From: Trichocoleus desertorum NBK24
GTDB taxonomy: Bacteria > Cyanobacteriota > Cyanobacteriia > FACHB-46
Length of the DNA: 64,000 bases
Assembly: GCF_030409055.1 (NCBI RefSeq)
Contig: NZ_CP116619.1
Span: 1,998,628 to 2,062,627 of the forward strand
Direction of reading: 5' to 3'
Shown here: piece by piece, positions 1 to 64,000 of the stretch
Layout: each line of letters begins with the position of its first letter
How positions within the stretch are numbered: the stretch's first letter is position 1
Program-made: the position numbers and the translations under genes
Notes under the pieces: generated by a model
What the model was told of the DNA's origin: nothing
The model's database searches: none
What the model saw: the letters and a program-made list of their open reading frames with translations, nothing else

Positions 1-1690
<1,690 letters not shown>

Positions 1691-1774
1691 CCTCGAATCA
1701 CACATTGGTAGAAGTCAAAAAAGACAAGGGACTATGCAGCCTTCAAGGTTTTGGACTTGAATCTGAAGCAGTAT

Positions 1775-1892
1775 TCCTGGTGTTCATGGCGCGGTGGAAC
1801 CACACTGACCCATCCCGAACTCAGAGGTGAAACGCTGCAGCGGCGACGATACTTTGGGGGTAGCCCCACGGGACAATAGCTCGATGCCAGGG
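1775..1892 (+). rRNA. rrf: 5S ribosomal RNA
   Basis: The segment starts TCCTGGTGTTCATGGCG and ends TCGATGCCAGGG. These ends are complementary and form 5S helix I. The internal CCCATCCCGAACTCAGAGGTGAAA block is the conserved 5S loop region. Its length of about 118 nt and its position after 23S fit the family. Confidence 0.96.
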
Positions 1893-1903
1893 CAATACTA
1901 AAG

Positions 1904-1942
1904 AAAAGGCTCCTTTCATTAGCTGAAAAGGAGCCTTTTTTT
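1904..1942 (+). terminator. Rho-independent terminator of the rrn operon
   Basis: A 13-bp stem (AAAAGGCTCCTTT pairing with AAAGGAGCCTTTT) closes a short loop and runs into a T tract, 12 bp after the 5S gene. The opposing gene ends at 1958, so the same hairpin may act in both directions. Confidence 0.9.
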
Positions 1943-1957
1943 ATGAAATTATGCAGT

Positions 1958-3334
1958 TCAATTGGCGTTCTCTAAGGTTTTGACTGTTAAGACTTGAGGA
2001 GGAGTGGAGTCAGGGGGATAGAGAAAATCAACCTGAACAAGGCGACGTTGGTTGGCAGGAATATTTAGGGTGACGAGAGGTTCACCTTCTTGTCCACGCC
2101 GTTGAACTAAATGGACATATTGAGTGAGAGGTCGATCGCGCTCATCGTTATAACGAACTCGAACGCTGCCCCGAAAGAACACTTGGCGGGGGGGTGGCTC
2201 TAGAAAACGTAACCCTTGCTTGCTAAGTGTATCCTCCTTCAAAGGTGTTTCTAGGAAGATAGCAACTGTTTGAGATTGATTGGTGGGATTAATTAGCGGC
2301 AGGGTTAAGTTGTACTCAACTGCGTAATTGCCGTGAGCTTGATAAGCAGTGTCAGGATAGCGAGCTAGCAGCGGAGCACTTTGAATCTGAGAAGTTCCTA
2401 AAGTGCCAGCTAGTAGTGTGCTGAGACCATAGGAAAAGGCTTTTCCAATTGAGGGAATTGTTAAGGATTGGCTAGCAGGGCTATCTACAAGTTGCGATCG
2501 CCAGGTAGATCCTTGAGCAACTCCCGCGACTCGGCTGTAGATCACTTGGCCTGTCTTGATATCGGGTGGCGTAGGTGTGCGATCGCGTGGCCCTGATAAT
2601 TCACCATTGTTTAAGAGAGTTTCCCATTCTTCTAGGGTGGGAGTTCGCTTAGTGCCATCTGTATTGGCACGCGCAAACATCCCTAAGGTAGCCATGTAAA
2701 CGGGGCCATTGCTGCGTAAGCGCATGAGAGTAGAGCGACCATTGATCGGTGGGTCGAGGGTGGCTACTGGAATCGGGAGGTTAAGTAGCATACGACTTTC
2801 TCCCGGTGGAATGACCAGTTGGGCTGGGAAGTTGGCCTGCCGTTTACCTCGCAGAATATCATTCATAGCGCGATCGCCTGGGCCTGCATAAACACTTCCT
2901 GTTGGGTTTTCAGTGTAGGGGGGCAGCTCGATAAAGGGCGCATCGGGCTGGCTGAGATAACTAGCAGCTTGCAGAATATCAACGGTGACTGGTTTGGTGC
3001 TGGAGTTGTGGAGGATGGCACCCAGATAAAGTGTTTTCAGATCCTCAGGAGTCATCGCTTTAGCGATGTGATGAGCGAAGAGATCGAAGCGGCCTTGCAA
3101 AGGGATATTGAGATGAGCAGCAGGAAAGCGCTTGTTTGTAGATGGAAAAGTTGAAAGTAAGATACCCTCTTTCTGCACGACTTCTGGGCTGTTGCTATTG
3201 AAAACCAGAACATCGTCTAGCTGACCGGGCAAGGGTCTGACTTCTTGGGGCCGCACAAATTCTTCAGACGGTGGGGGGGAAGGTGGAGCGGGAGTAGCTT
3301 GAGCCAAAGTTAATAAAGGCAACAACGAGAACAT
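1958..3334 (-). CDS. DUF3370 family secreted protein
   Basis: This is a 458-residue protein. The N-terminus is a short hydrophobic signal-like stretch (MFSLLPLLTLAQATPAPP) followed by a proline-rich linker, suggesting export or envelope location. The body, with motifs such as EVRPLPGQLDDVLVFNS and the NPTGSVYAGPGDR stretch, matches the cyanobacterial DUF3370 family as I know it. The molecular function of that family is unknown. It is convergent with the rRNA operon and appears monocistronic. No missing segment is evident. Confidence 0.85.
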   Translation of the reverse strand: MFSLLPLLTLAQATPAPPSPPPSEEFVRPQEVRPLPGQLDDVLVFNSNSPEVVQKEGILLSTFPSTNKRFPAAHLNIPLQGRFDLFAHHIAKAMTPEDLKTLYLGAILHNSSTKPVTVDILQAASYLSQPDAPFIELPPYTENPTGSVYAGPGDRAMNDILRGKRQANFPAQLVIPPGESRMLLNLPIPVATLDPPINGRSTLMRLRSNGPVYMATLGMFARANTDGTKRTPTLEEWETLLNNGELSGPRDRTPTPPDIKTGQVIYSRVAGVAQGSTWRSQLVDSPASQSLTIPSIGKAFSYGLSTLLAGTLGTSQIQSAPLLARYPDTAYQAHGNYAVEYNLTLPLINPTNQSQTVAIFLETPLKEDTLSKQGLRFLEPPPRQVFFRGSVRVRYNDERDRPLTQYVHLVQRRGQEGEPLVTLNIPANQRRLVQVDFLYPPDSTPPQVLTVKTLENAN

Positions 3335-3438
3335 GCGATAAGTTCACTCGAAACATTCCAGTAATAAGAAGTTTACGGGGTGTAGGAAGTTTCTATGATT
3401 GGGTTTGAGATAAATTTAGCTGGAGTAAATACAGCCAT

Positions 3439-3951
3439 CTAGAGGCTGAGCAGGCGCTGCATAATGGTTAAAAAATCTGACACCATGAATTCGATGTTCT
3501 GTGGAGTCAAAATTGGTACGTGAACGAAGAGGCAATGATTCTGTAGCTTTTGCTCTCTGCTGTACTTCAAGAGGGAGTAATAGAGACAGTTGCAAACAAA
3601 CTGTCCTGCATCATGGCTAATGGCTGTGGTGGGTAGATTGGCGATTAAGGATTCCAATTCTAGAGAGGTGGTGATCACTTCGTCGCCATGCTTGCCATTA
3701 GACTCCACTGTGAGCAAAGTGCGACTTTCTGCCATGCCGCAACAAAGGATGATGTCGGGTTGCAAGGCATCTACTTTGGCTAGAAGCTGAGTGGGAGCGA
3801 GATCAAAATCGACTGGAATGTGACGGAGAAAATGTAGTTGCTGGGGATAAGGATTTTGGTGAGTAATAATCTCTAATAAGTCATCGGAAGAATTTGATCG
3901 CTGGTGGGGTTGCCAGGTGGCAAAAGAAGTGAGGAGAATACTTCGTGGCAT
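3439..3951 (-). CDS. pyroglutamyl-peptidase I-like protein (peptidase C15)
   Basis: This protein of about 170 residues resembles C15 cysteine peptidases, which remove N-terminal pyroglutamate. Candidate catalytic residues, numbered from the chosen start, are Glu83 (LLTVESNG), Cys120 (FVCNCLYY) and His144 (LFVHVPI), in the family order Glu-Cys-His. It is slightly shorter than typical bacterial Pcp (about 200-215). The start MPRSILLTSF at 3951 was preferred to the upstream ATG at 3996 because the family begins with a beta strand of the form ILLTSF. Substrate specificity is inferred from family only. Confidence 0.8.
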   Translation of the reverse strand: MPRSILLTSFATWQPHQRSNSSDDLLEIITHQNPYPQQLHFLRHIPVDFDLAPTQLLAKVDALQPDIILCCGMAESRTLLTVESNGKHGDEVITTSLELESLIANLPTTAISHDAGQFVCNCLYYSLLKYSREQKLQNHCLFVHVPILTPQNIEFMVSDFLTIMQRLLSL

Positions 3952-4022
3952 AAGAGGTAATCTACAACCAACTACAATGAAGGTACTTTGAATCAACCGA
4001 ATCAGCGCAGGGAAGTGGATTA

Positions 4023-4658
4023 ATGGCAGTCATTGCGGTAGTCGATTATGACATGGGCAATTTGCACTCCGTATGCAAAGGTTTAGAGCGAGCGGGAGCC
4101 ACACCTCAAATTACCAATCGCCCCCATGAAATTGACCAAGCTGATGCCGTGGTATTGCCTGGTGTAGGAGCTTTTGATCCAGCAGTGCAGCATTTGCGAT
4201 TGCGCCATTTAGAAGCACCAATCAAACAAGCGATCGCTAGTGGTAAGCCATTTCTAGGCATTTGCCTAGGCTTGCAAATTTTGTTTGACGGCAGTGAGGA
4301 AGGCCAAGAACCAGGTTTAGGGATTGTGCCTGGGATGGTGCGGCATTTCCGTCGTGAGCCTGAAATTACAATTCCCCACATGGGTTGGAATCAGCTCAAC
4401 TTAACGCAATCTCAGTTACCCATCTGGCAAAGCTTACCTGCTCAGCCTTGGGTGTATTTTGTCCACTCTTACTATGTTGACCCCATTGACCCCCAAGTTC
4501 GGGCTGCGACAGTGACGCATGGCACTCAAACTGTGACAGCAGCGATCGCCCACGATAATTTGATGGCGGTACAATTCCACCCCGAAAAGTCTTCTGAGGC
4601 GGGTCTACAGATTTTAGCGAACTTTGTCAGTCAAGTTCGATCTACTGTTTTAGCTTAG
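4023..4658 (+). CDS. hisH: imidazole glycerol phosphate synthase, glutaminase subunit
   Basis: HisH hydrolyses glutamine and channels ammonia to HisF, which makes IGP and AICAR in histidine biosynthesis. The 211-residue length is normal. A class I amidotransferase fold is visible: an N-terminal VVDYDMGNLHSV stretch, nucleophile Cys81 in GICLGLQILF, and the His/Glu pair in VQFHPEKSSEAG near the C-terminus. hisF is not nearby, but hisIE lies about 20 kb away on the same strand, consistent with scattered his genes in cyanobacteria. rsmD follows 80 bp downstream. Confidence 0.97.
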   Translation: MAVIAVVDYDMGNLHSVCKGLERAGATPQITNRPHEIDQADAVVLPGVGAFDPAVQHLRLRHLEAPIKQAIASGKPFLGICLGLQILFDGSEEGQEPGLGIVPGMVRHFRREPEITIPHMGWNQLNLTQSQLPIWQSLPAQPWVYFVHSYYVDPIDPQVRAATVTHGTQTVTAAIAHDNLMAVQFHPEKSSEAGLQILANFVSQVRSTVLA

Positions 4659-4738
4659 GCGCTGATTTTAGGCGCGAGCATCACAAGCATGTCTATTCCT
4701 GCTGAGATGCCTATGGTAATAGCTCACTGTGTTAATTC

Positions 4739-5287
4739 ATGAGTCTCAGAATTTATGGCAATCGCCAACTGAAAACTCTACCTGGACAGGCCACTCGACC
4801 GACTTCAGCGCGGGTTCGAGAAGCGTTGTTTAATATCTGGCAGGGAAGGCTGGAAGGTTGCCGTTGGTTGGACTTATGTACCGGAAGCGGGGCGATGGGG
4901 GCAGAAGCTCTCTGTCGCGGCGCTGCCTTTGTCTTAGGAATTGAACAATCGAACCGAGCTTGTAGCTTGATTCGGCAAAATTGGCAGCAGGTAGCCAAAC
5001 CAGACCAACAATTTCAAGTGTGGCGAGGGGATATCTTGCAGCGCTTACCAGGAGCGGCAGGTCAGAAGTTTGACTGCATTTATTTTGATCCGCCTTATGC
5101 CAGCGATCTGTATCAACCTGTTTTAGAAGCGATCGCACATTACCAGCTTTTAGCACCCGGTGGTGAAATTGCTGTGGAACATGCCCCCCAAGGTTGGACG
5201 ATCGCTCAGATACCAAGGATAGAAGTTTGTCGTGAGAAAACCTATGGCAACACCACCTTAACGTTTTACTGCCAAGCCACAATTTGA
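4739..5287 (+). CDS. rsmD: 16S rRNA (guanine(966)-N2)-methyltransferase
   Basis: This 182-residue Rossmann SAM methyltransferase has the RsmD signatures: TRPTSARVREALFNI at the N-terminus, the SAM-binding LDLCTGSGAMGAEAL motif, and the catalytic DPPY around residue 117 (typical of N-methylation of a base amino group). It modifies G966 of small-subunit rRNA. It is co-directional with hisH but 80 bp away, so co-transcription is possible though not certain. Confidence 0.93.
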   Translation: MSLRIYGNRQLKTLPGQATRPTSARVREALFNIWQGRLEGCRWLDLCTGSGAMGAEALCRGAAFVLGIEQSNRACSLIRQNWQQVAKPDQQFQVWRGDILQRLPGAAGQKFDCIYFDPPYASDLYQPVLEAIAHYQLLAPGGEIAVEHAPQGWTIAQIPRIEVCREKTYGNTTLTFYCQATI

Positions 5288-5414
5288 CCACAATTTGATT
5301 TGCAGCCCTAGAAACCGATTTGGGCAACCTGAGTAAAGGTAGCTTAACAACTATGTTGAGCTATCTCTGGATCAATGACAGCTTGGAGCGCTCGCAAATT
5401 CTAGTCAAAATAAT

Positions 5415-5456
5415 TAGCCCTGACCCTAGAAGTAAAACTCCAAGGAGCCAGGGCTA
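5415..5456 (-). terminator. probable terminator downstream of petG
   Basis: TAGCCCTG (5415-5422) and CAGGGCTA (5449-5456) form an 8-bp stem about 14 bp past the petG stop. On the minus strand it leads into AATTATTTT. The loop is long (26 nt), so the terminator is probable rather than certain. Confidence 0.5.
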
Positions 5457-5469
5457 GATTTTCTAGATT

Positions 5470-5583
5470 TTACAGGCCAAGCTGATTGCCACGACGGTAC
5501 TGTAGGTACGCTGCGACAAACAATCCAGCTAAGGTAATGGGAATCAAACCAAGAACAATCCCAGAAAGCAAAGGCTCTACCAC
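5470..5583 (-). CDS. petG: cytochrome b6f complex subunit PetG
   Basis: This is a 37-residue single-helix protein starting [20 protein letters not shown] and ending in [12 protein letters not shown]. It matches PetG, a small integral subunit needed for assembly and stability of the thylakoid cytochrome b6f complex. The start is GTG, with an AAGGAG Shine-Dalgarno 7 bases upstream. It is divergent from cytM, about 200 bp away. Its small size and GTG start make it easy to miss. Confidence 0.95.
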
Positions 5584-5784
5584 GTCAAATCTCCTTATGA
5601 GTGTTTGCAGTACGTTAACGTTTCTTGCCTGTTTTTCATACTACTAGCTCTTGCTAGGAAAAACAGAGCTTCGTCAAACCTTTAGGCTTCTACTGAGGCG
5701 CAGGATTGTAGGCTTCGCTCACCCGTCTGGGAAAACTCTCCAAACTTGCCTGCACGCTTTGAAACTTTTAAGCTATGTTATTGA

Positions 5785-6201
5785 ATGAAAAATTCTTTGT
5801 ATATCTCCTTCACAGTTAGAAAGCTTTTGGATAACCAGACGATTAAGCCCGAAATTTTAATTCAGAAGATCAGCTTAATTGCGCTGTCAATTTTGCTGAC
5901 GATTTTGTTGGTGATTCTGGGTGTCCACCAATGGCAAGTTTCTGATCCTTACATCAAGAGTGTGCTGTCTCTTAGAGGAGATCCAGTGCTGGGCCATGCT
6001 ATCTTTCAAATGAATTGTGCTGGATGTCATGGGCTAGAAGCAGACGGTCGCGTAGGTCCGAGTTTGCGTAATATCTCTGGGCGAAAGTCTAAGTTGAAGC
6101 TGATTCATCAGGTGATTAGTGGCAGAACGCCCCCAATGCCACAATTCCAGCCGAGTCCGCAAGAAATGACGGATTTGCTGAGCTATCTGGAAACGCTTTA
6201 A
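5785..6201 (+). CDS. cytM: cytochrome c-M (membrane-anchored c-type cytochrome)
   Basis: This 138-residue protein has one N-terminal transmembrane anchor (about residues 28-48) and a class I cytochrome c domain. The heme motif is C78-A-G-C-H82, and the distal Met lies in TPPMPQFQ. The DPYIKSVLSLRGDP stretch before the heme domain is characteristic of cyanobacterial CytM, implicated in photosynthetic or respiratory electron flow under stress or mixotrophy. Its stop codon abuts the stop of the convergent ABC gene with no spacer. Confidence 0.93.
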   Translation: MKNSLYISFTVRKLLDNQTIKPEILIQKISLIALSILLTILLVILGVHQWQVSDPYIKSVLSLRGDPVLGHAIFQMNCAGCHGLEADGRVGPSLRNISGRKSKLKLIHQVISGRTPPMPQFQPSPQEMTDLLSYLETL

Positions 6202-7932
6202 CTAGCCAATTTGAAATTGTTGAGCGTAGAAGCGAGCATAGCGATCGCCTTGGGCCAAGAGTTCAGCATGAGTCCCGGACTCCACCACACGGCCTTTTTC
6301 CAATACCAGAATGCGGTCCGCTCGTCGCACCGTGGCAAGACGATGGGCAATGATGAATACTGTACGACCTTGCATCAGCCTTTCTAGCGCTTCTTGCACC
6401 AAGGCTTCAGATTCGGAGTCTAGGGCTGAGGTCGCTTCATCGAGGATGAGGATGCGGGGGTCTAGGAGCACGGCACGAGCGATCGCAATGCGTTGGCGCT
6501 GACCTCCCGACAAATTAACGCCACGTTCGCCCACCCAAGTTTGATAACCTTCCGGAAGCTGAGTAATAAACTGATGGGCATTGGCAACTTTGGCAGCGGC
6601 TTCCACCGCATCTAGATTGAACTTAGCGCGACCAAAGGCAATGTTTTGGGCGATCGTGCCGGAAAACAAGATCGTCTCTTGGGGAACAATGCCAATCTGC
6701 TGCCGCAAACTTCGCAAAGTGACATCCCGGATATCTATGCCATCAATCAGCACTTGACCTGATTGCGGGTCATAAAACCGAGGTAACAGGTTCACAAGAG
6801 TAGTTTTTCCCGCTCCAGAAGCACCAACCAGGGCGATCGCTTCTCCAGGCAAAGCTAGAAGGCTGAGGTTTTGCAGCACAGGCTGGTCGGGTTGATAGCT
6901 AAAACCAATGTTGCGGCACTCTACTTTGCCAGTCACCGCAGGCATGGGTCGAGCATTCGCTTTCTCCGTGACCACAGGTTGAATAGCAAACAACTCATAG
7001 ATCCGATCAACCGAGGCTTCTCCTTGCTTAAACTCGTTGTAGTTATCAGTAATGTGGGCGATCGGATCGATCAGCAAGCCGACTCCTGCCACATAACTAC
7101 CAAACTCAGCTCCCGTTAGGTTGCCCTGAGAGATCTGCCAACCCCCCAAAAGCAGCAACAACAGCACACTTAGCGCATAGAGAAACCCCACCACGGGGAA
7201 CTGTACCGCTCGTAACCAAGCTGCTAAATATTTGGCTTGGCGATTGCGCTCTGCTTCGCGACTAAAGCGATCAATTTCATAGTCCTCGGCGGCAAAGGCT
7301 CGCACTAAACGAATGCCACTAAAGACTTCGGTGAGCAGTGAGGACAAGTCAGAGACTCGATTTTGGCTACTGCGAGAGAAAAGCAGCATTTTTTGACCAA
7401 ACCAGCTAATCAGAACCCCCATTAGGGGAGCCACGAGAAAGGTTGCGAGGGTCAGTTGCCAGTTGAGATAAATCATGTAGCCCAACACGACTACAAGTTG
7501 CAAGACGCAAGGAATGAAGTCATGAAAGATTTTGTTCACAACTTCGCCAATGCGATCGATATCTTCGGTGAGGCGGTAGGTTAAGTCTCCGGTTTGAGCG
7601 GTTTCAAAATAACTGAGGTTGAGGGTTTGCAGATGGCTATAAACTCGCCGCCGCAGGTCATAGGCGATCGCTAACGCTGCCTTAGCCATGAGCGAATCTT
7701 GCCCATACTGAGCCGTTTTCTGCACCAGAAAACCGACGGCAACCACCCCTGCCACTTGAGCCAGCTCTCTTATGTCTCCTTTCGCGGTGAGACTCAGCAG
7801 CTTCCCTGCTAGCCAGACTAAAGCAGGCCAAAAAGCAGTAAATACAAGCGTGCAAGCAAAAGCTCGTGCGATCGTGCGCCAGTGAGGTTTAAGGTAGGGC
7901 AGTAACTGCCAATAGTGCGATCGTGTCTTCAA
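6202..7932 (-). CDS. ABC exporter, fused permease and ATPase (MsbA-like half transporter)
   Basis: This is a 576-residue half transporter. A six-helix type IV ABC membrane domain spans roughly residues 20-310, followed by an ATPase with Walker A GASGAGKTT (about 367-375), signature LSGGQRQR, Walker B ILILDEATSALD and switch His in IIAHRLAT. It should work as a homodimer in the cytoplasmic membrane, exporting lipid, polysaccharide precursor or drug; the sequence does not say which. It is a complete gene, tail-to-tail and directly abutting cytM. Confidence 0.92.
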   Translation of the reverse strand: MKTRSHYWQLLPYLKPHWRTIARAFACTLVFTAFWPALVWLAGKLLSLTAKGDIRELAQVAGVVAVGFLVQKTAQYGQDSLMAKAALAIAYDLRRRVYSHLQTLNLSYFETAQTGDLTYRLTEDIDRIGEVVNKIFHDFIPCVLQLVVVLGYMIYLNWQLTLATFLVAPLMGVLISWFGQKMLLFSRSSQNRVSDLSSLLTEVFSGIRLVRAFAAEDYEIDRFSREAERNRQAKYLAAWLRAVQFPVVGFLYALSVLLLLLLGGWQISQGNLTGAEFGSYVAGVGLLIDPIAHITDNYNEFKQGEASVDRIYELFAIQPVVTEKANARPMPAVTGKVECRNIGFSYQPDQPVLQNLSLLALPGEAIALVGASGAGKTTLVNLLPRFYDPQSGQVLIDGIDIRDVTLRSLRQQIGIVPQETILFSGTIAQNIAFGRAKFNLDAVEAAAKVANAHQFITQLPEGYQTWVGERGVNLSGGQRQRIAIARAVLLDPRILILDEATSALDSESEALVQEALERLMQGRTVFIIAHRLATVRRADRILVLEKGRVVESGTHAELLAQGDRYARFYAQQFQIG

Positions 7933-8014
7933 GGGGTAGCGTCCAGCAAGTGTTTCTCCTTTGTCTGACGCTACCAGCTTTTGACGGTTTCTGAATCACT
8001 CAACTTCAACGAAC

Positions 8015-8617
8015 TTAGGCGCGTTTCCAGTTCTTTTTGACCACCCAAACAATGAAGGCCGCAATCAGAATGCAGAGGACTACTTTAGAGAGTGGGCCAA
8101 TGTATTGATCTACTAGATGATAGTTTTGGCCGAGGGCGTAGCCTGCATAAGTCAACAGGCTCACCCATAAAGTGGTGCCCAGGGTAGAGTAGATCAGAAA
8201 CGGTACCATTGGCATGCCGCTGATGCCAGCCGGAAGAGAAATCAACGTCCGGACACCAGGGACGAGACGGCAGAAAAAGACAGCTTTGGCATTGTAGCGA
8301 TCGAACCATTCATTGGCTCGGTCAATGTCCTTGCTAGAAATAGACAACCATTTGCCATAGCGATCGGCTAAAGCTTTCAGCCGTTCCTCACCCAGTAATT
8401 TGCCTGCATAGTACCAAGGCAAAGCTCCTAATACCGTGCCCACAACCCCTGCTAAGACGGCATAGAAAAACTGCATCTTACCCTGGAAAACGGTGAAGCC
8501 TGCCAGAGGCATGATCAGCTCGGACGGAATCGGGGGAAATAGGTTTTCCAAGAACATCAACGCAGCAATCCCTAGGTAACCCAGGGTATTCATGGTGTTG
8601 GTGATCCACTCAGTCAT
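8015..8617 (-). CDS. DedA family membrane protein (VTT domain)
   Basis: This 200-residue polytopic protein has the DedA/SNARE-associated core: FLENLFPPIPSELIMPLAGF at the N-terminal re-entrant region, and FFCRLVPGVRTLISLPAGISGM (about residues 115-136) with the conserved F-x-R-x-x-P-x-x-R motif. DedA proteins are implicated in undecaprenyl-phosphate or phospholipid flipping and in proton-motive-force homeostasis. It is co-directional with the ExoD gene upstream (about 56 bp), possibly a two-gene envelope unit. Confidence 0.92.
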   Translation of the reverse strand: MTEWITNTMNTLGYLGIAALMFLENLFPPIPSELIMPLAGFTVFQGKMQFFYAVLAGVVGTVLGALPWYYAGKLLGEERLKALADRYGKWLSISSKDIDRANEWFDRYNAKAVFFCRLVPGVRTLISLPAGISGMPMVPFLIYSTLGTTLWVSLLTYAGYALGQNYHLVDQYIGPLSKVVLCILIAAFIVWVVKKNWKRA

Positions 8618-8673
8618 GGGTCAATTCCTCAGGGTGAGCTAAATACAGTAGGATCTACAGTCAAGGGCGGCTT

Positions 8674-9297
8674 TTATCGGCCCAGGTAAGTCTTGAGAAG
8701 GTCTAGCAAACTAGAGCCGCCGAAGAAAATCGCTAGTAAAATTGATGTGGAAAGGATGGCACCCATCAGGCAAACCACTAAACCCCCTAGGCTAATGGCA
8801 CCGTCATCTTCAAGCAAGCCGAAGCCTGTGACGAAGATTCCCATTGCAGGTAAGGTGTTGGTTCCAGGGATAGGAATCATCATGGAAATGGCCATGAGCG
8901 CGATCGCGATTCCAATGGTGGTTCGACCTATCAAGCTGGTACAGATGTGGGTTAGTCGAGGACGAGCGATCGCCTCAATTCGCTTGAGCCAAGGCAAACC
9001 AGCTTTCAAAACACCTTGAACCTGCTGTAGCTTCAGAGGATGCTGGGCAAAACGTTTGGGTAGCCAAGGTTGCCTCGCTCCCGAAATCATTTGCACTGCT
9101 AGCAGAAAAAGCAAAATTCCGAAGGGAACAGAATATCCCGGCGCGGGAATCGGCAGAGCTGATGGCAGGGAAAGTACAACAAACAAGAAGCCAAAAATGC
9201 GTTCGCCTGCCAGCAATAGCACATCATTTAAGGTGACCTGAGGCGGTCGTTCTTCCTCAAAAAAGAAACGTTGAAGTTCTGTAGAGAGACGAGCCAC
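8674..9297 (-). CDS. ExoD family membrane protein
   Basis: This 207-residue protein has an N-terminal cytosolic segment (LNDVLLLAGERIFGFLFVVLSLPSALPIPAPG) typical of the ExoD family, then four or so hydrophobic helices. ExoD was named for exopolysaccharide synthesis and alkaline tolerance in rhizobia; the biochemical role is not established. It is likely co-transcribed with the DedA gene downstream. Confidence 0.88.
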   Translation of the reverse strand: MARLSTELQRFFFEEERPPQVTLNDVLLLAGERIFGFLFVVLSLPSALPIPAPGYSVPFGILLFLLAVQMISGARQPWLPKRFAQHPLKLQQVQGVLKAGLPWLKRIEAIARPRLTHICTSLIGRTTIGIAIALMAISMMIPIPGTNTLPAMGIFVTGFGLLEDDGAISLGGLVVCLMGAILSTSILLAIFFGGSSLLDLLKTYLGR

Positions 9298-9402
9298 TTC
9301 TGTTTAGGGATGAATAGGTTTAAGAAATGAACCCAGATGAATTCTTACGGAAATGGGGCACTCTATCAGCGCCCCATTTCTAATGAATGCTAAAAGCGGG
9401 TT

Positions 9403-10692
<1,290 letters not shown>

Positions 10693-10793
10693 TTAGAATA
10701 TTGAACTCACTGACTTAAACTAGACTAACCGCATTTGCTGATGATCTAACACCTGGGAGCAGGTCTGATTGGTGGCAAACACTGCGGTAAAGA

Positions 10794-12425
10794 CTATAGG
10801 GGCTTCTCTTCAACCTGAGTTAAGTTTTCTGCCAGCAGGGGAGCGAGTTTGCTATTCAGGCGACCTGCCCGCACAAATTCTGCGTAGGTGTCTGCTTCGA
10901 TCGCCGTTAGTTCTTCCCACAGTAGCTCATGGCTAAAATCGCGCAGATCTGGATACTCATTGTGGAGTTGGTCAATCTCACTCTGCAAATCGCTGAGCTG
11001 ACCTTTGACCAATGCAGTTTGGTAGCGGTAGAACTCTGGGTCAATTTCTGGGCGATCGCTTTGCGTCAGGTGTTTTTTGACTCGATTAATCGCCACCCAA
11101 CGAGCGATCGTCTCTACATATTTTTGCTGGATGGGTTGATTGCTTAGGAGTCCTAGACGTTCTAGTAAAGGCTTGACCGTGAGTCCTTGGACTAAGAGGG
11201 TAAATAGAACCGCGCCAAAGACGGTGGCAATAATTTCTTCGCGCTCTCCCAACACTGTGGGCACACTCAGGGCTAGAGCAATAGAAACCGAACCCCGTAG
11301 CCCACCCCACCACAACACCGTCTGATCAGGTAAGGAAATGCGAGATTTAGCTACCCCATTACTCAGGGCACCCAAAGCATAGATCGCGATCGCACGAGAG
11401 AGCAGCATGGCTCCAATAGTGATGGCGATCGTACCTAGGTTCGCACCGAGCACCGAAAAATGAATTTGGTCGCCAATCAATAAAAAGACAATCGAGTTGA
11501 CGAAAAAAGCCAAGAAGTCCCAAAACTCAGTGACTACCAGCCGAGTTCGAGGGCTCATGCCAATGCGAGAACCGATGTTGCCCAAAATAATGCCAGTTGT
11601 GACCACACCGATCACGCCAGAGCCACCCAAGTCTTCGGTAATCAAATAGGTGCCGTAGGCTGAGACAAGGGTTAAAGATTGCTCCACCAAGGGTAAATCA
11701 AACCGCTGGGTTAGAAAGGAAATGCCGAAGCCAATCAGACAGCCTACACCAATCCCAATCCCAACCACCCCAATTAAACTAGCGAGCAGATCTGAGACAT
11801 CCCAGTTGCTAGTGCCGAGGGGCAGGCCCACCAGAAACCCGAAGGCAACTACCGCCATGCCGTCGTTAAACAGGCTTTCGCCTTCCATTAAAGTGGTCAG
11901 CCGTTTACCTGCGCCTAGCTCTCGAAATAAAGCAATCACAGACACCGGATCGGTGGCGGATAAGCTAGCGCCGACTAGCAGGGCTGTGGTCAAGGAGACA
12001 CCCCCTAAGTAGATCAGCCCCCCAGCGACTCCGGCGATCGAAATCACTACCCCTAGCACTGCAAACAAGCTAATTGGGATTAGGTCTTGCTTGAGGTTAG
12101 ACCACTTGATATTCCAAGCTGCCTCAAATAACAGCGGTGGTAAAAAGATCGACAGAATTAGCTCTGGTGAGAGATTCACTAAGCGAATGTCAACAAATGC
12201 CAGCCCCAGCCCCACAATCACTAACAGCAGCGTGTAGGGGATTTGGCGAAACCAACTGATGATTCGGGGTAGAGTGGCAACGCTTAAGGAGACAGAGAGC
12301 ACCAAGAGAAATTGCTTGAGATTTTGCTCGATCGCAACTCCCTCTGTTATTGCTTCTACAGCCATAGCTATCAAGAATGAACAACAAATCACAATCGTGA
12401 CTTGCTGCCATAGTGACATACTCAC
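10794..12425 (-). CDS. Na+/H+ antiporter, CPA1 family
   Basis: This 543-residue protein has about 12 transmembrane helices in its first 410 residues and a charged cytosolic tail of about 130 residues. The ion-binding signature SATDPVSVIALF (around residue 160) and the LLFEAAWNIKW segment are typical CPA1/NhaP features. It exchanges cytoplasmic Na+ for H+ and supports salt and pH homeostasis. The tail is rich in acidic and glutamine-containing helices, suggesting regulation. It is monocistronic and divergent from the small-gene group at 12600. Confidence 0.92.
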   Translation of the reverse strand: MSMSLWQQVTIVICCSFLIAMAVEAITEGVAIEQNLKQFLLVLSVSLSVATLPRIISWFRQIPYTLLLVIVGLGLAFVDIRLVNLSPELILSIFLPPLLFEAAWNIKWSNLKQDLIPISLFAVLGVVISIAGVAGGLIYLGGVSLTTALLVGASLSATDPVSVIALFRELGAGKRLTTLMEGESLFNDGMAVVAFGFLVGLPLGTSNWDVSDLLASLIGVVGIGIGVGCLIGFGISFLTQRFDLPLVEQSLTLVSAYGTYLITEDLGGSGVIGVVTTGIILGNIGSRIGMSPRTRLVVTEFWDFLAFFVNSIVFLLIGDQIHFSVLGANLGTIAITIGAMLLSRAIAIYALGALSNGVAKSRISLPDQTVLWWGGLRGSVSIALALSVPTVLGEREEIIATVFGAVLFTLLVQGLTVKPLLERLGLLSNQPIQQKYVETIARWVAINRVKKHLTQSDRPEIDPEFYRYQTALVKGQLSDLQSEIDQLHNEYPDLRDFSHELLWEELTAIEADTYAEFVRAGRLNSKLAPLLAENLTQVEEKPL

Positions 12426-12609
12426 CCCGGATGCTATCTAGAGGCTATTGGATTGAACCAAGACGCTATTAGTACATAAATACTATAATAGTGTGGAAGC
12501 GCAACAGCTCGATTCAGTCTTAAAAAACAGTTGATTTTTCAGCGTTTCAGGGTGGTTATTACCCTAAAATACGACCTCTACAGGCACCCTATATGTAGTG
12601 ACTATAAAC

Positions 12610-12638
12610 TACAATAGATCTAGTGAGATTCAAGTTCT
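12610..12638 (+). promoter_or_regulatory. predicted promoter -10 and first copy of the ATTCAAGTTCT element
   Basis: A -10 hexamer TACAAT lies at 12610-12615. Six bases later comes AGTGAGATTCAAGTTCT, placing the expected transcript start at the A of AGTG (12622). The ATTCAAGTTCT core is at 12628-12638 and the ATG follows at 12643. No good -35 was found; a further TATAAT lies upstream at 12484. If the start is right, the whole 5' leader is essentially this element. Confidence 0.55.
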
Positions 12639-12642
12639 AAAT

Positions 12643-13026
12643 ATGCAGATCGGTCGCTTTTTTTCGTTACAGCAAGGTCGCGTCGGTCAATACTTATCAC
12701 CCCGAGTTTTAGTCGTGCGAAGTCCTTTTCAGAAGTTGCCCAAATCGGGTGGGCCTGCCGCAGCTTGCTACTTCGGTTTCGACAAATTAAGCAAGGCTCA
12801 ATCTTTCGCGAAATACCTCTCTGGCCTTGGTTACAACTATCAGCTCCGACGGGGAAAAATGCTGTCTCAGTACGCCTATGAGATCGCTTTGCGAGAGCAT
12901 ACAGACCTCGCAAAGGTCTTAGCCTATTGGGATCGGATGGATCTAAAACGGCCCAAATCAAGTGCCAGTCAAGCTGATATTCGCGATCGCGCCCTACAAG
13001 CTGTGCCTCTAGTTTTGGCTGCTTGA
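12643..13026 (+). CDS. small protein of unknown function
   Basis: I do not recognise this 127-residue protein. It begins MQIGRFFSLQQGRVGQYLSP, is basic, and has no signal peptide or membrane helix. The middle (FGFDKLSKAQSFAKYLSGLGY) looks like a folded alpha/beta unit, and the C-terminus is an alanine- and arginine-rich helix. The start at 12643 was chosen over the longer frame because the conserved upstream element and predicted transcript start lie just before it. It is the first of four neighbouring small genes carrying the same upstream 11-mer. Confidence 0.65.
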   Translation: MQIGRFFSLQQGRVGQYLSPRVLVVRSPFQKLPKSGGPAAACYFGFDKLSKAQSFAKYLSGLGYNYQLRRGKMLSQYAYEIALREHTDLAKVLAYWDRMDLKRPKSSASQADIRDRALQAVPLVLAA

Positions 13027-13052
13027 GCGTGACGCAGTGGGCTTGTTTTCTC

Positions 13053-13102
13053 TTGAAAACGTGGTGGTGATACACTACAATAAATACAGTGATTCAAGTT
13101 CT
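13053..13102 (+). promoter_or_regulatory. predicted promoter with second copy of the ATTCAAGTTCT element
   Basis: TTGAAA (13053-13058) and TACAAT (13076-13081) are separated by 17 bp, a near-consensus sigma-70 type promoter. AGTGATTCAAGTTCTT begins at 13088, again six bases after the -10, so the expected RNA starts with the element. The flanking CACTACAATA block is shared with the first copy (12608-12616 region). Confidence 0.7.
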
Positions 13103-13108
13103 TGCGCC

Positions 13109-13387
13109 ATGACTAAGCACTACATTCTCAGCGTGGACCCAACCGCCAAATATGACTGGGATCGTTGCACCCTCCGCGACCCCATCACCGCCAATCGCCC
13201 TGACCTAGCTGAGCTGATTGCTGAGGCAGTGGGGAAAGCGGCTGGCTCCTATTTGGTAGCGGTCAATATTGAAGTTCAAGTGTTAGAACAAACCGCACCG
13301 AATGCTCAAACGAAGCGCCTGCTTCCGAGTGATCTGGACGCAGCAGTGCGATCGCAGCGAGTGCAGTTAGAAGAATTAGCTGCGTAA
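13109..13387 (+). CDS. small protein of unknown function
   Basis: This 92-residue protein (start MTKHYILSVDPTAKYDWDRC) is not recognised. It is mixed alpha/beta, acidic in the middle and ends in a charged helix (SDLDAAVRSQRVQLEELAA). It has no membrane segment. ATG at 13109 was chosen because it follows a strong promoter and the shared element by 6 bases. There is no Shine-Dalgarno, so translation may be near-leaderless. It lies 82 bp after the preceding small gene but has its own promoter. Confidence 0.65.
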   Translation: MTKHYILSVDPTAKYDWDRCTLRDPITANRPDLAELIAEAVGKAAGSYLVAVNIEVQVLEQTAPNAQTKRLLPSDLDAAVRSQRVQLEELAA

Positions 13388-13412
13388 TTTAGGCTGATGC
13401 CTATTGCTTTCC

Positions 13413-13439
13413 AGGCTGAGTTGCTGTTCTCCTCAGCCT
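13413..13439 (+). terminator. hairpin between small genes, possible weak terminator
   Basis: AGGCTGAG (13413-13420) pairs with CTCAGCCT (13432-13439). No T tract follows, so it may be an RNA-stability or processing hairpin rather than a terminator. It sits 22 bp upstream of the third ATTCAAGTTCT copy. Confidence 0.4.
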
Positions 13440-13461
13440 CCGATTGATTCCTAACACTCAC

Positions 13462-13472
13462 ATTCAAGTTCT
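13462..13472 (+). promoter_or_regulatory. third copy of the ATTCAAGTTCT element
   Basis: The 11-mer is identical to the other three copies. The preceding AGTG is replaced by TCAC and no -10 is seen at the expected spacing. A Shine-Dalgarno-like AGGGAAG follows before the ATG at 13496. Confidence 0.6.
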
Positions 13473-13495
13473 TAGTTTGCTTAGGGAAGATATTT

Positions 13496-13870
13496 ATGAA
13501 ATTCAGCATCAGCCAGTATCCTGCCGCGATCGCTCAAGCTGCTCAAGCGGTGAATGAGCTAGAACACCAAATTGGGGAAGCCCGCCAGCATATTGCGCGC
13601 TTAGAAGGCAATGCTGACATGGTCGTGGCATTTGAAACCAACCTGAAAAATGACAACCAACGCAAGGCTCGTCGCTTTGAAGTGCTGCAAGCCAACCCTG
13701 AATACCAACACGCGATGGATGCCCTGCTGCGTCTGAGCACTGAGAAATCTAATGCGCTGGCTCATCTAGAGCATTTGCGGAATGAGTTTAGCGTCGCCAA
13801 GTTAGAAGCGCGTCTAGCGATCGCTCAGCAGCTCACTGGTTTAGAGACCCGCGAGTTTGTTGGGCTGTAA
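13496..13870 (+). CDS. coiled-coil protein of unknown function
   Basis: This 124-residue, almost wholly helical protein is not recognised. Heptad-like stretches run from AVNELEHQIGEARQHIARLEG (about residues 20-40) to SNALAHLEHLRNEFSVAKLEARLAIAQQL (about 83-111), so it probably forms an antiparallel or oligomeric coiled coil. There is no signal or membrane helix. A strong terminator follows at 13927. It is the third gene in the shared-element group. Confidence 0.7.
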   Translation: MKFSISQYPAAIAQAAQAVNELEHQIGEARQHIARLEGNADMVVAFETNLKNDNQRKARRFEVLQANPEYQHAMDALLRLSTEKSNALAHLEHLRNEFSVAKLEARLAIAQQLTGLETREFVGL

Positions 13871-13926
13871 GCAGCTAACTGTTAAGCTTTTCTCTTCTCA
13901 AAGCCATTTTTGAGAGGAATGTAGTG

Positions 13927-13955
13927 GCAGTAGGACCCTTGTCCTGCTGCTTTTT
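13927..13955 (+). terminator. Rho-independent terminator
   Basis: GCAGTAGGAC, a CCTT loop and GTCCTGCTGC are followed directly by TTTTT. This ends the transcript of the preceding small genes, so the HTH gene at 14093 needs its own start or read-through. Confidence 0.9.
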
Positions 13956-14015
13956 GCTTGAATATTTAACTGTTGTTTCCCACACGATTACTTATAAAAA
14001 TCACCAGAAATAAAA

Positions 14016-14062
14016 AAGTGGCCCCCGCCGCGAGGTGAAGGTCACTTAGTGATTCAAGTTCT
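14016..14062 (+). promoter_or_regulatory. hairpin plus fourth copy of the ATTCAAGTTCT element
   Basis: AAGTGGCC (14016-14023) can pair with GGTCACTT (14040-14047). Immediately after comes AGTGATTCAAGTTCTTA, with the 11-mer core at 14052-14062. The right arm CACTT could alternatively pair with the AGTG of the element, offering two exclusive folds. A GGGAGG ribosome-binding site lies just before the ATG at 14093. Confidence 0.55.
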
Positions 14063-14092
14063 TAATTTAAGCCTAGTAGATGAGGGAGGTTT

Positions 14093-14497
14093 ATGCAAGA
14101 AAATGTGGTGGAATTAATCCGAGAGCTGATGAAAACTCAGCAGATGAGTATTCGCAAAATCTCGGCACGAATCGCTAAAGAGCATGGAGGCAGCGCTTTG
14201 GGCTATACTCAGCAAATTAATCGAATCCTGAATGATTCGGACTACGATCCCAATTTTTCTACCGTTCAAAAAGTGCTTGCTGCTCTCAATTGTTCTTTCT
14301 GGCAATTGACGACCGCTCAGAGAAATTTTGACTTCCAAGCGATAGAAGGACGCTTAGATCGCTTTGATACGGAAATTACAGACTTAAAGTTGGCAATTGA
14401 CCAACTTCGTGGATCAGTTGAAGAATTGGTGCAAGAATTACGGCCTAATCAGCCAGAAGTAAAGCGACCATCAGCTTCTATTCATTCGTCTAGTTAA
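14093..14497 (+). CDS. HTH (XRE-like) DNA-binding protein with C-terminal coiled coil
   Basis: This is a 134-residue protein. Residues 1-70 form a five-helix XRE-like domain, with MSIRKISARIAKEH as the first helix pair and GYTQQINRILND as the probable recognition region. Residues 80-115 form a coiled coil (RLDRFDTEITDLKLAIDQL), suggesting oligomerisation. It has a good GGGAGG ribosome-binding site. A 7-bp gap to the next gene implies an operon. It is the obvious candidate regulator of the shared-element group, but that is inference. Confidence 0.8.
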   Translation: MQENVVELIRELMKTQQMSIRKISARIAKEHGGSALGYTQQINRILNDSDYDPNFSTVQKVLAALNCSFWQLTTAQRNFDFQAIEGRLDRFDTEITDLKLAIDQLRGSVEELVQELRPNQPEVKRPSASIHSSS

Positions 14498-14504
14498 TTT
14501 GATT

Positions 14505-14882
14505 ATGGATACAATTCTCACGCCGACAGAAATTTCTGATTTTCGCGCCGAACTGAGCGATTATCCCCAGGCTTTAGTCGCTTTGGATGTCGTTGAAGAC
14601 TGTGAGGGCGATTTAGAAGATGCCGCGATCGCCCTCGCAATTCATGTAGGGCAGCAACCCACTACATCTGAGGGCTGGATAGCAGGGTTGGCGAAGCGCT
14701 GGCGACCTAGGCTGTGTCAAGCCGAATTGCGAGCTGATTTAGAAACTAACCGTGTGGCAACCACCATCACACAGCTAGTCACGACAAACGCTCTCCCTTG
14801 GGAACTGGCAACCCTTGTGAGTATCTACGCCGCTAAAGCTGGAATCGATGATTTTTGCAAGCCACTCGAAGAAAAGCTCTAG
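14505..14882 (+). CDS. small protein of unknown function, partner of the HTH gene
   Basis: I do not recognise this 125-residue acidic helical protein (start MDTILTPTEISDFRAELSDY). It carries a run of acidic residues (VVEDCEGDLEDAA, about 27-39) and a helical C-terminal half. It lacks membrane segments. It starts 7 bp after the HTH gene stop, so it is almost certainly co-transcribed. It may bind the HTH protein. It ends 5 bp from the convergent panB stop. Confidence 0.7.
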   Translation: MDTILTPTEISDFRAELSDYPQALVALDVVEDCEGDLEDAAIALAIHVGQQPTTSEGWIAGLAKRWRPRLCQAELRADLETNRVATTITQLVTTNALPWELATLVSIYAAKAGIDDFCKPLEEKL

Positions 14883-14887
14883 TGCTT

Positions 14888-15679
14888 TTAGGGTTTGGGC
14901 TGGTTGGGAGGAAATTCACGGGATTGCACTTCGGTGGCAAAGGTTTGTACGGCTTGAGTAATGCTCTCTCGCAAGTTGGCGTAGGTTTTGGCGAAGGGGG
15001 GCTGCCAACTGGAAAGCCCCAGCAAATCGGCTGTGACCAATACCTGACCGTCGCAATGCGGCCCAGCCCCGATGCCAATGGTGGGAACGGTGAGTTTTTG
15101 TGTGATTTGTTGGGCTAAGTCAGCCGGGATGTGTTCCAAGACGATCGCGAAGGCTCCTGCTTGCTCAAGGGCGATCGCTTCTGCCAAAATCCGCTCCTTT
15201 GCTTCTACGGATTTGCCTTGTTGACGGTAGCCCAATTGATGCACGGACTGGGGGGTAAGACCGACATGTCCCATGACTGGGATGCCAACTTGAACTAGAT
15301 GGGCGACGGTATCGGCGATCGCGGGATAGCCACCTTCTAGTTTCACGGCTTGGGCACCTGTTTCTTTGAGGACTCGTCCGGCTGAGTGAATGGCTTGTTG
15401 CCAACTCTCCTGGTAGCTCAAGAAAGGCAAATCAACCACAATCAGCGCTTGCTTTACCCCACGACGGACTGCTTTGGCATGGTGCAGCATTTCTTCTAGA
15501 GTGATGGGCAGGGTGGTTTCGTAGCCTAGCGCCACCATTGCTAAGGAATCTCCAACGAGGAGAATATCGGCTCCTGCTTGATCCAGAATTTGAGCGAAGG
15601 CGTAGTCCCAGGCGGTGAGTACGACGATGGGGCGACCTTGCTGTTTCCATTGGCTCAATTGCTGGATTTTGACTGTCAT
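14888..15679 (-). CDS. panB: 3-methyl-2-oxobutanoate hydroxymethyltransferase
   Basis: PanB transfers a hydroxymethyl group from methylene-tetrahydrofolate to alpha-ketoisovalerate, giving ketopantoate for pantothenate and CoA. The 263-residue length is normal. Visible motifs are [29 protein letters not shown], the metal and substrate site around [22 protein letters not shown], and [24 protein letters not shown] complete gene with ATG at 15679. Confidence 0.96.
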
Positions 15680-15761
15680 GGTTGTCTGGTTGAACAGGAG
15701 ATCTAGTCTTACTTGTTAAGCGGGCGATCGCAACTCAACGATTTCTGCGAGAACCAAGCCA

Positions 15762-15812
15762 TTGGGGGCGCTTGCCCCCAAACCCCCGCTGAGGGACGGT
15801 TGCGTCCCTCAG
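15762..15812. repeat. double-palindrome intergenic repeat
   Basis: Two adjacent hairpins are present: TTGGGGGCGCTTGCCCCCAA (15762-15781) and a second one with arms CTGAGGGACG and CGTCCCTCAG (15789-15812). The GC-rich, gene-free context matches interspersed palindromic repeats common in cyanobacteria. It could also serve as a terminator or stability element between panB and the TPR gene. Confidence 0.75.
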
Positions 15813-15883
15813 ACACCCTCCAAAAACGTGTTTTAAGTTTTTGGTTTGGTTAAGTGACAAAAGGTGAGGAGCCTAGGTTAGTT

Positions 15884-17071
15884 TTAGTCTTTGAAGCTGT
15901 CTAGGGCGGATTCGGCTTTTTCTTCGCCTGCTTTGTCGCCTTGGCGCTTGAATAGGTCGCGGGCTTTTTTGAAGGTGTCTTTGGCTTCGTCTAGGCGATC
16001 GCGGCCTCTGAGGGCAACGGCTAGGTTATAGACGGTTCTGGCGTCATCGGGTTTAGCTTCTAGGGCTTCGCGATAAGCAACGATCGCTCGCAGGTAGTTT
16101 TGCTCTTCTAGGTAGAGGTCACCAATGGCGGCATGGGCGTCGGTCAAGCTGGGTTTAATGGCTACTGCTCGTTGGTAGGCTTGTAAGGCTCCAGTGCGAT
16201 CGTCTTGGTTTTGCAGAATTTTGCCGATTTTCAAGTGAATATCGGCGTTGCGAGGCTCCATCTGGGCAGCGCGTTCTAGGGCGGTAATGCCGCCACGGGT
16301 ATCCCCTTGATTGAGGAAGGCAACGCCGAGGTTGATTTGGGTACTGGCCCGATTGGGGGCGAGTTGAGCAGCACGCTGTAAGGTAGAGATCGCTTCTCGA
16401 TAGCGCTTTTGCTCCAGAAATAAGGAACCAAGGGCTTCGTGAGCTTTGGCACTGTTGGGGTTAATGCCAATTACTTTTTGGTAAGCCGCGATCGCACCGT
16501 CGTTGTTGCCTTGCCGCGCCAAGACAATTCCAAGTCCTAAATAAGCTTCTGTGTTTTTGCCATCTAGCTGAGTGGCCCGCTGATAAGCCGCTGCCGCACC
16601 TGAGTTGTCGCCTGAGTTGGCTAAGGTGTAGCCCAATGCATACTGAAAGTCGGCGTTTTTCTCGTCTAGAGTCACGGCTTGACGGTAGGCGGCGGCAGCA
16701 GCAGGAAAATTGCCTTGACGAGCTTGCAAGTAGCCAATTCCGGAAAAAATCTTGGCATTCTTACTGTCTAGACTGGCGGCTTGTTGGTAGGCAGCTAATG
16801 CCCCAGAGAAATTCCCAGTATCAACGAGTTTACGGCCTTCTTTGAGGAGACGGCTGAGTTCTTGACTGTTGGCACTGCTGGTTTGGGCAATCAAGTTGTT
16901 GGCGATCAAGTTGTTGGCGATCGCTGGGTACTGGCGGCTTGCTGTCGTTGTTTGCTTTGCTTCAGCGGCTTGAGTAACGGGTGCAGCTAAGGCCAAACTG
17001 GCTAACCACAGCCCACTAACTGCCAATAGAGTTGGTTTATACACGGCCAATTTCCTAGACGACATTTGCAA
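15884..17071 (-). CDS. secreted TPR-repeat protein
   Basis: This is a 395-residue protein. A hydrophobic signal sequence (LLAVSGLWLASLALAAPVTQAAEA) is followed by a low-complexity linker and about eight tetratricopeptide repeats (residues 75-370, each with the A-x-x-x-G-x-x-x-x-x-x-G pattern). It should be exported to the periplasm or thylakoid lumen and act as a protein-binding scaffold. The linker carries an in-frame 15-bp duplication that gives ANNLIANNLIA. Targets are not deducible. Confidence 0.85.
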   Translation of the reverse strand: MQMSSRKLAVYKPTLLAVSGLWLASLALAAPVTQAAEAKQTTTASRQYPAIANNLIANNLIAQTSSANSQELSRLLKEGRKLVDTGNFSGALAAYQQAASLDSKNAKIFSGIGYLQARQGNFPAAAAAYRQAVTLDEKNADFQYALGYTLANSGDNSGAAAAYQRATQLDGKNTEAYLGLGIVLARQGNNDGAIAAYQKVIGINPNSAKAHEALGSLFLEQKRYREAISTLQRAAQLAPNRASTQINLGVAFLNQGDTRGGITALERAAQMEPRNADIHLKIGKILQNQDDRTGALQAYQRAVAIKPSLTDAHAAIGDLYLEEQNYLRAIVAYREALEAKPDDARTVYNLAVALRGRDRLDEAKDTFKKARDLFKRQGDKAGEEKAESALDSFKD

Positions 17072-17235
17072 GTGTTAAGGGCTACTGGGATTTCTAAAAA
17101 GGATCAGGAAGGAGACTACCTAGATCCTCCGCAAGTTCCATGAGGAGCAAAACTTTTATGATTGAAACTAGCTGAGGGGGCTACACCCTGACCTGAAGCC
17201 TGAACTTTTTAAGTAGTGTTGTGGGAGGACAATTG

Positions 17236-17562
17236 ATGATTTTATCAACAACTGATGTCATTCAAGGAGCAACTGTCGAAGCGTACTTAGGTATCGTGAC
17301 CGCTGAAGTGGTCTATGGCAGTAATGCGCTGCGAGATTTTTTTGCGGGCATTCGAGACATTATTGGTGGGCGAACGGCTAGCTATGAGCGGGTTTTTGAG
17401 CAAGGCCAACGAGACGCCCTAGCAGAGCTAGAAAAGCGGGCCGAGCGTTTAGGAGCTAATGCTGTAATTGGCATTGAGATTGACACAGGCACAATCAGCC
17501 TCGATCAGTCTGGAGTTTTGTTATTGATTACAGCGACCGGAACGGCAATTCGGCTGCGCTAG
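17236..17562 (+). CDS. YbjQ/DUF74 family protein
   Basis: This 108-residue protein has the YbjQ signature: STTDVIQGATVEAYLGIVTAEVVYGSN at the N-terminus, FFAGIRDIIGGRTASYERVFEQ in the middle, and GANAVIGIEIDTGTI. The family is a small pentameric beta-rich fold annotated as heavy-metal binding, with no settled function. ATG at 17236 was chosen over the in-frame GTG at 17221 because GGAGG lies 7 bases before it. An IS element is inserted 80 bp downstream. Confidence 0.9.
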   Translation: MILSTTDVIQGATVEAYLGIVTAEVVYGSNALRDFFAGIRDIIGGRTASYERVFEQGQRDALAELEKRAERLGANAVIGIEIDTGTISLDQSGVLLLITATGTAIRLR

Positions 17563-17643
17563 GGCTGAATTACCCTTACTACTAAAGGCTGAGGAAGAAT
17601 TGCCAATTACCACTTTGACTGTCAAAAAAGCAGTTTAAAGTCT

Positions 17644-18880
17644 CAGTAGATCGCAAATTCATTCCAGAGCGGGTAAGTAGATGGCTGTGATGACTGGAAA
17701 ATGCCGCTCCACTGCCTGGGACAGGAATTCCAGCATTGTCTTGAGGGCAAACAGTTCTCGGTAAACCACTCGCCCTCCTCGTTGTGTCCGACTGATAAAG
17801 AACCACAGCAAATACACCCAAAGATTGACTAGGACAAACGCTAGAGCGACAAACAGAAAGCGGGTTACAGGATTTTTACTCGTGGTGCGGATGCGACACT
17901 GGTTCTTGATCCTGTAACTGGTTTCAATGCCAAAACGGTCTCTGTAATGCCGATGGGTCTGGTGCAGGGCAACCTTCACCCGATGCAGCACATAGACAGT
18001 GTATTGAATCCCATGCTTGCCCTTGAGCCCTTTGTAATAGTTACAAATGACCCGCATCTGACAGCTGACCGAACCATACTGGGGACTGTTGAGGGTGTAG
18101 GGTGTCTGGTAGCTGCGCCGTCCCCTTAGCAGTTGACGGGTTCCTCCAGTTTTGCCCCGAATCACCGCAGGCATCAGGAAGGGAATCTGCAATGCCTTCA
18201 GCCAACGGATGACAGGGACACTATAAAACCCTCGGTCCAGGTAAAGCCGTTTGACTCGGACTCGCAGCGGACTCAACCTCGCGAGCAAATAAGTCAGGGT
18301 CGCCACTAAGGTTTCTTGACGATGCACTGCATGAATCCCTAGGGTCACACGTTTGTGACGACAGACAACATAGACTGTGGCATAGGCGAAGAATGAGGTA
18401 GTTCCAGCTTTAGCTTGAGAGCGGTAGATGTAGGGAGCCTCCACCTCACTTGGGTTGCCGTAGTAGGGAATTAAGTGTAAATCGATGGCAATGCGATGCT
18501 GCCTTCTGCAAATCTTGGGTGGAATTCGGCTTTGCAGAGCCGCATTGAGTTGGCTCTCCAGTGTGGCCATCTCATCCAACTTATCCAAGTGATAGCGGAT
18601 ACCATTACCACTGGGTGTACCTTGCAAGCGTTGAGCCGTGTGTTCGATGCTATCGCCTCGGCTGGCAGCCCGCAGCAGGATCTCGAATAGGTCTTGGGGG
18701 GTGTATCCGCCTTTCATGTTCAGTGGAACAGACTCGAGTAGACAATCAAGGGCAGCTTCCAGTGTCCCTTCATCGGTCAGAGCGGGAGCAGGAGATAATG
18801 AAGATGGGTAGGTCGTCATGGCTTGATCTAATGCTTTTAGCCTGACCCTACCCCTTTCCTAGAGAATTTGCGATCTACTG
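17644..18880. mobile_element. insertion sequence, ISH3-type, intact
   Basis: The ends are perfect 17-bp inverted repeats: CAGTAGATCGCAAATTC (17644-17660) and its complement (18864-18880). They are flanked by a direct 5-bp target duplication AGTCT (17639-17643 and 18881-18885). The element is 1237 bp and holds a single full-length DDE transposase on the minus strand. Perfect ends and duplication suggest a fairly recent insertion. Family assignment rests on the transposase. Confidence 0.93.
17659..18819 (-). CDS. IS transposase (DDE, ISH3-like)
   Basis: This is a 386-residue transposase. The catalytic acidic residues are apparent as Asp in IAIDLHLIPYYG (about residue 114), Asp in LYLDRGFYS, and Glu in RFGIETSYRIKNQ, with the Y-R-x-x-x-E-type signature and a hydrophobic C-terminal region. 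These features match ISH3-family enzymes found in archaea and cyanobacteria. No frameshift or internal stop is present, so it is likely active. The gene nearly fills the element. Confidence 0.92.
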   Translation of the reverse strand: MTTYPSSLSPAPALTDEGTLEAALDCLLESVPLNMKGGYTPQDLFEILLRAASRGDSIEHTAQRLQGTPSGNGIRYHLDKLDEMATLESQLNAALQSRIPPKICRRQHRIAIDLHLIPYYGNPSEVEAPYIYRSQAKAGTTSFFAYATVYVVCRHKRVTLGIHAVHRQETLVATLTYLLARLSPLRVRVKRLYLDRGFYSVPVIRWLKALQIPFLMPAVIRGKTGGTRQLLRGRRSYQTPYTLNSPQYGSVSCQMRVICNYYKGLKGKHGIQYTVYVLHRVKVALHQTHRHYRDRFGIETSYRIKNQCRIRTTSKNPVTRFLFVALAFVLVNLWVYLLWFFISRTQRGGRVVYRELFALKTMLEFLSQAVERHFPVITAIYLPALE

Positions 18881-18885
18881 AGTCT

Positions 18886-19417
18886 ATCTAAGGACGTAGA
18901 GACTTTTTAATAGTTGGCTTATCCGCTTTCAAAACTTACTTTACGAGAAGGATAAGTTTTAGAATATGTGAACGTGAATTCAGGGATAGTAGTTAGCACT
19001 GTGATGAAGGCTACTTTCCAAGCTTAATTTGCCGACTACAAGGTAAAGGTTCAAAGCTTAATAAAAAAGTAAAAAAATGTAAAGCTGCTCAACTAAAATC
19101 AAATTAGAGTTACTTACAAGCCCTGACATAAGGGCGATCGCCTACTTTACCCCAAGCTCTCTAGGGAAAATTAAGTCAAACTAGATGAGAAAAGCTGGGT
19201 AAATTAATTCCAAAAAGCTAAGGAATTTGCGATCCCCTAGTTTTGGTAACAAAATTAATTTTGATTTCTATATTTGGGAGGCCAATCTAGCTAAACCCTT
19301 ATTCCCGGCGATAGATGCCAGTAGTTGTAGAGGCAGCTTAAAGTGAATTTCAAATGTTGATATTGCTAAAGCAAATACTTTAAGACACCTATACAGTGGG
19401 AGGAAATAGATAGAGCT
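18886..19417. other. intergenic region, no convincing gene
   Basis: This 530-bp AT-rich stretch holds no credible reading frame. A short inverted repeat (CTTATCC near 18918 and GGATAAG near 18951) lies just beyond the IS. GAATTTGCGATC at 19223-19234 matches 12 bases of the IS end, probably by chance. The 3' part must carry the promoter of the gene at 19418, but no clear -35/-10 was identified. Confidence 0.5.
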
Positions 19418-20068
19418 ATGGCATACACAAATCGGCCAGCAGATAGCGTTGTTGAAAGATCAGCTTACGGTCCAGTTGCTGAGTACCATGATCGAGTTCG
19501 TTGGGGTCCTATTTTGGCAGGTTTGCTAACCGCTTTGGCTAGCCAATTGGTGCTGAGTGCTCTCGGTGCTGCCATTGGGCTATCTAGCATCGCTGGGTCT
19601 GGCGCTCCCCGCTCCAATGCTGGAGATGTTGGGACCGCTGTGGGTATCTGGAGCATTATTAGTCTATTTATTTCTCTGTTTATTGGTGGTTGGATTACTA
19701 GCCGCACCTGTGGCCCCATGAATCGCAGTACGGCTCTGTTAAATGGTGCAATTCTCTGGGCAACGACTCTAGCAATTAGCTCTTGGTTATTGGCAAGTGG
19801 TGTATCTGGCACTTTTGGTTTGCTAGTGAATAGTGCTGCCGATGCTGCCTCTGCTGCAGCGCAGCCCGGTGGGATTGACATCCCTGACCCAAGCGCTATC
19901 CAAAGTCCTAATATTACAGCTCAAGGGACTCGCGACTTAGCTGGCAATGCTGCAAAAGCAGGTTGGTCTTTTACCTTTGGTTCCTTGCTCGGTTTGGTAG
20001 CTTCGATGATTGGTGCTTCTGTGGGTGCTCGTAGTCCTCGGGTGAATGGCAATCATCAGCACAGCTAA
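19418..20068 (+). CDS. small-residue-rich membrane protein of unknown function
   Basis: This 216-residue protein has four predicted transmembrane helices (about 31-55, 72-94, 106-127 and 182-202) rich in Gly, Ala and Ser. A polar loop of about 40 residues lies before the last helix, and the tail is cytosolic with a His-rich end. The first helix is preceded by VRWGPILAG, seen in several uncharacterised bacterial membrane families. GGAGG lies upstream. Function is not recognised. Confidence 0.75.
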   Translation: MAYTNRPADSVVERSAYGPVAEYHDRVRWGPILAGLLTALASQLVLSALGAAIGLSSIAGSGAPRSNAGDVGTAVGIWSIISLFISLFIGGWITSRTCGPMNRSTALLNGAILWATTLAISSWLLASGVSGTFGLLVNSAADAASAAAQPGGIDIPDPSAIQSPNITAQGTRDLAGNAAKAGWSFTFGSLLGLVASMIGASVGARSPRVNGNHQHS

Positions 20069-20129
20069 GGGTGCAGCTAAAATCACAACTCTGAGTTCAA
20101 GTCTGAGTTCAAGATAAATCCATGCTATG

Positions 20130-20166
20130 TAGCACTTCCTCAACTTTGAGGGGGTGCTAATTTTTT
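20130..20166 (+). terminator. Rho-independent terminator
   Basis: TAGCACTTCCTCA pairs with TGAGGGGGTGCTA and is followed by AATTTTTT. It lies 60 bp after the membrane-protein gene. A perfect 12-bp tandem repeat (TCTGAGTTCAAG twice, 20090-20113) lies just before it. Confidence 0.85.
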
Positions 20167-20271
20167 GGCGATCGCCCCTCCTCCCTTAACTGGATATTCC
20201 GAACACGGCTCGACTAGTGGTGACAAAAAGACATAGGTTAGAATCATCAAGCCTTAAAATTGAGTTTTACC

Positions 20272-20955
20272 ATGTCTCCCTGGTGGAAGTTGCCCATTGT
20301 GTCTATGACGAGTGCGAATCAAGGTTTGACGACAAGTAAGCTGACCTCACAGGTAGAATCGCCCCAGCAGCATCGGTCATGGCGACAGTCAGTGTTGGCT
20401 GCGGTGCTGGGGTTGGTGATTGCGATCGCGGGTCTGTGTTCGGTGGGAGTTTCACCTGCATGGGCAGGAATTGACGACGATCGCTTTGACGGCAATATTT
20501 TTGCGCTCTATGCGGGCAATGGAGCATTGGTACCACCCAGAACCACTTTGGCAGATTCAATTCAGCGGCATAAGCCTGCATTGCTGGTATTTTTTGTCGA
20601 TGACAGCAAGGACTGCAAGCAGTTTTCCCCAGTGGTCTCTCAGCTCCAAGGCTTTTACGGCAAGGTCGTAGACTTCATTCCTATCAATGTGGATGCGATT
20701 CCAGCCAAGTCTAGCTACAGTCCCACCGAACCTGGCTATTACTATGCTGGCATTGTGCCTCAGACGGTGGTGATCAACCAAGAAGGTAAAGTGGCGTTGA
20801 ATGCCAAGGGTAAGGTTCCCTTTGAAGCAGTAGATGATGCCTTCCGAGAAGTCTTTGACTTGCTGCCCCGCTCTGAGTCTGTACCGCTAAGACGACGGAT
20901 GTTTAATGAGTTCAACTCTGAGCTAACTGAACAAGCAGCTCCTAAGTCTAAGTAA
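20272..20955 (+). CDS. thylakoid membrane photosystem I accumulation factor (thioredoxin-like)
   Basis: This is a protein of about 227 residues. A hydrophobic signal or anchor (about 50-70, ending SPAWAG) precedes a thioredoxin-fold domain containing DDRFDGNIFALYAGNGALVPP, PALLVFFVDDSKDCKQFSPVVSQLQ and GIVPQTVVINQEGK. The usual CxxC is absent, since only one Cys (DDSKDCKQF) occupies that region. The sequence matches the cyanobacterial family named for PSI accumulation. It probably acts on the lumenal face of the thylakoid. The start is uncertain among 20272 and 20308. Confidence 0.85.
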   Translation: MSPWWKLPIVSMTSANQGLTTSKLTSQVESPQQHRSWRQSVLAAVLGLVIAIAGLCSVGVSPAWAGIDDDRFDGNIFALYAGNGALVPPRTTLADSIQRHKPALLVFFVDDSKDCKQFSPVVSQLQGFYGKVVDFIPINVDAIPAKSSYSPTEPGYYYAGIVPQTVVINQEGKVALNAKGKVPFEAVDDAFREVFDLLPRSESVPLRRRMFNEFNSELTEQAAPKSK

Positions 20956-20987
20956 GCACCAACCACAGGTTCTTAATAACAGCGAGG

Positions 20988-21018
20988 GTAGGGGTACAGA
21001 GTGTTGTGCCCCTACTTT
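20988..21018. repeat. GTAGGGG palindrome, terminator-like
   Basis: GTAGGGGTACA (20988-20998) pairs with TGTGCCCCTAC (21005-21015) with a single G-T mismatch and leads into TTT. The sequence class is a common cyanobacterial intergenic palindrome. Its place between convergent genes suits bidirectional termination. Confidence 0.6.
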
Positions 21019-21057
21019 GCTATGAGGTATGAGGGTATCTTTAAGCGTTGAAAGAGG

Positions 21058-22113
21058 CTAAACCTGACACAAGACAAGGCCAAACCACTGTTTAGGATCG
21101 CTCCAAGCTTGAATGGGGTTTAAACCTTTGGCTTTAAGGTCTTGCTGCATGGATGCCAGATTGAACTTGCGCGAGATTTCAGTGTGAATCGTTTCACCCG
21201 CCGCAAACTCCAGGGTTAAGTTGAGCGATCGCAATTGGACTGTTTGCGATCGCAAGCTCTTGAGGTAAATCTCAATTTGATGCAGCGACTGGTTATAGAA
21301 GGCCACATGCTCAAACTGCGAAATATCAAAGTCGCCTTGGAAACGCCAATTGAGATGGGTCAGCATATTAAGGTTAAAGGCTGCGGTGATCCCTTTGCTG
21401 TCGTTGTAAGCAGCTTCTAGAACCTCAGGTGACTTTTGTAAGTCAAACCCCAATAGGAAATACTCTCCTGGCCTCAAAGCCTCCTTTATTTGACTAAAGA
21501 AAACATCGCACTGTTGAGGGGAGAGATTGCCCAGAGAACTGCCGAGGAAGCAAATCATCCGAGTGGGCAGTTGGGCAGGCTCTAGCTTCGCCAGGGCTAG
21601 CTCGTAAGTACTGACTAAGCCGTGGACTTGCAAGGTGGGGTAGTCGATCAGCAAATCCCGCGCACTACTTTCGAGGATGCCAGCACTGACATCAATCGGC
21701 ATGTAGTGTAAAGGCTGCTCTAGGGAAGCATAAGCATCTAGCAAAATCCGGGTTTTGATGGCACTCCCGCTGCCGAGTTCGACTAACTCACAAGGCCCGG
21801 TAATTTGGGCGATCGCTGAGGCATATTGTTGAAGGATAGCCGTCTCAGTCCGAGTTAAATAGTACTCTGGCAGTTCACAGATTTGCTCAAATAGCTGAGA
21901 GCCGCGATCGTCGTAGAAATAATGCGGGGGCAAGGATTTGGGCGCTTTGCTTAAACCCTCCACCACATCCTTTCCAGCAGTAAGCTCTTTGGCTAAAGGA
22001 TTACTAGGACTGATCAGGTGGTCAATCTGCAAGCGCTGTTCTAGGGGCTGAACAACACCTTGGTCTGGGGGTTGAGACACAAGATTGATGCCCACTGCTT
22101 TAAAAATTGACAT
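21058..22113 (-). CDS. egtD: L-histidine N(alpha)-methyltransferase (ergothioneine synthesis)
   Basis: EgtD trimethylates histidine to hercynine with SAM, the first step toward the antioxidant ergothioneine. The 351-residue protein shows LPPHYFYDDRGSQLFEQICELPEYYLTRTE, the SAM site LVELGSGSAIKTRILLDA, and FLGSSLGNLSP, all hallmark EgtD motifs. The sulfoxide synthase gene egtB is usually adjacent but is absent from this window, so the pathway would need a distant partner. An inverted repeat lies about 55-90 bp upstream of the start. Confidence 0.94.
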   Translation of the reverse strand: MSIFKAVGINLVSQPPDQGVVQPLEQRLQIDHLISPSNPLAKELTAGKDVVEGLSKAPKSLPPHYFYDDRGSQLFEQICELPEYYLTRTETAILQQYASAIAQITGPCELVELGSGSAIKTRILLDAYASLEQPLHYMPIDVSAGILESSARDLLIDYPTLQVHGLVSTYELALAKLEPAQLPTRMICFLGSSLGNLSPQQCDVFFSQIKEALRPGEYFLLGFDLQKSPEVLEAAYNDSKGITAAFNLNMLTHLNWRFQGDFDISQFEHVAFYNQSLHQIEIYLKSLRSQTVQLRSLNLTLEFAAGETIHTEISRKFNLASMQQDLKAKGLNPIQAWSDPKQWFGLVLCQV

Positions 22114-22168
22114 CCTACCTCCGTAAGTGTGATGGCAGCGAGATAGCTGATGACTCGCAGCAAGTTAG

Positions 22169-22202
22169 CACATCCATGTAAAAGCATGAGCTTATGGATG
22201 TG
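22169..22202. promoter_or_regulatory. inverted repeat upstream of egtD
   Basis: CACATCCAT (22169-22177) and ATGGATGTG (22194-22202) are a perfect 9-bp inverted pair with a 16-nt spacer, 56 bp before the egtD start. It could be a dyad operator or RNA hairpin. There is no T tract for termination. Confidence 0.4.
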
Positions 22203-22398
22203 AGGCTTCTTAAATAGAGAACCACACAGCTATTCTCAGCCAAATCGAACTCAAGTGAGATTTTTTGACCAATCACTGGCTCCCCTCCCGTGGATACTAT
22301 GTCTATAAACAGGTTAGGGCTGGCTATACACAGCAGCTTCCGTGGGAGAGGGGTAACGTAAGCGGGGTGAGGTTTAGATGTGATCTAATCCAGTTTTT

Positions 22399-23697
22399 TT
22401 AGAGGCTCGACAACACATCGCGTGCAGCTTCTAAGGTGCGATCGATATCAGCGTCGGTATGAGCCAACGAAGTAAAGCCTGCTTCAAACTGGGAGGGAGC
22501 TAAGTATACACCCCGTTCCAACATACCGCGATGGAAACGGCTGAACTTGGTGAGGTCGCACTTCTTGGCATCTTCGTAATTGTGAACAGGGCCTTCAGTA
22601 AAGAAGAAACCGAACATGCCACTGATACTGCCGCCGCAAGCCGCATGACCTGTTTCTTGGGCGATTTGTAGCAGACCTTCAACCAGCTTCTTGGTGACGC
22701 GATCGAGATGCTCGTAACTGCCAGGTTGCCGCAGTAGCTCCAAAGTTTTGATGCCAGCGGTCATTGCCAAAGGGTTACCAGAAAGAGTGCCAGCTTGGTA
22801 CATCGGGCCAGAAGGCGCAACCATCGCCATAATGTCGCGGCGACCGCCATAAGCCCCTACAGGTAGCCCACCCCCAATCACCTTACCCATCGTGGTCAGG
22901 TCGGGAGTGATGCCGAATTTTTGCTGAGCACCCCCGTAGGAAATCCGGAAGCCAGTCATGACTTCATCAAATACCAGCAAAGCCCCGTGCTCTTGAGTAA
23001 TCTCGCGCAAGCCCGCTAAGAAGCCAGCATCGGGAGGAATGAAACCTGCATTGCCGACGACAGGCTCCAAAATCACCCCAGCAATTTGGTCAGGGTTCTC
23101 CGCAAACAATGCTTTGACGGCATCAAGGTCGTTGAAGGGGGCCGTCAAGGTGTTGGCAGTCGTGGACTTGGGTACGCCAGGGGAGTCAGGCAAGCCAAGG
23201 GTCGCAACACCCGAACCCGCCTTGACCAAGAACATATCGGCATGACCGTGGTAGCAGCCTTCAAACTTGACGATTTTCTCCCGTCCGGTGAAAGCTCGCA
23301 TCAAGCGTAACACGGACATGCAAGCTTCTGTTCCGGAATTGACGAAGCGCACCATTTCAACGCTGGGTACAGCATCAATCACCATCTCGGCCAGAATATT
23401 TTCTAGCGCTGAGGGCGCACCAAAACTCGTCCCTTTTTCCAGGACTTCATGCAGGGCTTTGTTCACTTCTGGATGGGAGTGACCACAGATGGCTGGCCCC
23501 CAGCTACCCACATAGTCAATGTACTGGTTTCCGTCTACATCCCAGGCATAAGCTCCCTGGACGCGATCGAAAACGATGGGCTGACCACCCACAGATTTAA
23601 AGGCACGCACTGGAGAGCTAACGCCCCCTGGCATCAATTTTTGGGCAGCTGCGAAAATTTCTTCTGACTTAGTGGTTTTAAGTGTCGTGACAACCAA
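22399..23697 (-). CDS. hemL: glutamate-1-semialdehyde 2,1-aminomutase
   Basis: HemL is a PLP enzyme converting glutamate-1-semialdehyde to 5-aminolevulinate, feeding heme, chlorophyll and bilins by the C5 route. The 432-residue length is typical. Motifs include [22 protein letters not shown], the [19 protein letters not shown] cofactor region, FDEVMTGFR, and [18 protein letters not shown] carrying the PLP lysine. A complete gene, monocistronic. Confidence 0.97.
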
Positions 23698-24059
23698 GGT
23701 TCTCTCCTGATGTTTCTCTTAACTTTAAAGTCTGACCTAAAACTGAAGTTCTTTTGTGTGTAGAGCTAGAGAGGCAAAATCCACTCTCTCGACTCAAAGA
23801 CTGTGGGTTTGAGCGCTTCAATATCTGCTGTCAGACAGGCGTAAGCTGCAATTCCAGAAGCTATGCTAGTCAATTATCCCATTTCTAGGAGCAGCACGGG
23901 TTGCTGGGTCATGAATCTAGGACTGAGCGTGAATGATTCCGGCGATCGCCCAAAATTTTGATGGGACTATTTGATGGAGCTAGCAGTTTGGTCGCGATCG
24001 CGCAATGATATCTTAGACGGGTTAACCTTGCGCCAACCTCCGCTGGAACTGCTGAAGTT
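23698..24059. other. intergenic region between divergent hemL and hisIE
   Basis: No gene or hairpin is evident in these 362 bp. The segment must hold both divergent promoters. Several HIP1 motifs occur near 23940-24000. Confidence 0.5.
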
Positions 24060-24710
24060 ATGTCTGCTCCTGAATCGACCGCCTTTCGTCAAGCTATCCC
24101 TGTAGACCAAATTCGCTACAACGAGCAGGGACTAGTGCCCGCCATTATCCAAGATTATTTGGATGGCACGGTGTTGATGATGGCTTGGATGAATCGGGAG
24201 TCCTTGCAAAAAACAATGGAAACGGGCGAAACCTGGTTCTGGAGCCGTTCCCGCTCCGAGTTTTGGCATAAGGGTGAAACTTCTGGTCATACCCAAAAGG
24301 TGCGATCGCTGCGCTATGACTGCGATAGTGATGCGCTACTGGTAAGCGTGGAGCAAATTGGTGATATTGCCTGCCACACCGGAGAGCGCAGTTGCTTCCA
24401 TCAAGTCGATGGTGGCATCACTCCACCACCCGCCGATACGCTCTCTCAAGTGTTTAGCGTAATTAGCGATCGCCGCGACAACCCTAGTCCCGACTCTTAC
24501 ACCTGCAAACTCTTGGCGGGTGGCGACAACAAAATTCTCAAGAAAATTGGTGAAGAATCAGCCGAAGTCGTGATGGCCTTTAAGGATGACGATGCCGAAG
24601 CGATCGCCGGAGAAGTCGCCGACTTGTTCTATCACACCCTGGTTGCTCTAGCCCACCACAAAGTAGACATCAAAGCTGTCTATCGCAAGCTCCAAGAACG
24701 TCGCCGCTAA
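24060..24710 (+). CDS. hisIE: bifunctional phosphoribosyl-AMP cyclohydrolase / phosphoribosyl-ATP pyrophosphatase
   Basis: This enzyme carries out two early steps of histidine biosynthesis. The N-terminal HisI domain (about 1-115) has [32 protein letters not shown] and the metal-binding Cys motifs DCDSDALLV and CHTGERSCF. The C-terminal HisE domain (about 125-216) has the MazG-like [15 protein letters not shown] and [13 protein letters not shown]. The fused length of 216 is standard for cyanobacteria. Confidence 0.96.
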
Positions 24711-24736
24711 ATTCCTCCTCTCAATTCACCAAATAT

Positions 24737-24812
24737 GTAGCGTGTGTTAGGCGCAGCCGTAACGCACAGCCCCAACAGTCAAGGTGCGTGTGCTGACGCT
24801 TGCACACCCTAC
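24737..24812. repeat. 76-bp foldback intergenic repeat
   Basis: GTAGCGTGTG (24737-24746) and CACACCCTAC (24803-24812) form imperfect inverted ends. The interior, with GCGCAGCCGTAACGCAC and GTGCTGACGCTTGC, is also self-complementary. This is the familiar cyanobacterial repeat of the type found around transcribed genes. It separates convergent hisIE and the MFS gene. Confidence 0.65.
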
Positions 24813-24818
24813 GTTTTG

Positions 24819-25994
24819 CTATGAAGGGCGCGGCATGATTCGTTGCAGATATTGCAGAATCAACAAAGCAAAGCCAATGCTCAAAGCTAAGCCCAACCAA
24901 AAACTGTAAGCTACAAACTTGGACTGATCGAGTGCCCAACCTCCCAGCGGCGGGCCAATGAAATAGCCGATCGCCCAGCATTGCGAATTAATTGAAAGAT
25001 AAACACCCCGTAGGGATTCTGGAGCTAGATCTACTACCAGTGAAGAAGCGGCAGGCGTGTAAGCCACATTCGCGATCGCCAACACTGCCAAACTCAAACC
25101 AGCCCAGAACCATTGCCCGCTAGCTGTGACACCTGTGGCCCACACCAACACAAAGCCGATCGCCCAAATTAAAGCCGAGATCATTAAGGCGCGAGGACGG
25201 CTAAAGCGATTCAACCAGCGGGCGACGGGGAGTTGGCACAGAACTGATAAGACTAAGTGCCCTGTAAACAACGCGCTGATTTCTTTAGGCGCAAACCCTT
25301 GGCCCACATTACCAACTGAAACAAAATTGCTAAAGTACAGCGGCATCGTGCTTTGGATTTGGGAGATATAGGTGGTGAACAGAATATTCACCAGCGCATA
25401 CACCAGCAAAGCTCGATCGCGCAGAGCTATGCCCCAGCCTTTTAGCCATTGCTGAGGTTCATTTTTGGGTTTCACGGTTTCAGCGATCGCCACATAAACC
25501 ACACCCAGAAAGACCACAAAGGAAATGCCATCCAGGATAAATAACGTGCGATAAGCCCCCGTAGCACTGATCAACACTCCTCCAAGTACTACACCCAACC
25601 CTAAACCCAAGCTATCGGCCAACCGAGTCAAAGCGTAAGCTTCATTGCGTTGGTTTGGAATGGTTAGATCGGCCACAACTGCTTCGGTGGCAGGCCAGTA
25701 CAAACCCAAGCCCAAGCCCATCAACAAGTTACCAATGACAAAGATAGGAAAGTTGGTGGTCGCAGCCAAGACAAAAGAGGCGATCGCTGAAACCAATGCT
25801 GACAAAAGTAATGTGCGTCGTCGGCCCCAACTCGGAGAATCAGACAAGGAACCGCTCAAGAGCCGCCCCACAACCCCAGAAATGGAAGCACTGCCTAGTC
25901 CCAAACCGACAGCGACTGCGGACAAATGTACCTGATTAACAAAAAAAATGGGAGCGTAAAATAAGGTAAAGCCGCTGCCAAGTTGAGAGAGCAA
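24819..25994 (-). CDS. MFS transporter
   Basis: This is a major facilitator with about 12 helices; 391 residues are counted from a TTG codon. The MFS motif between helices 2 and 3 is visible as GRLLSGSLSDSPSWGRRRTLL, and the second-half equivalent as RWLNRFSRPRAL. Substrate is unknown. Frame and hydrophobicity continue upstream of the TTG to about 26066 (YSRFSWLPQLNPQVWILIFGRL), where GAGGAG precedes ATT and ATC codons but no ATG, GTG or TTG. The true start may therefore be non-canonical, and the TTG start given here is probably too short. Confidence 0.85.
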   Translation of the reverse strand: MLSQLGSGFTLFYAPIFFVNQVHLSAVAVGLGLGSASISGVVGRLLSGSLSDSPSWGRRRTLLLSALVSAIASFVLAATTNFPIFVIGNLLMGLGLGLYWPATEAVVADLTIPNQRNEAYALTRLADSLGLGLGVVLGGVLISATGAYRTLFILDGISFVVFLGVVYVAIAETVKPKNEPQQWLKGWGIALRDRALLVYALVNILFTTYISQIQSTMPLYFSNFVSVGNVGQGFAPKEISALFTGHLVLSVLCQLPVARWLNRFSRPRALMISALIWAIGFVLVWATGVTASGQWFWAGLSLAVLAIANVAYTPAASSLVVDLAPESLRGVYLSINSQCWAIGYFIGPPLGGWALDQSKFVAYSFWLGLALSIGFALLILQYLQRIMPRPS

Positions 25995-26204
25995 TCGACC
26001 AAAGATCAGAATCCAAACCTGGGGATTGAGCTGGGGTAGCCAAGAAAATCGAGAATAGATAGGAATTTCTCCTCTCAGTCAAACCTTAATTCAACCAATC
26101 TTAGCGATCGCAGCCCTCTAATCATGATTCTTTCTGAAGAGGAAGTGATTTCCAGCAAGCTCCCCATTAAACTTTTCAAGGAGTGACCGGAGCGTGAAAT
26201 AACT

Positions 26205-26951
26205 GTGACGCAATTTCTGTTTGTAACCGACCTGGACAACACTCTAGTAGGAGATGCCGCCGCCCTCCAAGTGTTGAATCAGAAGCTAGCCCAGCATCGC
26301 CAAGAGCATGGCACCAAAATTGTTTATAGTACCGGGCGATCGCTGTCGTCTTACCAAGAACTCAAAGCCGAACAGCAATTGCTAGAGCCAGATGCCCTGG
26401 TTGTGGCAGTAGGCACCGAAATTTACTACAAGGGCAGTGAAACCCCAGATGAAACTTGGTCAGATAAACTTTCGCACCAGTGGGATCGAGAGGTGGTGGT
26501 AGCAACGGGGGCACATTTTGCCGATCTAGTACCTCAGCCTGAGCCAGAACAGCGTCCCTTTAAGGTGAGTTATTTCTTGACGGAGAAAGCCGCCGTTGAA
26601 GTTTTACCGCAAATCGAAGCCTTGTTAAAGGAACGCGGCTTAGAAGTGAAGCTGATTTACAGCAGTGGCAAAGACTTCGATATTTTGCCTCACCAAGCCG
26701 ATAAAGGGAGGGCAATGGCGTTCTTACGGCAAACCTGGGGAATTGACCCAGCCCAAACTGTGGTGTGCGGTGATTCTGGTAATGATTGTGCTCTGTTCTC
26801 GGTAGAGAAGGAACGCGGAATCATTGTCGGCAACGCCCAACCCGAAATGCTGGCATGGCATGAAGCTAACCCCTTCGAGCATCACTATTTAGCCAAAGCT
26901 CACTGCGCGGGCGGTATTCTGGAAGGTCTGAACTACTTCGGCTTTCTCTAA
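26205..26951 (+). CDS. spp: sucrose-phosphate phosphatase
   Basis: This 248-residue HAD-superfamily enzyme dephosphorylates sucrose-6-phosphate, the last step of sucrose (compatible solute) synthesis. HAD motif I is FVTDLDNTLVGD (nucleophile Asp9), motif II is YSTGRSLSSY, the motif III lysine lies near HQADKGRAM, and motif IV is VCGDSGNDCALF. The sucrose-type C2 cap is present. It starts with GTG at 26205. ruvA follows 14 bp later. The sucrose-phosphate synthase gene is not in the window. Confidence 0.92.
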   Translation: MTQFLFVTDLDNTLVGDAAALQVLNQKLAQHRQEHGTKIVYSTGRSLSSYQELKAEQQLLEPDALVVAVGTEIYYKGSETPDETWSDKLSHQWDREVVVATGAHFADLVPQPEPEQRPFKVSYFLTEKAAVEVLPQIEALLKERGLEVKLIYSSGKDFDILPHQADKGRAMAFLRQTWGIDPAQTVVCGDSGNDCALFSVEKERGIIVGNAQPEMLAWHEANPFEHHYLAKAHCAGGILEGLNYFGFL

Positions 26952-26965
26952 ACTTTCTCTCAATC

Positions 26966-27592
26966 ATGATTGGTTATCTCCAAGGCACCGTCGCCAGTAT
27001 CCAAAAGAGTCCCAGCAATCGGGTTACGCTCACTCTAGATGTCAACCAGGTGGGCTACGACATCCAAGTGGTTCCCCGCTTAATTCAACAGTTGCCCGAT
27101 TTAGGAGAGCCTATCCAGATCTTCACGCATTTACAAGTGAGAGAAGACCAAATGATTTTGTTTGGCTTTGGCACCGCCGCCGAGCGAGATTTGTTTCGGC
27201 AACTGGTGAGTGTCAGTGGCATTGGCCCCCAACTCGCTGTCGCTCTATTAGACAAAATGGGGCTGCAAGATCTGGTACAGGCGATCGTTTCTGGCAACAC
27301 GAAAGCCTTAGCCCGGACTCCTGGGGTGGGTAACAAAACAGCGGAGCGGATTGCCTTAGAACTAAAAACGAAGCTAGCTGAGTGGCGGCAACATGCAGGG
27401 TTATCCAGCGTGCCCTCGGCTGGCCCCACGCCGGAAATTCAAGAAGATGTAGAAATGACGCTGCTGGCTCTGGGCTATACCAGCGACGAGATTACGCAAG
27501 CGCTCCAAGCCGTGGGGCAAAATACCAGCTTGGCGAAAAATGCTGAACCAGACACCTGGATTCGAGAAGCGATCGCCTGGTTAAGTCAATAA
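26966..27592 (+). CDS. ruvA: Holliday junction DNA helicase subunit RuvA
   Basis: RuvA binds four-way junctions and loads the RuvB motor. The 208-residue protein has the N-terminal OB fold (MIGYLQGTVASI), two helix-hairpin-helix motifs (VSGIGPQLAVALLD and TPGVGNKTAERIALELK) and the C-terminal domain that contacts RuvB (EMTLLALGYTSDEITQAL). It may be co-transcribed with spp, 14 bp upstream. Confidence 0.96.
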   Translation: MIGYLQGTVASIQKSPSNRVTLTLDVNQVGYDIQVVPRLIQQLPDLGEPIQIFTHLQVREDQMILFGFGTAAERDLFRQLVSVSGIGPQLAVALLDKMGLQDLVQAIVSGNTKALARTPGVGNKTAERIALELKTKLAEWRQHAGLSSVPSAGPTPEIQEDVEMTLLALGYTSDEITQALQAVGQNTSLAKNAEPDTWIREAIAWLSQ

Positions 27593-27714
27593 GAAACCAC
27601 TCTTCTGGTCTGCTGTCTGTGCTCCTGGAGACTGATGTGATTGCTGAGCCGAAAATTTCACAATTGGTAACAAGGCTCTCAGCAATTGCAATTTCCGTTT
27701 TCTAAAGGACTTTT

Positions 27715-29385
27715 ATGGCAAGCCCAATTGAGTTCAGCTTATTTGCTCCCCGTGTCGAAAAAGTGGCGCTGATCGGAACGTTCTCAGAGTGGCAAGAGAC
27801 TCCGATGACCAGAGGAGAAGATGGCTACTATCGGGCCTCTGTAGATCTAGAAGATGGAGTTTATCAGTATAAATTTCGTGTGATCTCCAAGACCGAGTCC
27901 CTGCTAGGCCAGTGGCTCGACGTGAACGATCCTTACGTCACCGAGATCGACCTCAATACTCAAAATGGCGTGATGCGGGTCAAAGATGGGGAAAAGGTCA
28001 GCACCTTTTACGAATGGCAGCACGATGACAAGCCTTTACCTGCCAACGAAGAACTCATCATCTATGAGATGCACATTGCAGATTTCGTCGGTGAAATTGA
28101 AGGGGTGACGTTGGGGGAATATTTTCTTGCCGCGATCGCCAAACTAGACTACTTGGTTGAGCTAGGCATCAACGCGATCGAACTCATGCCCGTAACCGAA
28201 TACACCGGAAATTACCGTTGGGGCTATTTGGTGCGTTATTTCTTGGCCCCTGAGTCCAGCTACGGTAATCCTGAAGACTTGAAAAAATTTATTGATGAGT
28301 GTCATGCCCGTGGTATTCGAGTCTTGATCGACGGCATCTATAACCACTGCGATGGTGAAAGCCCGCTACTCAAGATCGATCGCGACTACTGGTACTACCA
28401 CGACATGCACTATCCAGATGACCCAGATAATTTCTGGGGGCCAGAATTTAACTACGACAACTATGACGAAACTCTAGACATCAAACCCGCCTGGAAATTC
28501 ATTGGCGACGTGGTGCGCTATTGGGTGCAGGAATACCACATTGACGGCATTCGCTACGACGCCATTCGCCAATTGGGTAACTACAACTTTTTATTTTGGT
28601 TAACTCAGGAAGCGACCAAAGCCGCAGGCAACAAACCTTTTTACAACATTGCTGAGCACATTCCTGAGGCGATTTCTGTTACTCAACCCGACGGCCCATT
28701 TGAAGGTTGCTGGCACGAAAGCTTCCGCATTTTTGCGATCGAGCATATCTGTAGTGACAAGTTTGACCTAGCCAAGCTTAAAGAAGCAATTGACGGTAAG
28801 TTCCAAGGGTTTGCAGGTGCCACTTCTGTGGTGAATTACCTTGCCAGCCACGATCGCGAACGCACTTTGACCGAACTGGGCGATCGCGGCATTTTTGACC
28901 AGGCAGCTTTTCAACGGGCCAAGTTAGGCGCTGTCCTGTTAATGACGGCAATGGGCCTGCCAATGATTTGGATGGGCGATGAATTTGGGGAATATAAGCG
29001 CAAAACCGAAACCACAACCCAACCCAACAAACTGCAATGGCATTTACTAGAGCAAGACTTTAACCAAGATTTACTCAAGTATTATCAAAAGTTGATTGCT
29101 TTACGGAAAAAAGCGCCTGCTTTGAAAACCAATAACGTCAATTTCTTCTACGAACATATCGAAAATCAAATATTAGCTTACGTGCGCTGGAATGATATGG
29201 GTTCCAGGGTGGTAGTCGTTGCCAACTTCTCTGATCAGTCTTTCCCTGAATACCAAATTCCTGAGTTTCCAGAAGATGGCAATTGGTATGAATGGTTGAG
29301 CGATCGCCAATACCAAGTAGAGAATGCTTGCCTCACCACGGAACTAAAAGATTTTGCAGCCAAAGTATTCATCTACCAGCCTTAA
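27715..29385 (+). CDS. GH13 alpha-amylase-type enzyme with N-terminal glycogen-binding domain (copy 1)
   Basis: This is a 556-residue protein. Residues 1-95 form a CBM48/AMPK-beta-like starch-binding domain (FAPRVEKVALIGTFSEW). A GH13 barrel follows with region I VLIDGIYNH, nucleophile Asp282 in GIRYDAIRQ, acid/base Glu314 in NIAEHIPE and the third carboxylate Asp380 in ASHDRERT. A beta-sandwich C domain ends the protein. It probably acts on glycogen or maltodextrin, possibly as a branching or hydrolytic enzyme; this is not resolvable by eye. A close paralogue follows in tandem. Confidence 0.88.
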   Translation: MASPIEFSLFAPRVEKVALIGTFSEWQETPMTRGEDGYYRASVDLEDGVYQYKFRVISKTESLLGQWLDVNDPYVTEIDLNTQNGVMRVKDGEKVSTFYEWQHDDKPLPANEELIIYEMHIADFVGEIEGVTLGEYFLAAIAKLDYLVELGINAIELMPVTEYTGNYRWGYLVRYFLAPESSYGNPEDLKKFIDECHARGIRVLIDGIYNHCDGESPLLKIDRDYWYYHDMHYPDDPDNFWGPEFNYDNYDETLDIKPAWKFIGDVVRYWVQEYHIDGIRYDAIRQLGNYNFLFWLTQEATKAAGNKPFYNIAEHIPEAISVTQPDGPFEGCWHESFRIFAIEHICSDKFDLAKLKEAIDGKFQGFAGATSVVNYLASHDRERTLTELGDRGIFDQAAFQRAKLGAVLLMTAMGLPMIWMGDEFGEYKRKTETTTQPNKLQWHLLEQDFNQDLLKYYQKLIALRKKAPALKTNNVNFFYEHIENQILAYVRWNDMGSRVVVVANFSDQSFPEYQIPEFPEDGNWYEWLSDRQYQVENACLTTELKDFAAKVFIYQP

Positions 29386-29410
29386 AAATCACTTTAATTT
29401 ATTCATCCTA

Positions 29411-29508
29411 GTAGGGGCGCTAGCGCAACCCTAGTGTAGCCGTAGCGTAGCCTTAGTGTAGCGATGCCATAGGCTATTGCCGAAGGCTTTAGGGCCGTTT
29501 GCCCCTAC
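29411..29508. repeat. 98-bp foldback repeat with internal 11-bp iterations
   Basis: The ends GTAGGGGC (29411-29418) and GCCCCTAC (29501-29508) are inverted repeats. Inside, three near-copies of an 11-mer (CTAGTGTAGCC, GTAGCGTAGCC, TTAGTGTAGCG) run in tandem from about 29431. This is a MITE-like cyanobacterial element lying between the two GH13 paralogues. Confidence 0.75.
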
Positions 29509-29603
29509 AGTAACGTGCAAATCAAAAGAACATTTTCATAAATCTAGTGAGATTGCGATCGCCCCCATCCTAAAGACATAAATCAAAGTAAAGCAGGTGT
29601 GTG

Positions 29604-29628
29604 ATCATCCCTACTGTAGGGGGATGAT
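29604..29628 (+). terminator. hairpin in the leader of GH13 copy 2
   Basis: ATCATCCCTAC pairs with GTAGGGGGATGAT with one bulged base, followed by TTTAATTC. It lies 61 bp before the ATG of the second GH13 gene. It may terminate transcription from copy 1 or attenuate copy 2. Confidence 0.5.
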
Positions 29629-29689
29629 TTAATTCAGAAAAAAATCAGAGAATCGTCCTAGATTCAACTCAACTGCTTCAAAGAGTTTT

Positions 29690-31345
29690 ATGTCAAGCCC
29701 TATTGAATTTAATTTATTTGCTCCCTATAACGAAGGTGCTGCTTTAACTGGGTCTTTTTCTGATTGGAAAGAGATCCCCATGCAAAAAGACAAAGATGGT
29801 TTTTTCCGCACCACTGTTGAACTAAAAGATGGCGCTTACCAATATAAATTTCGGGTGCAATCCAAAAGCTGGTTTTTTGAACCCGATCAGTGGGTAGATG
29901 TAAACGACCCTTACGCTACCGACATTGATAACCCCACTCAAAACGGTGTAGTAAGGATTAAAGATGGGGAAAGAATTGTCGATACTTATGTTTGGCAACA
30001 TGACGACAAACCCTTGCCACCCGACCATGAGTTAGTCATTTATGAAATGCATGTGGGTGACTTCTCTGGCGGTGAAGACGATCCCTACGCGCGGGGCAAA
30101 TACAAGCATGTAATTGAGAAACTAGACTATCTCTGCGATCTAGGCATTAACGCGATCGAGCTGATGCCCGTCAAAGAATATCCCGGTGATCATAGCTGGG
30201 GCTACAACCCCCGTTACTTCTTTGCAACTGAGTCTAGCTACGGCACCACGGAGGAGCTAAAGCGCCTGATCGATGAATGTCATGCCCGTGGCATTCGCGT
30301 CATCATGGACGGGATCTATAACCATTCCGAAGCCGAAAGCCCCTTGACCCAGATCGATCACGACTACTGGTATCACCACGAACCCCGTGACCCCGACAAC
30401 AACTGGGGGCCTGAGTTCAACTACGAGCACTACGACGAAAACCTAGATACCTATCCCGCTCGGCGCTTTGCTGGCGATACGGTACGCTTTTGGACACAGG
30501 AATACCATATTGATGGCGTTCGCTACGATGCCGCCCGCCAAATCGCCAACTACGACTTTATGCATTGGCTGGTGCAAGAAGCCAAACAAGCGGCAGGTAG
30601 CAAGCCGTTTTACAACATTGCAGAACATATCCCAGAAAACCCCAGCATCACCAACATCGATGGCCCCATGGATGGCTGTTGGCACGATAGCTTCTACCAC
30701 TGCGTCCTAGAGCATATTTGTGGCGATACCTTTGACCTAGAGCGACTCAAGGATGTGATTGATGCTAGGCGGCAAGGCTTCATGGGAGCCACCAACATCG
30801 TTAACTACCTCACCAACCATGACCACAACCACATCCTGGCCGAGTTGGGCGATCGCGAAATCTTTAATGAGGAAGCCTTCAAGCGAGCCAAACTAGGAGC
30901 TGCCCTGCTCATGACCGCAATGGGAGTCCCCCTGATTTGGATGGGTGAGGAGTTTGGTGAGTACAAATATAAAACGGTAGACCAAGCCAAGATCGAGTGG
31001 CCTTTACTAGCCAACGATCTGAACCGAAGTTTGTGGGATTACTACAAAGGTTTGATCCACCTCCGCAAAACCAATCACGCCCTCTATACCGAAAATGTCG
31101 ATTTCTTCCACGAAAACCCAGAAGCCAAGGTTCTAGCCTATACCCGATGGAATGATGAAGGCTCCAGAGTGGTCGTAGTTGCCAACTTCTCTGACCAATT
31201 CCTAGCAGGCTATCAAGTACCAAATTTCCCTGCTGATGGCACTTGGCATGAGTGGACCAGAGACTACGATGTGGAGTCGGGAGACCATAACCTCGTGGTC
31301 GATCTCGGTAGTTACGAAGCCCAAATTTTTGTTTGGCAATCCTAG
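29690..31345 (+). CDS. GH13 alpha-amylase-type enzyme with N-terminal glycogen-binding domain (copy 2)
   Basis: This 551-residue paralogue of the preceding gene has the same architecture. The catalytic residues are Asp280 (GVRYDAARQ), Glu312 (NIAEHIPE) and Asp378 (TNHDHNHI). The two proteins align along their whole length, but differ in the loop after the third carboxylate (HDRERT versus HDHNHI) and in the insertion GGEDDPYARGK near residue 124. The tandem arrangement indicates duplication followed by divergence, perhaps of substrate preference. Confidence 0.88.
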   Translation: MSSPIEFNLFAPYNEGAALTGSFSDWKEIPMQKDKDGFFRTTVELKDGAYQYKFRVQSKSWFFEPDQWVDVNDPYATDIDNPTQNGVVRIKDGERIVDTYVWQHDDKPLPPDHELVIYEMHVGDFSGGEDDPYARGKYKHVIEKLDYLCDLGINAIELMPVKEYPGDHSWGYNPRYFFATESSYGTTEELKRLIDECHARGIRVIMDGIYNHSEAESPLTQIDHDYWYHHEPRDPDNNWGPEFNYEHYDENLDTYPARRFAGDTVRFWTQEYHIDGVRYDAARQIANYDFMHWLVQEAKQAAGSKPFYNIAEHIPENPSITNIDGPMDGCWHDSFYHCVLEHICGDTFDLERLKDVIDARRQGFMGATNIVNYLTNHDHNHILAELGDREIFNEEAFKRAKLGAALLMTAMGVPLIWMGEEFGEYKYKTVDQAKIEWPLLANDLNRSLWDYYKGLIHLRKTNHALYTENVDFFHENPEAKVLAYTRWNDEGSRVVVVANFSDQFLAGYQVPNFPADGTWHEWTRDYDVESGDHNLVVDLGSYEAQIFVWQS

Positions 31346-31473
31346 GCATCTAGGCATTCGCCAAACTCGATTAAAGCAGGGGGCATGGACTTTCAAGTTT
31401 CGCACTCAGGGTCCAGCCTCCCTGTGGTAATATGGTAGACTGCTGAACTTACGATTAGGAATTAATTGCATCC

Positions 31474-31743
31474 ATGGCCCTGCTGCAAGAGCGTAAGCAC
31501 CAAATCATTGACGACTACCAGGTTCACGAGACCGACACTGGTTCTGCGGACGTCCAAGTTGCCATGCTCACAGAGCGCATTAACAAGCTAAGTGAGCACT
31601 TGAAGACCAACAAAAAAGATCACGCTTCTCGTCGTGGACTTCTAAAGATGATCGGTCATCGTAAGCAATTGCTCGCTTACATCCTGAAGCAAGATCAGGG
31701 GCGCTATAGAGCTTTGATCGGTCGGTTAGGCATTCGTGGTTAG
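31474..31743 (+). CDS. rpsO: 30S ribosomal protein S15
   Basis: This 89-residue protein has the S15 core: [59 protein letters not shown] and the C-terminal Y-x-x-L-I-x-x-L-G-I-R. It binds the central domain of 16S rRNA. pam68 follows 13 bp downstream, a linkage I know from other cyanobacteria. Confidence 0.97.
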
Positions 31744-31756
31744 AGGGTAAGCGGTT

Positions 31757-32218
31757 ATGGCTCCTGAATCTGATGATCGAGCACGCCTACCCTTTGAACC
31801 CACTAAAAATCGTAAAAAAGCTGCAAAATCGGAGAATCCTACGCCACAAACTGTGGTGAAGCAAGGGAGCAAGCCTAAGGCCAATGCTCCGAACTCCTCT
31901 AATCAGGAAATGGCTATCCCCGATGCGGTGAGCAAGCGCATGGCTCGTCGTATGGCTTTCTTTTGTGGTATCCCTACGAGTTTAGGGATGGCCACATTTT
32001 TTGTGGCTTATTGGGTAGTCAGCCACGACTGGATTAAGCTGCCCAATGTGGCTGTGGTGCTGGTGAGTATGGGCTTTTTTGGTCTGGGAGTTCTAGGGCT
32101 TACCTACGGGGTGCTCTCAGCCTCTTGGGATGAAGAAACACCGGGTAGCTTGTTAGGTGCCTCAGAGTTTGGTACCAATTGGGGCCGCATGACAGCGGCG
32201 TGGCGCGCTAATAAATAG
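31757..32218 (+). CDS. PAM68 family photosystem II assembly protein
   Basis: This is a 153-residue protein. A basic, proline-rich cytosolic N-terminus (about 70 residues) precedes two transmembrane helices (about 71-93 and 98-120) and a conserved tail SWDEETPGSLLGASEFGTNWGRM. This is the PAM68/DUF3464 signature. The plant PAM68 and its cyanobacterial homologue assist early photosystem II assembly in thylakoid membranes. It is likely co-transcribed with rpsO. Confidence 0.92.
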   Translation: MAPESDDRARLPFEPTKNRKKAAKSENPTPQTVVKQGSKPKANAPNSSNQEMAIPDAVSKRMARRMAFFCGIPTSLGMATFFVAYWVVSHDWIKLPNVAVVLVSMGFFGLGVLGLTYGVLSASWDEETPGSLLGASEFGTNWGRMTAAWRANK

Positions 32219-32295
32219 CAGCAAGATTTGCCCTGAGTCTTTCCCGACGAAATTTTCTGATAAATCGCTATCTTCATAAGCATGAGGACTTTTGC

Positions 32296-33354
32296 ATGAT
32301 TGTAGTCATGAAGAGCGGCTCTTCTGAAGCCGAGGTTGCTCGTGTGGTTCAAGAACTAACGACTTGGGGGCTAACACCAGAAAAGATCGTCGGGAAACAC
32401 AAGGTCGTCTTGGGTCTGGTAGGTGAAACCGTTGACTTAGACCCCTTGCAAATTCAAGAAATTAGCCCTTCGATTGAGCAGGTACTACGAGTAGAGCAGC
32501 CCTTTAAACGGGCAAGCCGCGAATATCGCCACGGAGAAGCGAGCGACGTAGTTGTTTCTACCCCTAACGGCCTCATTCACATTGGGGAGCATCACCCAGT
32601 TGTGGTGGTAGCTGGCCCTTGCTCCGTCGAAAATGAAGAAATGATTGTGGAAACAGCGCGACGGGTCAAAGCGGCAGGCGCACATTTCCTCCGAGGTGGC
32701 GCTTACAAACCCCGGACTTCACCCTATGCGTTTCAGGGTCACGGGGAAAGTGCTTTGGGTCTCTTAGCCGCAGCCCGTGAAGCCAGTGGCTTAGGAATTA
32801 TTACCGAAGTCATGGACGCGGCTGATTTAGACAAAATTGCAGAAGTGGCGGATGTGGTGCAAGTGGGTGCCCGCAATATGCAAAACTTCTCCCTTTTAAA
32901 GAAAGTGGGTGCCCAAGACAAACCTGTACTGTTGAAGCGAGGTATGTCAGCCACGATCGAAGAATGGCTGATGGCCGCTGAATATGTTTTGGCCGCAGGA
33001 AACCCCAACGTAATTCTCTGTGAACGCGGTATTCGCACGTTTGATCGCCAGTATGCCCGCAATACGTTGGATCTCTCTGTATTACCTGTACTGCGATCTC
33101 TCACCCATCTACCGATCATGATCGACCCTAGTCACGGCACAGGTAGAGCGGAGTACGTCCCCTCAATGGCAATGGCAGCGATCGCAGGTGGCACAGACTC
33201 CCTGATGATCGAAGTTCACCCCAATCCCAAGAAAGCGCTCTCCGATGGCCCGCAATCCCTTACCCCCGATCGCTTTGACCAGTTAATGAAAGAGCTGGCC
33301 GTAATGGGTAATGCTATGAATCGTTGGCCCCAATCTGCGGCAGCGATCGCTTAA
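32296..33354 (+). CDS. aroF: 3-deoxy-7-phosphoheptulonate synthase (KDPGal-type, ferredoxin-like N-domain)
   Basis: This enzyme condenses phosphoenolpyruvate and erythrose-4-phosphate, the entry to the shikimate pathway. The protein has 352 residues. The N-terminal domain (MIVVMKSGSSEAEVARVVQEL, about 1-70) is the regulatory ferredoxin-like domain of the AroA-I-beta class. The barrel contains AGPCSVEN, GGAYKPRTSPYAFQG, LLKRGMSAT, CERGIRTFD and DPSHGTGR, which line the metal and phosphate sites. Confidence 0.95.
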   Translation: MIVVMKSGSSEAEVARVVQELTTWGLTPEKIVGKHKVVLGLVGETVDLDPLQIQEISPSIEQVLRVEQPFKRASREYRHGEASDVVVSTPNGLIHIGEHHPVVVVAGPCSVENEEMIVETARRVKAAGAHFLRGGAYKPRTSPYAFQGHGESALGLLAAAREASGLGIITEVMDAADLDKIAEVADVVQVGARNMQNFSLLKKVGAQDKPVLLKRGMSATIEEWLMAAEYVLAAGNPNVILCERGIRTFDRQYARNTLDLSVLPVLRSLTHLPIMIDPSHGTGRAEYVPSMAMAAIAGGTDSLMIEVHPNPKKALSDGPQSLTPDRFDQLMKELAVMGNAMNRWPQSAAAIA

Positions 33355-33376
33355 AATCCGTGAGTTTTAACAAATC

Positions 33377-33413
33377 AAGGAGGAGAGACAATACAAAACT
33401 CTTCTCCTTTTTT
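33377..33413 (+). terminator. Rho-independent terminator after aroF
   Basis: AAGGAGGAGAG (33377-33387) pairs with CTCTTCTCCTT (33399-33409) with one mismatch and runs into TTTT. It lies 23 bp after the aroF stop, in front of convergent hepT. Confidence 0.85.
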
Positions 33414-33416
33414 CGA

Positions 33417-33758
33417 TCAGTATTCTTGATCCAAAATTTGTCTAATCTCTGCATCTAGCGAAGGAATTTTATTGGCAATTACATCCCACACGATGTCATA
33501 GTCAACACCGAAGTAGTTGTGAATTAGGCGATCGCGCATTCCAGCCATTGCTCGCCACTCAATAGCAGGGTATTTCTGACGTAAAGGCTCAGGAATTTGT
33601 TTTACTGCTTCACCAATGATTTCGATACTTGGCACAAAAGCCCGTTTGGGTGTTTCGTCTTGCACAAAGGTTGTTTTGTATAGACCCGTAGAGCTTGCCA
33701 AGATATAAGCGGTCTCATCAAGGATGTGCTGTAAATATTCACGAGCTGACAGAGACAT
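33417..33758 (-). CDS. hepT: HepT-like toxin (HEPN/DUF86)
   Basis: This 113-residue all-helical HEPN protein carries the catalytic RNase motif R-x4-H-x-Y as RDRLIHNY (about residues 75-82). HepT proteins cleave RNA and are neutralised by MntA, which AMPylates the toxin near this motif. The start at 33758 (MSLSAREYL) was chosen over 33788. It overlaps the mntA end by 20 bp, consistent with translational coupling. A complete type VII toxin-antitoxin toxin by family criteria. Confidence 0.88.
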
Positions 33759-34053
33759 ACTCAACTTCTTCAAAGATACGTGGGCCAATGTAGGGGCTTA
33801 AAGACTCAACTGTCAGTAGGTCAACGGCTCGGCCAAAGAGATCTTCTAGAAAAAAAGACAAGTGCATGAAGTTGTCGAACGTCTTTTGCTCTGGCTCAAA
33901 AATGACTAAAACGTCAACATCGCTTTGCTCATGGATAGCAGTATCTCGCACAAAGGAACCGAAAATGCCACAACGTTGAACACCAAAACGCTGTAATTCC
34001 TTTTGATGTTGCTTAAGAAGATCTAGTACTTGAGTTTTAGTTTGAACAGGCAT
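33739..34053 (-). CDS. mntA: MntA-like nucleotidyltransferase antitoxin
   Basis: This 104-residue minimal nucleotidyltransferase has the motif [19 protein letters not shown], with Gly-Ser followed by the metal-binding Asp-x-Asp. The spacing between GS and DxD is 11 residues, one more than the usual 10. MntA neutralises HepT by transferring AMP. It is the upstream gene of the pair, as expected, with ATG at 34053. Confidence 0.87.
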
Positions 34054-34248
34054 TTCAAATAATACCTACTTAATCTGCGATCGCTCTTTTCTTATTAAGT
34101 AATTCTGAAGGCGATCGCTCTGCCAACCACTCAACCATAGCAACTCAGAACTTTTGCTTAATCTGACAGGGTCGCAGTCGCCTATAGCCTAAACTAACAA
34201 CTAAACAACACAACGAAGCAAACTTGATTTGGAGCGGGAGATTTAGTA

Positions 34249-34923
34249 ATGACTTCAGCATCTCATGTTTTTCTCGCGGGTGCTAGCCGAGGCGTAGGGC
34301 GGGAGATCGCTCGTTGTTTAGTCGAGCAAGGTATCAAAGCCACAGCACTGTTGCGATCTGAAGCGGCTCGCTCAGAGTTAGAAGCCTTGGGCATTACAGT
34401 AGTGCTGGGTGACGCGCTCAACTTAGATGCAGTCGAACAGGCAATGCAAGGAGCCCCTGTACAAGCTGTAGTTAGTACTGTTGGTGGGTTGCCCAAGGAT
34501 GGAGAGCGAGCCGATTATTTGGGTAACAAAAACCTAGTCGATGCCGCCGTAAAAGCGGGAGTTCAAAAGTTTATCTTAGTGTCTTCCATTGGCAGTGGCG
34601 ACAGTATTGTGGCACTCTCCCCCCAAGCTCTAGAAACCTTGAAACCTGTCTTAATCGAAAAAGAGAAGGCAGAGCAACACTTAATCGAGAGCGGTTTGAC
34701 TTACACCATTGTTCGGCCAGGTGGACTCAAGTCCGAACTTGCGACTGGAAACGCGGTGCTGACAGAAGATCCTAAAGTGTCGGGCATGATTCATCGAGCA
34801 GATGTGGCAAATCTAGTATGTCAGTGCCTCCAATCCAATCGCGCGAACAATAAAACCCTCTCCGCGATCGATCGCCAAATGTTATTTGTCCCGGTTGAGT
34901 TTGCCGAATTTTCTCTCAACTAA
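34249..34923 (+). CDS. NAD(P)-binding atypical SDR protein
   Basis: This 224-residue Rossmann protein has the dinucleotide motif VFLAGASRGVGREIARCL, then VVSTVGGLPKDG and VQKFILVSSIGSGDS. It resembles SDR_a5-type NAD(P)H-binding proteins (Ycf39/Tic62 relatives), which often lack classical dehydrogenase catalysis. A likely role is a redox-linked chaperone or quinone-like reductase; this is inference. A YTIVRPGGL stretch at about residues 150-160 is typical. Confidence 0.82.
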   Translation: MTSASHVFLAGASRGVGREIARCLVEQGIKATALLRSEAARSELEALGITVVLGDALNLDAVEQAMQGAPVQAVVSTVGGLPKDGERADYLGNKNLVDAAVKAGVQKFILVSSIGSGDSIVALSPQALETLKPVLIEKEKAEQHLIESGLTYTIVRPGGLKSELATGNAVLTEDPKVSGMIHRADVANLVCQCLQSNRANNKTLSAIDRQMLFVPVEFAEFSLN

Positions 34924-34990
34924 ATCCTAAAAGTTCCCAGCAGGGCGATCGCGATCTATCCCCAACATGCACGTCCCGCTCTTTCTCCTC

Positions 34991-37261
34991 CTACCCTGCG
35001 GGAACGCCCTCATCCCTCATCCTTCCTTTTTCTCCCTTTCGTTCCTGCTGAATCGGAATCTCAATGATGAACTGCGTACCCTGACCGACTTGAGAAACAC
35101 AGCGCAGTGAGCCGCCATGTTTTTCAGTCACAATTTGGTAGCTGATAGACATCCCCAGGCCCGTTCCCTTACCAATTGGCTTAGTAGTAAAGAAGGGATC
35201 AAACAATCGCTGTTGCACGGTTTCGGGCATCCCTGGCCCATTGTCAGCGATCGTAATTCTTACTCGCTCCGGATGGAGTTCTTCAGTCTGAATGCAGATC
35301 TGGCTAGGATACTGTTTGATGTCTTGAGAGGAGCGTTGTTGATCTCGTTCTTCAATGGCATCAATCGCATTGCTCAAGATATTCATCAAGACCTGATTGA
35401 GCTGGCCTACATAGCACTCCACCCAAGGTACATCGCCATAATTTTTGACCAACTTAATGGCTGGATGATCGTGTCCTGCTTTCAGTCGGTGCTGCAAGAT
35501 CATCAATGTGCTGTCGATGCCCTCATGCAGATCCACTTCTTTCATCTCGGATTCATCCATGCGGGAGAAGTTTCGCAGGGAGATAACAATTTGACGAATG
35601 CGATCGGCTCCTACTTTCATAGAAGATAGCAACTTAGGCAAGTCTTCCATTAGAAAATCCAGATCGATCGCCTCTACTTCCGCCGTCACCGCTGCGGCAG
35701 GCTGAGGATAATGCTGCTGATAAAGCTGTAATAAACCTAAGAGGTCTTGAGTATATTCATTGGCATGTTTCAGGTTCCCATAGATGAAATTCACTGGGTT
35801 GTTGATCTCATGAGCCACCCCTGCGACAAGCTGTCCCAAACTCGACATTTTTTCGCTTTGAATAATCTGAGTTTGCGTCTGCTTAAGTTCCCAAAGCGTT
35901 GATTCTAATTCTTGGGCCTTCTGTCGTAACTGCGTTTCAGACTGGCGTAAGGCAGTTTCTGTTTGCTTGCGCTTGATGCCAAGGGCAACTTCTTGGGATA
36001 CAAATGCCAAAGCGTCTAGGGTAGAAGGTCTGAGGGGTTGGCGGGTAAACATAGCCATTACCCCCAAGAGTTGATCTCCTGCCAAGAGAGGATAGCCTGC
36101 AAAAGCTTCCATGCCCTCTCTTTTGGCCCAAGCTTTGTCCCCCACTCGCGGGTCATCTAGAACTGCATTTGTCGAATGGGGCTGACGTTCTGCCGCGATC
36201 AGGCCAATCTTGAACTGCCCTACAGGGACACGAGCATGCGATCCATCTAGATGTGTATATAGACCGGAGCTAGCTAGTAACTCCAACACCTCTGTTTCGG
36301 GATTAAGCAGCCAAATGCGAGCAAATGCGGCTTCTAAATGGTCTACCATTGCATCAGTGCAGAGCTTTAACATGCTTGAGAGGTCGTCACTGCGGGTTAG
36401 GGAAGCATCTACATCGGCTCGGAAGGCTGCTAGCCGTAGTTGATTCATGAGTGCTTGTTCGGCTTGCTTCGCTTCGCTAATGTCCCGTGCCACCCACAGC
36501 ACAGATTGTTCGGTCAAGGCGACCAGCGTGGCATCAAACCAAATCAGTTGATCCTCAACAGGCAAACTGTACTCAACCTTGACGGCGGTTTTTGTCGTTA
36601 GAGCTTGCTGAATGTGGTGTAAGAAAAAGTCTGCTGCTGCTTGAGGCAAAACCTCATGCATGGTCTTGCCGACCAAATCGGTTGAAGGGCGGTATAGGAG
36701 GGGAGCGCAACTCGGTGCAATTTTTAGGTAACGGCCCTCAGCACTGATCACTAAAATCACATCTTGCATCGCCCCAAATAGAGTCATTAATTCTGCTGGA
36801 GACATGCTTAATGCGGCTTCTGCCTGAGAGCGTTTGTTTTCAACAGGCTTGAGTTCAGCCGTGAATTTACGGGCTGTGAGGTCTTGAGTAACTTGAGAAA
36901 TTCCTTGGAGTTGTCCGTTGAGATCAAATAATGCGGTTAGAACCACACTGGCCCAATATCGAGAGCCGTCTTGACGCACCCACCACCTCTCCTCAGCAAC
37001 ACGACCTTGAGCGATCGCAGCCGCCAGAATTTGGCTAGGTTGACCTTGTTCCACATCCTCAGCCGGAAAAAAGCAAGAGAAATGCTGCCCAATCACTTCT
37101 GCTGCCTGGTAGCCTTCTAAATTCTGAAGCCCTGCATTCCAACTGCAAACATACCCGTCAGGGTCGAGAATCATGGTTTCGCAATCTTGCACGCGCCCTA
37201 GAGAGCGGGGGAAGCCTGACTGATGAGGCTGGCAAGAAGTCGCTACTAGTGGGTCGTGCAT
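34991..37261 (-). CDS. PAS-PAS-GAF sensor histidine kinase
   Basis: This is a 756-residue soluble kinase. Domains in order are PAS (about 18-130), a second PAS (about 160-275), GAF (about 290-435), a coiled coil, HisKA with phospho-acceptor His484 in LVAGVAHEINNPV, and HATPase (about 590-740) with NILSNAIDAI, DNGPGMP and GTGLGMSIS. No response regulator is adjacent. The last 18 or so residues (ERKGEKGRMRDEGVPAG) are low-complexity and seem to come from a repeat-like sequence running into the gene. Signal unknown. Confidence 0.92.
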   Translation of the reverse strand: MHDPLVATSCQPHQSGFPRSLGRVQDCETMILDPDGYVCSWNAGLQNLEGYQAAEVIGQHFSCFFPAEDVEQGQPSQILAAAIAQGRVAEERWWVRQDGSRYWASVVLTALFDLNGQLQGISQVTQDLTARKFTAELKPVENKRSQAEAALSMSPAELMTLFGAMQDVILVISAEGRYLKIAPSCAPLLYRPSTDLVGKTMHEVLPQAAADFFLHHIQQALTTKTAVKVEYSLPVEDQLIWFDATLVALTEQSVLWVARDISEAKQAEQALMNQLRLAAFRADVDASLTRSDDLSSMLKLCTDAMVDHLEAAFARIWLLNPETEVLELLASSGLYTHLDGSHARVPVGQFKIGLIAAERQPHSTNAVLDDPRVGDKAWAKREGMEAFAGYPLLAGDQLLGVMAMFTRQPLRPSTLDALAFVSQEVALGIKRKQTETALRQSETQLRQKAQELESTLWELKQTQTQIIQSEKMSSLGQLVAGVAHEINNPVNFIYGNLKHANEYTQDLLGLLQLYQQHYPQPAAAVTAEVEAIDLDFLMEDLPKLLSSMKVGADRIRQIVISLRNFSRMDESEMKEVDLHEGIDSTLMILQHRLKAGHDHPAIKLVKNYGDVPWVECYVGQLNQVLMNILSNAIDAIEERDQQRSSQDIKQYPSQICIQTEELHPERVRITIADNGPGMPETVQQRLFDPFFTTKPIGKGTGLGMSISYQIVTEKHGGSLRCVSQVGQGTQFIIEIPIQQERKGEKGRMRDEGVPAG

Positions 37262-37512
37262 AGGTGCTGCTTAAGAAACTGATTTTAGGCAGCATCAGCT
37301 TCCTAAACTTTTGAGGTTGCCTTGCCTTAAGGTTGCCAAAAATTTGGACAGAAAGTACTGACACTAAACCTAAGACTTCCCAAGCTAGCCATAACTTTTC
37401 TAAGACTGTTTACGGAATCTGCATCAGCTAGTTGGCGCGGCTTTATTCGTAGTATTGCTGAGTTCAACCCAATTTCACCTCAAGCTAAAACCGGGCGAGT
37501 TGGGTGAAAATC

Positions 37513-37977
37513 TTAATTGGAATTAAACCGTTTGACCCAGTTTTGCTGAATTGCAAAGTCTAACGTGGAACGGGCGATCGCAAATAAACACACACTTTCG
37601 ATCGCCAGCAGACCAAACGGCCAGAGCGTCCCTTGCAAGCTAAACCCCACATCAACCTGCGCTAAACCCCGGACTAAACCGAAGGCCAAGACTGCCCCCG
37701 ACTTGAGGTGAGGATTGTGGTCTTCACGAATCACGTAGCGGTAGGTGACTCCAAACAAAAAACCAGCCAAAATCGCGATCGCGCCACTCATAAGCAAATT
37801 AGCGTCGATGCTGACGATTTGTAGGCTAGCAAAACTAGCAAACTGGGTAGCCAAAACCTGACTGTTGACTAAGGCGATCGCCGCAAAAGCGACACATACA
37901 GACAAAGCGGCTAAGGTTCCTGCCTTGAGCGATTCAATGCGTTCTGCTAAAGTCAGCTCGAAAGACCCGTTTACCAT
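37513..37977 (-). CDS. small membrane protein of unknown function
   Basis: This 154-residue protein has four or so hydrophobic helices (about 20-45, 58-80, 93-108 and 118-140). The start MVNGSFELTLAERIESL at 37977 is preferred over 37983. The N-terminal LTLAERIESLKAGTLAA is amphipathic. It looks like a conserved cyanobacterial membrane protein, but no function is known to me. Confidence 0.7.
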   Translation of the reverse strand: MVNGSFELTLAERIESLKAGTLAALSVCVAFAAIALVNSQVLATQFASFASLQIVSIDANLLMSGAIAILAGFLFGVTYRYVIREDHNPHLKSGAVLAFGLVRGLAQVDVGFSLQGTLWPFGLLAIESVCLFAIARSTLDFAIQQNWVKRFNSN

Positions 37978-38202
37978 GCGCAATTTTGCTCAATCCTGTC
38001 AAGGCGCGATTGTATCAGGTTGAGCCGCCCGATAGATAAATTTGAAACTAATTGTCAGAGATTGTCAGGGTTGGGTCGGGTAAACCTGCGGGCAAAATGA
38101 GTCTGATATTTTTGGGCCAGGTTCATGAGTGAGTGCTTGGATTGCTCAGGTTTTGAACTATCATAAGGGTCGGAGTAGTTTCATGCGCTTGTCTTTAACA
38201 AT

Positions 38203-38292
38203 ATGGATATTCTGACGCTGGGCTGGGTTTCTCTCCTCGCTGTCTTCACTTTTTCGATCTCAATGGTCATTTGGGGCCGCAACGGGTTCTAA
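38203..38292 (+). CDS. petN: cytochrome b6f complex subunit PetN
   Basis: This 29-residue single-helix protein, [20 protein letters not shown] to the end WGRNGF, matches PetN (subunit VIII). It is essential for cytochrome b6f assembly and stability in the thylakoid. It stands alone with no neighbour in an operon. It is easily missed because of size. Confidence 0.95.
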
Positions 38293-38452
38293 CCAACGCC
38301 TTGATGATCTGAGTGATCACTGCTATACAGGCTGGGCTTCTCAGACTCATCTTGGCAGTCCAGCAGTGTAGCAATTAGGCAGCGATAGTCGCTAAGCATC
38401 TTTTAGGCTCGAAACTGTTTGTCCTTGATATTGTTCTCATCCAAAAGTCATT

Positions 38453-38722
38453 GTGGAAGCTACTGTTGCTAACGTCTTAGTTATTGCTGCGTTCGGACTG
38501 CTGATTACCGTCACCGGAGGCATTGCCTACCTAACCGCAGTCGAGTGGCGCGATCGCCGTCGGCGGGAGCTAGAGCAACGGGAAGTAGTACCCGGTCGGG
38601 TTCGTCGGGAGCAAGAGCAACGGGAAAAGTCCCGCGATCGCACTCGACGTGAAAAAGACAAACGCGAAAAAGATAAAGATAAACGTGAAAAGACACAAAG
38701 CCGTCGCTCTAAAAAATCTTAG
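38453..38722 (+). CDS. small protein with one membrane helix and a charged repeat tail
   Basis: This 89-residue protein starts at GTG (38453). A hydrophobic helix (about 5-27, NVLVIAAFGLLITVTGGIAYL) is followed by a highly charged tail of about 55 residues made of Arg, Lys, Glu and Asp, with short repeats such as DKREKDKDKREK. No Cys or His clusters are present. I do not recognise it. The tail might be a charged anchor at the membrane surface. Codon and base use are lower in complexity than in the neighbours. Confidence 0.6.
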   Translation: MEATVANVLVIAAFGLLITVTGGIAYLTAVEWRDRRRRELEQREVVPGRVRREQEQREKSRDRTRREKDKREKDKDKREKTQSRRSKKS

Positions 38723-38785
38723 TAGATGATGATCAAGCTTGGGCAAAGGGCGAAATCACTCACCGAAACACAAAAGCATTAAAAG

Positions 38786-38836
38786 CCAAAAGAGAGGATA
38801 CATCCATGATTCAGATGTGTCCTCTCTAGTTTTTGG
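38786..38836. terminator. bidirectional terminator
   Basis: AGAGAGGATACATC (38791-38804) pairs with GATGTGTCCTCTCT (38814-38827), and the flanks CCAAAA and TTTTGG extend the stem. The T run follows on the plus strand and the A run precedes it, which suits termination of both convergent genes. Confidence 0.85.
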
Positions 38837-38869
38837 CAGAGCAAACATTGGCAGATGCAAAAGCAGAAT

Positions 38870-41764
38870 CTAGAGATCAATCCGGCGGATCACTGGACCT
38901 TGTAAGTTATCCAGCAAGTCCATTCGCACGGGAGCAGTCGCGATCGCATCTTTAGCCCAGTCGGCAGGCCGTAAGCGAGCCGCTTTGCCAGCTTCCAGCG
39001 TAATGTTTGGACGCACCGTTGCCGCTTCCTGATTGGAGCCAGACCGCACCTTCAGTTCAAACCGAGTTTCTGGCCCAGCATTCTCTAGTAGCAGTTCTTG
39101 CCCACCGTCTGCTAAACGAGCTTTAATTGATTGCCCAGGAGCCATAGTCAGGTTGTTCAGCTCAAATCGCTTGATCCGGGCTACATCACCTTCGGCCCAA
39201 CCTACTAACTCCAGGTTGGCTTGCTTGGCTACACTCGCTGTTGTGGTTGAGAGCGAGATGGTTGGATCAGAAGATCCCATGCGTTCTACCGTAATCACGT
39301 CTGTAGCACTACTGGTGTTGGGCACTAGAGCCGTGGCAGACATGACCGCAGACCGCATCGCCCAGCGATATTGTCCCCCTTGGCGTCCGGAGATCTCTTG
39401 TCGAATGGTGTCAGCATCACCCCGTTTGTAATACAGTTCGGGCAACTGCTGAAACGTCAAGTTGACGGCATCAAAAATGGCTGGGTCAATTCCCATCGTC
39501 CGCAGCAAGGGGACTCTTGCCAAGTCAGGAATGCGAGCATTTTGGTCTTGACGGATTTGTTGCCACTGAGTCGGAGATGCGCCTAGATTCGGCTCATAGA
39601 AGGTGCGACCCACTTGATCTGTAATTTGTTGCGTTTCCCCATCATCACCCAGCAAGATCAAGGTGCTTGCTGTCAAGAGAGCAAACACTTCCCAGAATGG
39701 TGTCCGGGGGTGATGGCACAACTGATTGAAAGGAATGGCATACATCCGTCCACCTGACCAAGCACCACCCGACCAAATCTTGCTGCTACTAAATTGATAA
39801 CGGAACGTATTATTTGTGGGATTGATTTCGATGCGGCAGTGGGGGTCGTCATCGCCATAGCGAGCCGCTGGACGGTTAGGGTCAGCAATTTTGATCACCC
39901 AGCGGTTGGGGTTGCGATCGTCCCAATCGTAGGGCCGCACCACATGACCTCCTACTTTGAGGGATTCTGGCGTCACAACCATCACGGGGTAATCGCCTCG
40001 GTAGTGAGCGTCGCGGCTTTCCCGGAAGGCTCGCACTGGGTCGTGAGTGTGTCCTGCAATGAATTTGCCCAAGAACCAGTTGAGTAAACCACCGCTGACC
40101 TGGTAGCCATGCTTGAGGTTGATTTCGTTAATAATTTCGCGATCGCTCGGCTTATTAGGGTTGGGTTTGGAGCCATCCTGCGGCCCAAAGCGAGAAATCG
40201 GCTCTGCATAGATCGAACGGTTCACCTGAGCATAGACAGACTCTAGGCACATGCCAAAGCAGTTACCACCCGCTGCAAGCTTCTTATAAACCAGTTCATA
40301 AAAAGCTCGGTTGAAAGGATGCCAAAACCAAGATTCATCCTCTGCGACATCTCGAAAAGTCTGGGCGTACTGGCTGCGGGACAACTCTGCCGTGCTGAAG
40401 TTAGCAAAGGGCCAGAAGAGTTGCTGCCGAAACTTAGTAGGGTCGTAGGGCATCGGGTCGCGGAACTTGTAGACCGCCAGGAAATTTCCCCGCCAGTGGG
40501 TGGCATCCTCGCTTAAGCCCCAGAGGTTATCGATGGTATAGCGCTCCTGTACCGTACCCAGGCGATCGTCACCATCGAAGGGACGGCCAGAGTCCGAATC
40601 CCAACCATCCAGCCGCACATTTACGACTAAATCTCCGCGAACGACAGGCACTCGAATAAAGACGCGATCGATTTCTTCATCTGCTCCATAGTCATCACGG
40701 GAGGGCATCCGAGTGTTGAAGCGTTGGCCTGTGGAAGCACTGACATCTACATAAACATAAACATCCTGCGCTCCCCCCAAGCCATCATCGCCCTTGGAGC
40801 CAAAGCGATCCATATAAAACTCTAAGGAGAAAATCGCTCTGGTCCCGGCGTAGGCACCCCCACCATGCCAAACGAGAACTCCTTTCTCAAAGTTGTTAAA
40901 GCGGCCTCCAGAGGTAGGAGTGCTGGTTTCGCCAGAGGTGGGAAAACCTAACGCGCCTGTTGCACCACCGTACTGGTTTTCCCAGGCATCTCGAATGGCT
41001 CCGTAAACCTCCCAAGCCCCGGTGCCACCACTCCAATAAATCGTGCCACCCTGGAAGCGGTTAAACCGTCCAACTTGGGTGCTACCTTTCATCACCGCCA
41101 TCTCATCGGTGAGGGGATAGCCGAGAAATCCACCTGCACCACCTAGCAGCAACCAGCGATCGCGAATCGCTCCATAAATTGCTCTGGCTCCCGTGTCTCC
41201 ACGCCAATAGAGGTCGCCACCATCAAAGCGCGATCGCCGCCCACCATTAGGTGCTTCTTCCTCATCGGATAAGGGCAAACCGAGAAAACCCTTGACATCA
41301 TCAAACTCCCGGTAGTGACCGTAGATCATGCCGTAAACCACAAAGGCTTGACCACTGCCACGCACCACAATCATGCCGCGCTCGAAGTAAATGGCTTGAC
41401 CGCCATCCCGCGTGCCAAAGTAATCATGGGTCGGATAGCCAATATAACTTTGGACACCGTTGCCAGCCAGTGCCACCCATTTGTTATAGAGGGCACGAGA
41501 CAAAATCCGGGCACCATAAGCGGCTGAGTAAAAAATGACAGCCTGCTTAAACTCTTGGTAGGTTCCCTTACCATCAGGTGTGGGTTGGGGCGTGGAGGTG
41601 GGGTTGCCAAGGGTGCCAGCGCCACCTGCTGCTTTCCACTTGCGACCAATCGGGCTTTCTTCATCCACAGTCGGGATGAGGAGAGAAAAGTTGAAATCTG
41701 GGCGAATGGTTCTAGCAACACCCATCGCTTCGGGACTAACTTTAGTAAACTCAATGCTTTGCAT
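38870..41764 (-). CDS. LGFP-repeat protein with probable papain-like cysteine-peptidase domain
   Basis: This is a 964-residue protein. Residues 40-300 hold about five LGFP-type repeats (AGGFLGYPLTDE, TGALGFPTSGE, KGFLGLPLSDE and others), a motif linked to cell-wall or surface binding. Residues 320-450 form an Asp-rich beta domain reminiscent of C2 (DGWDSDSG, DGDDRLGTV). Residues about 495-700 contain GGNCFGMCLESVY (Cys502), GGHVVRPYDW (His607) and IADPNRP (Asp628), a plausible Cys-His-Asp papain-fold triad. No signal peptide is visible. AAGGAG lies 7 bases before ATG 41764. A C-terminal beta region follows. Confidence 0.75.
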   Translation of the reverse strand: MQSIEFTKVSPEAMGVARTIRPDFNFSLLIPTVDEESPIGRKWKAAGGAGTLGNPTSTPQPTPDGKGTYQEFKQAVIFYSAAYGARILSRALYNKWVALAGNGVQSYIGYPTHDYFGTRDGGQAIYFERGMIVVRGSGQAFVVYGMIYGHYREFDDVKGFLGLPLSDEEEAPNGGRRSRFDGGDLYWRGDTGARAIYGAIRDRWLLLGGAGGFLGYPLTDEMAVMKGSTQVGRFNRFQGGTIYWSGGTGAWEVYGAIRDAWENQYGGATGALGFPTSGETSTPTSGGRFNNFEKGVLVWHGGGAYAGTRAIFSLEFYMDRFGSKGDDGLGGAQDVYVYVDVSASTGQRFNTRMPSRDDYGADEEIDRVFIRVPVVRGDLVVNVRLDGWDSDSGRPFDGDDRLGTVQERYTIDNLWGLSEDATHWRGNFLAVYKFRDPMPYDPTKFRQQLFWPFANFSTAELSRSQYAQTFRDVAEDESWFWHPFNRAFYELVYKKLAAGGNCFGMCLESVYAQVNRSIYAEPISRFGPQDGSKPNPNKPSDREIINEINLKHGYQVSGGLLNWFLGKFIAGHTHDPVRAFRESRDAHYRGDYPVMVVTPESLKVGGHVVRPYDWDDRNPNRWVIKIADPNRPAARYGDDDPHCRIEINPTNNTFRYQFSSSKIWSGGAWSGGRMYAIPFNQLCHHPRTPFWEVFALLTASTLILLGDDGETQQITDQVGRTFYEPNLGASPTQWQQIRQDQNARIPDLARVPLLRTMGIDPAIFDAVNLTFQQLPELYYKRGDADTIRQEISGRQGGQYRWAMRSAVMSATALVPNTSSATDVITVERMGSSDPTISLSTTTASVAKQANLELVGWAEGDVARIKRFELNNLTMAPGQSIKARLADGGQELLLENAGPETRFELKVRSGSNQEAATVRPNITLEAGKAARLRPADWAKDAIATAPVRMDLLDNLQGPVIRRIDL

Positions 41765-42108
41765 GAATAGGCTCCTTAGATAAAAGCCTGGGGCTGCCAT
41801 TCTGCTTGACACACGCCCTCAGCTTTCATTGATCTCTAGTCACCACCATGCCTCAGCTTTAAAGCGACCTGCGCTACCCCTTGGGGTACTGTTGCAAGTA
41901 ATTTTTAACGGCTGAGATTCGTGTGATCGACAGAACCTCTGCTTGTGATCTATGCGACGACGAGCGAATTTTGATCGTGATACCGTAATGGCATTTATGT
42001 AACGAAGCGATCTCAAGAGGTATTTTTTTACACATAAATTCGGGGCGATCGCGGTCAAGCAGTGGTTTCTGGGAAGTCTAAAGTAATCTCCGGCGTAACG
42101 TTACCTCT
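41765..42108. other. intergenic region between divergent genes
   Basis: Nothing coding is seen in this 344-bp stretch. It contains the leader of the LGFP gene and one HIP1 copy at 42045-42053. No clear promoter or hairpin could be assigned. Confidence 0.5.
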
Positions 42109-42240
42109 ATGAGTATTTTTTTATCCTTGGCAATGCTGGTGGTGATTTTAGTTTTGGGTGAGTCCCCAGGCGCGGCTTTGGCAATGGGTCTGAGTATTTG
42201 TACAGCCGCGATCGCTATTCGCTATGTGGCGCTAGATTAA
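42109..42240 (+). CDS. 43-residue hydrophobic ORF, possible small membrane protein
   Basis: ATG at 42109 opens a frame of 43 codons ending TAA at 42240. The product is two hydrophobic helices (about 3-17 and 20-38), starting MSIFLSLAMLVVILVLGESP. No ribosome-binding site is evident. It lies 103 bp before rtcB. Whether it is translated is unproven; random hydrophobic frames of this size are uncommon. Confidence 0.35.
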   Translation: MSIFLSLAMLVVILVLGESPGAALAMGLSICTAAIAIRYVALD

Positions 42241-42284
42241 GCGCAGCCTGAGCGACTCTGCGGTTCTCTTACTTTATAGGGATG

Positions 42285-42290
42285 TATAAT
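42285..42290 (+). promoter_or_regulatory. predicted -10 box for rtcB
   Basis: TATAAT lies 54 bp before the rtcB ATG. No consensus -35 was found at 16-18 bp; TTCTCT lies 15 bp upstream. Confidence 0.45.
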
Positions 42291-42343
42291 CCTTGCCAGA
42301 AAGGATGCTTAGAAAGTAAGACTAAGCGGGCAGGAGCGCTGGT

Positions 42344-43807
42344 ATGGAAGCGTTACATCGAGTTGCCAAAAAAGTTTCTGACACGATTTGGGAGATCCCA
42401 GTTTCTTATAAAGAAGGTATGCGGGTGCCTGCCCGAATCTACGCCACGGAGAAACTGATCGAAGACATAGACGAAGGGGTGATTGACCAAATCACTAACG
42501 TCGCCACCTTACCAGGTATTACCCAATACGCGCTCTGTATGCCCGATGGTCATTTTGGCTATGGCTTTCCCATTGGGGGAGTCGCCGCGATGGATATCGA
42601 GCAGGGAGGGGTAATTTCTCCTGGTGGCATTGGCTTTGACATTAATTGTGGGATGCGCCTGGTAACTACCAACCTCACCTACAAAGAAGTCAAGCCACAT
42701 ATCAAACAACTTGTAGACAAGCTCTATCAAAAAGTGCCTGCGGGAGTGGGTAGTAAAGGGTTTGTCAAACTGTCCCGCAATGACTTCCGGCAAGTGCTGC
42801 AACAGGGGGCACGTTGGTGTGTGGACAATGGGTACGGTTGGGAAACTGACCTCGAACTGATGGAAGAAAGCGGTTGTCTCGCAGGGGCTAATCCTGACAA
42901 AGTGAGTGAGAAAGCGATCGATCGCGGCTTCAACCAAATTGGGACGCTAGGTTCTGGCAACCATTACCTAGAAATTCAAGTCGCTAAACGAGAAAACATT
43001 TACGATCGAGAGTTAGCGCGGGCTTTTGGCATTACCATCCCCGATCAAGTGGTGATCATGTTTCACTGTGGGAGCCGAGGATTTGGGCACCAAGTCGCTA
43101 CTGATTATCTGCAAGTCTTTCTAAAGGTGATGGAGAGCAAGTACGGCATTAAGGTGCTAGACCGAGAACTCGCTTGCGCTCCTTTTGATTCTCCCGAAGG
43201 TCAAGCTTACTTTGCGGCTATGCAGTGTGGCATCAACATGTCCTTCGCCAATCGCCAAGTGATTCTGCATCGCATCCGGGAAGTCTTCTCAGACGTATTC
43301 GGTCGCTCCGCCGAAGACCTCGGATTGGAGATGGTTTATGATGTCGCCCACAACACCGCCAAGCTAGAACAACATATTGTAGATGGTCAAGCGCGATCGC
43401 TCCTCGTCCATCGCAAAGGAGCCACTCGTGCCTTCGGGCCTGACATGACCGATGTCCCCGAAGCCTACAAAGTGTTTGGGCAACCTGTGATTATCGGCGG
43501 CAGTATGGAAACGGGTTCCTACTTATTAGTCGGAGTACCCACAGGAGACCAAACTTTTTTCAGTACCGCTCATGGCAGTGGCCGCAAGATGAGTCGAGCC
43601 AAAGCTCGCAAAACCTGGCGTGGTGACGTGTTGCAAAAGGAGATGCTATCCAAAGGCATTTATGTCCGCAGCACTTCTGCATCCGGTTTAGCTGAAGAAG
43701 CGGGAGGTGCTTACAAGAACGTCGATGATGTGATCGAAGCCGCCGAACTCGCTGGAATTAGTAAACGGGTGGCCCGCCTAACTCCGATCGGTAACATCAA
43801 AGGTTGA
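42344..43807 (+). CDS. rtcB: RNA-splicing ligase RtcB
   Basis: RtcB joins 3'-phosphate (or 2',3'-cyclic phosphate) and 5'-OH RNA ends using GTP and Mn2+. The 487-residue protein has the family landmarks CMPDGHFGYGFPIGGVAA, GGIGFDINCGMRL (Cys/Asp metal site), GTLGSGNHYLEIQ, MFHCGSRGFGHQV, and AHGSGRKMSRAKA with the guanylylated His. AGGAG precedes ATG. Archease and rtcA occur within 13 kb on the same strand. Confidence 0.96.
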   Translation: MEALHRVAKKVSDTIWEIPVSYKEGMRVPARIYATEKLIEDIDEGVIDQITNVATLPGITQYALCMPDGHFGYGFPIGGVAAMDIEQGGVISPGGIGFDINCGMRLVTTNLTYKEVKPHIKQLVDKLYQKVPAGVGSKGFVKLSRNDFRQVLQQGARWCVDNGYGWETDLELMEESGCLAGANPDKVSEKAIDRGFNQIGTLGSGNHYLEIQVAKRENIYDRELARAFGITIPDQVVIMFHCGSRGFGHQVATDYLQVFLKVMESKYGIKVLDRELACAPFDSPEGQAYFAAMQCGINMSFANRQVILHRIREVFSDVFGRSAEDLGLEMVYDVAHNTAKLEQHIVDGQARSLLVHRKGATRAFGPDMTDVPEAYKVFGQPVIIGGSMETGSYLLVGVPTGDQTFFSTAHGSGRKMSRAKARKTWRGDVLQKEMLSKGIYVRSTSASGLAEEAGGAYKNVDDVIEAAELAGISKRVARLTPIGNIKG

Positions 43808-43852
43808 GCGATCGCAGAATTAGCCCATAACTTAAGCGGCAATATCAAACTC

Positions 43853-44740
43853 ATGACCACTCGCACCCCCCTAACCCTGATCACAGGCCCTCTTGGTAGC
43901 GGAAAAACCACATTGCTACGCCATATTCTCGCTACGGTATCGCAGAAAATTGCGATTCTGATGAATGAGTTTGGTGAGATTGCGATCGATGCCAAAGTGA
44001 TTCAAGGCCAGAACGTGAGCATGGCTGACCTCGGCGGGGGGTGTGTTTGCTGTTCGCTCTTGGGTGAGTTTGAAGCGGCTATCAATGAGATTATTGAAAC
44101 CGTCAATCCAGATCTAATCGTGGTAGAAACCACCGGACTCGCGGAACCGGATGCGCTGGTGTTTGATATTCAAGAGAGCATTCCTCAGGTGCGCTTAGAT
44201 GGTGTAGTGACCGTGATTGATGCAGATGGTTTGGTTCAATATCCACAGGTGGGCCATACCGGGCGGATTCAGATTGAGTCAGCCGATGCCATTTTGCTTA
44301 ACAAGGTAGATTTGGTAGCGGAGAGTGAAGTGGAAGCGATCGCCACTAAACTACACCGCTTTAATGAAACGGCTCCCATCTTCCACACCCAGCGGGGTCA
44401 AATCGATCCAGCCTTACTGTTTGGGATTGCGAAAACTGAGCGATCGCTCCAACCACCCCATCACGTTCACCAGCCAGAATTCGACTCCTTCAGTTACACC
44501 TCACCTGCCACCTTCGATCGCGCCTGTTTTGAAGAGTTTGCAGATAGTTTGGCTCCCACTGTGTACCGAGCTAAAGGCTTTGTGCGGTTTGTAGATGATA
44601 TTTATCTATTTAACTTTGTCGCGGGTCGCTGGGACTTTGAACCCTTTGAGCAAGAAACGACAGAGCTAGTCTTCATTGGTAAACAGGTGAATGAACAGCA
44701 AGCAGAAATTCTGAATCGCCTCAAAGCCTGTGAGCACTAA
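43853..44740 (+). CDS. CobW/COG0523 family GTP-binding protein
   Basis: This 295-residue G3E GTPase has Walker A GPLGSGKTT, metal motif GGGCVCCSL (CxCC), Walker B-like VVETTGLAEP and base-recognition NKVDL. The C-terminal CobW_C domain is present. Such proteins act as metal chaperones (Zn, Co, Ni or similar), with the metal not deducible here. It lies 45 bp after rtcB, so it may be co-transcribed. Confidence 0.92.
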   Translation: MTTRTPLTLITGPLGSGKTTLLRHILATVSQKIAILMNEFGEIAIDAKVIQGQNVSMADLGGGCVCCSLLGEFEAAINEIIETVNPDLIVVETTGLAEPDALVFDIQESIPQVRLDGVVTVIDADGLVQYPQVGHTGRIQIESADAILLNKVDLVAESEVEAIATKLHRFNETAPIFHTQRGQIDPALLFGIAKTERSLQPPHHVHQPEFDSFSYTSPATFDRACFEEFADSLAPTVYRAKGFVRFVDDIYLFNFVAGRWDFEPFEQETTELVFIGKQVNEQQAEILNRLKACEH

Positions 44741-44847
44741 GGCAAACCGTATCCTTATGAATAGCGTGAGCCAAAACCGATTGGTTAAACTCTAGGCTGG
44801 GCTGTTGCGACTGACAGTCTGTTCAGAAGAACGGAGGTTAGAGCATT

Positions 44848-46818
44848 TTGGAAGTTGCCCTCTCTCAACTCTGGCACTATGGTAGCGCTGTGTTGCTGGT
44901 TGCGATCGCCTCACTACTGATTCTGCTAGCCCCCGACTCAACCATTGCAGAAAATCCTTGGCTGATCGGTTTTGCTCCGGTCATCTTGAGTGCCAGATAT
45001 GGAGGTCTAGGGCCAGGTCTCCTCGCTACGGTGCTAGCTGGTTTGGCTTGTGCCTACGGCTCGCTGTCATCTAACGGTGCGATCGCTGTCATCCCCAATG
45101 ACCTGATCGAGTTGGGCATATTTGGGCTGGAAGGCATCTTAATCTGTGCGCTGATGGAATTTCATCCAACTCCACCCCAACCGCAACCGGGGCAGCTATC
45201 TGAAAAGCAATTGAGAGCCATTTTAGACAATGCTCCAGTCGGATTGTATGTTGTAGGTGGTTCTCATTGGGAGTTTGTCAACCAGTACTTGTGCTCTTGG
45301 CTAGGGCTAACTTCAGAACAAATTTTGGGCAGTGGTTGGATAGATAGCATTCATCCAGATGACAGAGAATGGGTGGTGCGTGCGACTACAGCAAGCCTAA
45401 CAGGAGGCCATGCCTTTGAAGCCGAGTATCGGATTCTAGACCAAAGTGGCACCAGCTATTGGATCTTAGATCGGGCTGTCCCAGTGCGAGATCAAGCCGG
45501 TCAACTCCTGTTCATCCAAGGGTCTTGTGTAGATATTACTGCTCGCAAACAGGCTGAGGAGTGCTTACAGACATTGGCAAACCAATTGCAAGAGCGAACC
45601 ACAGAACTCTCCATTGCGCGAGCCCATACTCAAGCCATTCTGGACTACACCCCTGCCAGCATCTACATCATTGATACCGATGGCTATATGAGGTTTGCTA
45701 ACACCGAATGGTATCGGATTTTTGGAGACGTACTCGGAAACCCAATTGAAGGTCGCAATCTACGTGATTTTTTGCCTCCTGAAGCAGCGGCCGTTTTCTT
45801 TCGTGAGAATGAAGAAATTTTCTCCTCAGCCAAGGTCATGACATTTGAGAATGATATGACCCTACCCGATGGCGTTCATAGTTTTCTCCGCATCAAGTTT
45901 CCGCTTCAGGATACGAATGGAGAAGTTTACGCCTTCTGTGGAGTCTCCCTAGATATTACTGAGCGCAAGCAGGCGGAGGAAAAGTTGCAAGCTCTAACCC
46001 GCCAACTGCAAGCCCAAAATGAACAACTGGCAGAAGTTTCGCGCTTAAAGTCAGAATTTCTCACCAACATGTCCCATGAGTTGCGCACGCCTCTCACTTC
46101 GATCTTAGGCTTCTCCAGCGTTTTGCTTCAAAAGAATTTTGGAGCGTTAAATCCTAAACAAGAGCAGTATTTATCCCTGATTCACTCTAGTGGCGAACAT
46201 TTACTGGCACTGATCAACGATTTGTTGGATCTAGCCAAAATCGAAGCAGGCAGACTAGAGCTTTATAGAGAGGAGCTTAATCTTGCAGCAGTATGTCAAG
46301 CCGCTCTAGAAATGGTGCAGGTGCGAGCATTGAGTAAACAACAGCAGTTATCTCAAGAACTTCCTGTGGCTTGTGAGTTTATCCTAGGCGATCGCCAGCG
46401 AATCTTACAAATATTGCTGAACTATCTATCAAACGCTATCAAGTTTACGCCAGCAGGCGGCACCATTACGCTAAAGACTCAACTTGCGACTGCTGTGGAG
46501 CTACAGAGCCTCAATGTGTTGGAGTCAGGGGGAGATGCAGTTTTGAGCGATGTCTCTTCTTCTATGTTTGTAGGTTTATCAGTTACTGATACGGGGATGG
46601 GTGTCTCACTCGAAGATCAGCATCTACTTTTCCAAACTTTTCAGCAAGTGGATGGAACAACCGATCGCCAGCATGAGGGAACAGGTTTGGGTTTAGCACT
46701 AACCAAGCGTTTAGTCGAGTTACATGGAGGCAGGGTCTCGTTTATCTCCACCTGTGGAGTTGGCAGCACTTTCTCCGCTTGGTTTCCCTTACCTGAGACC
46801 AGCGTAGAACCAGTTTAG
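44848..46818 (+). CDS. membrane-anchored PAS-PAS sensor histidine kinase
   Basis: This is a 656-residue protein. Three to four hydrophobic segments (residues 10-105, resembling the DUF4118/KdpD membrane module) are followed by two PAS domains (about 122-240 and 268-375), HisKA with His410 in NMSHELRTPLTSI, and HATPase (about 515-640) with YLSNAIKFTP, DTGMG and GTGLGLALTK. The start is TTG at 44848 with GGAGG upstream. No adjacent response regulator. Signal unknown. Confidence 0.9.
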   Translation: MEVALSQLWHYGSAVLLVAIASLLILLAPDSTIAENPWLIGFAPVILSARYGGLGPGLLATVLAGLACAYGSLSSNGAIAVIPNDLIELGIFGLEGILICALMEFHPTPPQPQPGQLSEKQLRAILDNAPVGLYVVGGSHWEFVNQYLCSWLGLTSEQILGSGWIDSIHPDDREWVVRATTASLTGGHAFEAEYRILDQSGTSYWILDRAVPVRDQAGQLLFIQGSCVDITARKQAEECLQTLANQLQERTTELSIARAHTQAILDYTPASIYIIDTDGYMRFANTEWYRIFGDVLGNPIEGRNLRDFLPPEAAAVFFRENEEIFSSAKVMTFENDMTLPDGVHSFLRIKFPLQDTNGEVYAFCGVSLDITERKQAEEKLQALTRQLQAQNEQLAEVSRLKSEFLTNMSHELRTPLTSILGFSSVLLQKNFGALNPKQEQYLSLIHSSGEHLLALINDLLDLAKIEAGRLELYREELNLAAVCQAALEMVQVRALSKQQQLSQELPVACEFILGDRQRILQILLNYLSNAIKFTPAGGTITLKTQLATAVELQSLNVLESGGDAVLSDVSSSMFVGLSVTDTGMGVSLEDQHLLFQTFQQVDGTTDRQHEGTGLGLALTKRLVELHGGRVSFISTCGVGSTFSAWFPLPETSVEPV

Positions 46819-46882
46819 ATCTGCAAACATAGAGCTTAGTAATTACCTTTAACCTTTGAACCTACATAAATCAACAAAAAAT

Positions 46883-47314
46883 ATGTCTTACGAATTTTTA
46901 GAAGATATTGCGATCGCGGATATTGCCTTTCGAGCTTGGGGTCAGGATTTGGAGGAAGTATTTTTGGCGGCGGGAGATGCAGTCACCAATACCATGATTG
47001 ATAATCTGGAGGCGATCGCACCTCAAGAGACACGCACCTTTACCCTAGACAACGACGAGCTAGATCTCTTGTTGTTTAATTTTCTGCAAGAGTTTGTTTA
47101 CTACAAAGACAGTGAACTACTCCTTCTGCGCCCTCAACAGGTACAAATCGAACAAAAGGATATGGTTTATTACCTAACGGCAACTGCAAAGGGAGAAGAA
47201 CTCGATCCAGAACGTCACCATCAGCGAGTCGATGTGAAAGCGGTAACATTACATCGATTCAAGCTAGAACAAACAGCAGAAGGTTGGACGGCACTGGTAA
47301 TTTTAGATATTTAG
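46883..47314 (+). CDS. archease, RtcB activator
   Basis: This 143-residue protein has the archease fold signatures DIAIADIAFRAWGQDLEEVFLAAGDAVTNTM, LLFNFLQEFVYYKDSELLLLRP and VDVKAVTLHRFKLEQ. Archease promotes guanylylation and turnover of RtcB and alters its nucleotide specificity. The start MSYEFLEDI at 46883 was chosen because the N-terminus matches the family. It lies 3 kb downstream of rtcB on the same strand, with two unrelated genes between. Confidence 0.9.
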   Translation: MSYEFLEDIAIADIAFRAWGQDLEEVFLAAGDAVTNTMIDNLEAIAPQETRTFTLDNDELDLLLFNFLQEFVYYKDSELLLLRPQQVQIEQKDMVYYLTATAKGEELDPERHHQRVDVKAVTLHRFKLEQTAEGWTALVILDI

Positions 47315-47321
47315 TGACACC

Positions 47322-47768
47322 TTAACTGGAACTGTTTGCTTCTGGAAACCAGTCTTCTGCGAGCACCAACTCTAGCGGATAAGGACAGGCTTCTGGAAAA
47401 ACTTCAAGGGAGATCCCCGTTTGCTTAGCGGCTTGTTGGCGAGCACGTTGATAACTTAGTTCCAATTGCTCTGCTGGGTAGCTTTTGAGACTAGGGCTAT
47501 CTTCAAGAGCCAAGCTGATTTGAGTCCGAGCATCCGTAATAGAATCCAGCCAGCTATCGGAGCGGCGTTGTGGTTGATATTGCCACTTGAGCAAATGCAG
47601 CAGGAGGCGAATCAATTGACTGGTGACTCCCCGGCGTTCACTCTTGCCCAAATCCTCAATCTCCTCAATCAAATGCTCCAGATCAACTTCATGCCAACGG
47701 CGATCGCGGAGTAGCTGAGCTGTTTGTTTAAGCCATAAATCAAAATCTGCGGTGTAAGTTACGCTCAT
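47322..47768 (-). CDS. DUF29 family protein
   Basis: This 148-residue helical protein has DFDLWLKQTAQLLRDRRWHEVDLEHLIEEIEDLGKSERRGVTSQLIRLLLHLLKWQYQP, the DUF29 core common and multiply duplicated in cyanobacteria. Function is unknown. ATG at 47768 with AGGAG 7 bases upstream was chosen over 47819. A small upstream ORF overlaps its start. Confidence 0.85.
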   Translation of the reverse strand: MSVTYTADFDLWLKQTAQLLRDRRWHEVDLEHLIEEIEDLGKSERRGVTSQLIRLLLHLLKWQYQPQRRSDSWLDSITDARTQISLALEDSPSLKSYPAEQLELSYQRARQQAAKQTGISLEVFPEACPYPLELVLAEDWFPEANSSS

Positions 47769-47922
47769 AACTCGCTCCTGCTGCTGGAGTGCTCTTAGCT
47801 TTACCCGATGCCATCCCAATCATAGCCTGCTGATACTGGAAGCAATTCTCTAGGATGGGAGCGATCGCAGGTTCGTAAGGTGTGCGATCGCGGCTGATTA
47901 CAAAACTGATTTCTAAAGTCAT
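47740..47922 (-). CDS. possible small ORF upstream of and overlapping DUF29 gene
   Basis: This 60-codon frame starts MTLEISFVISRDRTPYEPAI and ends 28 bp inside the DUF29 gene in another frame. The first half looks like a natural protein and the second half is less convincing. It may be a coupled upstream gene or a decayed one. No clear ribosome-binding site. Confidence 0.3.
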   Translation of the reverse strand: MTLEISFVISRDRTPYEPAIAPILENCFQYQQAMIGMASGKAKSTPAAGASYERNLHRRF

Positions 47923-48063
47923 GGTGAACTGATTTTTCGCTCGCTGGCTTCCGGTTAAACTAGGTTCTGGTGCGAAAAGTATACAGAGTTTAAGTAATTG
48001 CTCTGAAACGGGTGTAGATACTGGTCATGGAGAGACAACACCGCAAGCAACGAGGAAAGGGTA

Positions 48064-49590
48064 ATGCATCGAGAAGCCGCTAACTCGTTTGAGCGTTCCA
48101 CCCGTCATTTTTTCTCAAACGGTATTCTATTTCTATTGCAGCTATTGAATAGAAAAACCGTTTTGATTCTGGCTCTCCTGTTCATTGCTGGGGTGTTTGG
48201 AGCTTTGTGGAACATGTCGCGGCTCTCATCTAGTTTGATACAGTCTCAGGCACTTCAGAGCGCTGCTTTGTACGCTCAAGCCATTGAAGAAGCTCGCACC
48301 CTCTACAGTTCCGAAGCGGTCAGGCGAGTCGCAGGTATTCCCGGAATTACAGTAACGCATGACTACACAGATACGCCGGGTGCCATCCCAATCCCAGCCA
48401 CCTATTTGATCGAGCTGAGCCATCACCTGAGCGACAAAAATCCTGGCATGTCCGTGCGGCTGTATAGTGACTACCCGTTTCCTCGGCGAAAAGCTGAAGG
48501 TGGCCCTAAAGACGAGTTTGAGCGTGAAGCCCTGCGTTATCTGACCCAACATCCGGAGCAACCGTTCTATAGAATCGAAACGTTTCAAGGTCGTCCTGCT
48601 CTGCGCTATGCCCAAGCGGACATCATGCAGGCCAGTTGTGTCAGTTGCCATAACAGCGACCCCAATAGCCCTAAACGAGATTGGCGGGTCGGAGATGTAC
48701 GAGGTGCCCTGGCGATCACTCGGCCACTAGATACGTTTATGGCTCAAACCAATGCTGGCTTACGGGGCACCTTCCTCATGCTCAGCACCCTATCACTTTT
48801 GGCGTTGTCAGGAATCGCACTGGTGATCGGTCGCTTGCGTCAAACTTCTAAAGAGTTGGAGTTGCGCGTGATTGAACGCACAGCCCAATTGCAATCTGCA
48901 AATCAGGAATTGGCTACCGAACAAGGAAAATCGGAACGCTTGTTGCTGAATATTTTGCCTCCACCCATTGCTCAAAAGCTCAAAGACGGTCAGAGCAATA
49001 TTGCGGATGGTTTTGCTTCGGCCACGATTTTGTTTGCGGATCTGGTCAACTTTACTCAATTGGCCAAACAAGTGCCTCCTACAGAACTCGTGGCGATGTT
49101 GAATGAGATCTTTTCCGCCTTCGATCGCCTGACGGAACAATATGACTTAGAAAAAATTAAGACGATCGGAGATGCCTATATGGTGGTGGGAGGCTTACCC
49201 ACGATACGACCTGACCATCCCCAAGCGATCGCCGAAATGGCTCTAGCCATGCGCGAGGAAATCCATAAATTCAATCTCCGCTATCACCAAAATTGCCGCC
49301 TCCGAATTGGCATTAATACAGGGCCAGTAGTGGCTGGGGTGATTGGCACCAAGAAGTTTATCTACGACCTATGGGGCGATACAGTCAACGTTGCCAGCCG
49401 CATGGAATCTCATGGCTTACCAGGAGAAATTCAAGTCACTGCTGCTACTTACGAATGTCTCCGGGATGACTACAACTTCGAGTTTAGAGGTTCAATTGAG
49501 GTCAAAGGGAAAGGAGCGATCACAGCCTATTTGCTGACAGGTAGGAAAAGCCATGCCAACCTTTATCTAACTCCTGCATCGGTAGCCTAA
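48064..49590 (+). CDS. adenylate cyclase with c-type heme-binding sensor domain
   Basis: This is a 508-residue protein. A TM helix (about 31-51) is followed by an extracytoplasmic DUF3365/Tll0287-like domain with a heme c motif C192-V-S-C195-H196, a second TM (about 237-257), a coiled linker and a class III cyclase domain (about 310-490). Metal Asp326 lies in FADLVNFT and Asp370 in KTIGDAYM. The adenine-specifying pair Lys366 and Asp435 (YDLWGDTVN) fits adenylate rather than guanylate cyclase. Probably a periplasmic redox- or ligand-sensing cAMP producer. Confidence 0.88.
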   Translation: MHREAANSFERSTRHFFSNGILFLLQLLNRKTVLILALLFIAGVFGALWNMSRLSSSLIQSQALQSAALYAQAIEEARTLYSSEAVRRVAGIPGITVTHDYTDTPGAIPIPATYLIELSHHLSDKNPGMSVRLYSDYPFPRRKAEGGPKDEFEREALRYLTQHPEQPFYRIETFQGRPALRYAQADIMQASCVSCHNSDPNSPKRDWRVGDVRGALAITRPLDTFMAQTNAGLRGTFLMLSTLSLLALSGIALVIGRLRQTSKELELRVIERTAQLQSANQELATEQGKSERLLLNILPPPIAQKLKDGQSNIADGFASATILFADLVNFTQLAKQVPPTELVAMLNEIFSAFDRLTEQYDLEKIKTIGDAYMVVGGLPTIRPDHPQAIAEMALAMREEIHKFNLRYHQNCRLRIGINTGPVVAGVIGTKKFIYDLWGDTVNVASRMESHGLPGEIQVTAATYECLRDDYNFEFRGSIEVKGKGAITAYLLTGRKSHANLYLTPASVA

Positions 49591-49664
49591 AGCAGGCGAT
49601 CGCTCTATTAAAATTTTCAATCATTTTTATACCGATAGATTTAATTGGCTAGGGAGCGTGTTAA

Positions 49665-50063
49665 TTGCTGCAAAATGTTACTTTTCTGGGTATCTTAGCG
49701 ATTGCAATCGGTGCAGTCCCAGGGGCCGCAAGTCGTTATTACTTGACTGAGTTTTGCAAAAAATCCTTTGGCACAGGCTTTCCTTACGGAACTTTTATTG
49801 TCAATTTCACAGGCTGTTTATTAATGGGTTTTTCCGTTACTTTATTTATTGGGATTCCAGGGTTTTCGACAGAAGCAGATTTGTTCGTTAGAACTGGTTT
49901 TCTGGGTGCCTATACCACTTTCTCAACCTACGGCTACGATACAGTTTCGCTGTGGAAAAATCGCCAGAAAGCAGCTACTCTTTTTTATTGGCTAGGTAGT
50001 GCAGTTTTGGCAGTAGTTGGTATTTTCGTGGGTCGTTATTTGGCAACCCTAATGGTGGGATAA
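49665..50063 (+). CDS. crcB: fluoride channel CrcB/Fluc, subunit 1
   Basis: This 132-residue protein has four hydrophobic helices and the Fluc core GAVPGAASRYYLTE, YGTFIVNFTGCLLMGF and FLGAYTTFSTYGYDT. It exports fluoride as a dual-topology dimer. The start is TTG at 49665, aligned with the MQN start of the second copy. The second crcB lies 69 bp downstream. No fluoride riboswitch was recognised in the 75 bp upstream. Confidence 0.93.
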   Translation: MLQNVTFLGILAIAIGAVPGAASRYYLTEFCKKSFGTGFPYGTFIVNFTGCLLMGFSVTLFIGIPGFSTEADLFVRTGFLGAYTTFSTYGYDTVSLWKNRQKAATLFYWLGSAVLAVVGIFVGRYLATLMVG

Positions 50064-50132
50064 GAGCCATCCACTTAAGCAAAAATATTAACTCTGAGCT
50101 AATTTACTTAACTATCAAAGAAACTTTTCACT

Positions 50133-50534
50133 ATGCAAAATGCTTCTATTCGTACTGTTATGGCGATCGCTTTAGGGGCAATTCCAGGGGCTTTAGGACG
50201 CTACTTTATCACTGAAATCGTTCAAGCAGCGATTGGCAAAGACTTTGCCTACTACGGTACATTTTTCATCAATGTAACAGGCTGTTTTATGATTGCCTTA
50301 TTTTATACCCTAAACAAAAAGAGACTCGAAAGCTTTTCACCTGAGGTTCGGTTGGCGATCGCAACTGGTTTTTGTGGTGCCTATACTACTTTCTCAACTT
50401 ACGGATTAGACACCTTTACTCAAGTGGATCAGGGTAATAGTACAGTAGCCCTGATTTATTGGTTGGGCAGCATAGTGTTTGGGATGCTGGCGGTGCAAGC
50501 GGGTATCCTTTTAGGGAATCTAAAGTCCCAATAG
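50133..50534 (+). CDS. crcB: fluoride channel CrcB/Fluc, subunit 2
   Basis: This 133-residue paralogue has the same core motifs: GAIPGALGRYFITE, YGTFFINVTGCFMIALF and FCGAYTTFSTYGLDT. Pairs of adjacent crcB genes usually encode opposite-topology subunits that form a heterodimer; topology here is not tested. It sits 69 bp after copy 1, likely in one transcript. Confidence 0.93.
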   Translation: MQNASIRTVMAIALGAIPGALGRYFITEIVQAAIGKDFAYYGTFFINVTGCFMIALFYTLNKKRLESFSPEVRLAIATGFCGAYTTFSTYGLDTFTQVDQGNSTVALIYWLGSIVFGMLAVQAGILLGNLKSQ

Positions 50535-50638
50535 GCTAATCTTTAAATTTATGGTTAGGGTGTAACACCAACAGGCTGTTTGCTCCGTTTGCCTGTCTGA
50601 TGGAGCTTAGCCCGGATAATGTAGTACTGATTTAGTCG

Positions 50639-51490
50639 TTAATCACTGGCTCGGATTTGCTCATGCTGTAGCTGAATCAGGATATAACTGGCGAACTCGC
50701 GGTCTGCTGCCAACTTAAATCCCATCAACCGTTCTAAGGCTTCGCTCCGATTGGCCGCAATGGGGTTCACTTGGTTAACCACTAATAGGTAGCCTACTTG
50801 CCAATCGTTGATTACTAAACTCTCTACTTGGTGCGGCTCTTGCCGTCGGCCCGCATAAACCAGCAAGCCACTCGCCTCTAGGTCGCAGATAGCTCTGTTC
50901 AAAGCAAACTCGGTCTTGGTTCTATCTGGGCTAGTTCTATCTGGGCTAGTTCGCTCTGGCTTGGCGATCGCATCCCAGACATTCAACTGCTCCTGGATGT
51001 TTTGCAGGAAACTGCTAGCTAGTTCAGTTCTGTCACTATCCAAATTGTCCTGATGAAACCGAGAAGCGTGGCTACCGCGCAATAGGGATATCAGTTGGAT
51101 ACCAGTCTCCATTCTATAAAGCAGCAAAGGAGAGGGAGTGGGTTCTACGGTTGGCGGGTTTAGCTTCAGGGTATCCCGTATCCAGGTTTCATGCCGATAC
51201 TTGATCTCCTTCAGCATGTCTACCGGATATGTGTGAGGCTGAGCATCAACCAGTTGATGATGGATTTGACAGAGCAAAATGAGATTGGAGTAGTCATCTC
51301 GCTCCTCCACAGTCAGTGGAAAATTACCACGGGGGCCATCTGGTTCGGGTGCCACAATATGACATTCATTGCCGATCGCCGACTCTAAATATGATTCGGT
51401 GGCGTGCATGACCAATCGACGCTGACAAACGGCACAGCGATCGCCTGAGCGTCTCCAAAGAATCCTGCGGGTCTGACTAGAGATGGCCAT
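50639..51490 (-). CDS. HNH endonuclease-domain protein
   Basis: This is a 283-residue protein. The HNH/McrA-like core lies in residues 1-100: RCAVCQRRL (zinc Cys pair), ECHIVAPEPDGPRG and NLILLCQIHHQLVD (second Cys and His pair). The remaining 180 residues are unrecognised, with a 15-bp in-frame tandem duplication that gives SPDRTSPDRT. Start 51490 (MAISSQTRRIL) was preferred to 51577, as the longer version covers the leader conserved with another gene. Possible roles: nuclease in defense or repair, or a stand-alone protein. Confidence 0.8.
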   Translation of the reverse strand: MAISSQTRRILWRRSGDRCAVCQRRLVMHATESYLESAIGNECHIVAPEPDGPRGNFPLTVEERDDYSNLILLCQIHHQLVDAQPHTYPVDMLKEIKYRHETWIRDTLKLNPPTVEPTPSPLLLYRMETGIQLISLLRGSHASRFHQDNLDSDRTELASSFLQNIQEQLNVWDAIAKPERTSPDRTSPDRTKTEFALNRAICDLEASGLLVYAGRRQEPHQVESLVINDWQVGYLLVVNQVNPIAANRSEALERLMGFKLAADREFASYILIQLQHEQIRASD

Positions 51491-51573
51491 CGTGACAGTT
51501 AAGTAGACTCTATCAATCCCCAGTATTCCCCCAGCAGAATTATCTCTAACAGAATGGATATGGTGTAGCGATC
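51491..51573 (-). promoter_or_regulatory. leader upstream of HNH gene, related to leader at 52477-52556
   Basis: The 83 bp before the HNH ATG align with the 80 bp before the ATG of the secreted-protein gene at 52476. In an ungapped stretch of 58 positions, 43 are identical by direct count. Both also place TCTAC 12 bases before ATGGC. A shared promoter or regulatory region is likely. Confidence 0.6.
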
Positions 51574-51698
51574 GCAAGCGATCGCAGATTTATGTTTCTA
51601 TTTATTTCTAGAATCGTATTTTCTGGAGCGCGTAATACCAATTCCCCAAATTGAGCTATAGATGCTATAAAGTTGGTACGGGTTCAATGACATAAAGT

Positions 51699-51906
51699 AT
51701 GGCAGGAGTGTGCCAGCTAGAAATCACTGAAAGTGAAGCAGAACTCAAACAACTGCTGAGGCAGCAGAAAACAGCCCCGGCTAAAGAGCGCGTGCAACTG
51801 CGGAATTGCTTAGTCGCATCGAGCTACAGCCCAAGAGTGGTTACGACGCTACCGAGAGGATGAGCTAGCGGGAGTGTTGCAGACCCAAGCGCGATCGCCT
51901 CTCTAA
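51699..51906 (+). pseudogene. decayed IS630-type transposase N-terminus
   Basis: ATG at 51699 begins MAGVCQLEITESEAELKQLL, followed by RQQKTAPAKERVQL, typical of IS630-family N-termini. Frame is then lost. The second frame resumes with HRATAQEWLRRYREDELAGVL, the HTH region, from about 51813 to a stop at 51904-51906. A one-base deletion and an internal loss of about 10 codons explain this. The rest of the transposase is missing. Confidence 0.75.
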
Positions 51907-51978
51907 GTGCGATCGCGCTTGGCTTCATGGCTTGCGTCGAATTTTGCAATGCTCTACTCGACCTATGAGATCAGCAAC

Positions 51979-52476
51979 CTACTTGTTTACAGTTTTATAG
52001 CAAGCACGACCACCGTCACCTACAAAAATCCGACCCTCACCCGTAAAAACATTCGGTAGATAGAACCTGGGAGCGTATTTCTGTCTACACCAGTCATTTA
52101 GATGATAAGCATTTTGGAAACTTGTAAAAGTGGCTAGCCATTGTGAACCACTTTTGCCACTAGCTGTTATCGAACCTTGAAGACCAGCACGCCGACCAGA
52201 CATCGAAGCGTTTGCGTTTGCGTTGGCTTGGCTAGAACCTGACACTAATATTGCGACTTTGCATTGAACATGCGTATCCGCTAAAGTGGCAACAATCGTA
52301 CCTGCCGAACCATTGATCTTCCTTGCACAGTAGGCATTCCAATCCGATTGACCCAGGCCCCCTAACTTTTCATTAACTAATCTTGCTGTTGCTGGCGATT
52401 GCAAAGCTATGGAAATGATAGCCGCAAGTAAACTTGAACCTACGATCGCGTTGGTAGCCTTTCTCAGAGTTGCCAT
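51979..52476 (-). CDS. small secreted protein of unknown function
   Basis: This is a 165-residue protein. A clear signal peptide (about 1-31, SSLLAAIISIALQSPATA) precedes a mature part with four cysteines (NAYCARK, VQCKVAI, DWCRQKY, GRACYKT), likely disulfide-bonded, and a Ser/Ala/Asn-rich stretch. Not recognised. Start ATG at 52476 (MATLRKATNAIV) is used instead of 52488. Its leader resembles that of the HNH gene. Confidence 0.7.
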   Translation of the reverse strand: MATLRKATNAIVGSSLLAAIISIALQSPATARLVNEKLGGLGQSDWNAYCARKINGSAGTIVATLADTHVQCKVAILVSGSSQANANANASMSGRRAGLQGSITASGKSGSQWLATFTSFQNAYHLNDWCRQKYAPRFYLPNVFTGEGRIFVGDGGRACYKTVNK

Positions 52477-52556
52477 GAATAAAACCATGTAGATTTACAT
52501 CTCTAATATTCCCTGAGCAGCATTGACTCTAACATAATTGATACAGGATAGTGATC
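52477..52556 (-). promoter_or_regulatory. leader upstream of secreted-protein gene, related to leader at 51491-51573
   Basis: Read on the minus strand, this segment contains ATTATGTTAGAGTCAATGC and GGGAATATTAGAG, matching the HNH leader (ATTCTGTTAGAGATAATTC and GGGAATACTGGGG). No -35/-10 pair could be named with confidence. Confidence 0.6.
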
Positions 52557-52602
52557 AAAAATCTCAGTATTAATACAGGGTGGCAATCGTAACTTGGGCA
52601 AC

Positions 52603-53130
52603 CTATCTCTCAATCTGCTGCACAGCATAAGTGGCTTGCAACAACCCTGTCTCATAAGTTCGGGTATCCTTCAACTCCAAGACTGTCTCTAGAGTGGGGT
52701 CTTGTGCAATGAGGGGAATACCACTGCCCAGAATCATCGGATGAATCGAGAGAATCAGCTCATGGACAAACTCATGCTGAAGACAAAAATGAATGATTTC
52801 GGAACCACCCACTAACCAAATGTTTTTGCCATCCCCCTGACACAAATCGTTTAGGAAGATAGCTTCATCAGAACTGACAAATTCTACATTTTCATCTCCC
52901 TGCTGGATCTGAGTTTTAGAGAAAACATATCCTTGTTTTCCGGAATAAGGGTATTCCCCAAAACTCAAAACCTGCTCATAGGTTTTACGCCCCATCAAAA
53001 CAGTATCAACTTGCTCAAAGAATTCGCTGTAGCCGTAGTCTTGGTCTGTCAATAGCCAATCCACGGCTCCTGATGTCCGGGCAATATAGCCATCTAAACT
53101 CGTAGCAATAAACAGTTGGATTGAGCGCAT
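52603..53130 (-). CDS. dihydrofolate reductase-like (RibD C-terminal) protein
   Basis: This 175-residue protein has the RibD_C/DHFR fold: QLFIATSLDGYIARTSGAVDWL at the start, LMGRKTYEQVLSFG, and WLVGGSEIIHFCLQ. Such stand-alone proteins are NADPH-dependent reductases of unknown substrate. The DUF5996 gene ends 23 bp before its start, indicating an operon. The start is ATG at 53130. Confidence 0.88.
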   Translation of the reverse strand: MRSIQLFIATSLDGYIARTSGAVDWLLTDQDYGYSEFFEQVDTVLMGRKTYEQVLSFGEYPYSGKQGYVFSKTQIQQGDENVEFVSSDEAIFLNDLCQGDGKNIWLVGGSEIIHFCLQHEFVHELILSIHPMILGSGIPLIAQDPTLETVLELKDTRTYETGLLQATYAVQQIER

Positions 53131-53153
53131 TTTTCTCGGCTACTAAGTAGTTA

Positions 53154-54089
53154 CTAAGTACTAGACTCTAAGGCAGCTCGATCCCAACCCCCTAAATCAG
53201 CCGCAGCTTCATAAGTGCTTTGGAGAAAGGTGAGGAGCATGGCATCGGGATCGCTTGCTTGTTGTAGAGCCGCATAAGGTAAAACAAATTCTTGGAGATC
53301 GGGGCTATAGAAAGCTTCGTCAGGCTGAATCACATAATCTCGAAACCCTTCAGGCGTAGGATAAGCATAAGCGTAGAAGATCGGCTCAGCCACGGTGCCA
53401 CCTCCGGGCCAAAAGCCACAACTGCTCACCTCATGGGAGTAAGCCTCTCTAGTGACCCAATCAGCCATATGAGGAACACCACCAGGATGTTCTGGGGCGA
53501 GACGGCCAGAGAAACGAGTCACAGCCAAATCAAAGCTGCCCCAAAAGAAATGCACTGGGCTTGCTTTACCAACAAAGCGGGAGCGAAATACAGTCATCAC
53601 TCGGTGAGTTTGCACCAAAATCTGCCAAAGCCGCTGAGCATACTCTGGATCATAGGTGGCATGTTGATGATCTTGCTCAAAGCGAATCGGGTCGGCGATC
53701 TCCTGCGGCATCGTCCATATTTGAACGACAATCTCTAGCTCCTGCAAGGTGCTAATGATCTCTTGGTAAAAATCCGCCACAGAGCGAGAAACCAGAGGGA
53801 TATTTCTGGTCATGCCATCACTCGTTTCAACGAGTAAGTTGTGATCGAGGAAGTCAAAACTAATTTCAAAGAGACGGGTTTGGTAGGGAATCGAAGAAGT
53901 CGTCAATCCGCGTGGTGTGACATACAGGGTGGAATGCCACCAATGATTCAGTTTGGGAGCCAGGATGAGCCGAATCTTACCGACAATCTGAGTCCACAGA
54001 TGCAGGGTTGCATAAGTGTCTTGCCATGCGGCGACTGGTAAACTCGGCCAAAGACTATTGCTAGCGGTGTTATGGACAGGAGCTGTCAT
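53154..54089 (-). CDS. DUF5996 family protein
   Basis: This 311-residue protein begins with LWPSLPVAAWQDTYATLHLWTQIVGKIRL and has HWWHSTLYVTPRGLTTSSIPY and VHFFWGSFDLAVTRFSGR, diagnostic of DUF5996. Function is unknown. It is the upstream gene of a likely pair with the RibD-like gene. No defects seen. Confidence 0.88.
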   Translation of the reverse strand: MTAPVHNTASNSLWPSLPVAAWQDTYATLHLWTQIVGKIRLILAPKLNHWWHSTLYVTPRGLTTSSIPYQTRLFEISFDFLDHNLLVETSDGMTRNIPLVSRSVADFYQEIISTLQELEIVVQIWTMPQEIADPIRFEQDHQHATYDPEYAQRLWQILVQTHRVMTVFRSRFVGKASPVHFFWGSFDLAVTRFSGRLAPEHPGGVPHMADWVTREAYSHEVSSCGFWPGGGTVAEPIFYAYAYPTPEGFRDYVIQPDEAFYSPDLQEFVLPYAALQQASDPDAMLLTFLQSTYEAAADLGGWDRAALESST

Positions 54090-54199
54090 TGAGAAAACCT
54101 CCAGATAACCCTGTCCTCATTAAACTGGCTATCACCCAGCAACCCCCTTTCCTTAGCAATTTATTCGGTTGAGTTAGGACGCTGCCAAACCTACCCTGA

Positions 54200-54868
54200 T
54201 TATGCTGCCTGAGCTAGAGGAGAATTGTCATAGTGGGCTAAGAGATCGGCTGGGTCGTTGTAGATGGCGATCGCATCCGCTAGTTGCTCATCTGGGAAGC
54301 CACCGGAACGCACTGCAATTACTCCAACTCCCGCTTTGCCTGCGGCCTCAATGTCATAAGGAGTATCGCCCAACATCACGACTTCGTCTGGAGCCATTTG
54401 GCTTTTAGCTAAAGCTGCTTCCACAATATCTGGCGCAGGTTTGGAATGTTCGGCATCTCCAGAGGCGGTGGCTTCATGGAGTAGATCATCTACTTGAGCG
54501 ACTTTTAGTAGTATTTTCAGTTCTTCCTTAGTAGCGGAAGTCGCAATAATCAGGTGTAAGCCTTGCTCCTGCATCTTCAAAACCAGGTCTCGGCTACCAT
54601 TGGCGGAATCTAATTCCTTGCCAAATTTTTTGAGGATCAGCTCTTTGCGGCGAGTACTAATCTCTTTCCCCACCCCTTCTTTGTTATTTAGATCTGACAC
54701 CATCTGCGGAATGATTTGATCGCCACCCATGCCAATTAGGGGCCGCACTTTCTCAAAAGGAACTTCATAACCAGAAGCAGCAAAGGCTTCTACCCAAGCT
54801 TGAGCATGAGCATCGTTGCTCAATACCAACGTTCCATCTACATCCAGAATCACACCTTTAAGTGCCAC
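54200..54868 (-). CDS. HAD-superfamily hydrolase, phosphoglucomutase/phosphatase-like
   Basis: This 222-residue HAD enzyme has motif I GVILDVDGTLVLSNDAH, cap-helix region EKVRPLIGMGGDQII, motif II ATSATKEEL, the motif III lysine in GDAEHSKPAPD and motif IV MLGDTPYDIEAAGKAG. This pattern fits beta-phosphoglucomutase or phosphoglycolate phosphatase relatives. GTG at 54868 with AAGGG upstream is preferred over the ATG at 54997, since the N-terminus then matches the family. Confidence 0.82.
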   Translation of the reverse strand: MALKGVILDVDGTLVLSNDAHAQAWVEAFAASGYEVPFEKVRPLIGMGGDQIIPQMVSDLNNKEGVGKEISTRRKELILKKFGKELDSANGSRDLVLKMQEQGLHLIIATSATKEELKILLKVAQVDDLLHEATASGDAEHSKPAPDIVEAALAKSQMAPDEVVMLGDTPYDIEAAGKAGVGVIAVRSGGFPDEQLADAIAIYNDPADLLAHYDNSPLAQAA

Positions 54869-55137
54869 TGCGATTTCCCTTTTGAGCAAATTCCTTGCAT
54901 GGTGGCATAGCCTAGAAATCACTTCATCAGTCTTGGAGATGAGAAGATTGAGATTGTAGCGAAACTGCATGGATTTAGAAGGGTTGCTGCAAAACAACCG
55001 GACGATCCAGGTGATAGGGTTTGATGATGAGCCCTTTGTCCGGCGATCGCCTTTTTACTTTCAAGTCTGTGGGGCACCGCCAGATTTGATTGCTCAGGTA
55101 AACCTAAGGAAGAAGAGAGAAACTGTGGGGTAGAGCT

Positions 55138-56184
55138 ATGTTGCAAATTGATGGTTCCCACGGTGAAGGAGGCGGTCAGATTCTCCGTACCAGCTTGAGT
55201 TTGGCGGCAATCACAGGACAACCTATCCGGATCGATCGCATCCGTGCGGGGCGCAAGAAACCAGGATTAGCGATTCAGCACCTCACCGCTGTCCGAGCCG
55301 CTGCCAAGATATGTCGAGCCGAGCTGACAGGAGATGCAGTTGGCTCCACAACGCTAGAATTTAAGCCCACCGTTTCGCCACAACCAGGCCAGTATAAATT
55401 TGATGTAGCAGAAACTACCGGAGCAGGCTCGGCTGGAGCCATCACGCTGATTTTACAAACGATTCTGCTGCCTTTGGCGCTCAGTTCCGGGAACTCCCAT
55501 GTCATCCTCCGAGGCGGCACTCATGTTCCCTGGAGCCCTCCCGCCACTTACATCGAACAAGTCTACTTACCAATGGTGCAGCAAATGGGGGTGCAAGCGG
55601 AGATGCAACTGCAAGCTTTGGGTTGGTATCCTCAGGGCAACGGCGAGGTCGCTCTAGAGATTACGGGGAGCCAAACGCCACTGCAAGGTATAGAAGTGCT
55701 GGAGCGGGGCAAGTTGAAGCAGGTGCAGGGGTTGGCTGTGGTGACAGAGTTACCCGCCCATATCCCGCAGCGCATGGCGAGCCGAGCTTATAACCTGTTA
55801 CAGCAAGCTCAACTGCGAGCCGACGTGCAACCTCTACGGGCGCGAGGCATTGCTCCTGGAGCAGGGATGTTTCTCACGGCAGAATATCAGCACAGCCGCG
55901 CTGGGTTTAGCGGGATTGGCAAAGTTGGATTAGCAGCCGAAAAAGTGGCAGAAATGGCGGTGCAGGAGTTCTTGGCATTTCAAGCGACCGGGGCACCGAT
56001 TGATGTGCATTTAGCGGATCAGTTGTTGTTGCCTGCGGCTCTAGCGGCAGCACCAAGCCAGTACCGAGTCGCAGAGGTGAGCTTGCACCTGACGACTAAC
56101 GCTTGGGTAATTGAGCAGTTTGGTTTGGCTCAGGTGGCGATCGCGCCTGACACTCAAATTGTGACTATTACACCCAATCGCTAA
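55138..56184 (+). CDS. rtcA: RNA 3'-terminal phosphate cyclase
   Basis: RtcA uses ATP to convert RNA 3'-phosphates to 2',3'-cyclic phosphates, substrates for RtcB. The 348-residue protein contains the family signatures IDGSHGEGGGQILRTSLSLAAI, AGRKKPGLAIQHLTAVRAA, RGGTHVPWSPPATYIE, and HLADQLLLPAALA near the adenylated His region. It lies about 11 kb from rtcB on the same strand. A complete gene. Confidence 0.95.
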   Translation: MLQIDGSHGEGGGQILRTSLSLAAITGQPIRIDRIRAGRKKPGLAIQHLTAVRAAAKICRAELTGDAVGSTTLEFKPTVSPQPGQYKFDVAETTGAGSAGAITLILQTILLPLALSSGNSHVILRGGTHVPWSPPATYIEQVYLPMVQQMGVQAEMQLQALGWYPQGNGEVALEITGSQTPLQGIEVLERGKLKQVQGLAVVTELPAHIPQRMASRAYNLLQQAQLRADVQPLRARGIAPGAGMFLTAEYQHSRAGFSGIGKVGLAAEKVAEMAVQEFLAFQATGAPIDVHLADQLLLPAALAAAPSQYRVAEVSLHLTTNAWVIEQFGLAQVAIAPDTQIVTITPNR

Positions 56185-56306
56185 CCCCAATCGTTAGCCC
56201 CAAGCGCTAACCAAGTCCAACCATTTCTCCCCACAGACTGAAGTAGGTTCCGCTACCCCGCCTAACATTCAAGGTAAAGGATGAGCGCGGGAGAACGTGA
56301 GATTGT

Positions 56307-56819
56307 ATGAATTATCTAGTGGCAGTTTTACCAGATCGGAACCAGGCAGAAGCCGCTTATACAGCTTTAGAAAAATCAGGCTTACCTCTAAACCAGGTAG
56401 ATATTCTGGGTAGGGGTTACAAAAGTGCGGATGAGTATGGCTTGATTGACCCCAACGTTCAGGCGAAAAAGGGAGCGACGCGATTAGCCGTTTGGTTAAT
56501 CCCCTTCGGTTTTGTCGCGGGTTACGCCTTCAACTATTTAACCGGAATTGCCATCTTGCCGATCGCTGCGTTGGGTAATCACATTATTGGTGGCTTACTG
56601 GGGGCTGCTTCTGGTGCTTTAGGTGCTTTCTTAGTCGGTGGAGGAGTGGGAGCCTCTGTGGGCAGTGGAGATGCGCTACCCTACCGCAATCGCCTCAATG
56701 CTGGGAAATACTTGGTAGTGGTGAAGGGGTCGGAAGAACTCACTCACCAAGCCACCCATGTCCTACGCCAATTTGAACCAGAGAACCTACAAGGTTACGC
56801 CGAACTGACAGCAGCTTAG
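56307..56819 (+). CDS. small membrane-associated protein, general-stress-like
   Basis: This 170-residue protein begins with a ferredoxin-like domain (YLVAVLPDRNQAEAAYTALEKSGLPLNQVDIL), followed by two hydrophobic Gly/Ala-rich helices (about 60-83 and 90-115, AGYAFNYLTGIAILPIAALG and LLGAASGALGAFLVGGGVGAS) and a second alpha/beta end KYLVVVKGS. This layout resembles the general-stress (YflT/DUF1269-like) proteins. Function unknown. Confidence 0.75.
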   Translation: MNYLVAVLPDRNQAEAAYTALEKSGLPLNQVDILGRGYKSADEYGLIDPNVQAKKGATRLAVWLIPFGFVAGYAFNYLTGIAILPIAALGNHIIGGLLGAASGALGAFLVGGGVGASVGSGDALPYRNRLNAGKYLVVVKGSEELTHQATHVLRQFEPENLQGYAELTAA

Positions 56820-56834
56820 TCGAGAAAAAATTTT

Positions 56835-56869
56835 GATCAGCGGATAGGCACATAGCCTATCCGCTGATC
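56835..56869 (-). terminator. strong hairpin terminator overlapping the end of the 73-residue gene
   Basis: GATCAGCGGATAGGC (56835-56849) pairs perfectly with its complement (56855-56869), with a 5-nt loop. Reading minus, a T-rich AAAATTTTTT follows, giving a Rho-independent terminator. The stop codon of the minus-strand gene (56837-56839) is inside the stem. Confidence 0.8.
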
Positions 56870-57058
56870 AGAGGGGTTATTCGCCTGTCTATCTGAAGTA
56901 ACCTCAACATCAGAAGCAGAACTTGTCCACCGCTGCTCTAACTTAATTTGTTTAGAGATGATATCGACTAGGTAATTGATGCGCTCGAGTGTGGCTCGAA
57001 TATCATCCAGAGTTTTGATGCGCTCTGCCATCACTTCTTCAAAGGTTCTGTAATTCAT
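56837..57058 (-). CDS. small protein of unknown function
   Basis: This 73-residue protein starts MNYRTFEEVMAERIKTLDDI and is helical to about residue 45 (IRATLERINYLVDIISKQIKLEQ), likely a coiled-coil or dimer. Its C-terminal 11 residues are encoded by the terminator hairpin. Not recognised. It is preceded by an unusual 21-bp perfect hairpin. Confidence 0.6.
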   Translation of the reverse strand: MNYRTFEEVMAERIKTLDDIRATLERINYLVDIISKQIKLEQRWTSSASDVEVTSDRQANNPSDQRIGYVPIR

Positions 57059-57082
57059 ACTTGTAAACTAAATCGACTTAAT

Positions 57083-57130
57083 AGAAGCCAGAGAAATATG
57101 CCATCTTTGTGGCATATTTCTCTGGCTTCT
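57083..57130. repeat. perfect 21-bp inverted repeat with 6-nt loop
   Basis: The arm at 57083-57103 (starting AGAAGCCAGAGAAATATGCC) is exactly complementary to 57110-57130, with loop TCTTTG. No T tract follows on either side, so it is not a standard terminator. It lies 25 bp upstream of the 73-residue gene, in the region between two divergent genes. Confidence 0.85.
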
Positions 57131-57300
57131 CCACCCTTCCGGTTGGCTAGATAGCGTTAAAACTTTTAGTACTTTTAAATACAGAAATGTTTGCTGCCCG
57201 CTGGCTTAGAGACAATGGGGCTAGAAGGGCAATCGCTAGTTTGTGAGCAAATACCAACAACTGCGTAAAATAAAGGCAAGAAGCGAGACGCAAGTGGAAA

Positions 57301-58083
57301 ATGTATCTGACCTGGCTAGATAGCAACTCTTGGCTGATAGAGATCGGTAGCAAACGTATTCTGCTCGATCCTTGGTTGGTGGGGCCGTTAATGTTTGGCA
57401 ATATCAACTGGCTGTTTAAAGGCACCCGTCCTCAAGAGCGTCCCATCCCCGATCGCATCGACCTGATTTTGCTATCCCAAGGGTTAGAAGACCACACCCA
57501 TCCGCCTACACTAAAACAACTCGATCGCAGCATTCCAGTTATCGCTTCTCCCAACGCTGCCAAGGTTGTACGCGAGCTAGGCTACCACCAAGTAACGACG
57601 CTGGCACATGGAGAAAGCTTTAATCTAGACAATCAGGTCAGTATCCAAGCGCTGCCCGGATCACCGATTGGCCCTTTTCTGACTGAGAATGCCTATTTCC
57701 TCAAGGAACTTACTTCTGAACTCACTCTTTATTACGAGCCTCACGGCTACCACGCCCCCATCCTGATGGAAATGGCACCTGTGGATGTGGTGATTACCCC
57801 AGTCATTGACATGAAAGTGCCTGTGTTGGGGCCAATTATTCAAGGGAAAAACAGCGCTTTAGAGTTAGCAGAAGCGGTGAAACCTCAAGTGATGCTACCC
57901 ACCGCAGCCGGGGGCGATGTCACCTTTGAAGGCGTGCTGATGGCAGTGATCCAAACGATGGGTAGCGCGGATACACTACGGACTCAACTGAGTGCGAAGA
58001 ACCTGCCAACCCAACTCTTAGAACCAAAACCCGGCGATCGCCTAGAGCTAAAACTCCAACCCAGGGCGATCGCCAAATCGTAA
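57301..58083 (+). CDS. MBL-fold (metallo-beta-lactamase superfamily) protein, degenerate motif
   Basis: This 260-residue protein is of the UlaG-like type. Opening strands MYLTWLDSNSWLIEIGSKRILLDPWL are typical. The usual HxHxDH metal motif appears as SQGLEDHTH, losing the first His pair while keeping Asp-His. The metal site is therefore altered. In cyanobacteria and plants this S-Q-G form recurs, suggesting a conserved variant rather than decay. Substrate unknown. Confidence 0.8.
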   Translation: MYLTWLDSNSWLIEIGSKRILLDPWLVGPLMFGNINWLFKGTRPQERPIPDRIDLILLSQGLEDHTHPPTLKQLDRSIPVIASPNAAKVVRELGYHQVTTLAHGESFNLDNQVSIQALPGSPIGPFLTENAYFLKELTSELTLYYEPHGYHAPILMEMAPVDVVITPVIDMKVPVLGPIIQGKNSALELAEAVKPQVMLPTAAGGDVTFEGVLMAVIQTMGSADTLRTQLSAKNLPTQLLEPKPGDRLELKLQPRAIAKS

Positions 58084-58085
58084 TT

Positions 58086-58937
58086 CTAACGGTGAGTAGA
58101 ACCATCAGAAAGAGTGGCTCCTTGCAGATTAGCTTTGTGTAGGTTAACCCAGCCCAATTCGGCTCCTAGCAAATTGGCTCCTTGCAGATTGGCTCCACTC
58201 AAGTTGGTGCCTCGCAGGTTCGTATAACTGAGATTGGCTCCCTGGAGATTGGCTTTGCTGAGATTGGCCCAAGTGCAGTTGGCTCTAGATAAATCCGCTT
58301 CGCTCAAGTTGGCTCTAGACGCATACACTCGGCCCAGATACGCCTGGATTAAGTTGGCCTTGGTGAGGTTGGTTTGATAAAGATGGGCGGTAATCAGTTC
58401 AGCGTTGTAGAGAGTAGCGTTGCTGAGATCTGCTTGGCTCAGGTTAGCCCCCATCAAGTTGGCTTCGCTCAAGTTGGCTCGGCTCAAACGCGCTTCACTC
58501 AGGTCTGCATCTCGGAGGTTGGCTTCTCGCAAATCCGTGCCAATCAAGTTGGCGTGACTCAAATCAGCTCGCTTGAAGTTAACACTCCGCAAATCCGTGC
58601 CGATCAAGTTGGCTTGGCTGAGATTGGCATCGCGCAAATCTGCCTGCATTAGGCTAGCATCAACCAATTCAGCGTTGCACAGGTAAACTTCAACTAGGTC
58701 AGCAGCTTGGAGGTTGGCATTGTTCAGAATGGCATGGCTGAGGTTGGCAGCAATCAATTTGGTGTAACTCAGGTCTACCCGCTTCAGATTGACTCCTCGC
58801 AAATCTGCGCCTCGGAGGTTAATGCCGCTCAGATCTGCTTCGCTCAAATCTGGTTCTACAGCTTCATTCTGGGTTCTCCACTCCAGCCATCGCACAGCAC
58901 CCATTTTCAACAGGGCCAAATGTTCTGGATTTGCCAT
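58086..58937 (-). CDS. pentapeptide-repeat protein
   Basis: This 283-residue protein is made almost wholly of A(D/N)Lxx pentapeptides from about residue 33 to the end (for example ADLSGINLRGADLRGVNL), which fold as a right-handed quadrilateral beta-helix. The first 25 residues (HLALLKMGAVRWLEW) are not repeat. Role is unknown; family members can mimic DNA or act as scaffolds. It lies 12 bp after ccmP in the same direction. Confidence 0.9.
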   Translation of the reverse strand: MANPEHLALLKMGAVRWLEWRTQNEAVEPDLSEADLSGINLRGADLRGVNLKRVDLSYTKLIAANLSHAILNNANLQAADLVEVYLCNAELVDASLMQADLRDANLSQANLIGTDLRSVNFKRADLSHANLIGTDLREANLRDADLSEARLSRANLSEANLMGANLSQADLSNATLYNAELITAHLYQTNLTKANLIQAYLGRVYASRANLSEADLSRANCTWANLSKANLQGANLSYTNLRGTNLSGANLQGANLLGAELGWVNLHKANLQGATLSDGSTHR

Positions 58938-58949
58938 TGAGTGCTTCCT

Positions 58950-59591
58950 TTACTCCTTGCCTCGATCAGTCGGGTTTTCGCGCCCAGTCACACTTTCAAT
59001 GGCTCCAAGAGCAGCACTGGAGCCAGCTAGAATGTCTTGCTCGTCTCCACCTAAATACAGCCGTCCAAAACTTCCAAAGGCTTGCACCTCTAGCAATTTA
59101 ATTCCTGCTGCCTTTTCTGCTTCATTGGCAGCGAGCGCCGCATACCCGGCAGGTTCGACTTCCAGGACATAAAGAGTTTGGCCTGCCAAAATCAGATTGC
59201 CCCGCCGAAAGCGGTTGATTAACTGAGTTTGGTGAGCGTCAATATTGCGGATAATTTGACTGGAAACCACCCGTGGCTTCAGGCGATCGCGCTCTTTCGC
59301 TCCCAATGCGTCCAGAATCGCCATCCCAGCGGTACGGGTATCTCCTTGATTGCGGGAATGCACTTCTAGCAAGCCATACAAACGCTCAACGATTTGCAAA
59401 CCAGGACGAACCGAGGTGGCTTTGAGGGCAACGTCTGTAATCCGGTTGATTTCGATACCGGGAGAAATTTCTACCCACAACGAAGTGTCCCCCGGAAGAG
59501 GCAAGAACCCAGGCACCACGGTTCCCAAAAATGCCGCATGTTGCGGTTGAATATTGTCTAGATAAACGTAGCTGCGTAGTTCTATACCCAA
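58950..59591 (-). CDS. ccmP: carboxysome shell protein CcmP (tandem BMC domain)
   Basis: This 213-residue protein matches the CcmP family: [51 protein letters not shown], and the second BMC domain [20 protein letters not shown]. CcmP forms stacked pseudo-hexamers in the beta-carboxysome shell, with a gated pore for larger metabolites. Here it is away from any ccmKLMNO operon, a satellite location. The pentapeptide gene is co-directional 12 bp downstream. Confidence 0.93.
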
Positions 59592-59789
59592 GGCTAATGC
59601 TCAGTGCGGATCAATGCGCTCAGTGTACGGGTAAAAGTATCGCAGCTAATGTGCCATCCTGCTATGGTGCCGCAGACATGACTTGGGCACAAGAGCCGCG
59701 ATCGCCCCTAAAAAGGCCCGTGGTTCAATCCATTAAAAATCACTTCGTTAATGCGAGTGACTCGACAAGCAGCAATCAGAACCCATGAT

Positions 59790-60071
59790 TCAAGCAGCAA
59801 CTAGCATCGGTTGAGCCGCAGCAAAGCCTGAAGGCAGGGTTCTCAAACTGACCCAGATTTTATACTCGGATCTCAGACAAGTGATGCACACTTGGCTACC
59901 TTGCTCGGCTAAATCCATTGCAAAGGCAAAAGCTTTTTGTCTGCTGCCGACCGGAAATTTTTCCCAGAGGTAGTACAACTCTTTTCCAGAACACATGCCC
60001 TCACGAATCTCATCGTCATGCAAAAACTTAAAAGGATGAACCAATTCGTGAGACAGCACCAAGGGCAACAT
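59790..60071 (-). CDS. small conserved cyanobacterial protein, function unknown
   Basis: This 93-residue protein starts MLPLVLSHELVHPFKFLHDD and contains EIREGMCSGKELYYLWEKF, which looks like a real, conserved hypothetical family. Cys-rich positions are GMCSG and QVCITCLRS. No transmembrane segment. It is separate from ccmP by 198 bp. Confidence 0.65.
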   Translation of the reverse strand: MLPLVLSHELVHPFKFLHDDEIREGMCSGKELYYLWEKFPVGSRQKAFAFAMDLAEQGSQVCITCLRSEYKIWVSLRTLPSGFAAAQPMLVAA

Positions 60072-60528
60072 AAAACTTCAGCGAAGAGAATACTCTTATT
60101 CTTGCTTAATATTTCACCAAAGAAATGTATTCTTGCTTACTTAAAGAAAAAATACTGAAATTTTTATATTGTGATAAATAAAGCAGGATTTTGAAAGAAA
60201 GGCAACAGTAGCATCGTCCTATGCTTTTACTTCTCTTAATTGACTGAAACTCAATACCATCAAAGGGTAGCTAGTTTAACTTAAGTCATTTAGCGGAGTA
60301 AATTAAGCCATTTAACCGAGTTGTTTTCCTGGGGTTATGTCCATCCTCAAAATCACCAAATTTTAAGTTGATCTTGAGCGGTCGGAGGCAGAATTTCAGG
60401 TTGGTGCTGAGATTAAAATTAGCGATCGCTTGCTAAAACAGGCACAAAATAACGCGATTGCAGAACATAAAAAAGGCGATCGCGAAATCTATAAGAGAAT
60501 CCTGCGATCGCCCCTTTAATAGAATTGG
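60072..60528. other. intergenic region with direct repeat and a broken frame
   Basis: This stretch is AT-rich. A near-exact 22-bp direct repeat (TTAAGTCATTTAGCGGAGT at 60281 and TTAAGCCATTTAACCGAGT at 60303) lies before an in-frame stretch from ATG 60337 to TAA 60517, interrupted by an internal TAA at 60364. The product after the stop, VDLERSEAEFQVGAEIKISD onward, is protein-like. This may be a remnant of a small gene. Confidence 0.35.
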
Positions 60529-60870
60529 TTATTGCTCGTCGCGTCCGTGAGCAAAAGCGGGAGGAGAGGTGGCCTCAACGGCTGTAAACGACTCCAAGAT
60601 CTTGTAGGTGTGGGAGGCTCCTTTTGGCACCACCCAAGAATCTCCGGTTTCTAGAAGCACCATTTGTCCTTCTAGGTGCAACTCAGCGCGACCTTGGATC
60701 ACATAGCCTACGGTTTCGTATTCACGGCGAGTTTCAGGCTTGGGTTCACCCGGTTGCTCGTTTTCCCACATCCGCATAGCCAGGGTCACTCCTCCAGCCA
60801 AGTACTTCTGACCCAACTCACCATGAGGAGATTGAGCGGATTGAACTTTGATGACTGTGGTATCACTCAT
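60529..60870 (-). CDS. cupin-domain protein
   Basis: This 113-residue small cupin has beta-barrel motifs ETVGYVIQGRAELHLEGQ and DSWVVPKGASHTYKIL. The usual metal-binding His pair is reduced: the first motif lacks the H-x-H, and one His remains in SHTYK. It is the last gene of the minus-strand operon with the alcohol dehydrogenases. Confidence 0.85.
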   Translation of the reverse strand: MSDTTVIKVQSAQSPHGELGQKYLAGGVTLAMRMWENEQPGEPKPETRREYETVGYVIQGRAELHLEGQMVLLETGDSWVVPKGASHTYKILESFTAVEATSPPAFAHGRDEQ

Positions 60871-60894
60871 GATTTTTCGATCAATAACGACAAG

Positions 60895-61077
60895 TTAAAC
60901 AATTGGCGATCGCAACGAGGCAGGCTCTAGGCCATCAGCCTCACTCGCCCAGTCAGGCTGAAAGGTGTCAGGCTTGGTATGCTCAGCTTCTAGAATTTCA
61001 ACCAAGTTATACAGCTCCGAGAGCAACTGGTTGATTAAAGCTGTCTTTTCAAGTTGAGGAGCAGGATCAATCTCCAT
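60895..61077 (-). CDS. small protein of unknown function
   Basis: This 60-residue acidic helical protein starts MEIDPAPQLEKTALINQLLSE. It lies 9 bp after the ADH gene and 24 bp before the cupin, clearly inside the operon, which supports it as a real gene. Function unknown. Confidence 0.6.
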   Translation of the reverse strand: MEIDPAPQLEKTALINQLLSELYNLVEILEAEHTKPDTFQPDWASEADGLEPASLRSPIV

Positions 61078-61086
61078 AACTATGGC

Positions 61087-62256
61087 CTACGGCTTGAGGA
61101 CAACTTTGATGCAGTTCTCTTTTTTGTCTCTAAAGATCTCGTAGCCGTGAGGGGCTTGGTCTAGAGGCAGTTTATGGGTAATGACAAAGGAGGGGTCAAT
61201 CTTGCCTTGTTGCACAGCTTCCATTAAGGGCTTAATGTAGCGGTGCATATGGGTTTGCCCCATCTTAAAGGTCAAGCCTTTGTTGAAAGCAGCCCCAAAC
61301 GGTACTTTATCTAGGAAGCCACCATACACGCCTGCCAGGGAAACATGGCCTCCTTTCCGACAAGAGAGAATAACTTGACGGAGGGCAGTGGGGCGATCGG
61401 TTTCTAGACGTACCGCTTGCTTAACTTGGTCGTACATTGCCATTGGGCCTGTGCCATGCGCTTCCATGCCTACCGCATCAATGCAGCTATCGGGACCTCG
61501 TCCGCCTGTCATCTCTTTGACGGCTTCTCCCGCATCAATCTCTTCGTAGTTGATGATTTCGGCTCCACATTGTTCTTTCGCCATTTTTAGGCGTTCGGGA
61601 ATGCGATCGATCGCAATGACTCTCTCAGCTCCCAGCATGAAGGCACTCTTGATGGCAAACTGACCGACAGGGCCACAGCCCCAAACTGCTACCGTATCTC
61701 CTGGCTCAATGTTGCAGTTCTCTGCCGCCATGTAACCCGTGGGAAAAATGTCAGTCAGGAACAAGACTTGATCATCAGTGAGTCCCTCAGGCACTTTGAA
61801 CAGACCCACATCAGCAAAAGGAACACGGGCATATTCCGCTTGACCGCCCGCATAGCCGCCAAACATGTGGGAGTAACCAAATAATCCAGAGGGAGAATGT
61901 CCCATTGCAGCTTCCGCCATCCAACCGTTGGGATTGGAGTTGTCACACAAAGACCACAAATCCCGCTGACAGAAGAAGCAGCCGCCGCAGGAGATGGTGA
62001 AGGGAACCACAACGCGATCGCCAATCCTCACGTTGTTGACGGCACTACCGAGTTCTACGACTTCTCCCATAAATTCATGACCCAGGATATCTCCCTCTTT
62101 CATGGTGGGGATATAGCCATCGAGGATATGTAGGTCGGAGCCGCAGATGGCGGTGGAGGTAATTTTGATAATGGCGTCGCGAGGATTGAGGATGGTGGGA
62201 TCGGGAACGTTCCCAATCCGAACATCATTGGCTCCATGCCAGCAGAGTGCTTTCAT
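61087..62256 (-). CDS. zinc-dependent alcohol dehydrogenase (formaldehyde-dehydrogenase-like), copy 2 in operon
   Basis: This 389-residue MDR-family enzyme has catalytic zinc ligands in ICGSDLHI and the [12 protein letters not shown] block. Structural zinc Cys residues are spaced in [16 protein letters not shown]. The Rossmann motif is [27 protein letters not shown]. It resembles glutathione-independent formaldehyde dehydrogenase and related threonine-dehydrogenase-like proteins. A close paralogue lies 130 bp upstream in the operon. Confidence 0.9.
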
Positions 62257-62348
62257 TTAATCTTGCTCCTTTACGCTTTTGAATTAGGTTTTGATATAAA
62301 ACCAAGAAGTAATGCACTGAAATATGAAATAGAGAAAAACTCTTGTTT

Positions 62349-62373
62349 CCCCCTTCCCTGTTAGGGAAGGGGG
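62349..62373. repeat. perfect 11-bp palindrome (CCCCCTTCCCT type)
   Basis: CCCCCTTCCCT (62349-62359), loop GTT, and AGGGAAGGGGG (62363-62373). A common cyanobacterial interspersed repeat, here sitting in the 130 bp between the two dehydrogenase genes, where it may serve as an mRNA-stability hairpin. Confidence 0.7.
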
Positions 62374-62386
62374 CTAGGGGGTTAGG

Positions 62387-63556
62387 TCACGGCTTAAACA
62401 TGACGCGCATGCAGTTGTCTTGTTTGTTTTTGAACATTTCGAAGCCACGTTTGGCTTCTTCTAGGGGTAGGGTGTGGGTGAGGACAGCGGAGGGGTCGAT
62501 GCCGCCGTTGAGGACGTGTTCTAACAACATGGGGATGTAACGCTGGCCGTGCATTTGCCCCATTTTGAAGGTGAGGCTTTTGTTGAAGGCTGCGCCGAAG
62601 GGCATTTTGTCTACGAAGCCTGAGTAGACTCCCATGATGGAGAGGGTGCCGCCTTTACGACAGGCAACCATCATTTGTCGCAGCACGTTGGGGCGATCGG
62701 TCTCCATTCTTACGGCTTGCTTAGCTTTATCGTAGATGCCTTCTACGCCCATGCCATGTGCTTCTAGACCCACGGCATCAATGCAACTATCGGGGCCGCG
62801 TCCTCCGGTCATTTCCTTGAGGGCTTCGCCTGCATCGACTTCTTCGTAGTTGATCACTTCGGCTTTGACCCACTCTCTTGCCATGCGGAGGCGTTCGGGG
62901 AAGCGATCGATCGCGATTACTCGTTCGGCACCGAGCATATAGGCGCTATGCATGGCAAAGAGACCGACGGCCCCTGCACCCCAAACCGCGACGGTATCTC
63001 CGGGTTGGATGTCGCACATTTCTGCGCCCATGTATCCGGTGGGGAAGGCATCCGAGAGAAAGAGTAGTTTCTCGTCTGGGATGCCTTGAGGAACTTTAAT
63101 TGCTCCGTGATCGGCAAAGGGGACGCGGATGTATTCAGCATGGGCTCCCGCGTAACCGCCAAAGGCATGGGAGTAGCCAAAAATTCCAGCGGTAGAGTAG
63201 CCTGTCACCTTCTCTTGCAGCCAACCTCCAGGGTTGGAGTTGTCGCACAGAGACCACTGTTGCAAGTTGCAGTAGGAGCACTGACCACAACCAATAATTG
63301 AGGAAACGACGACGCGATCGCCTCGCTGTAATTTCCGCACTTCGCTCCCAACTTCGACTACTTCCCCCATAAATTCGTGACCGATGATGTCACCGGGCTG
63401 CATGGTGGGGATGTAGCCGTCATAAATGTGGAGATCGGAGCCACAGATGGCGGCGGCTGTGACTTTAATAATGGCGTCTTTTGGGTTGAGAATTTTGGGG
63501 TCGGGAACGGTGTCTACACGGACATCATTGGCCCCATGCCAGCAAACTGCTTTCAT
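62387..63556 (-). CDS. zinc-dependent alcohol dehydrogenase (formaldehyde-dehydrogenase-like), copy 1 in operon
   Basis: This 389-residue paralogue of the preceding entry has identical length. Zinc sites are [23 protein letters not shown] and [16 protein letters not shown]; the cofactor motif is [27 protein letters not shown]. The downstream sequence [18 protein letters not shown] is also shared with the paralogue. Duplicate genes suggest dosage or divergent substrates. It lies 17 bp after the SRPBCC gene. Confidence 0.9.
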
Positions 63557-63573
63557 CGAATGGTTACTCCTGC

Positions 63574-64000
63574 CTAATGAGATTCACGACAGGATGGTTG
63601 CCCTTCGTTGGTGGCAATTTCGCCTGCTTCCATCAGCATCTTGAAGCGGCGCAACTCATCGCCAATTTGCTGTTCGGGTTCTTCACCCAGGAGTTTAGCG
63701 ATCGCAGCGGAAACAGCACCACCCGGAATGTTGTACTCCATCACCACTTTGACTTCAGTGCCACGGCCTCCGGTAGCAGGTTGGAAACGGACAAAGCCAG
63801 AGTTATCGATGTCGGCATTCTCGGCAGAAGCCCAAGCAATCAAGTGATTTTCTTCTTCTTGAATGATGTCAGCATCCCACTCTACGCTGTTGCCCAAGGG
63901 AGCGCTAGCAATCCAGTGCGATCGCGTGTTGTTATAGGCAGTGACAGATTTGAGGTGCTTCATGAACCGGGGAAGGTTCTCGAAGTTGCGCCAGAAGCGG
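63574..64000 (-). CDS. SRPBCC/START-like domain protein, 5' end outside window
   Basis: The frame is open up to the window edge: the last codons read [13 protein letters not shown] in frame with [17 protein letters not shown]. This F-W-R-N-F-E-N-L-P pattern is typical of cyclase/dehydrase-like SRPBCC proteins that bind hydrophobic ligands. At least 142 residues are visible, ending in a Glu-rich helix and GQPSCRESH. It is the first visible gene of the operon with the two dehydrogenases. Confidence 0.85.

Follow-up and report, generated by a model that had tools for sequence, protein, structure and literature searches.

A repeated 11-mer in gene leaders of Trichocoleus desertorum NBK24 as probable landing site of a ~52-nt small RNA

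Introduction

In the cyanobacterium Trichocoleus desertorum NBK24, four adjacent small genes (g1 to g4) are each preceded by the same 11-mer, ATTCAAGTTCT, which raises the question of what this element does and whether it does so in the same way before each of them. A sequence-only reading of the locus had regarded the copies as equivalent parts of one control element uniting the four genes as a regulon, with the HTH protein g4 as candidate regulator. Gene layout, complementarity, conservation, co-occurrence, and matched changes point to another answer: with a probability of about 0.88, the 11-mer is the landing site of a ~52-nt trans-acting base-pairing small RNA (sRNA), probably blocking translation. 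That the sRNA is transcribed, where exactly its 5' end lies, and that it represses its targets instead of activating them is what we infer from these data.

The 11-mer in the window and in the genome

Within the window, i.e., the whole stretch of 64,000 nt analyzed, ATTCAAGTTCT occurs in four exact copies (12628-12638, 13092-13102, 13462-13472, and 14052-14062), all on the plus strand and one each before g1, g2, g3, and g4, as had been reported from the sequence. The accompanying statements also hold: no further copy exists in the window, even with up to one mismatch allowed, and protein coding does not explain the repetition. Dinucleotide shuffles led to an expectation of 0.09 copies in the window, with none of 100 shuffles reaching the four observed. 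The distance from the 11-mer to the start codon is 4 nt for g1 (ATG at 12643), 6 nt for g2 (13109), 23 nt for g3 (13496), and 30 nt for g4 (14093). The genes concerned are:

12643..13026, plus strand: g1, 127 aa, candidate sRNA target; open reading frame with orthologues, no Pfam family
13109..13387, plus strand: g2, 92 aa, conserved candidate sRNA target; orthologues in 76 of 80 loci
13496..13870, plus strand: g3, 124 aa, coiled coil, candidate sRNA target; 41 invariant columns over ten genomes
13926..13955, plus strand: intrinsic terminator after g3
14093..14497, plus strand: g4, HTH protein with weak HTH_3/HTH_26 matches below the Pfam cut-offs, divergent to the sRNA promoter

For comparison, 80 cyanobacterial loci with g3 were collected, subsets of which also contain g1, g4, and g5. 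Searches of Pfam, NCBIfam, PADLOC, PHROGs, and PDB (sequence and fold) returned nothing useful on the function of g1 to g3, and no relatives of g2 were found in phage and plasmid records.

In the complete genome (5.46 Mb, one contig), 14 exact copies of the 11-mer were counted, compared with five of the reversed control pattern. Two of the ten copies outside the window are in leaders as well, on the sense strand and at 18 nt (c1) and 21 nt (c4) from the start codon; c1 and c4 belong to a second cluster 1.7 Mb from the window. The remaining eight have no comparable placement, being mostly within reading frames and in a few cases possibly intergenic; in one case (L009), an ATG follows after 39 nt. 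Any of these eight that the sister genomes have in common is in coding sequence. The idea that the full complement resides in an sRNA gene elsewhere in the genome was dismissed, as the other exact copies of this and the sister genomes are mostly coding and no intergenic one is shared. The relevant literature searched contained no mention of ATTCAAGTTCT.

Comparison of orthologous loci confirmed conservation of the 11-mer upstream of orthologues, all four window sites being retained in both sister species (G001 and G002). In Leptolyngbya-like lineages, the form ATTCA(A/G)GTTCT is kept 5-7 nt before the ATG of g2 and 29-32 nt before that of g4, with diverging flanks. A recent duplication of promoter regions, or mere chance, would be conceivable in view of the three adjacent target genes and the partly similar flanks of g1 and g2, but this conflicts with the low expected copy number, with the two additional leader copies 1.7 Mb away, and with a motif conserved where its flanks diverged; in view of this conservation, we consider such an origin of the repeats refuted.

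A putative sRNA gene at the fourth copy

Besides the 11-mer, the aligned g4 leaders share an A-run, a hairpin with covarying stem, and a conserved AG-NN-TA. On the minus strand, this region has the layout of a short gene:

14012..14063, minus strand: putative sRNA gene of ~52 nt, AAGAACUUGAAUCACUAAGUGACCUUCACCUCGCGGCGGGGGCCACUUUUUU, its 5' end placed according to the -10 box
14048..14063, minus strand: 5' seed AAGAACUUGAAUCACU of the sRNA, whose complement forms the "fourth copy" at 14052-14062
14093..14098, minus strand: -35 box TTGCAT, overlapping the g4 start codon and partly constrained by g4 coding
14070..14075, minus strand: -10 box TAGGCT, with T1, A2, and T6 kept in 13 of 13 loci
14012..14047, minus strand: intrinsic terminator (hairpin and U6), indicated by stem covariation, terminator scan, and folds

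The promoter in the window reads TTGCAT-N17-TAGGCT. Across 13 loci, the minus-strand order is TTGCAT, 17-18 nt, TANNCT or TANNGT, 6-9 nt, AGAACUUGAAU, the terminator hairpin, and a T-run, giving a predicted sRNA length of 51-53 nt; in one genome (G022), the seed is GUAACUUGAAU in place of AGAACUUGAAU. The promoter scores below the threshold of a consensus promoter scan, and the hairpin of the window sRNA is moderately (1.6-1.8 sd) better than those of shuffled sequences. The stem pairs of the terminator covary among aligned homologues, and all ten distinct homologues folded show an open 5' seed and a 3' hairpin; seed nucleotides 1-14 have a mean unpaired probability of 0.97. With ~52 nt including the terminator hairpin, there is little room for a protein. 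No curated covariance model of Rfam 15, with Yfr and other listed RNAs among the families covered, matched above its gathering score except for rRNA, the best weak match (20 bits versus a cut-off of 80.4) being on the other strand.

The four copies differ in their apparent roles. Those before g1, g2, and g3 are best understood as antisense target sites in mRNA leaders, while the copy before g4 would be the seed of the minus-strand sRNA. The earlier proposal of a regulon element is upheld, the equivalence of its copies is not, and the regulon probably extends beyond the four genes, as c1 and c4 also carry leader copies.

Distribution of the sRNA and its independence from g4

A covariance model (R1) built from ten sRNA sequences detected the locus in the window with 75.9 bits (E 7.8e-14) and, within 390 genomes of the class, a single clear sRNA copy in each of 19 genomes belonging to three families. 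Two further weak matches in one small-genome family are probably due to chance.

The relation between sRNA and g4 can be read from loci where only one of them occurs. In L113 (genome G104), the sRNA is kept between g3 and g5, with no g4 reading frame there. It comprises a promoter of the form TTGCCG-18-TAGCCT, seed, and terminator; TTGCCG is at the right place without g4, and g2 still bears the target site. A predicted promoter and terminator of its own accompany the sRNA in 13 loci as well as in L113. Conversely, G020 and G053 possess g4 and lack the 11-mer sites.

Six loci (L106, L107, L110, L112, L115, and L116) have a short g3-g5 gap, no sRNA, and a lost or altered g2 site. Target-like g2 leaders, with no sRNA found, are present in L108, L110, and L116. 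In G094 (L245), the g2 target is intact and the sRNA gene looks degenerate, with the seed AAAAACTCGAACCC; either the sRNA was lost recently or the assembly differs.

Target sites and pairing with the seed

The sRNA seed is conserved, predicted to be unpaired, and complementary to mRNAs encoded elsewhere. In the window, the following sites were located:

12628..12638, plus strand: target site in the g1 leader, 11 pairs, -20.4 kcal/mol; kept in G001 and G002
13087..13103, plus strand: target site in the g2 leader, 16 contiguous pairs, core 13092-13102, -23.6 kcal/mol
13462..13473, plus strand: target site in the g3 leader, 12 pairs, -16.7 kcal/mol; kept in G001 and G002

In the second cluster, the leaders of c4 and c1 offer 15 and 12 contiguous pairs with the seed, respectively (19 for c1 in G002). 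Duplex energies of the sRNA with the 63 open reading frame leaders of the window average -9.9 (sd 4.8). Of 1,000 shuffles per leader, none reached the observed energy for g1, g2, and c4, one did for c1, and seven for g3, whose pairing is only moderately better than that of shuffles. All five sense-strand leader sites of NBK24 (g1, g2, g3, c1, and c4) are retained in the sister species where readable. A GU-tolerant form of the target pattern is given by RGTGRTTYRRGTTYTT.

Pairing of the g2 leader with the sRNA of the same species comprises 12-16 contiguous nucleotides in all 11 sRNA-bearing species tested. For 35 sRNA-less species, the best-pairing of all seeds was taken in each case, which gave a median of 8 pairs, with four species reaching 11 (Fisher 1e-7, a value serving as a guide only because related species are not independent). 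Matched changes between both partners add to this picture. In L109, the sRNA has a G and the target a C where others have A and T, and in G022 one extra nucleotide is present in seed and target alike, so that the own pair scores 14 versus 10-11 for swaps. The common target change CAAG to CAGG retains a G-U pair. The g2 site is widespread, but no genus other than this one showed the sites of g1, g3, c1, and c4, a pattern suggesting that new targets have been recruited. As judged from these comparisons, g2 is the putative ancestral target of the sRNA, and without the sRNA its site usually appears to decay.

In the g2 leader, the 11-mer is located downstream of a conserved sigma70 promoter, at a distance to the -10 box that varies between 10 and 21 nt and at a constant distance to the ATG; this arrangement indicates an mRNA leader element. 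It would also fit a single-stranded leader RNA motif recognized by an RNA-binding protein, with the copy at 14052 as one more such site, and CAAG at -14 to -11 is frequent in other cyanobacterial g2 leaders, where it may be a weak Shine-Dalgarno sequence. However, such a motif explains neither the conserved minus-strand promoter, the polarity of the terminator, and the uniform length, nor the retention after loss of g4, nor the matched changes between the g2 and 14052 copies, making it highly improbable compared with base pairing by an sRNA.

Several other readings of the 11-mer were rejected. A sigma70 promoter element does not agree with the variable spacing to the g2 -10 box, and the targets share no downstream hexamer. 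The Shine-Dalgarno reading of the 11-mer itself was likewise discarded. Inspection by eye disposed of a T-loop-like or hairpin-loop element in the g2 leader, whose pairs neither g3 nor the CAGG variants retain, and of complementarity to 16S rRNA, which shows a mismatch in the window version.

A palindrome accompanying g4 and the LexA box of relatives

A second type of site was found over the promoters of g1 and g2:

12594..12613: palindrome TGTAGTG-N6-CACTACA (two mismatches or fewer) over the g1 -10 box
13060..13079: the same palindrome (two mismatches or fewer) over the g2 -10 box
13053-13058 and 13076-13081: g2 promoter, TTGAAA and TACAAT

In six genomes, 11 of 13 genome-wide matches to this palindrome are upstream of g1 or g2. 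Where g4 is present and the promoter of g1 or g2 can be read, the palindrome has at most two mismatches, compared with at least four in most other loci. Since the palindrome accompanies g4, the latter is probably a repressor of g1 and g2 acting via this site. The nomination of g4 as regulator through the 11-mer has therefore to be revised, as g4 is probably not the factor reading it.

This bears on the possibility of a DNA operator, in which a transcription factor such as g4 would read the 11-mer just past each transcription start. Its location immediately downstream of the g2 sigma70 promoter and the HTH gene within the cluster would be in line with an operator. Yet, the 11-mer is asymmetric and always in the same orientation, holds its distance to the ATG rather than to the -10 box, is kept in L113 with no g4 at the locus and absent from G020 and G053 with g4, and does not track g4 as the palindrome does; an operator would also leave the minus-strand promoter and terminator unexplained. 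We consider it very unlikely, and an operator of g4 in particular was rejected.

The cyanobacterial LexA box (consensus RGTACNNNDGTWCB; PMC3091678) was detected at the g2 promoters of relatives in 36 of 75 loci (e.g., L134, L139, L173, L109, and L113), in none of 80 g3 leaders, and in none of 24 g5 leaders. Neither at the 11-mer nor anywhere else in the window does this consensus occur; the 11-mer, in distinction to the site found at g2 promoters of many relatives, is not a LexA box. By these promoter motifs, g2-g3 look like unrecognised SOS-regulon genes, and the locus seems to have shifted from LexA control to putative control by g4 and the sRNA.

Proposed mechanism

The promoter described above, with its -35 box at the g4 start codon, would drive minus-strand transcription of the ~52-nt sRNA, which would consist of the unpaired 5' seed followed by the intrinsic terminator. 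The predicted partner of this seed is ATTCAAGTTCT in the mRNA leaders of g1, g2, and g3 and of the distant c1 and c4. The last 15-20 nt before the AUG of g1 and g2, with the ribosome-binding region, would be hidden in the duplex; on g3, c1, and c4, it would lie just upstream of this region, ending 18-23 nt before the AUG. Most likely, translation initiation would be blocked and the target mRNAs destabilized, an outcome favored because inhibition and mRNA decay are established sRNA biology.

A variant of this explanation accepts the sRNA as real and sees it mainly as a cis-antisense RNA of g4 or as an activator of its trans targets. The sRNA overlaps the whole g4 leader and its promoter the g4 start codon, and sRNAs that activate are generally known. 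The conserved and matched trans sites, the persistence of the sRNA without g4, and the position of the g1 and g2 sites, where pairing would hinder ribosomes, speak against this variant. We hold this variant to be unlikely and prefer a repressing, trans-acting sRNA.

More tentatively, the sRNA could have taken over control of g2, a gene with a LexA box in many relatives, in this clade and then recruited g1, g3, c1, and c4 by gain of sites. Since its promoter overlaps the start of g4, transcription of sRNA and repressor may be mutually exclusive, which would form a compact RNA/protein switch. This scenario is less likely than not and clearly more speculative than the sRNA itself.

Comparison with known sRNAs and significance

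Short intergenic RNAs pairing with several mRNAs, as proposed for the new sRNA, are represented in cyanobacteria by PsrR1 (131 nt) and IsaR1 (68 nt), which have photosynthesis and iron targets; PsrR1 pairs with the ribosome-binding regions of psaL, psaJ, chlN, and cpcA (PMC6202907). In contrast to both, the sRNA described here is only ~52 nt long with the seed at its very 5' end, three of its five targets are neighbours, and the target genes have no known function. Yfr1, another cyanobacterial trans-acting sRNA (65 nt in Synechococcus elongatus PCC 6301; PMC6202907), resembles it in being very short, carrying a terminator at its end, and acting in trans, but differs in sequence and target (sbtA) and is widespread, whereas only three families within 390 genomes have the new sRNA. 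Divergent cis-antisense RNAs are comparable in so far as the sRNA is antisense to the g4 leader; unlike these, it combines conserved targets in trans with persistence after g4 has been lost. The best reading is a new family of base-pairing sRNA of the known multi-target kind, matching no listed family.

Taken as a computational case, the evidence for a new cyanobacterial sRNA family is strong, with defined borders, a conserved target, and matched seed-target changes. The sRNA and its sites offer a natural series in which gain and loss of target sites can be followed beside presence and absence of the sRNA, and they link RNA-based control to g2-g3, which are LexA-boxed in many cyanobacteria. 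On a more general level, a leader motif common to several genes can conceal an sRNA gene on the opposite strand.

The second cluster and other features

The second cluster (L015, G000:C1:3722000-3736000) harbors two sRNA target sites. It further contains an XRE regulator and M78 peptidase pair, c5 (DUF6745), the paralogous coiled-coil proteins c1 and c3 (phrog_29668), and c4 (phrog_27831), which has relatives in Microcystis phages. The c1 orthologue in G001 and the c4 orthologue in G002 (L051 and L046) have stop codons and are apparently decaying, with their sRNA sites intact. In the window itself, positions 1-1892 hold the end of an rRNA operon (23S, 5S), and a 386-aa open reading frame on the minus strand (17659-18819) gives, upon reading, the impression of a transposase.
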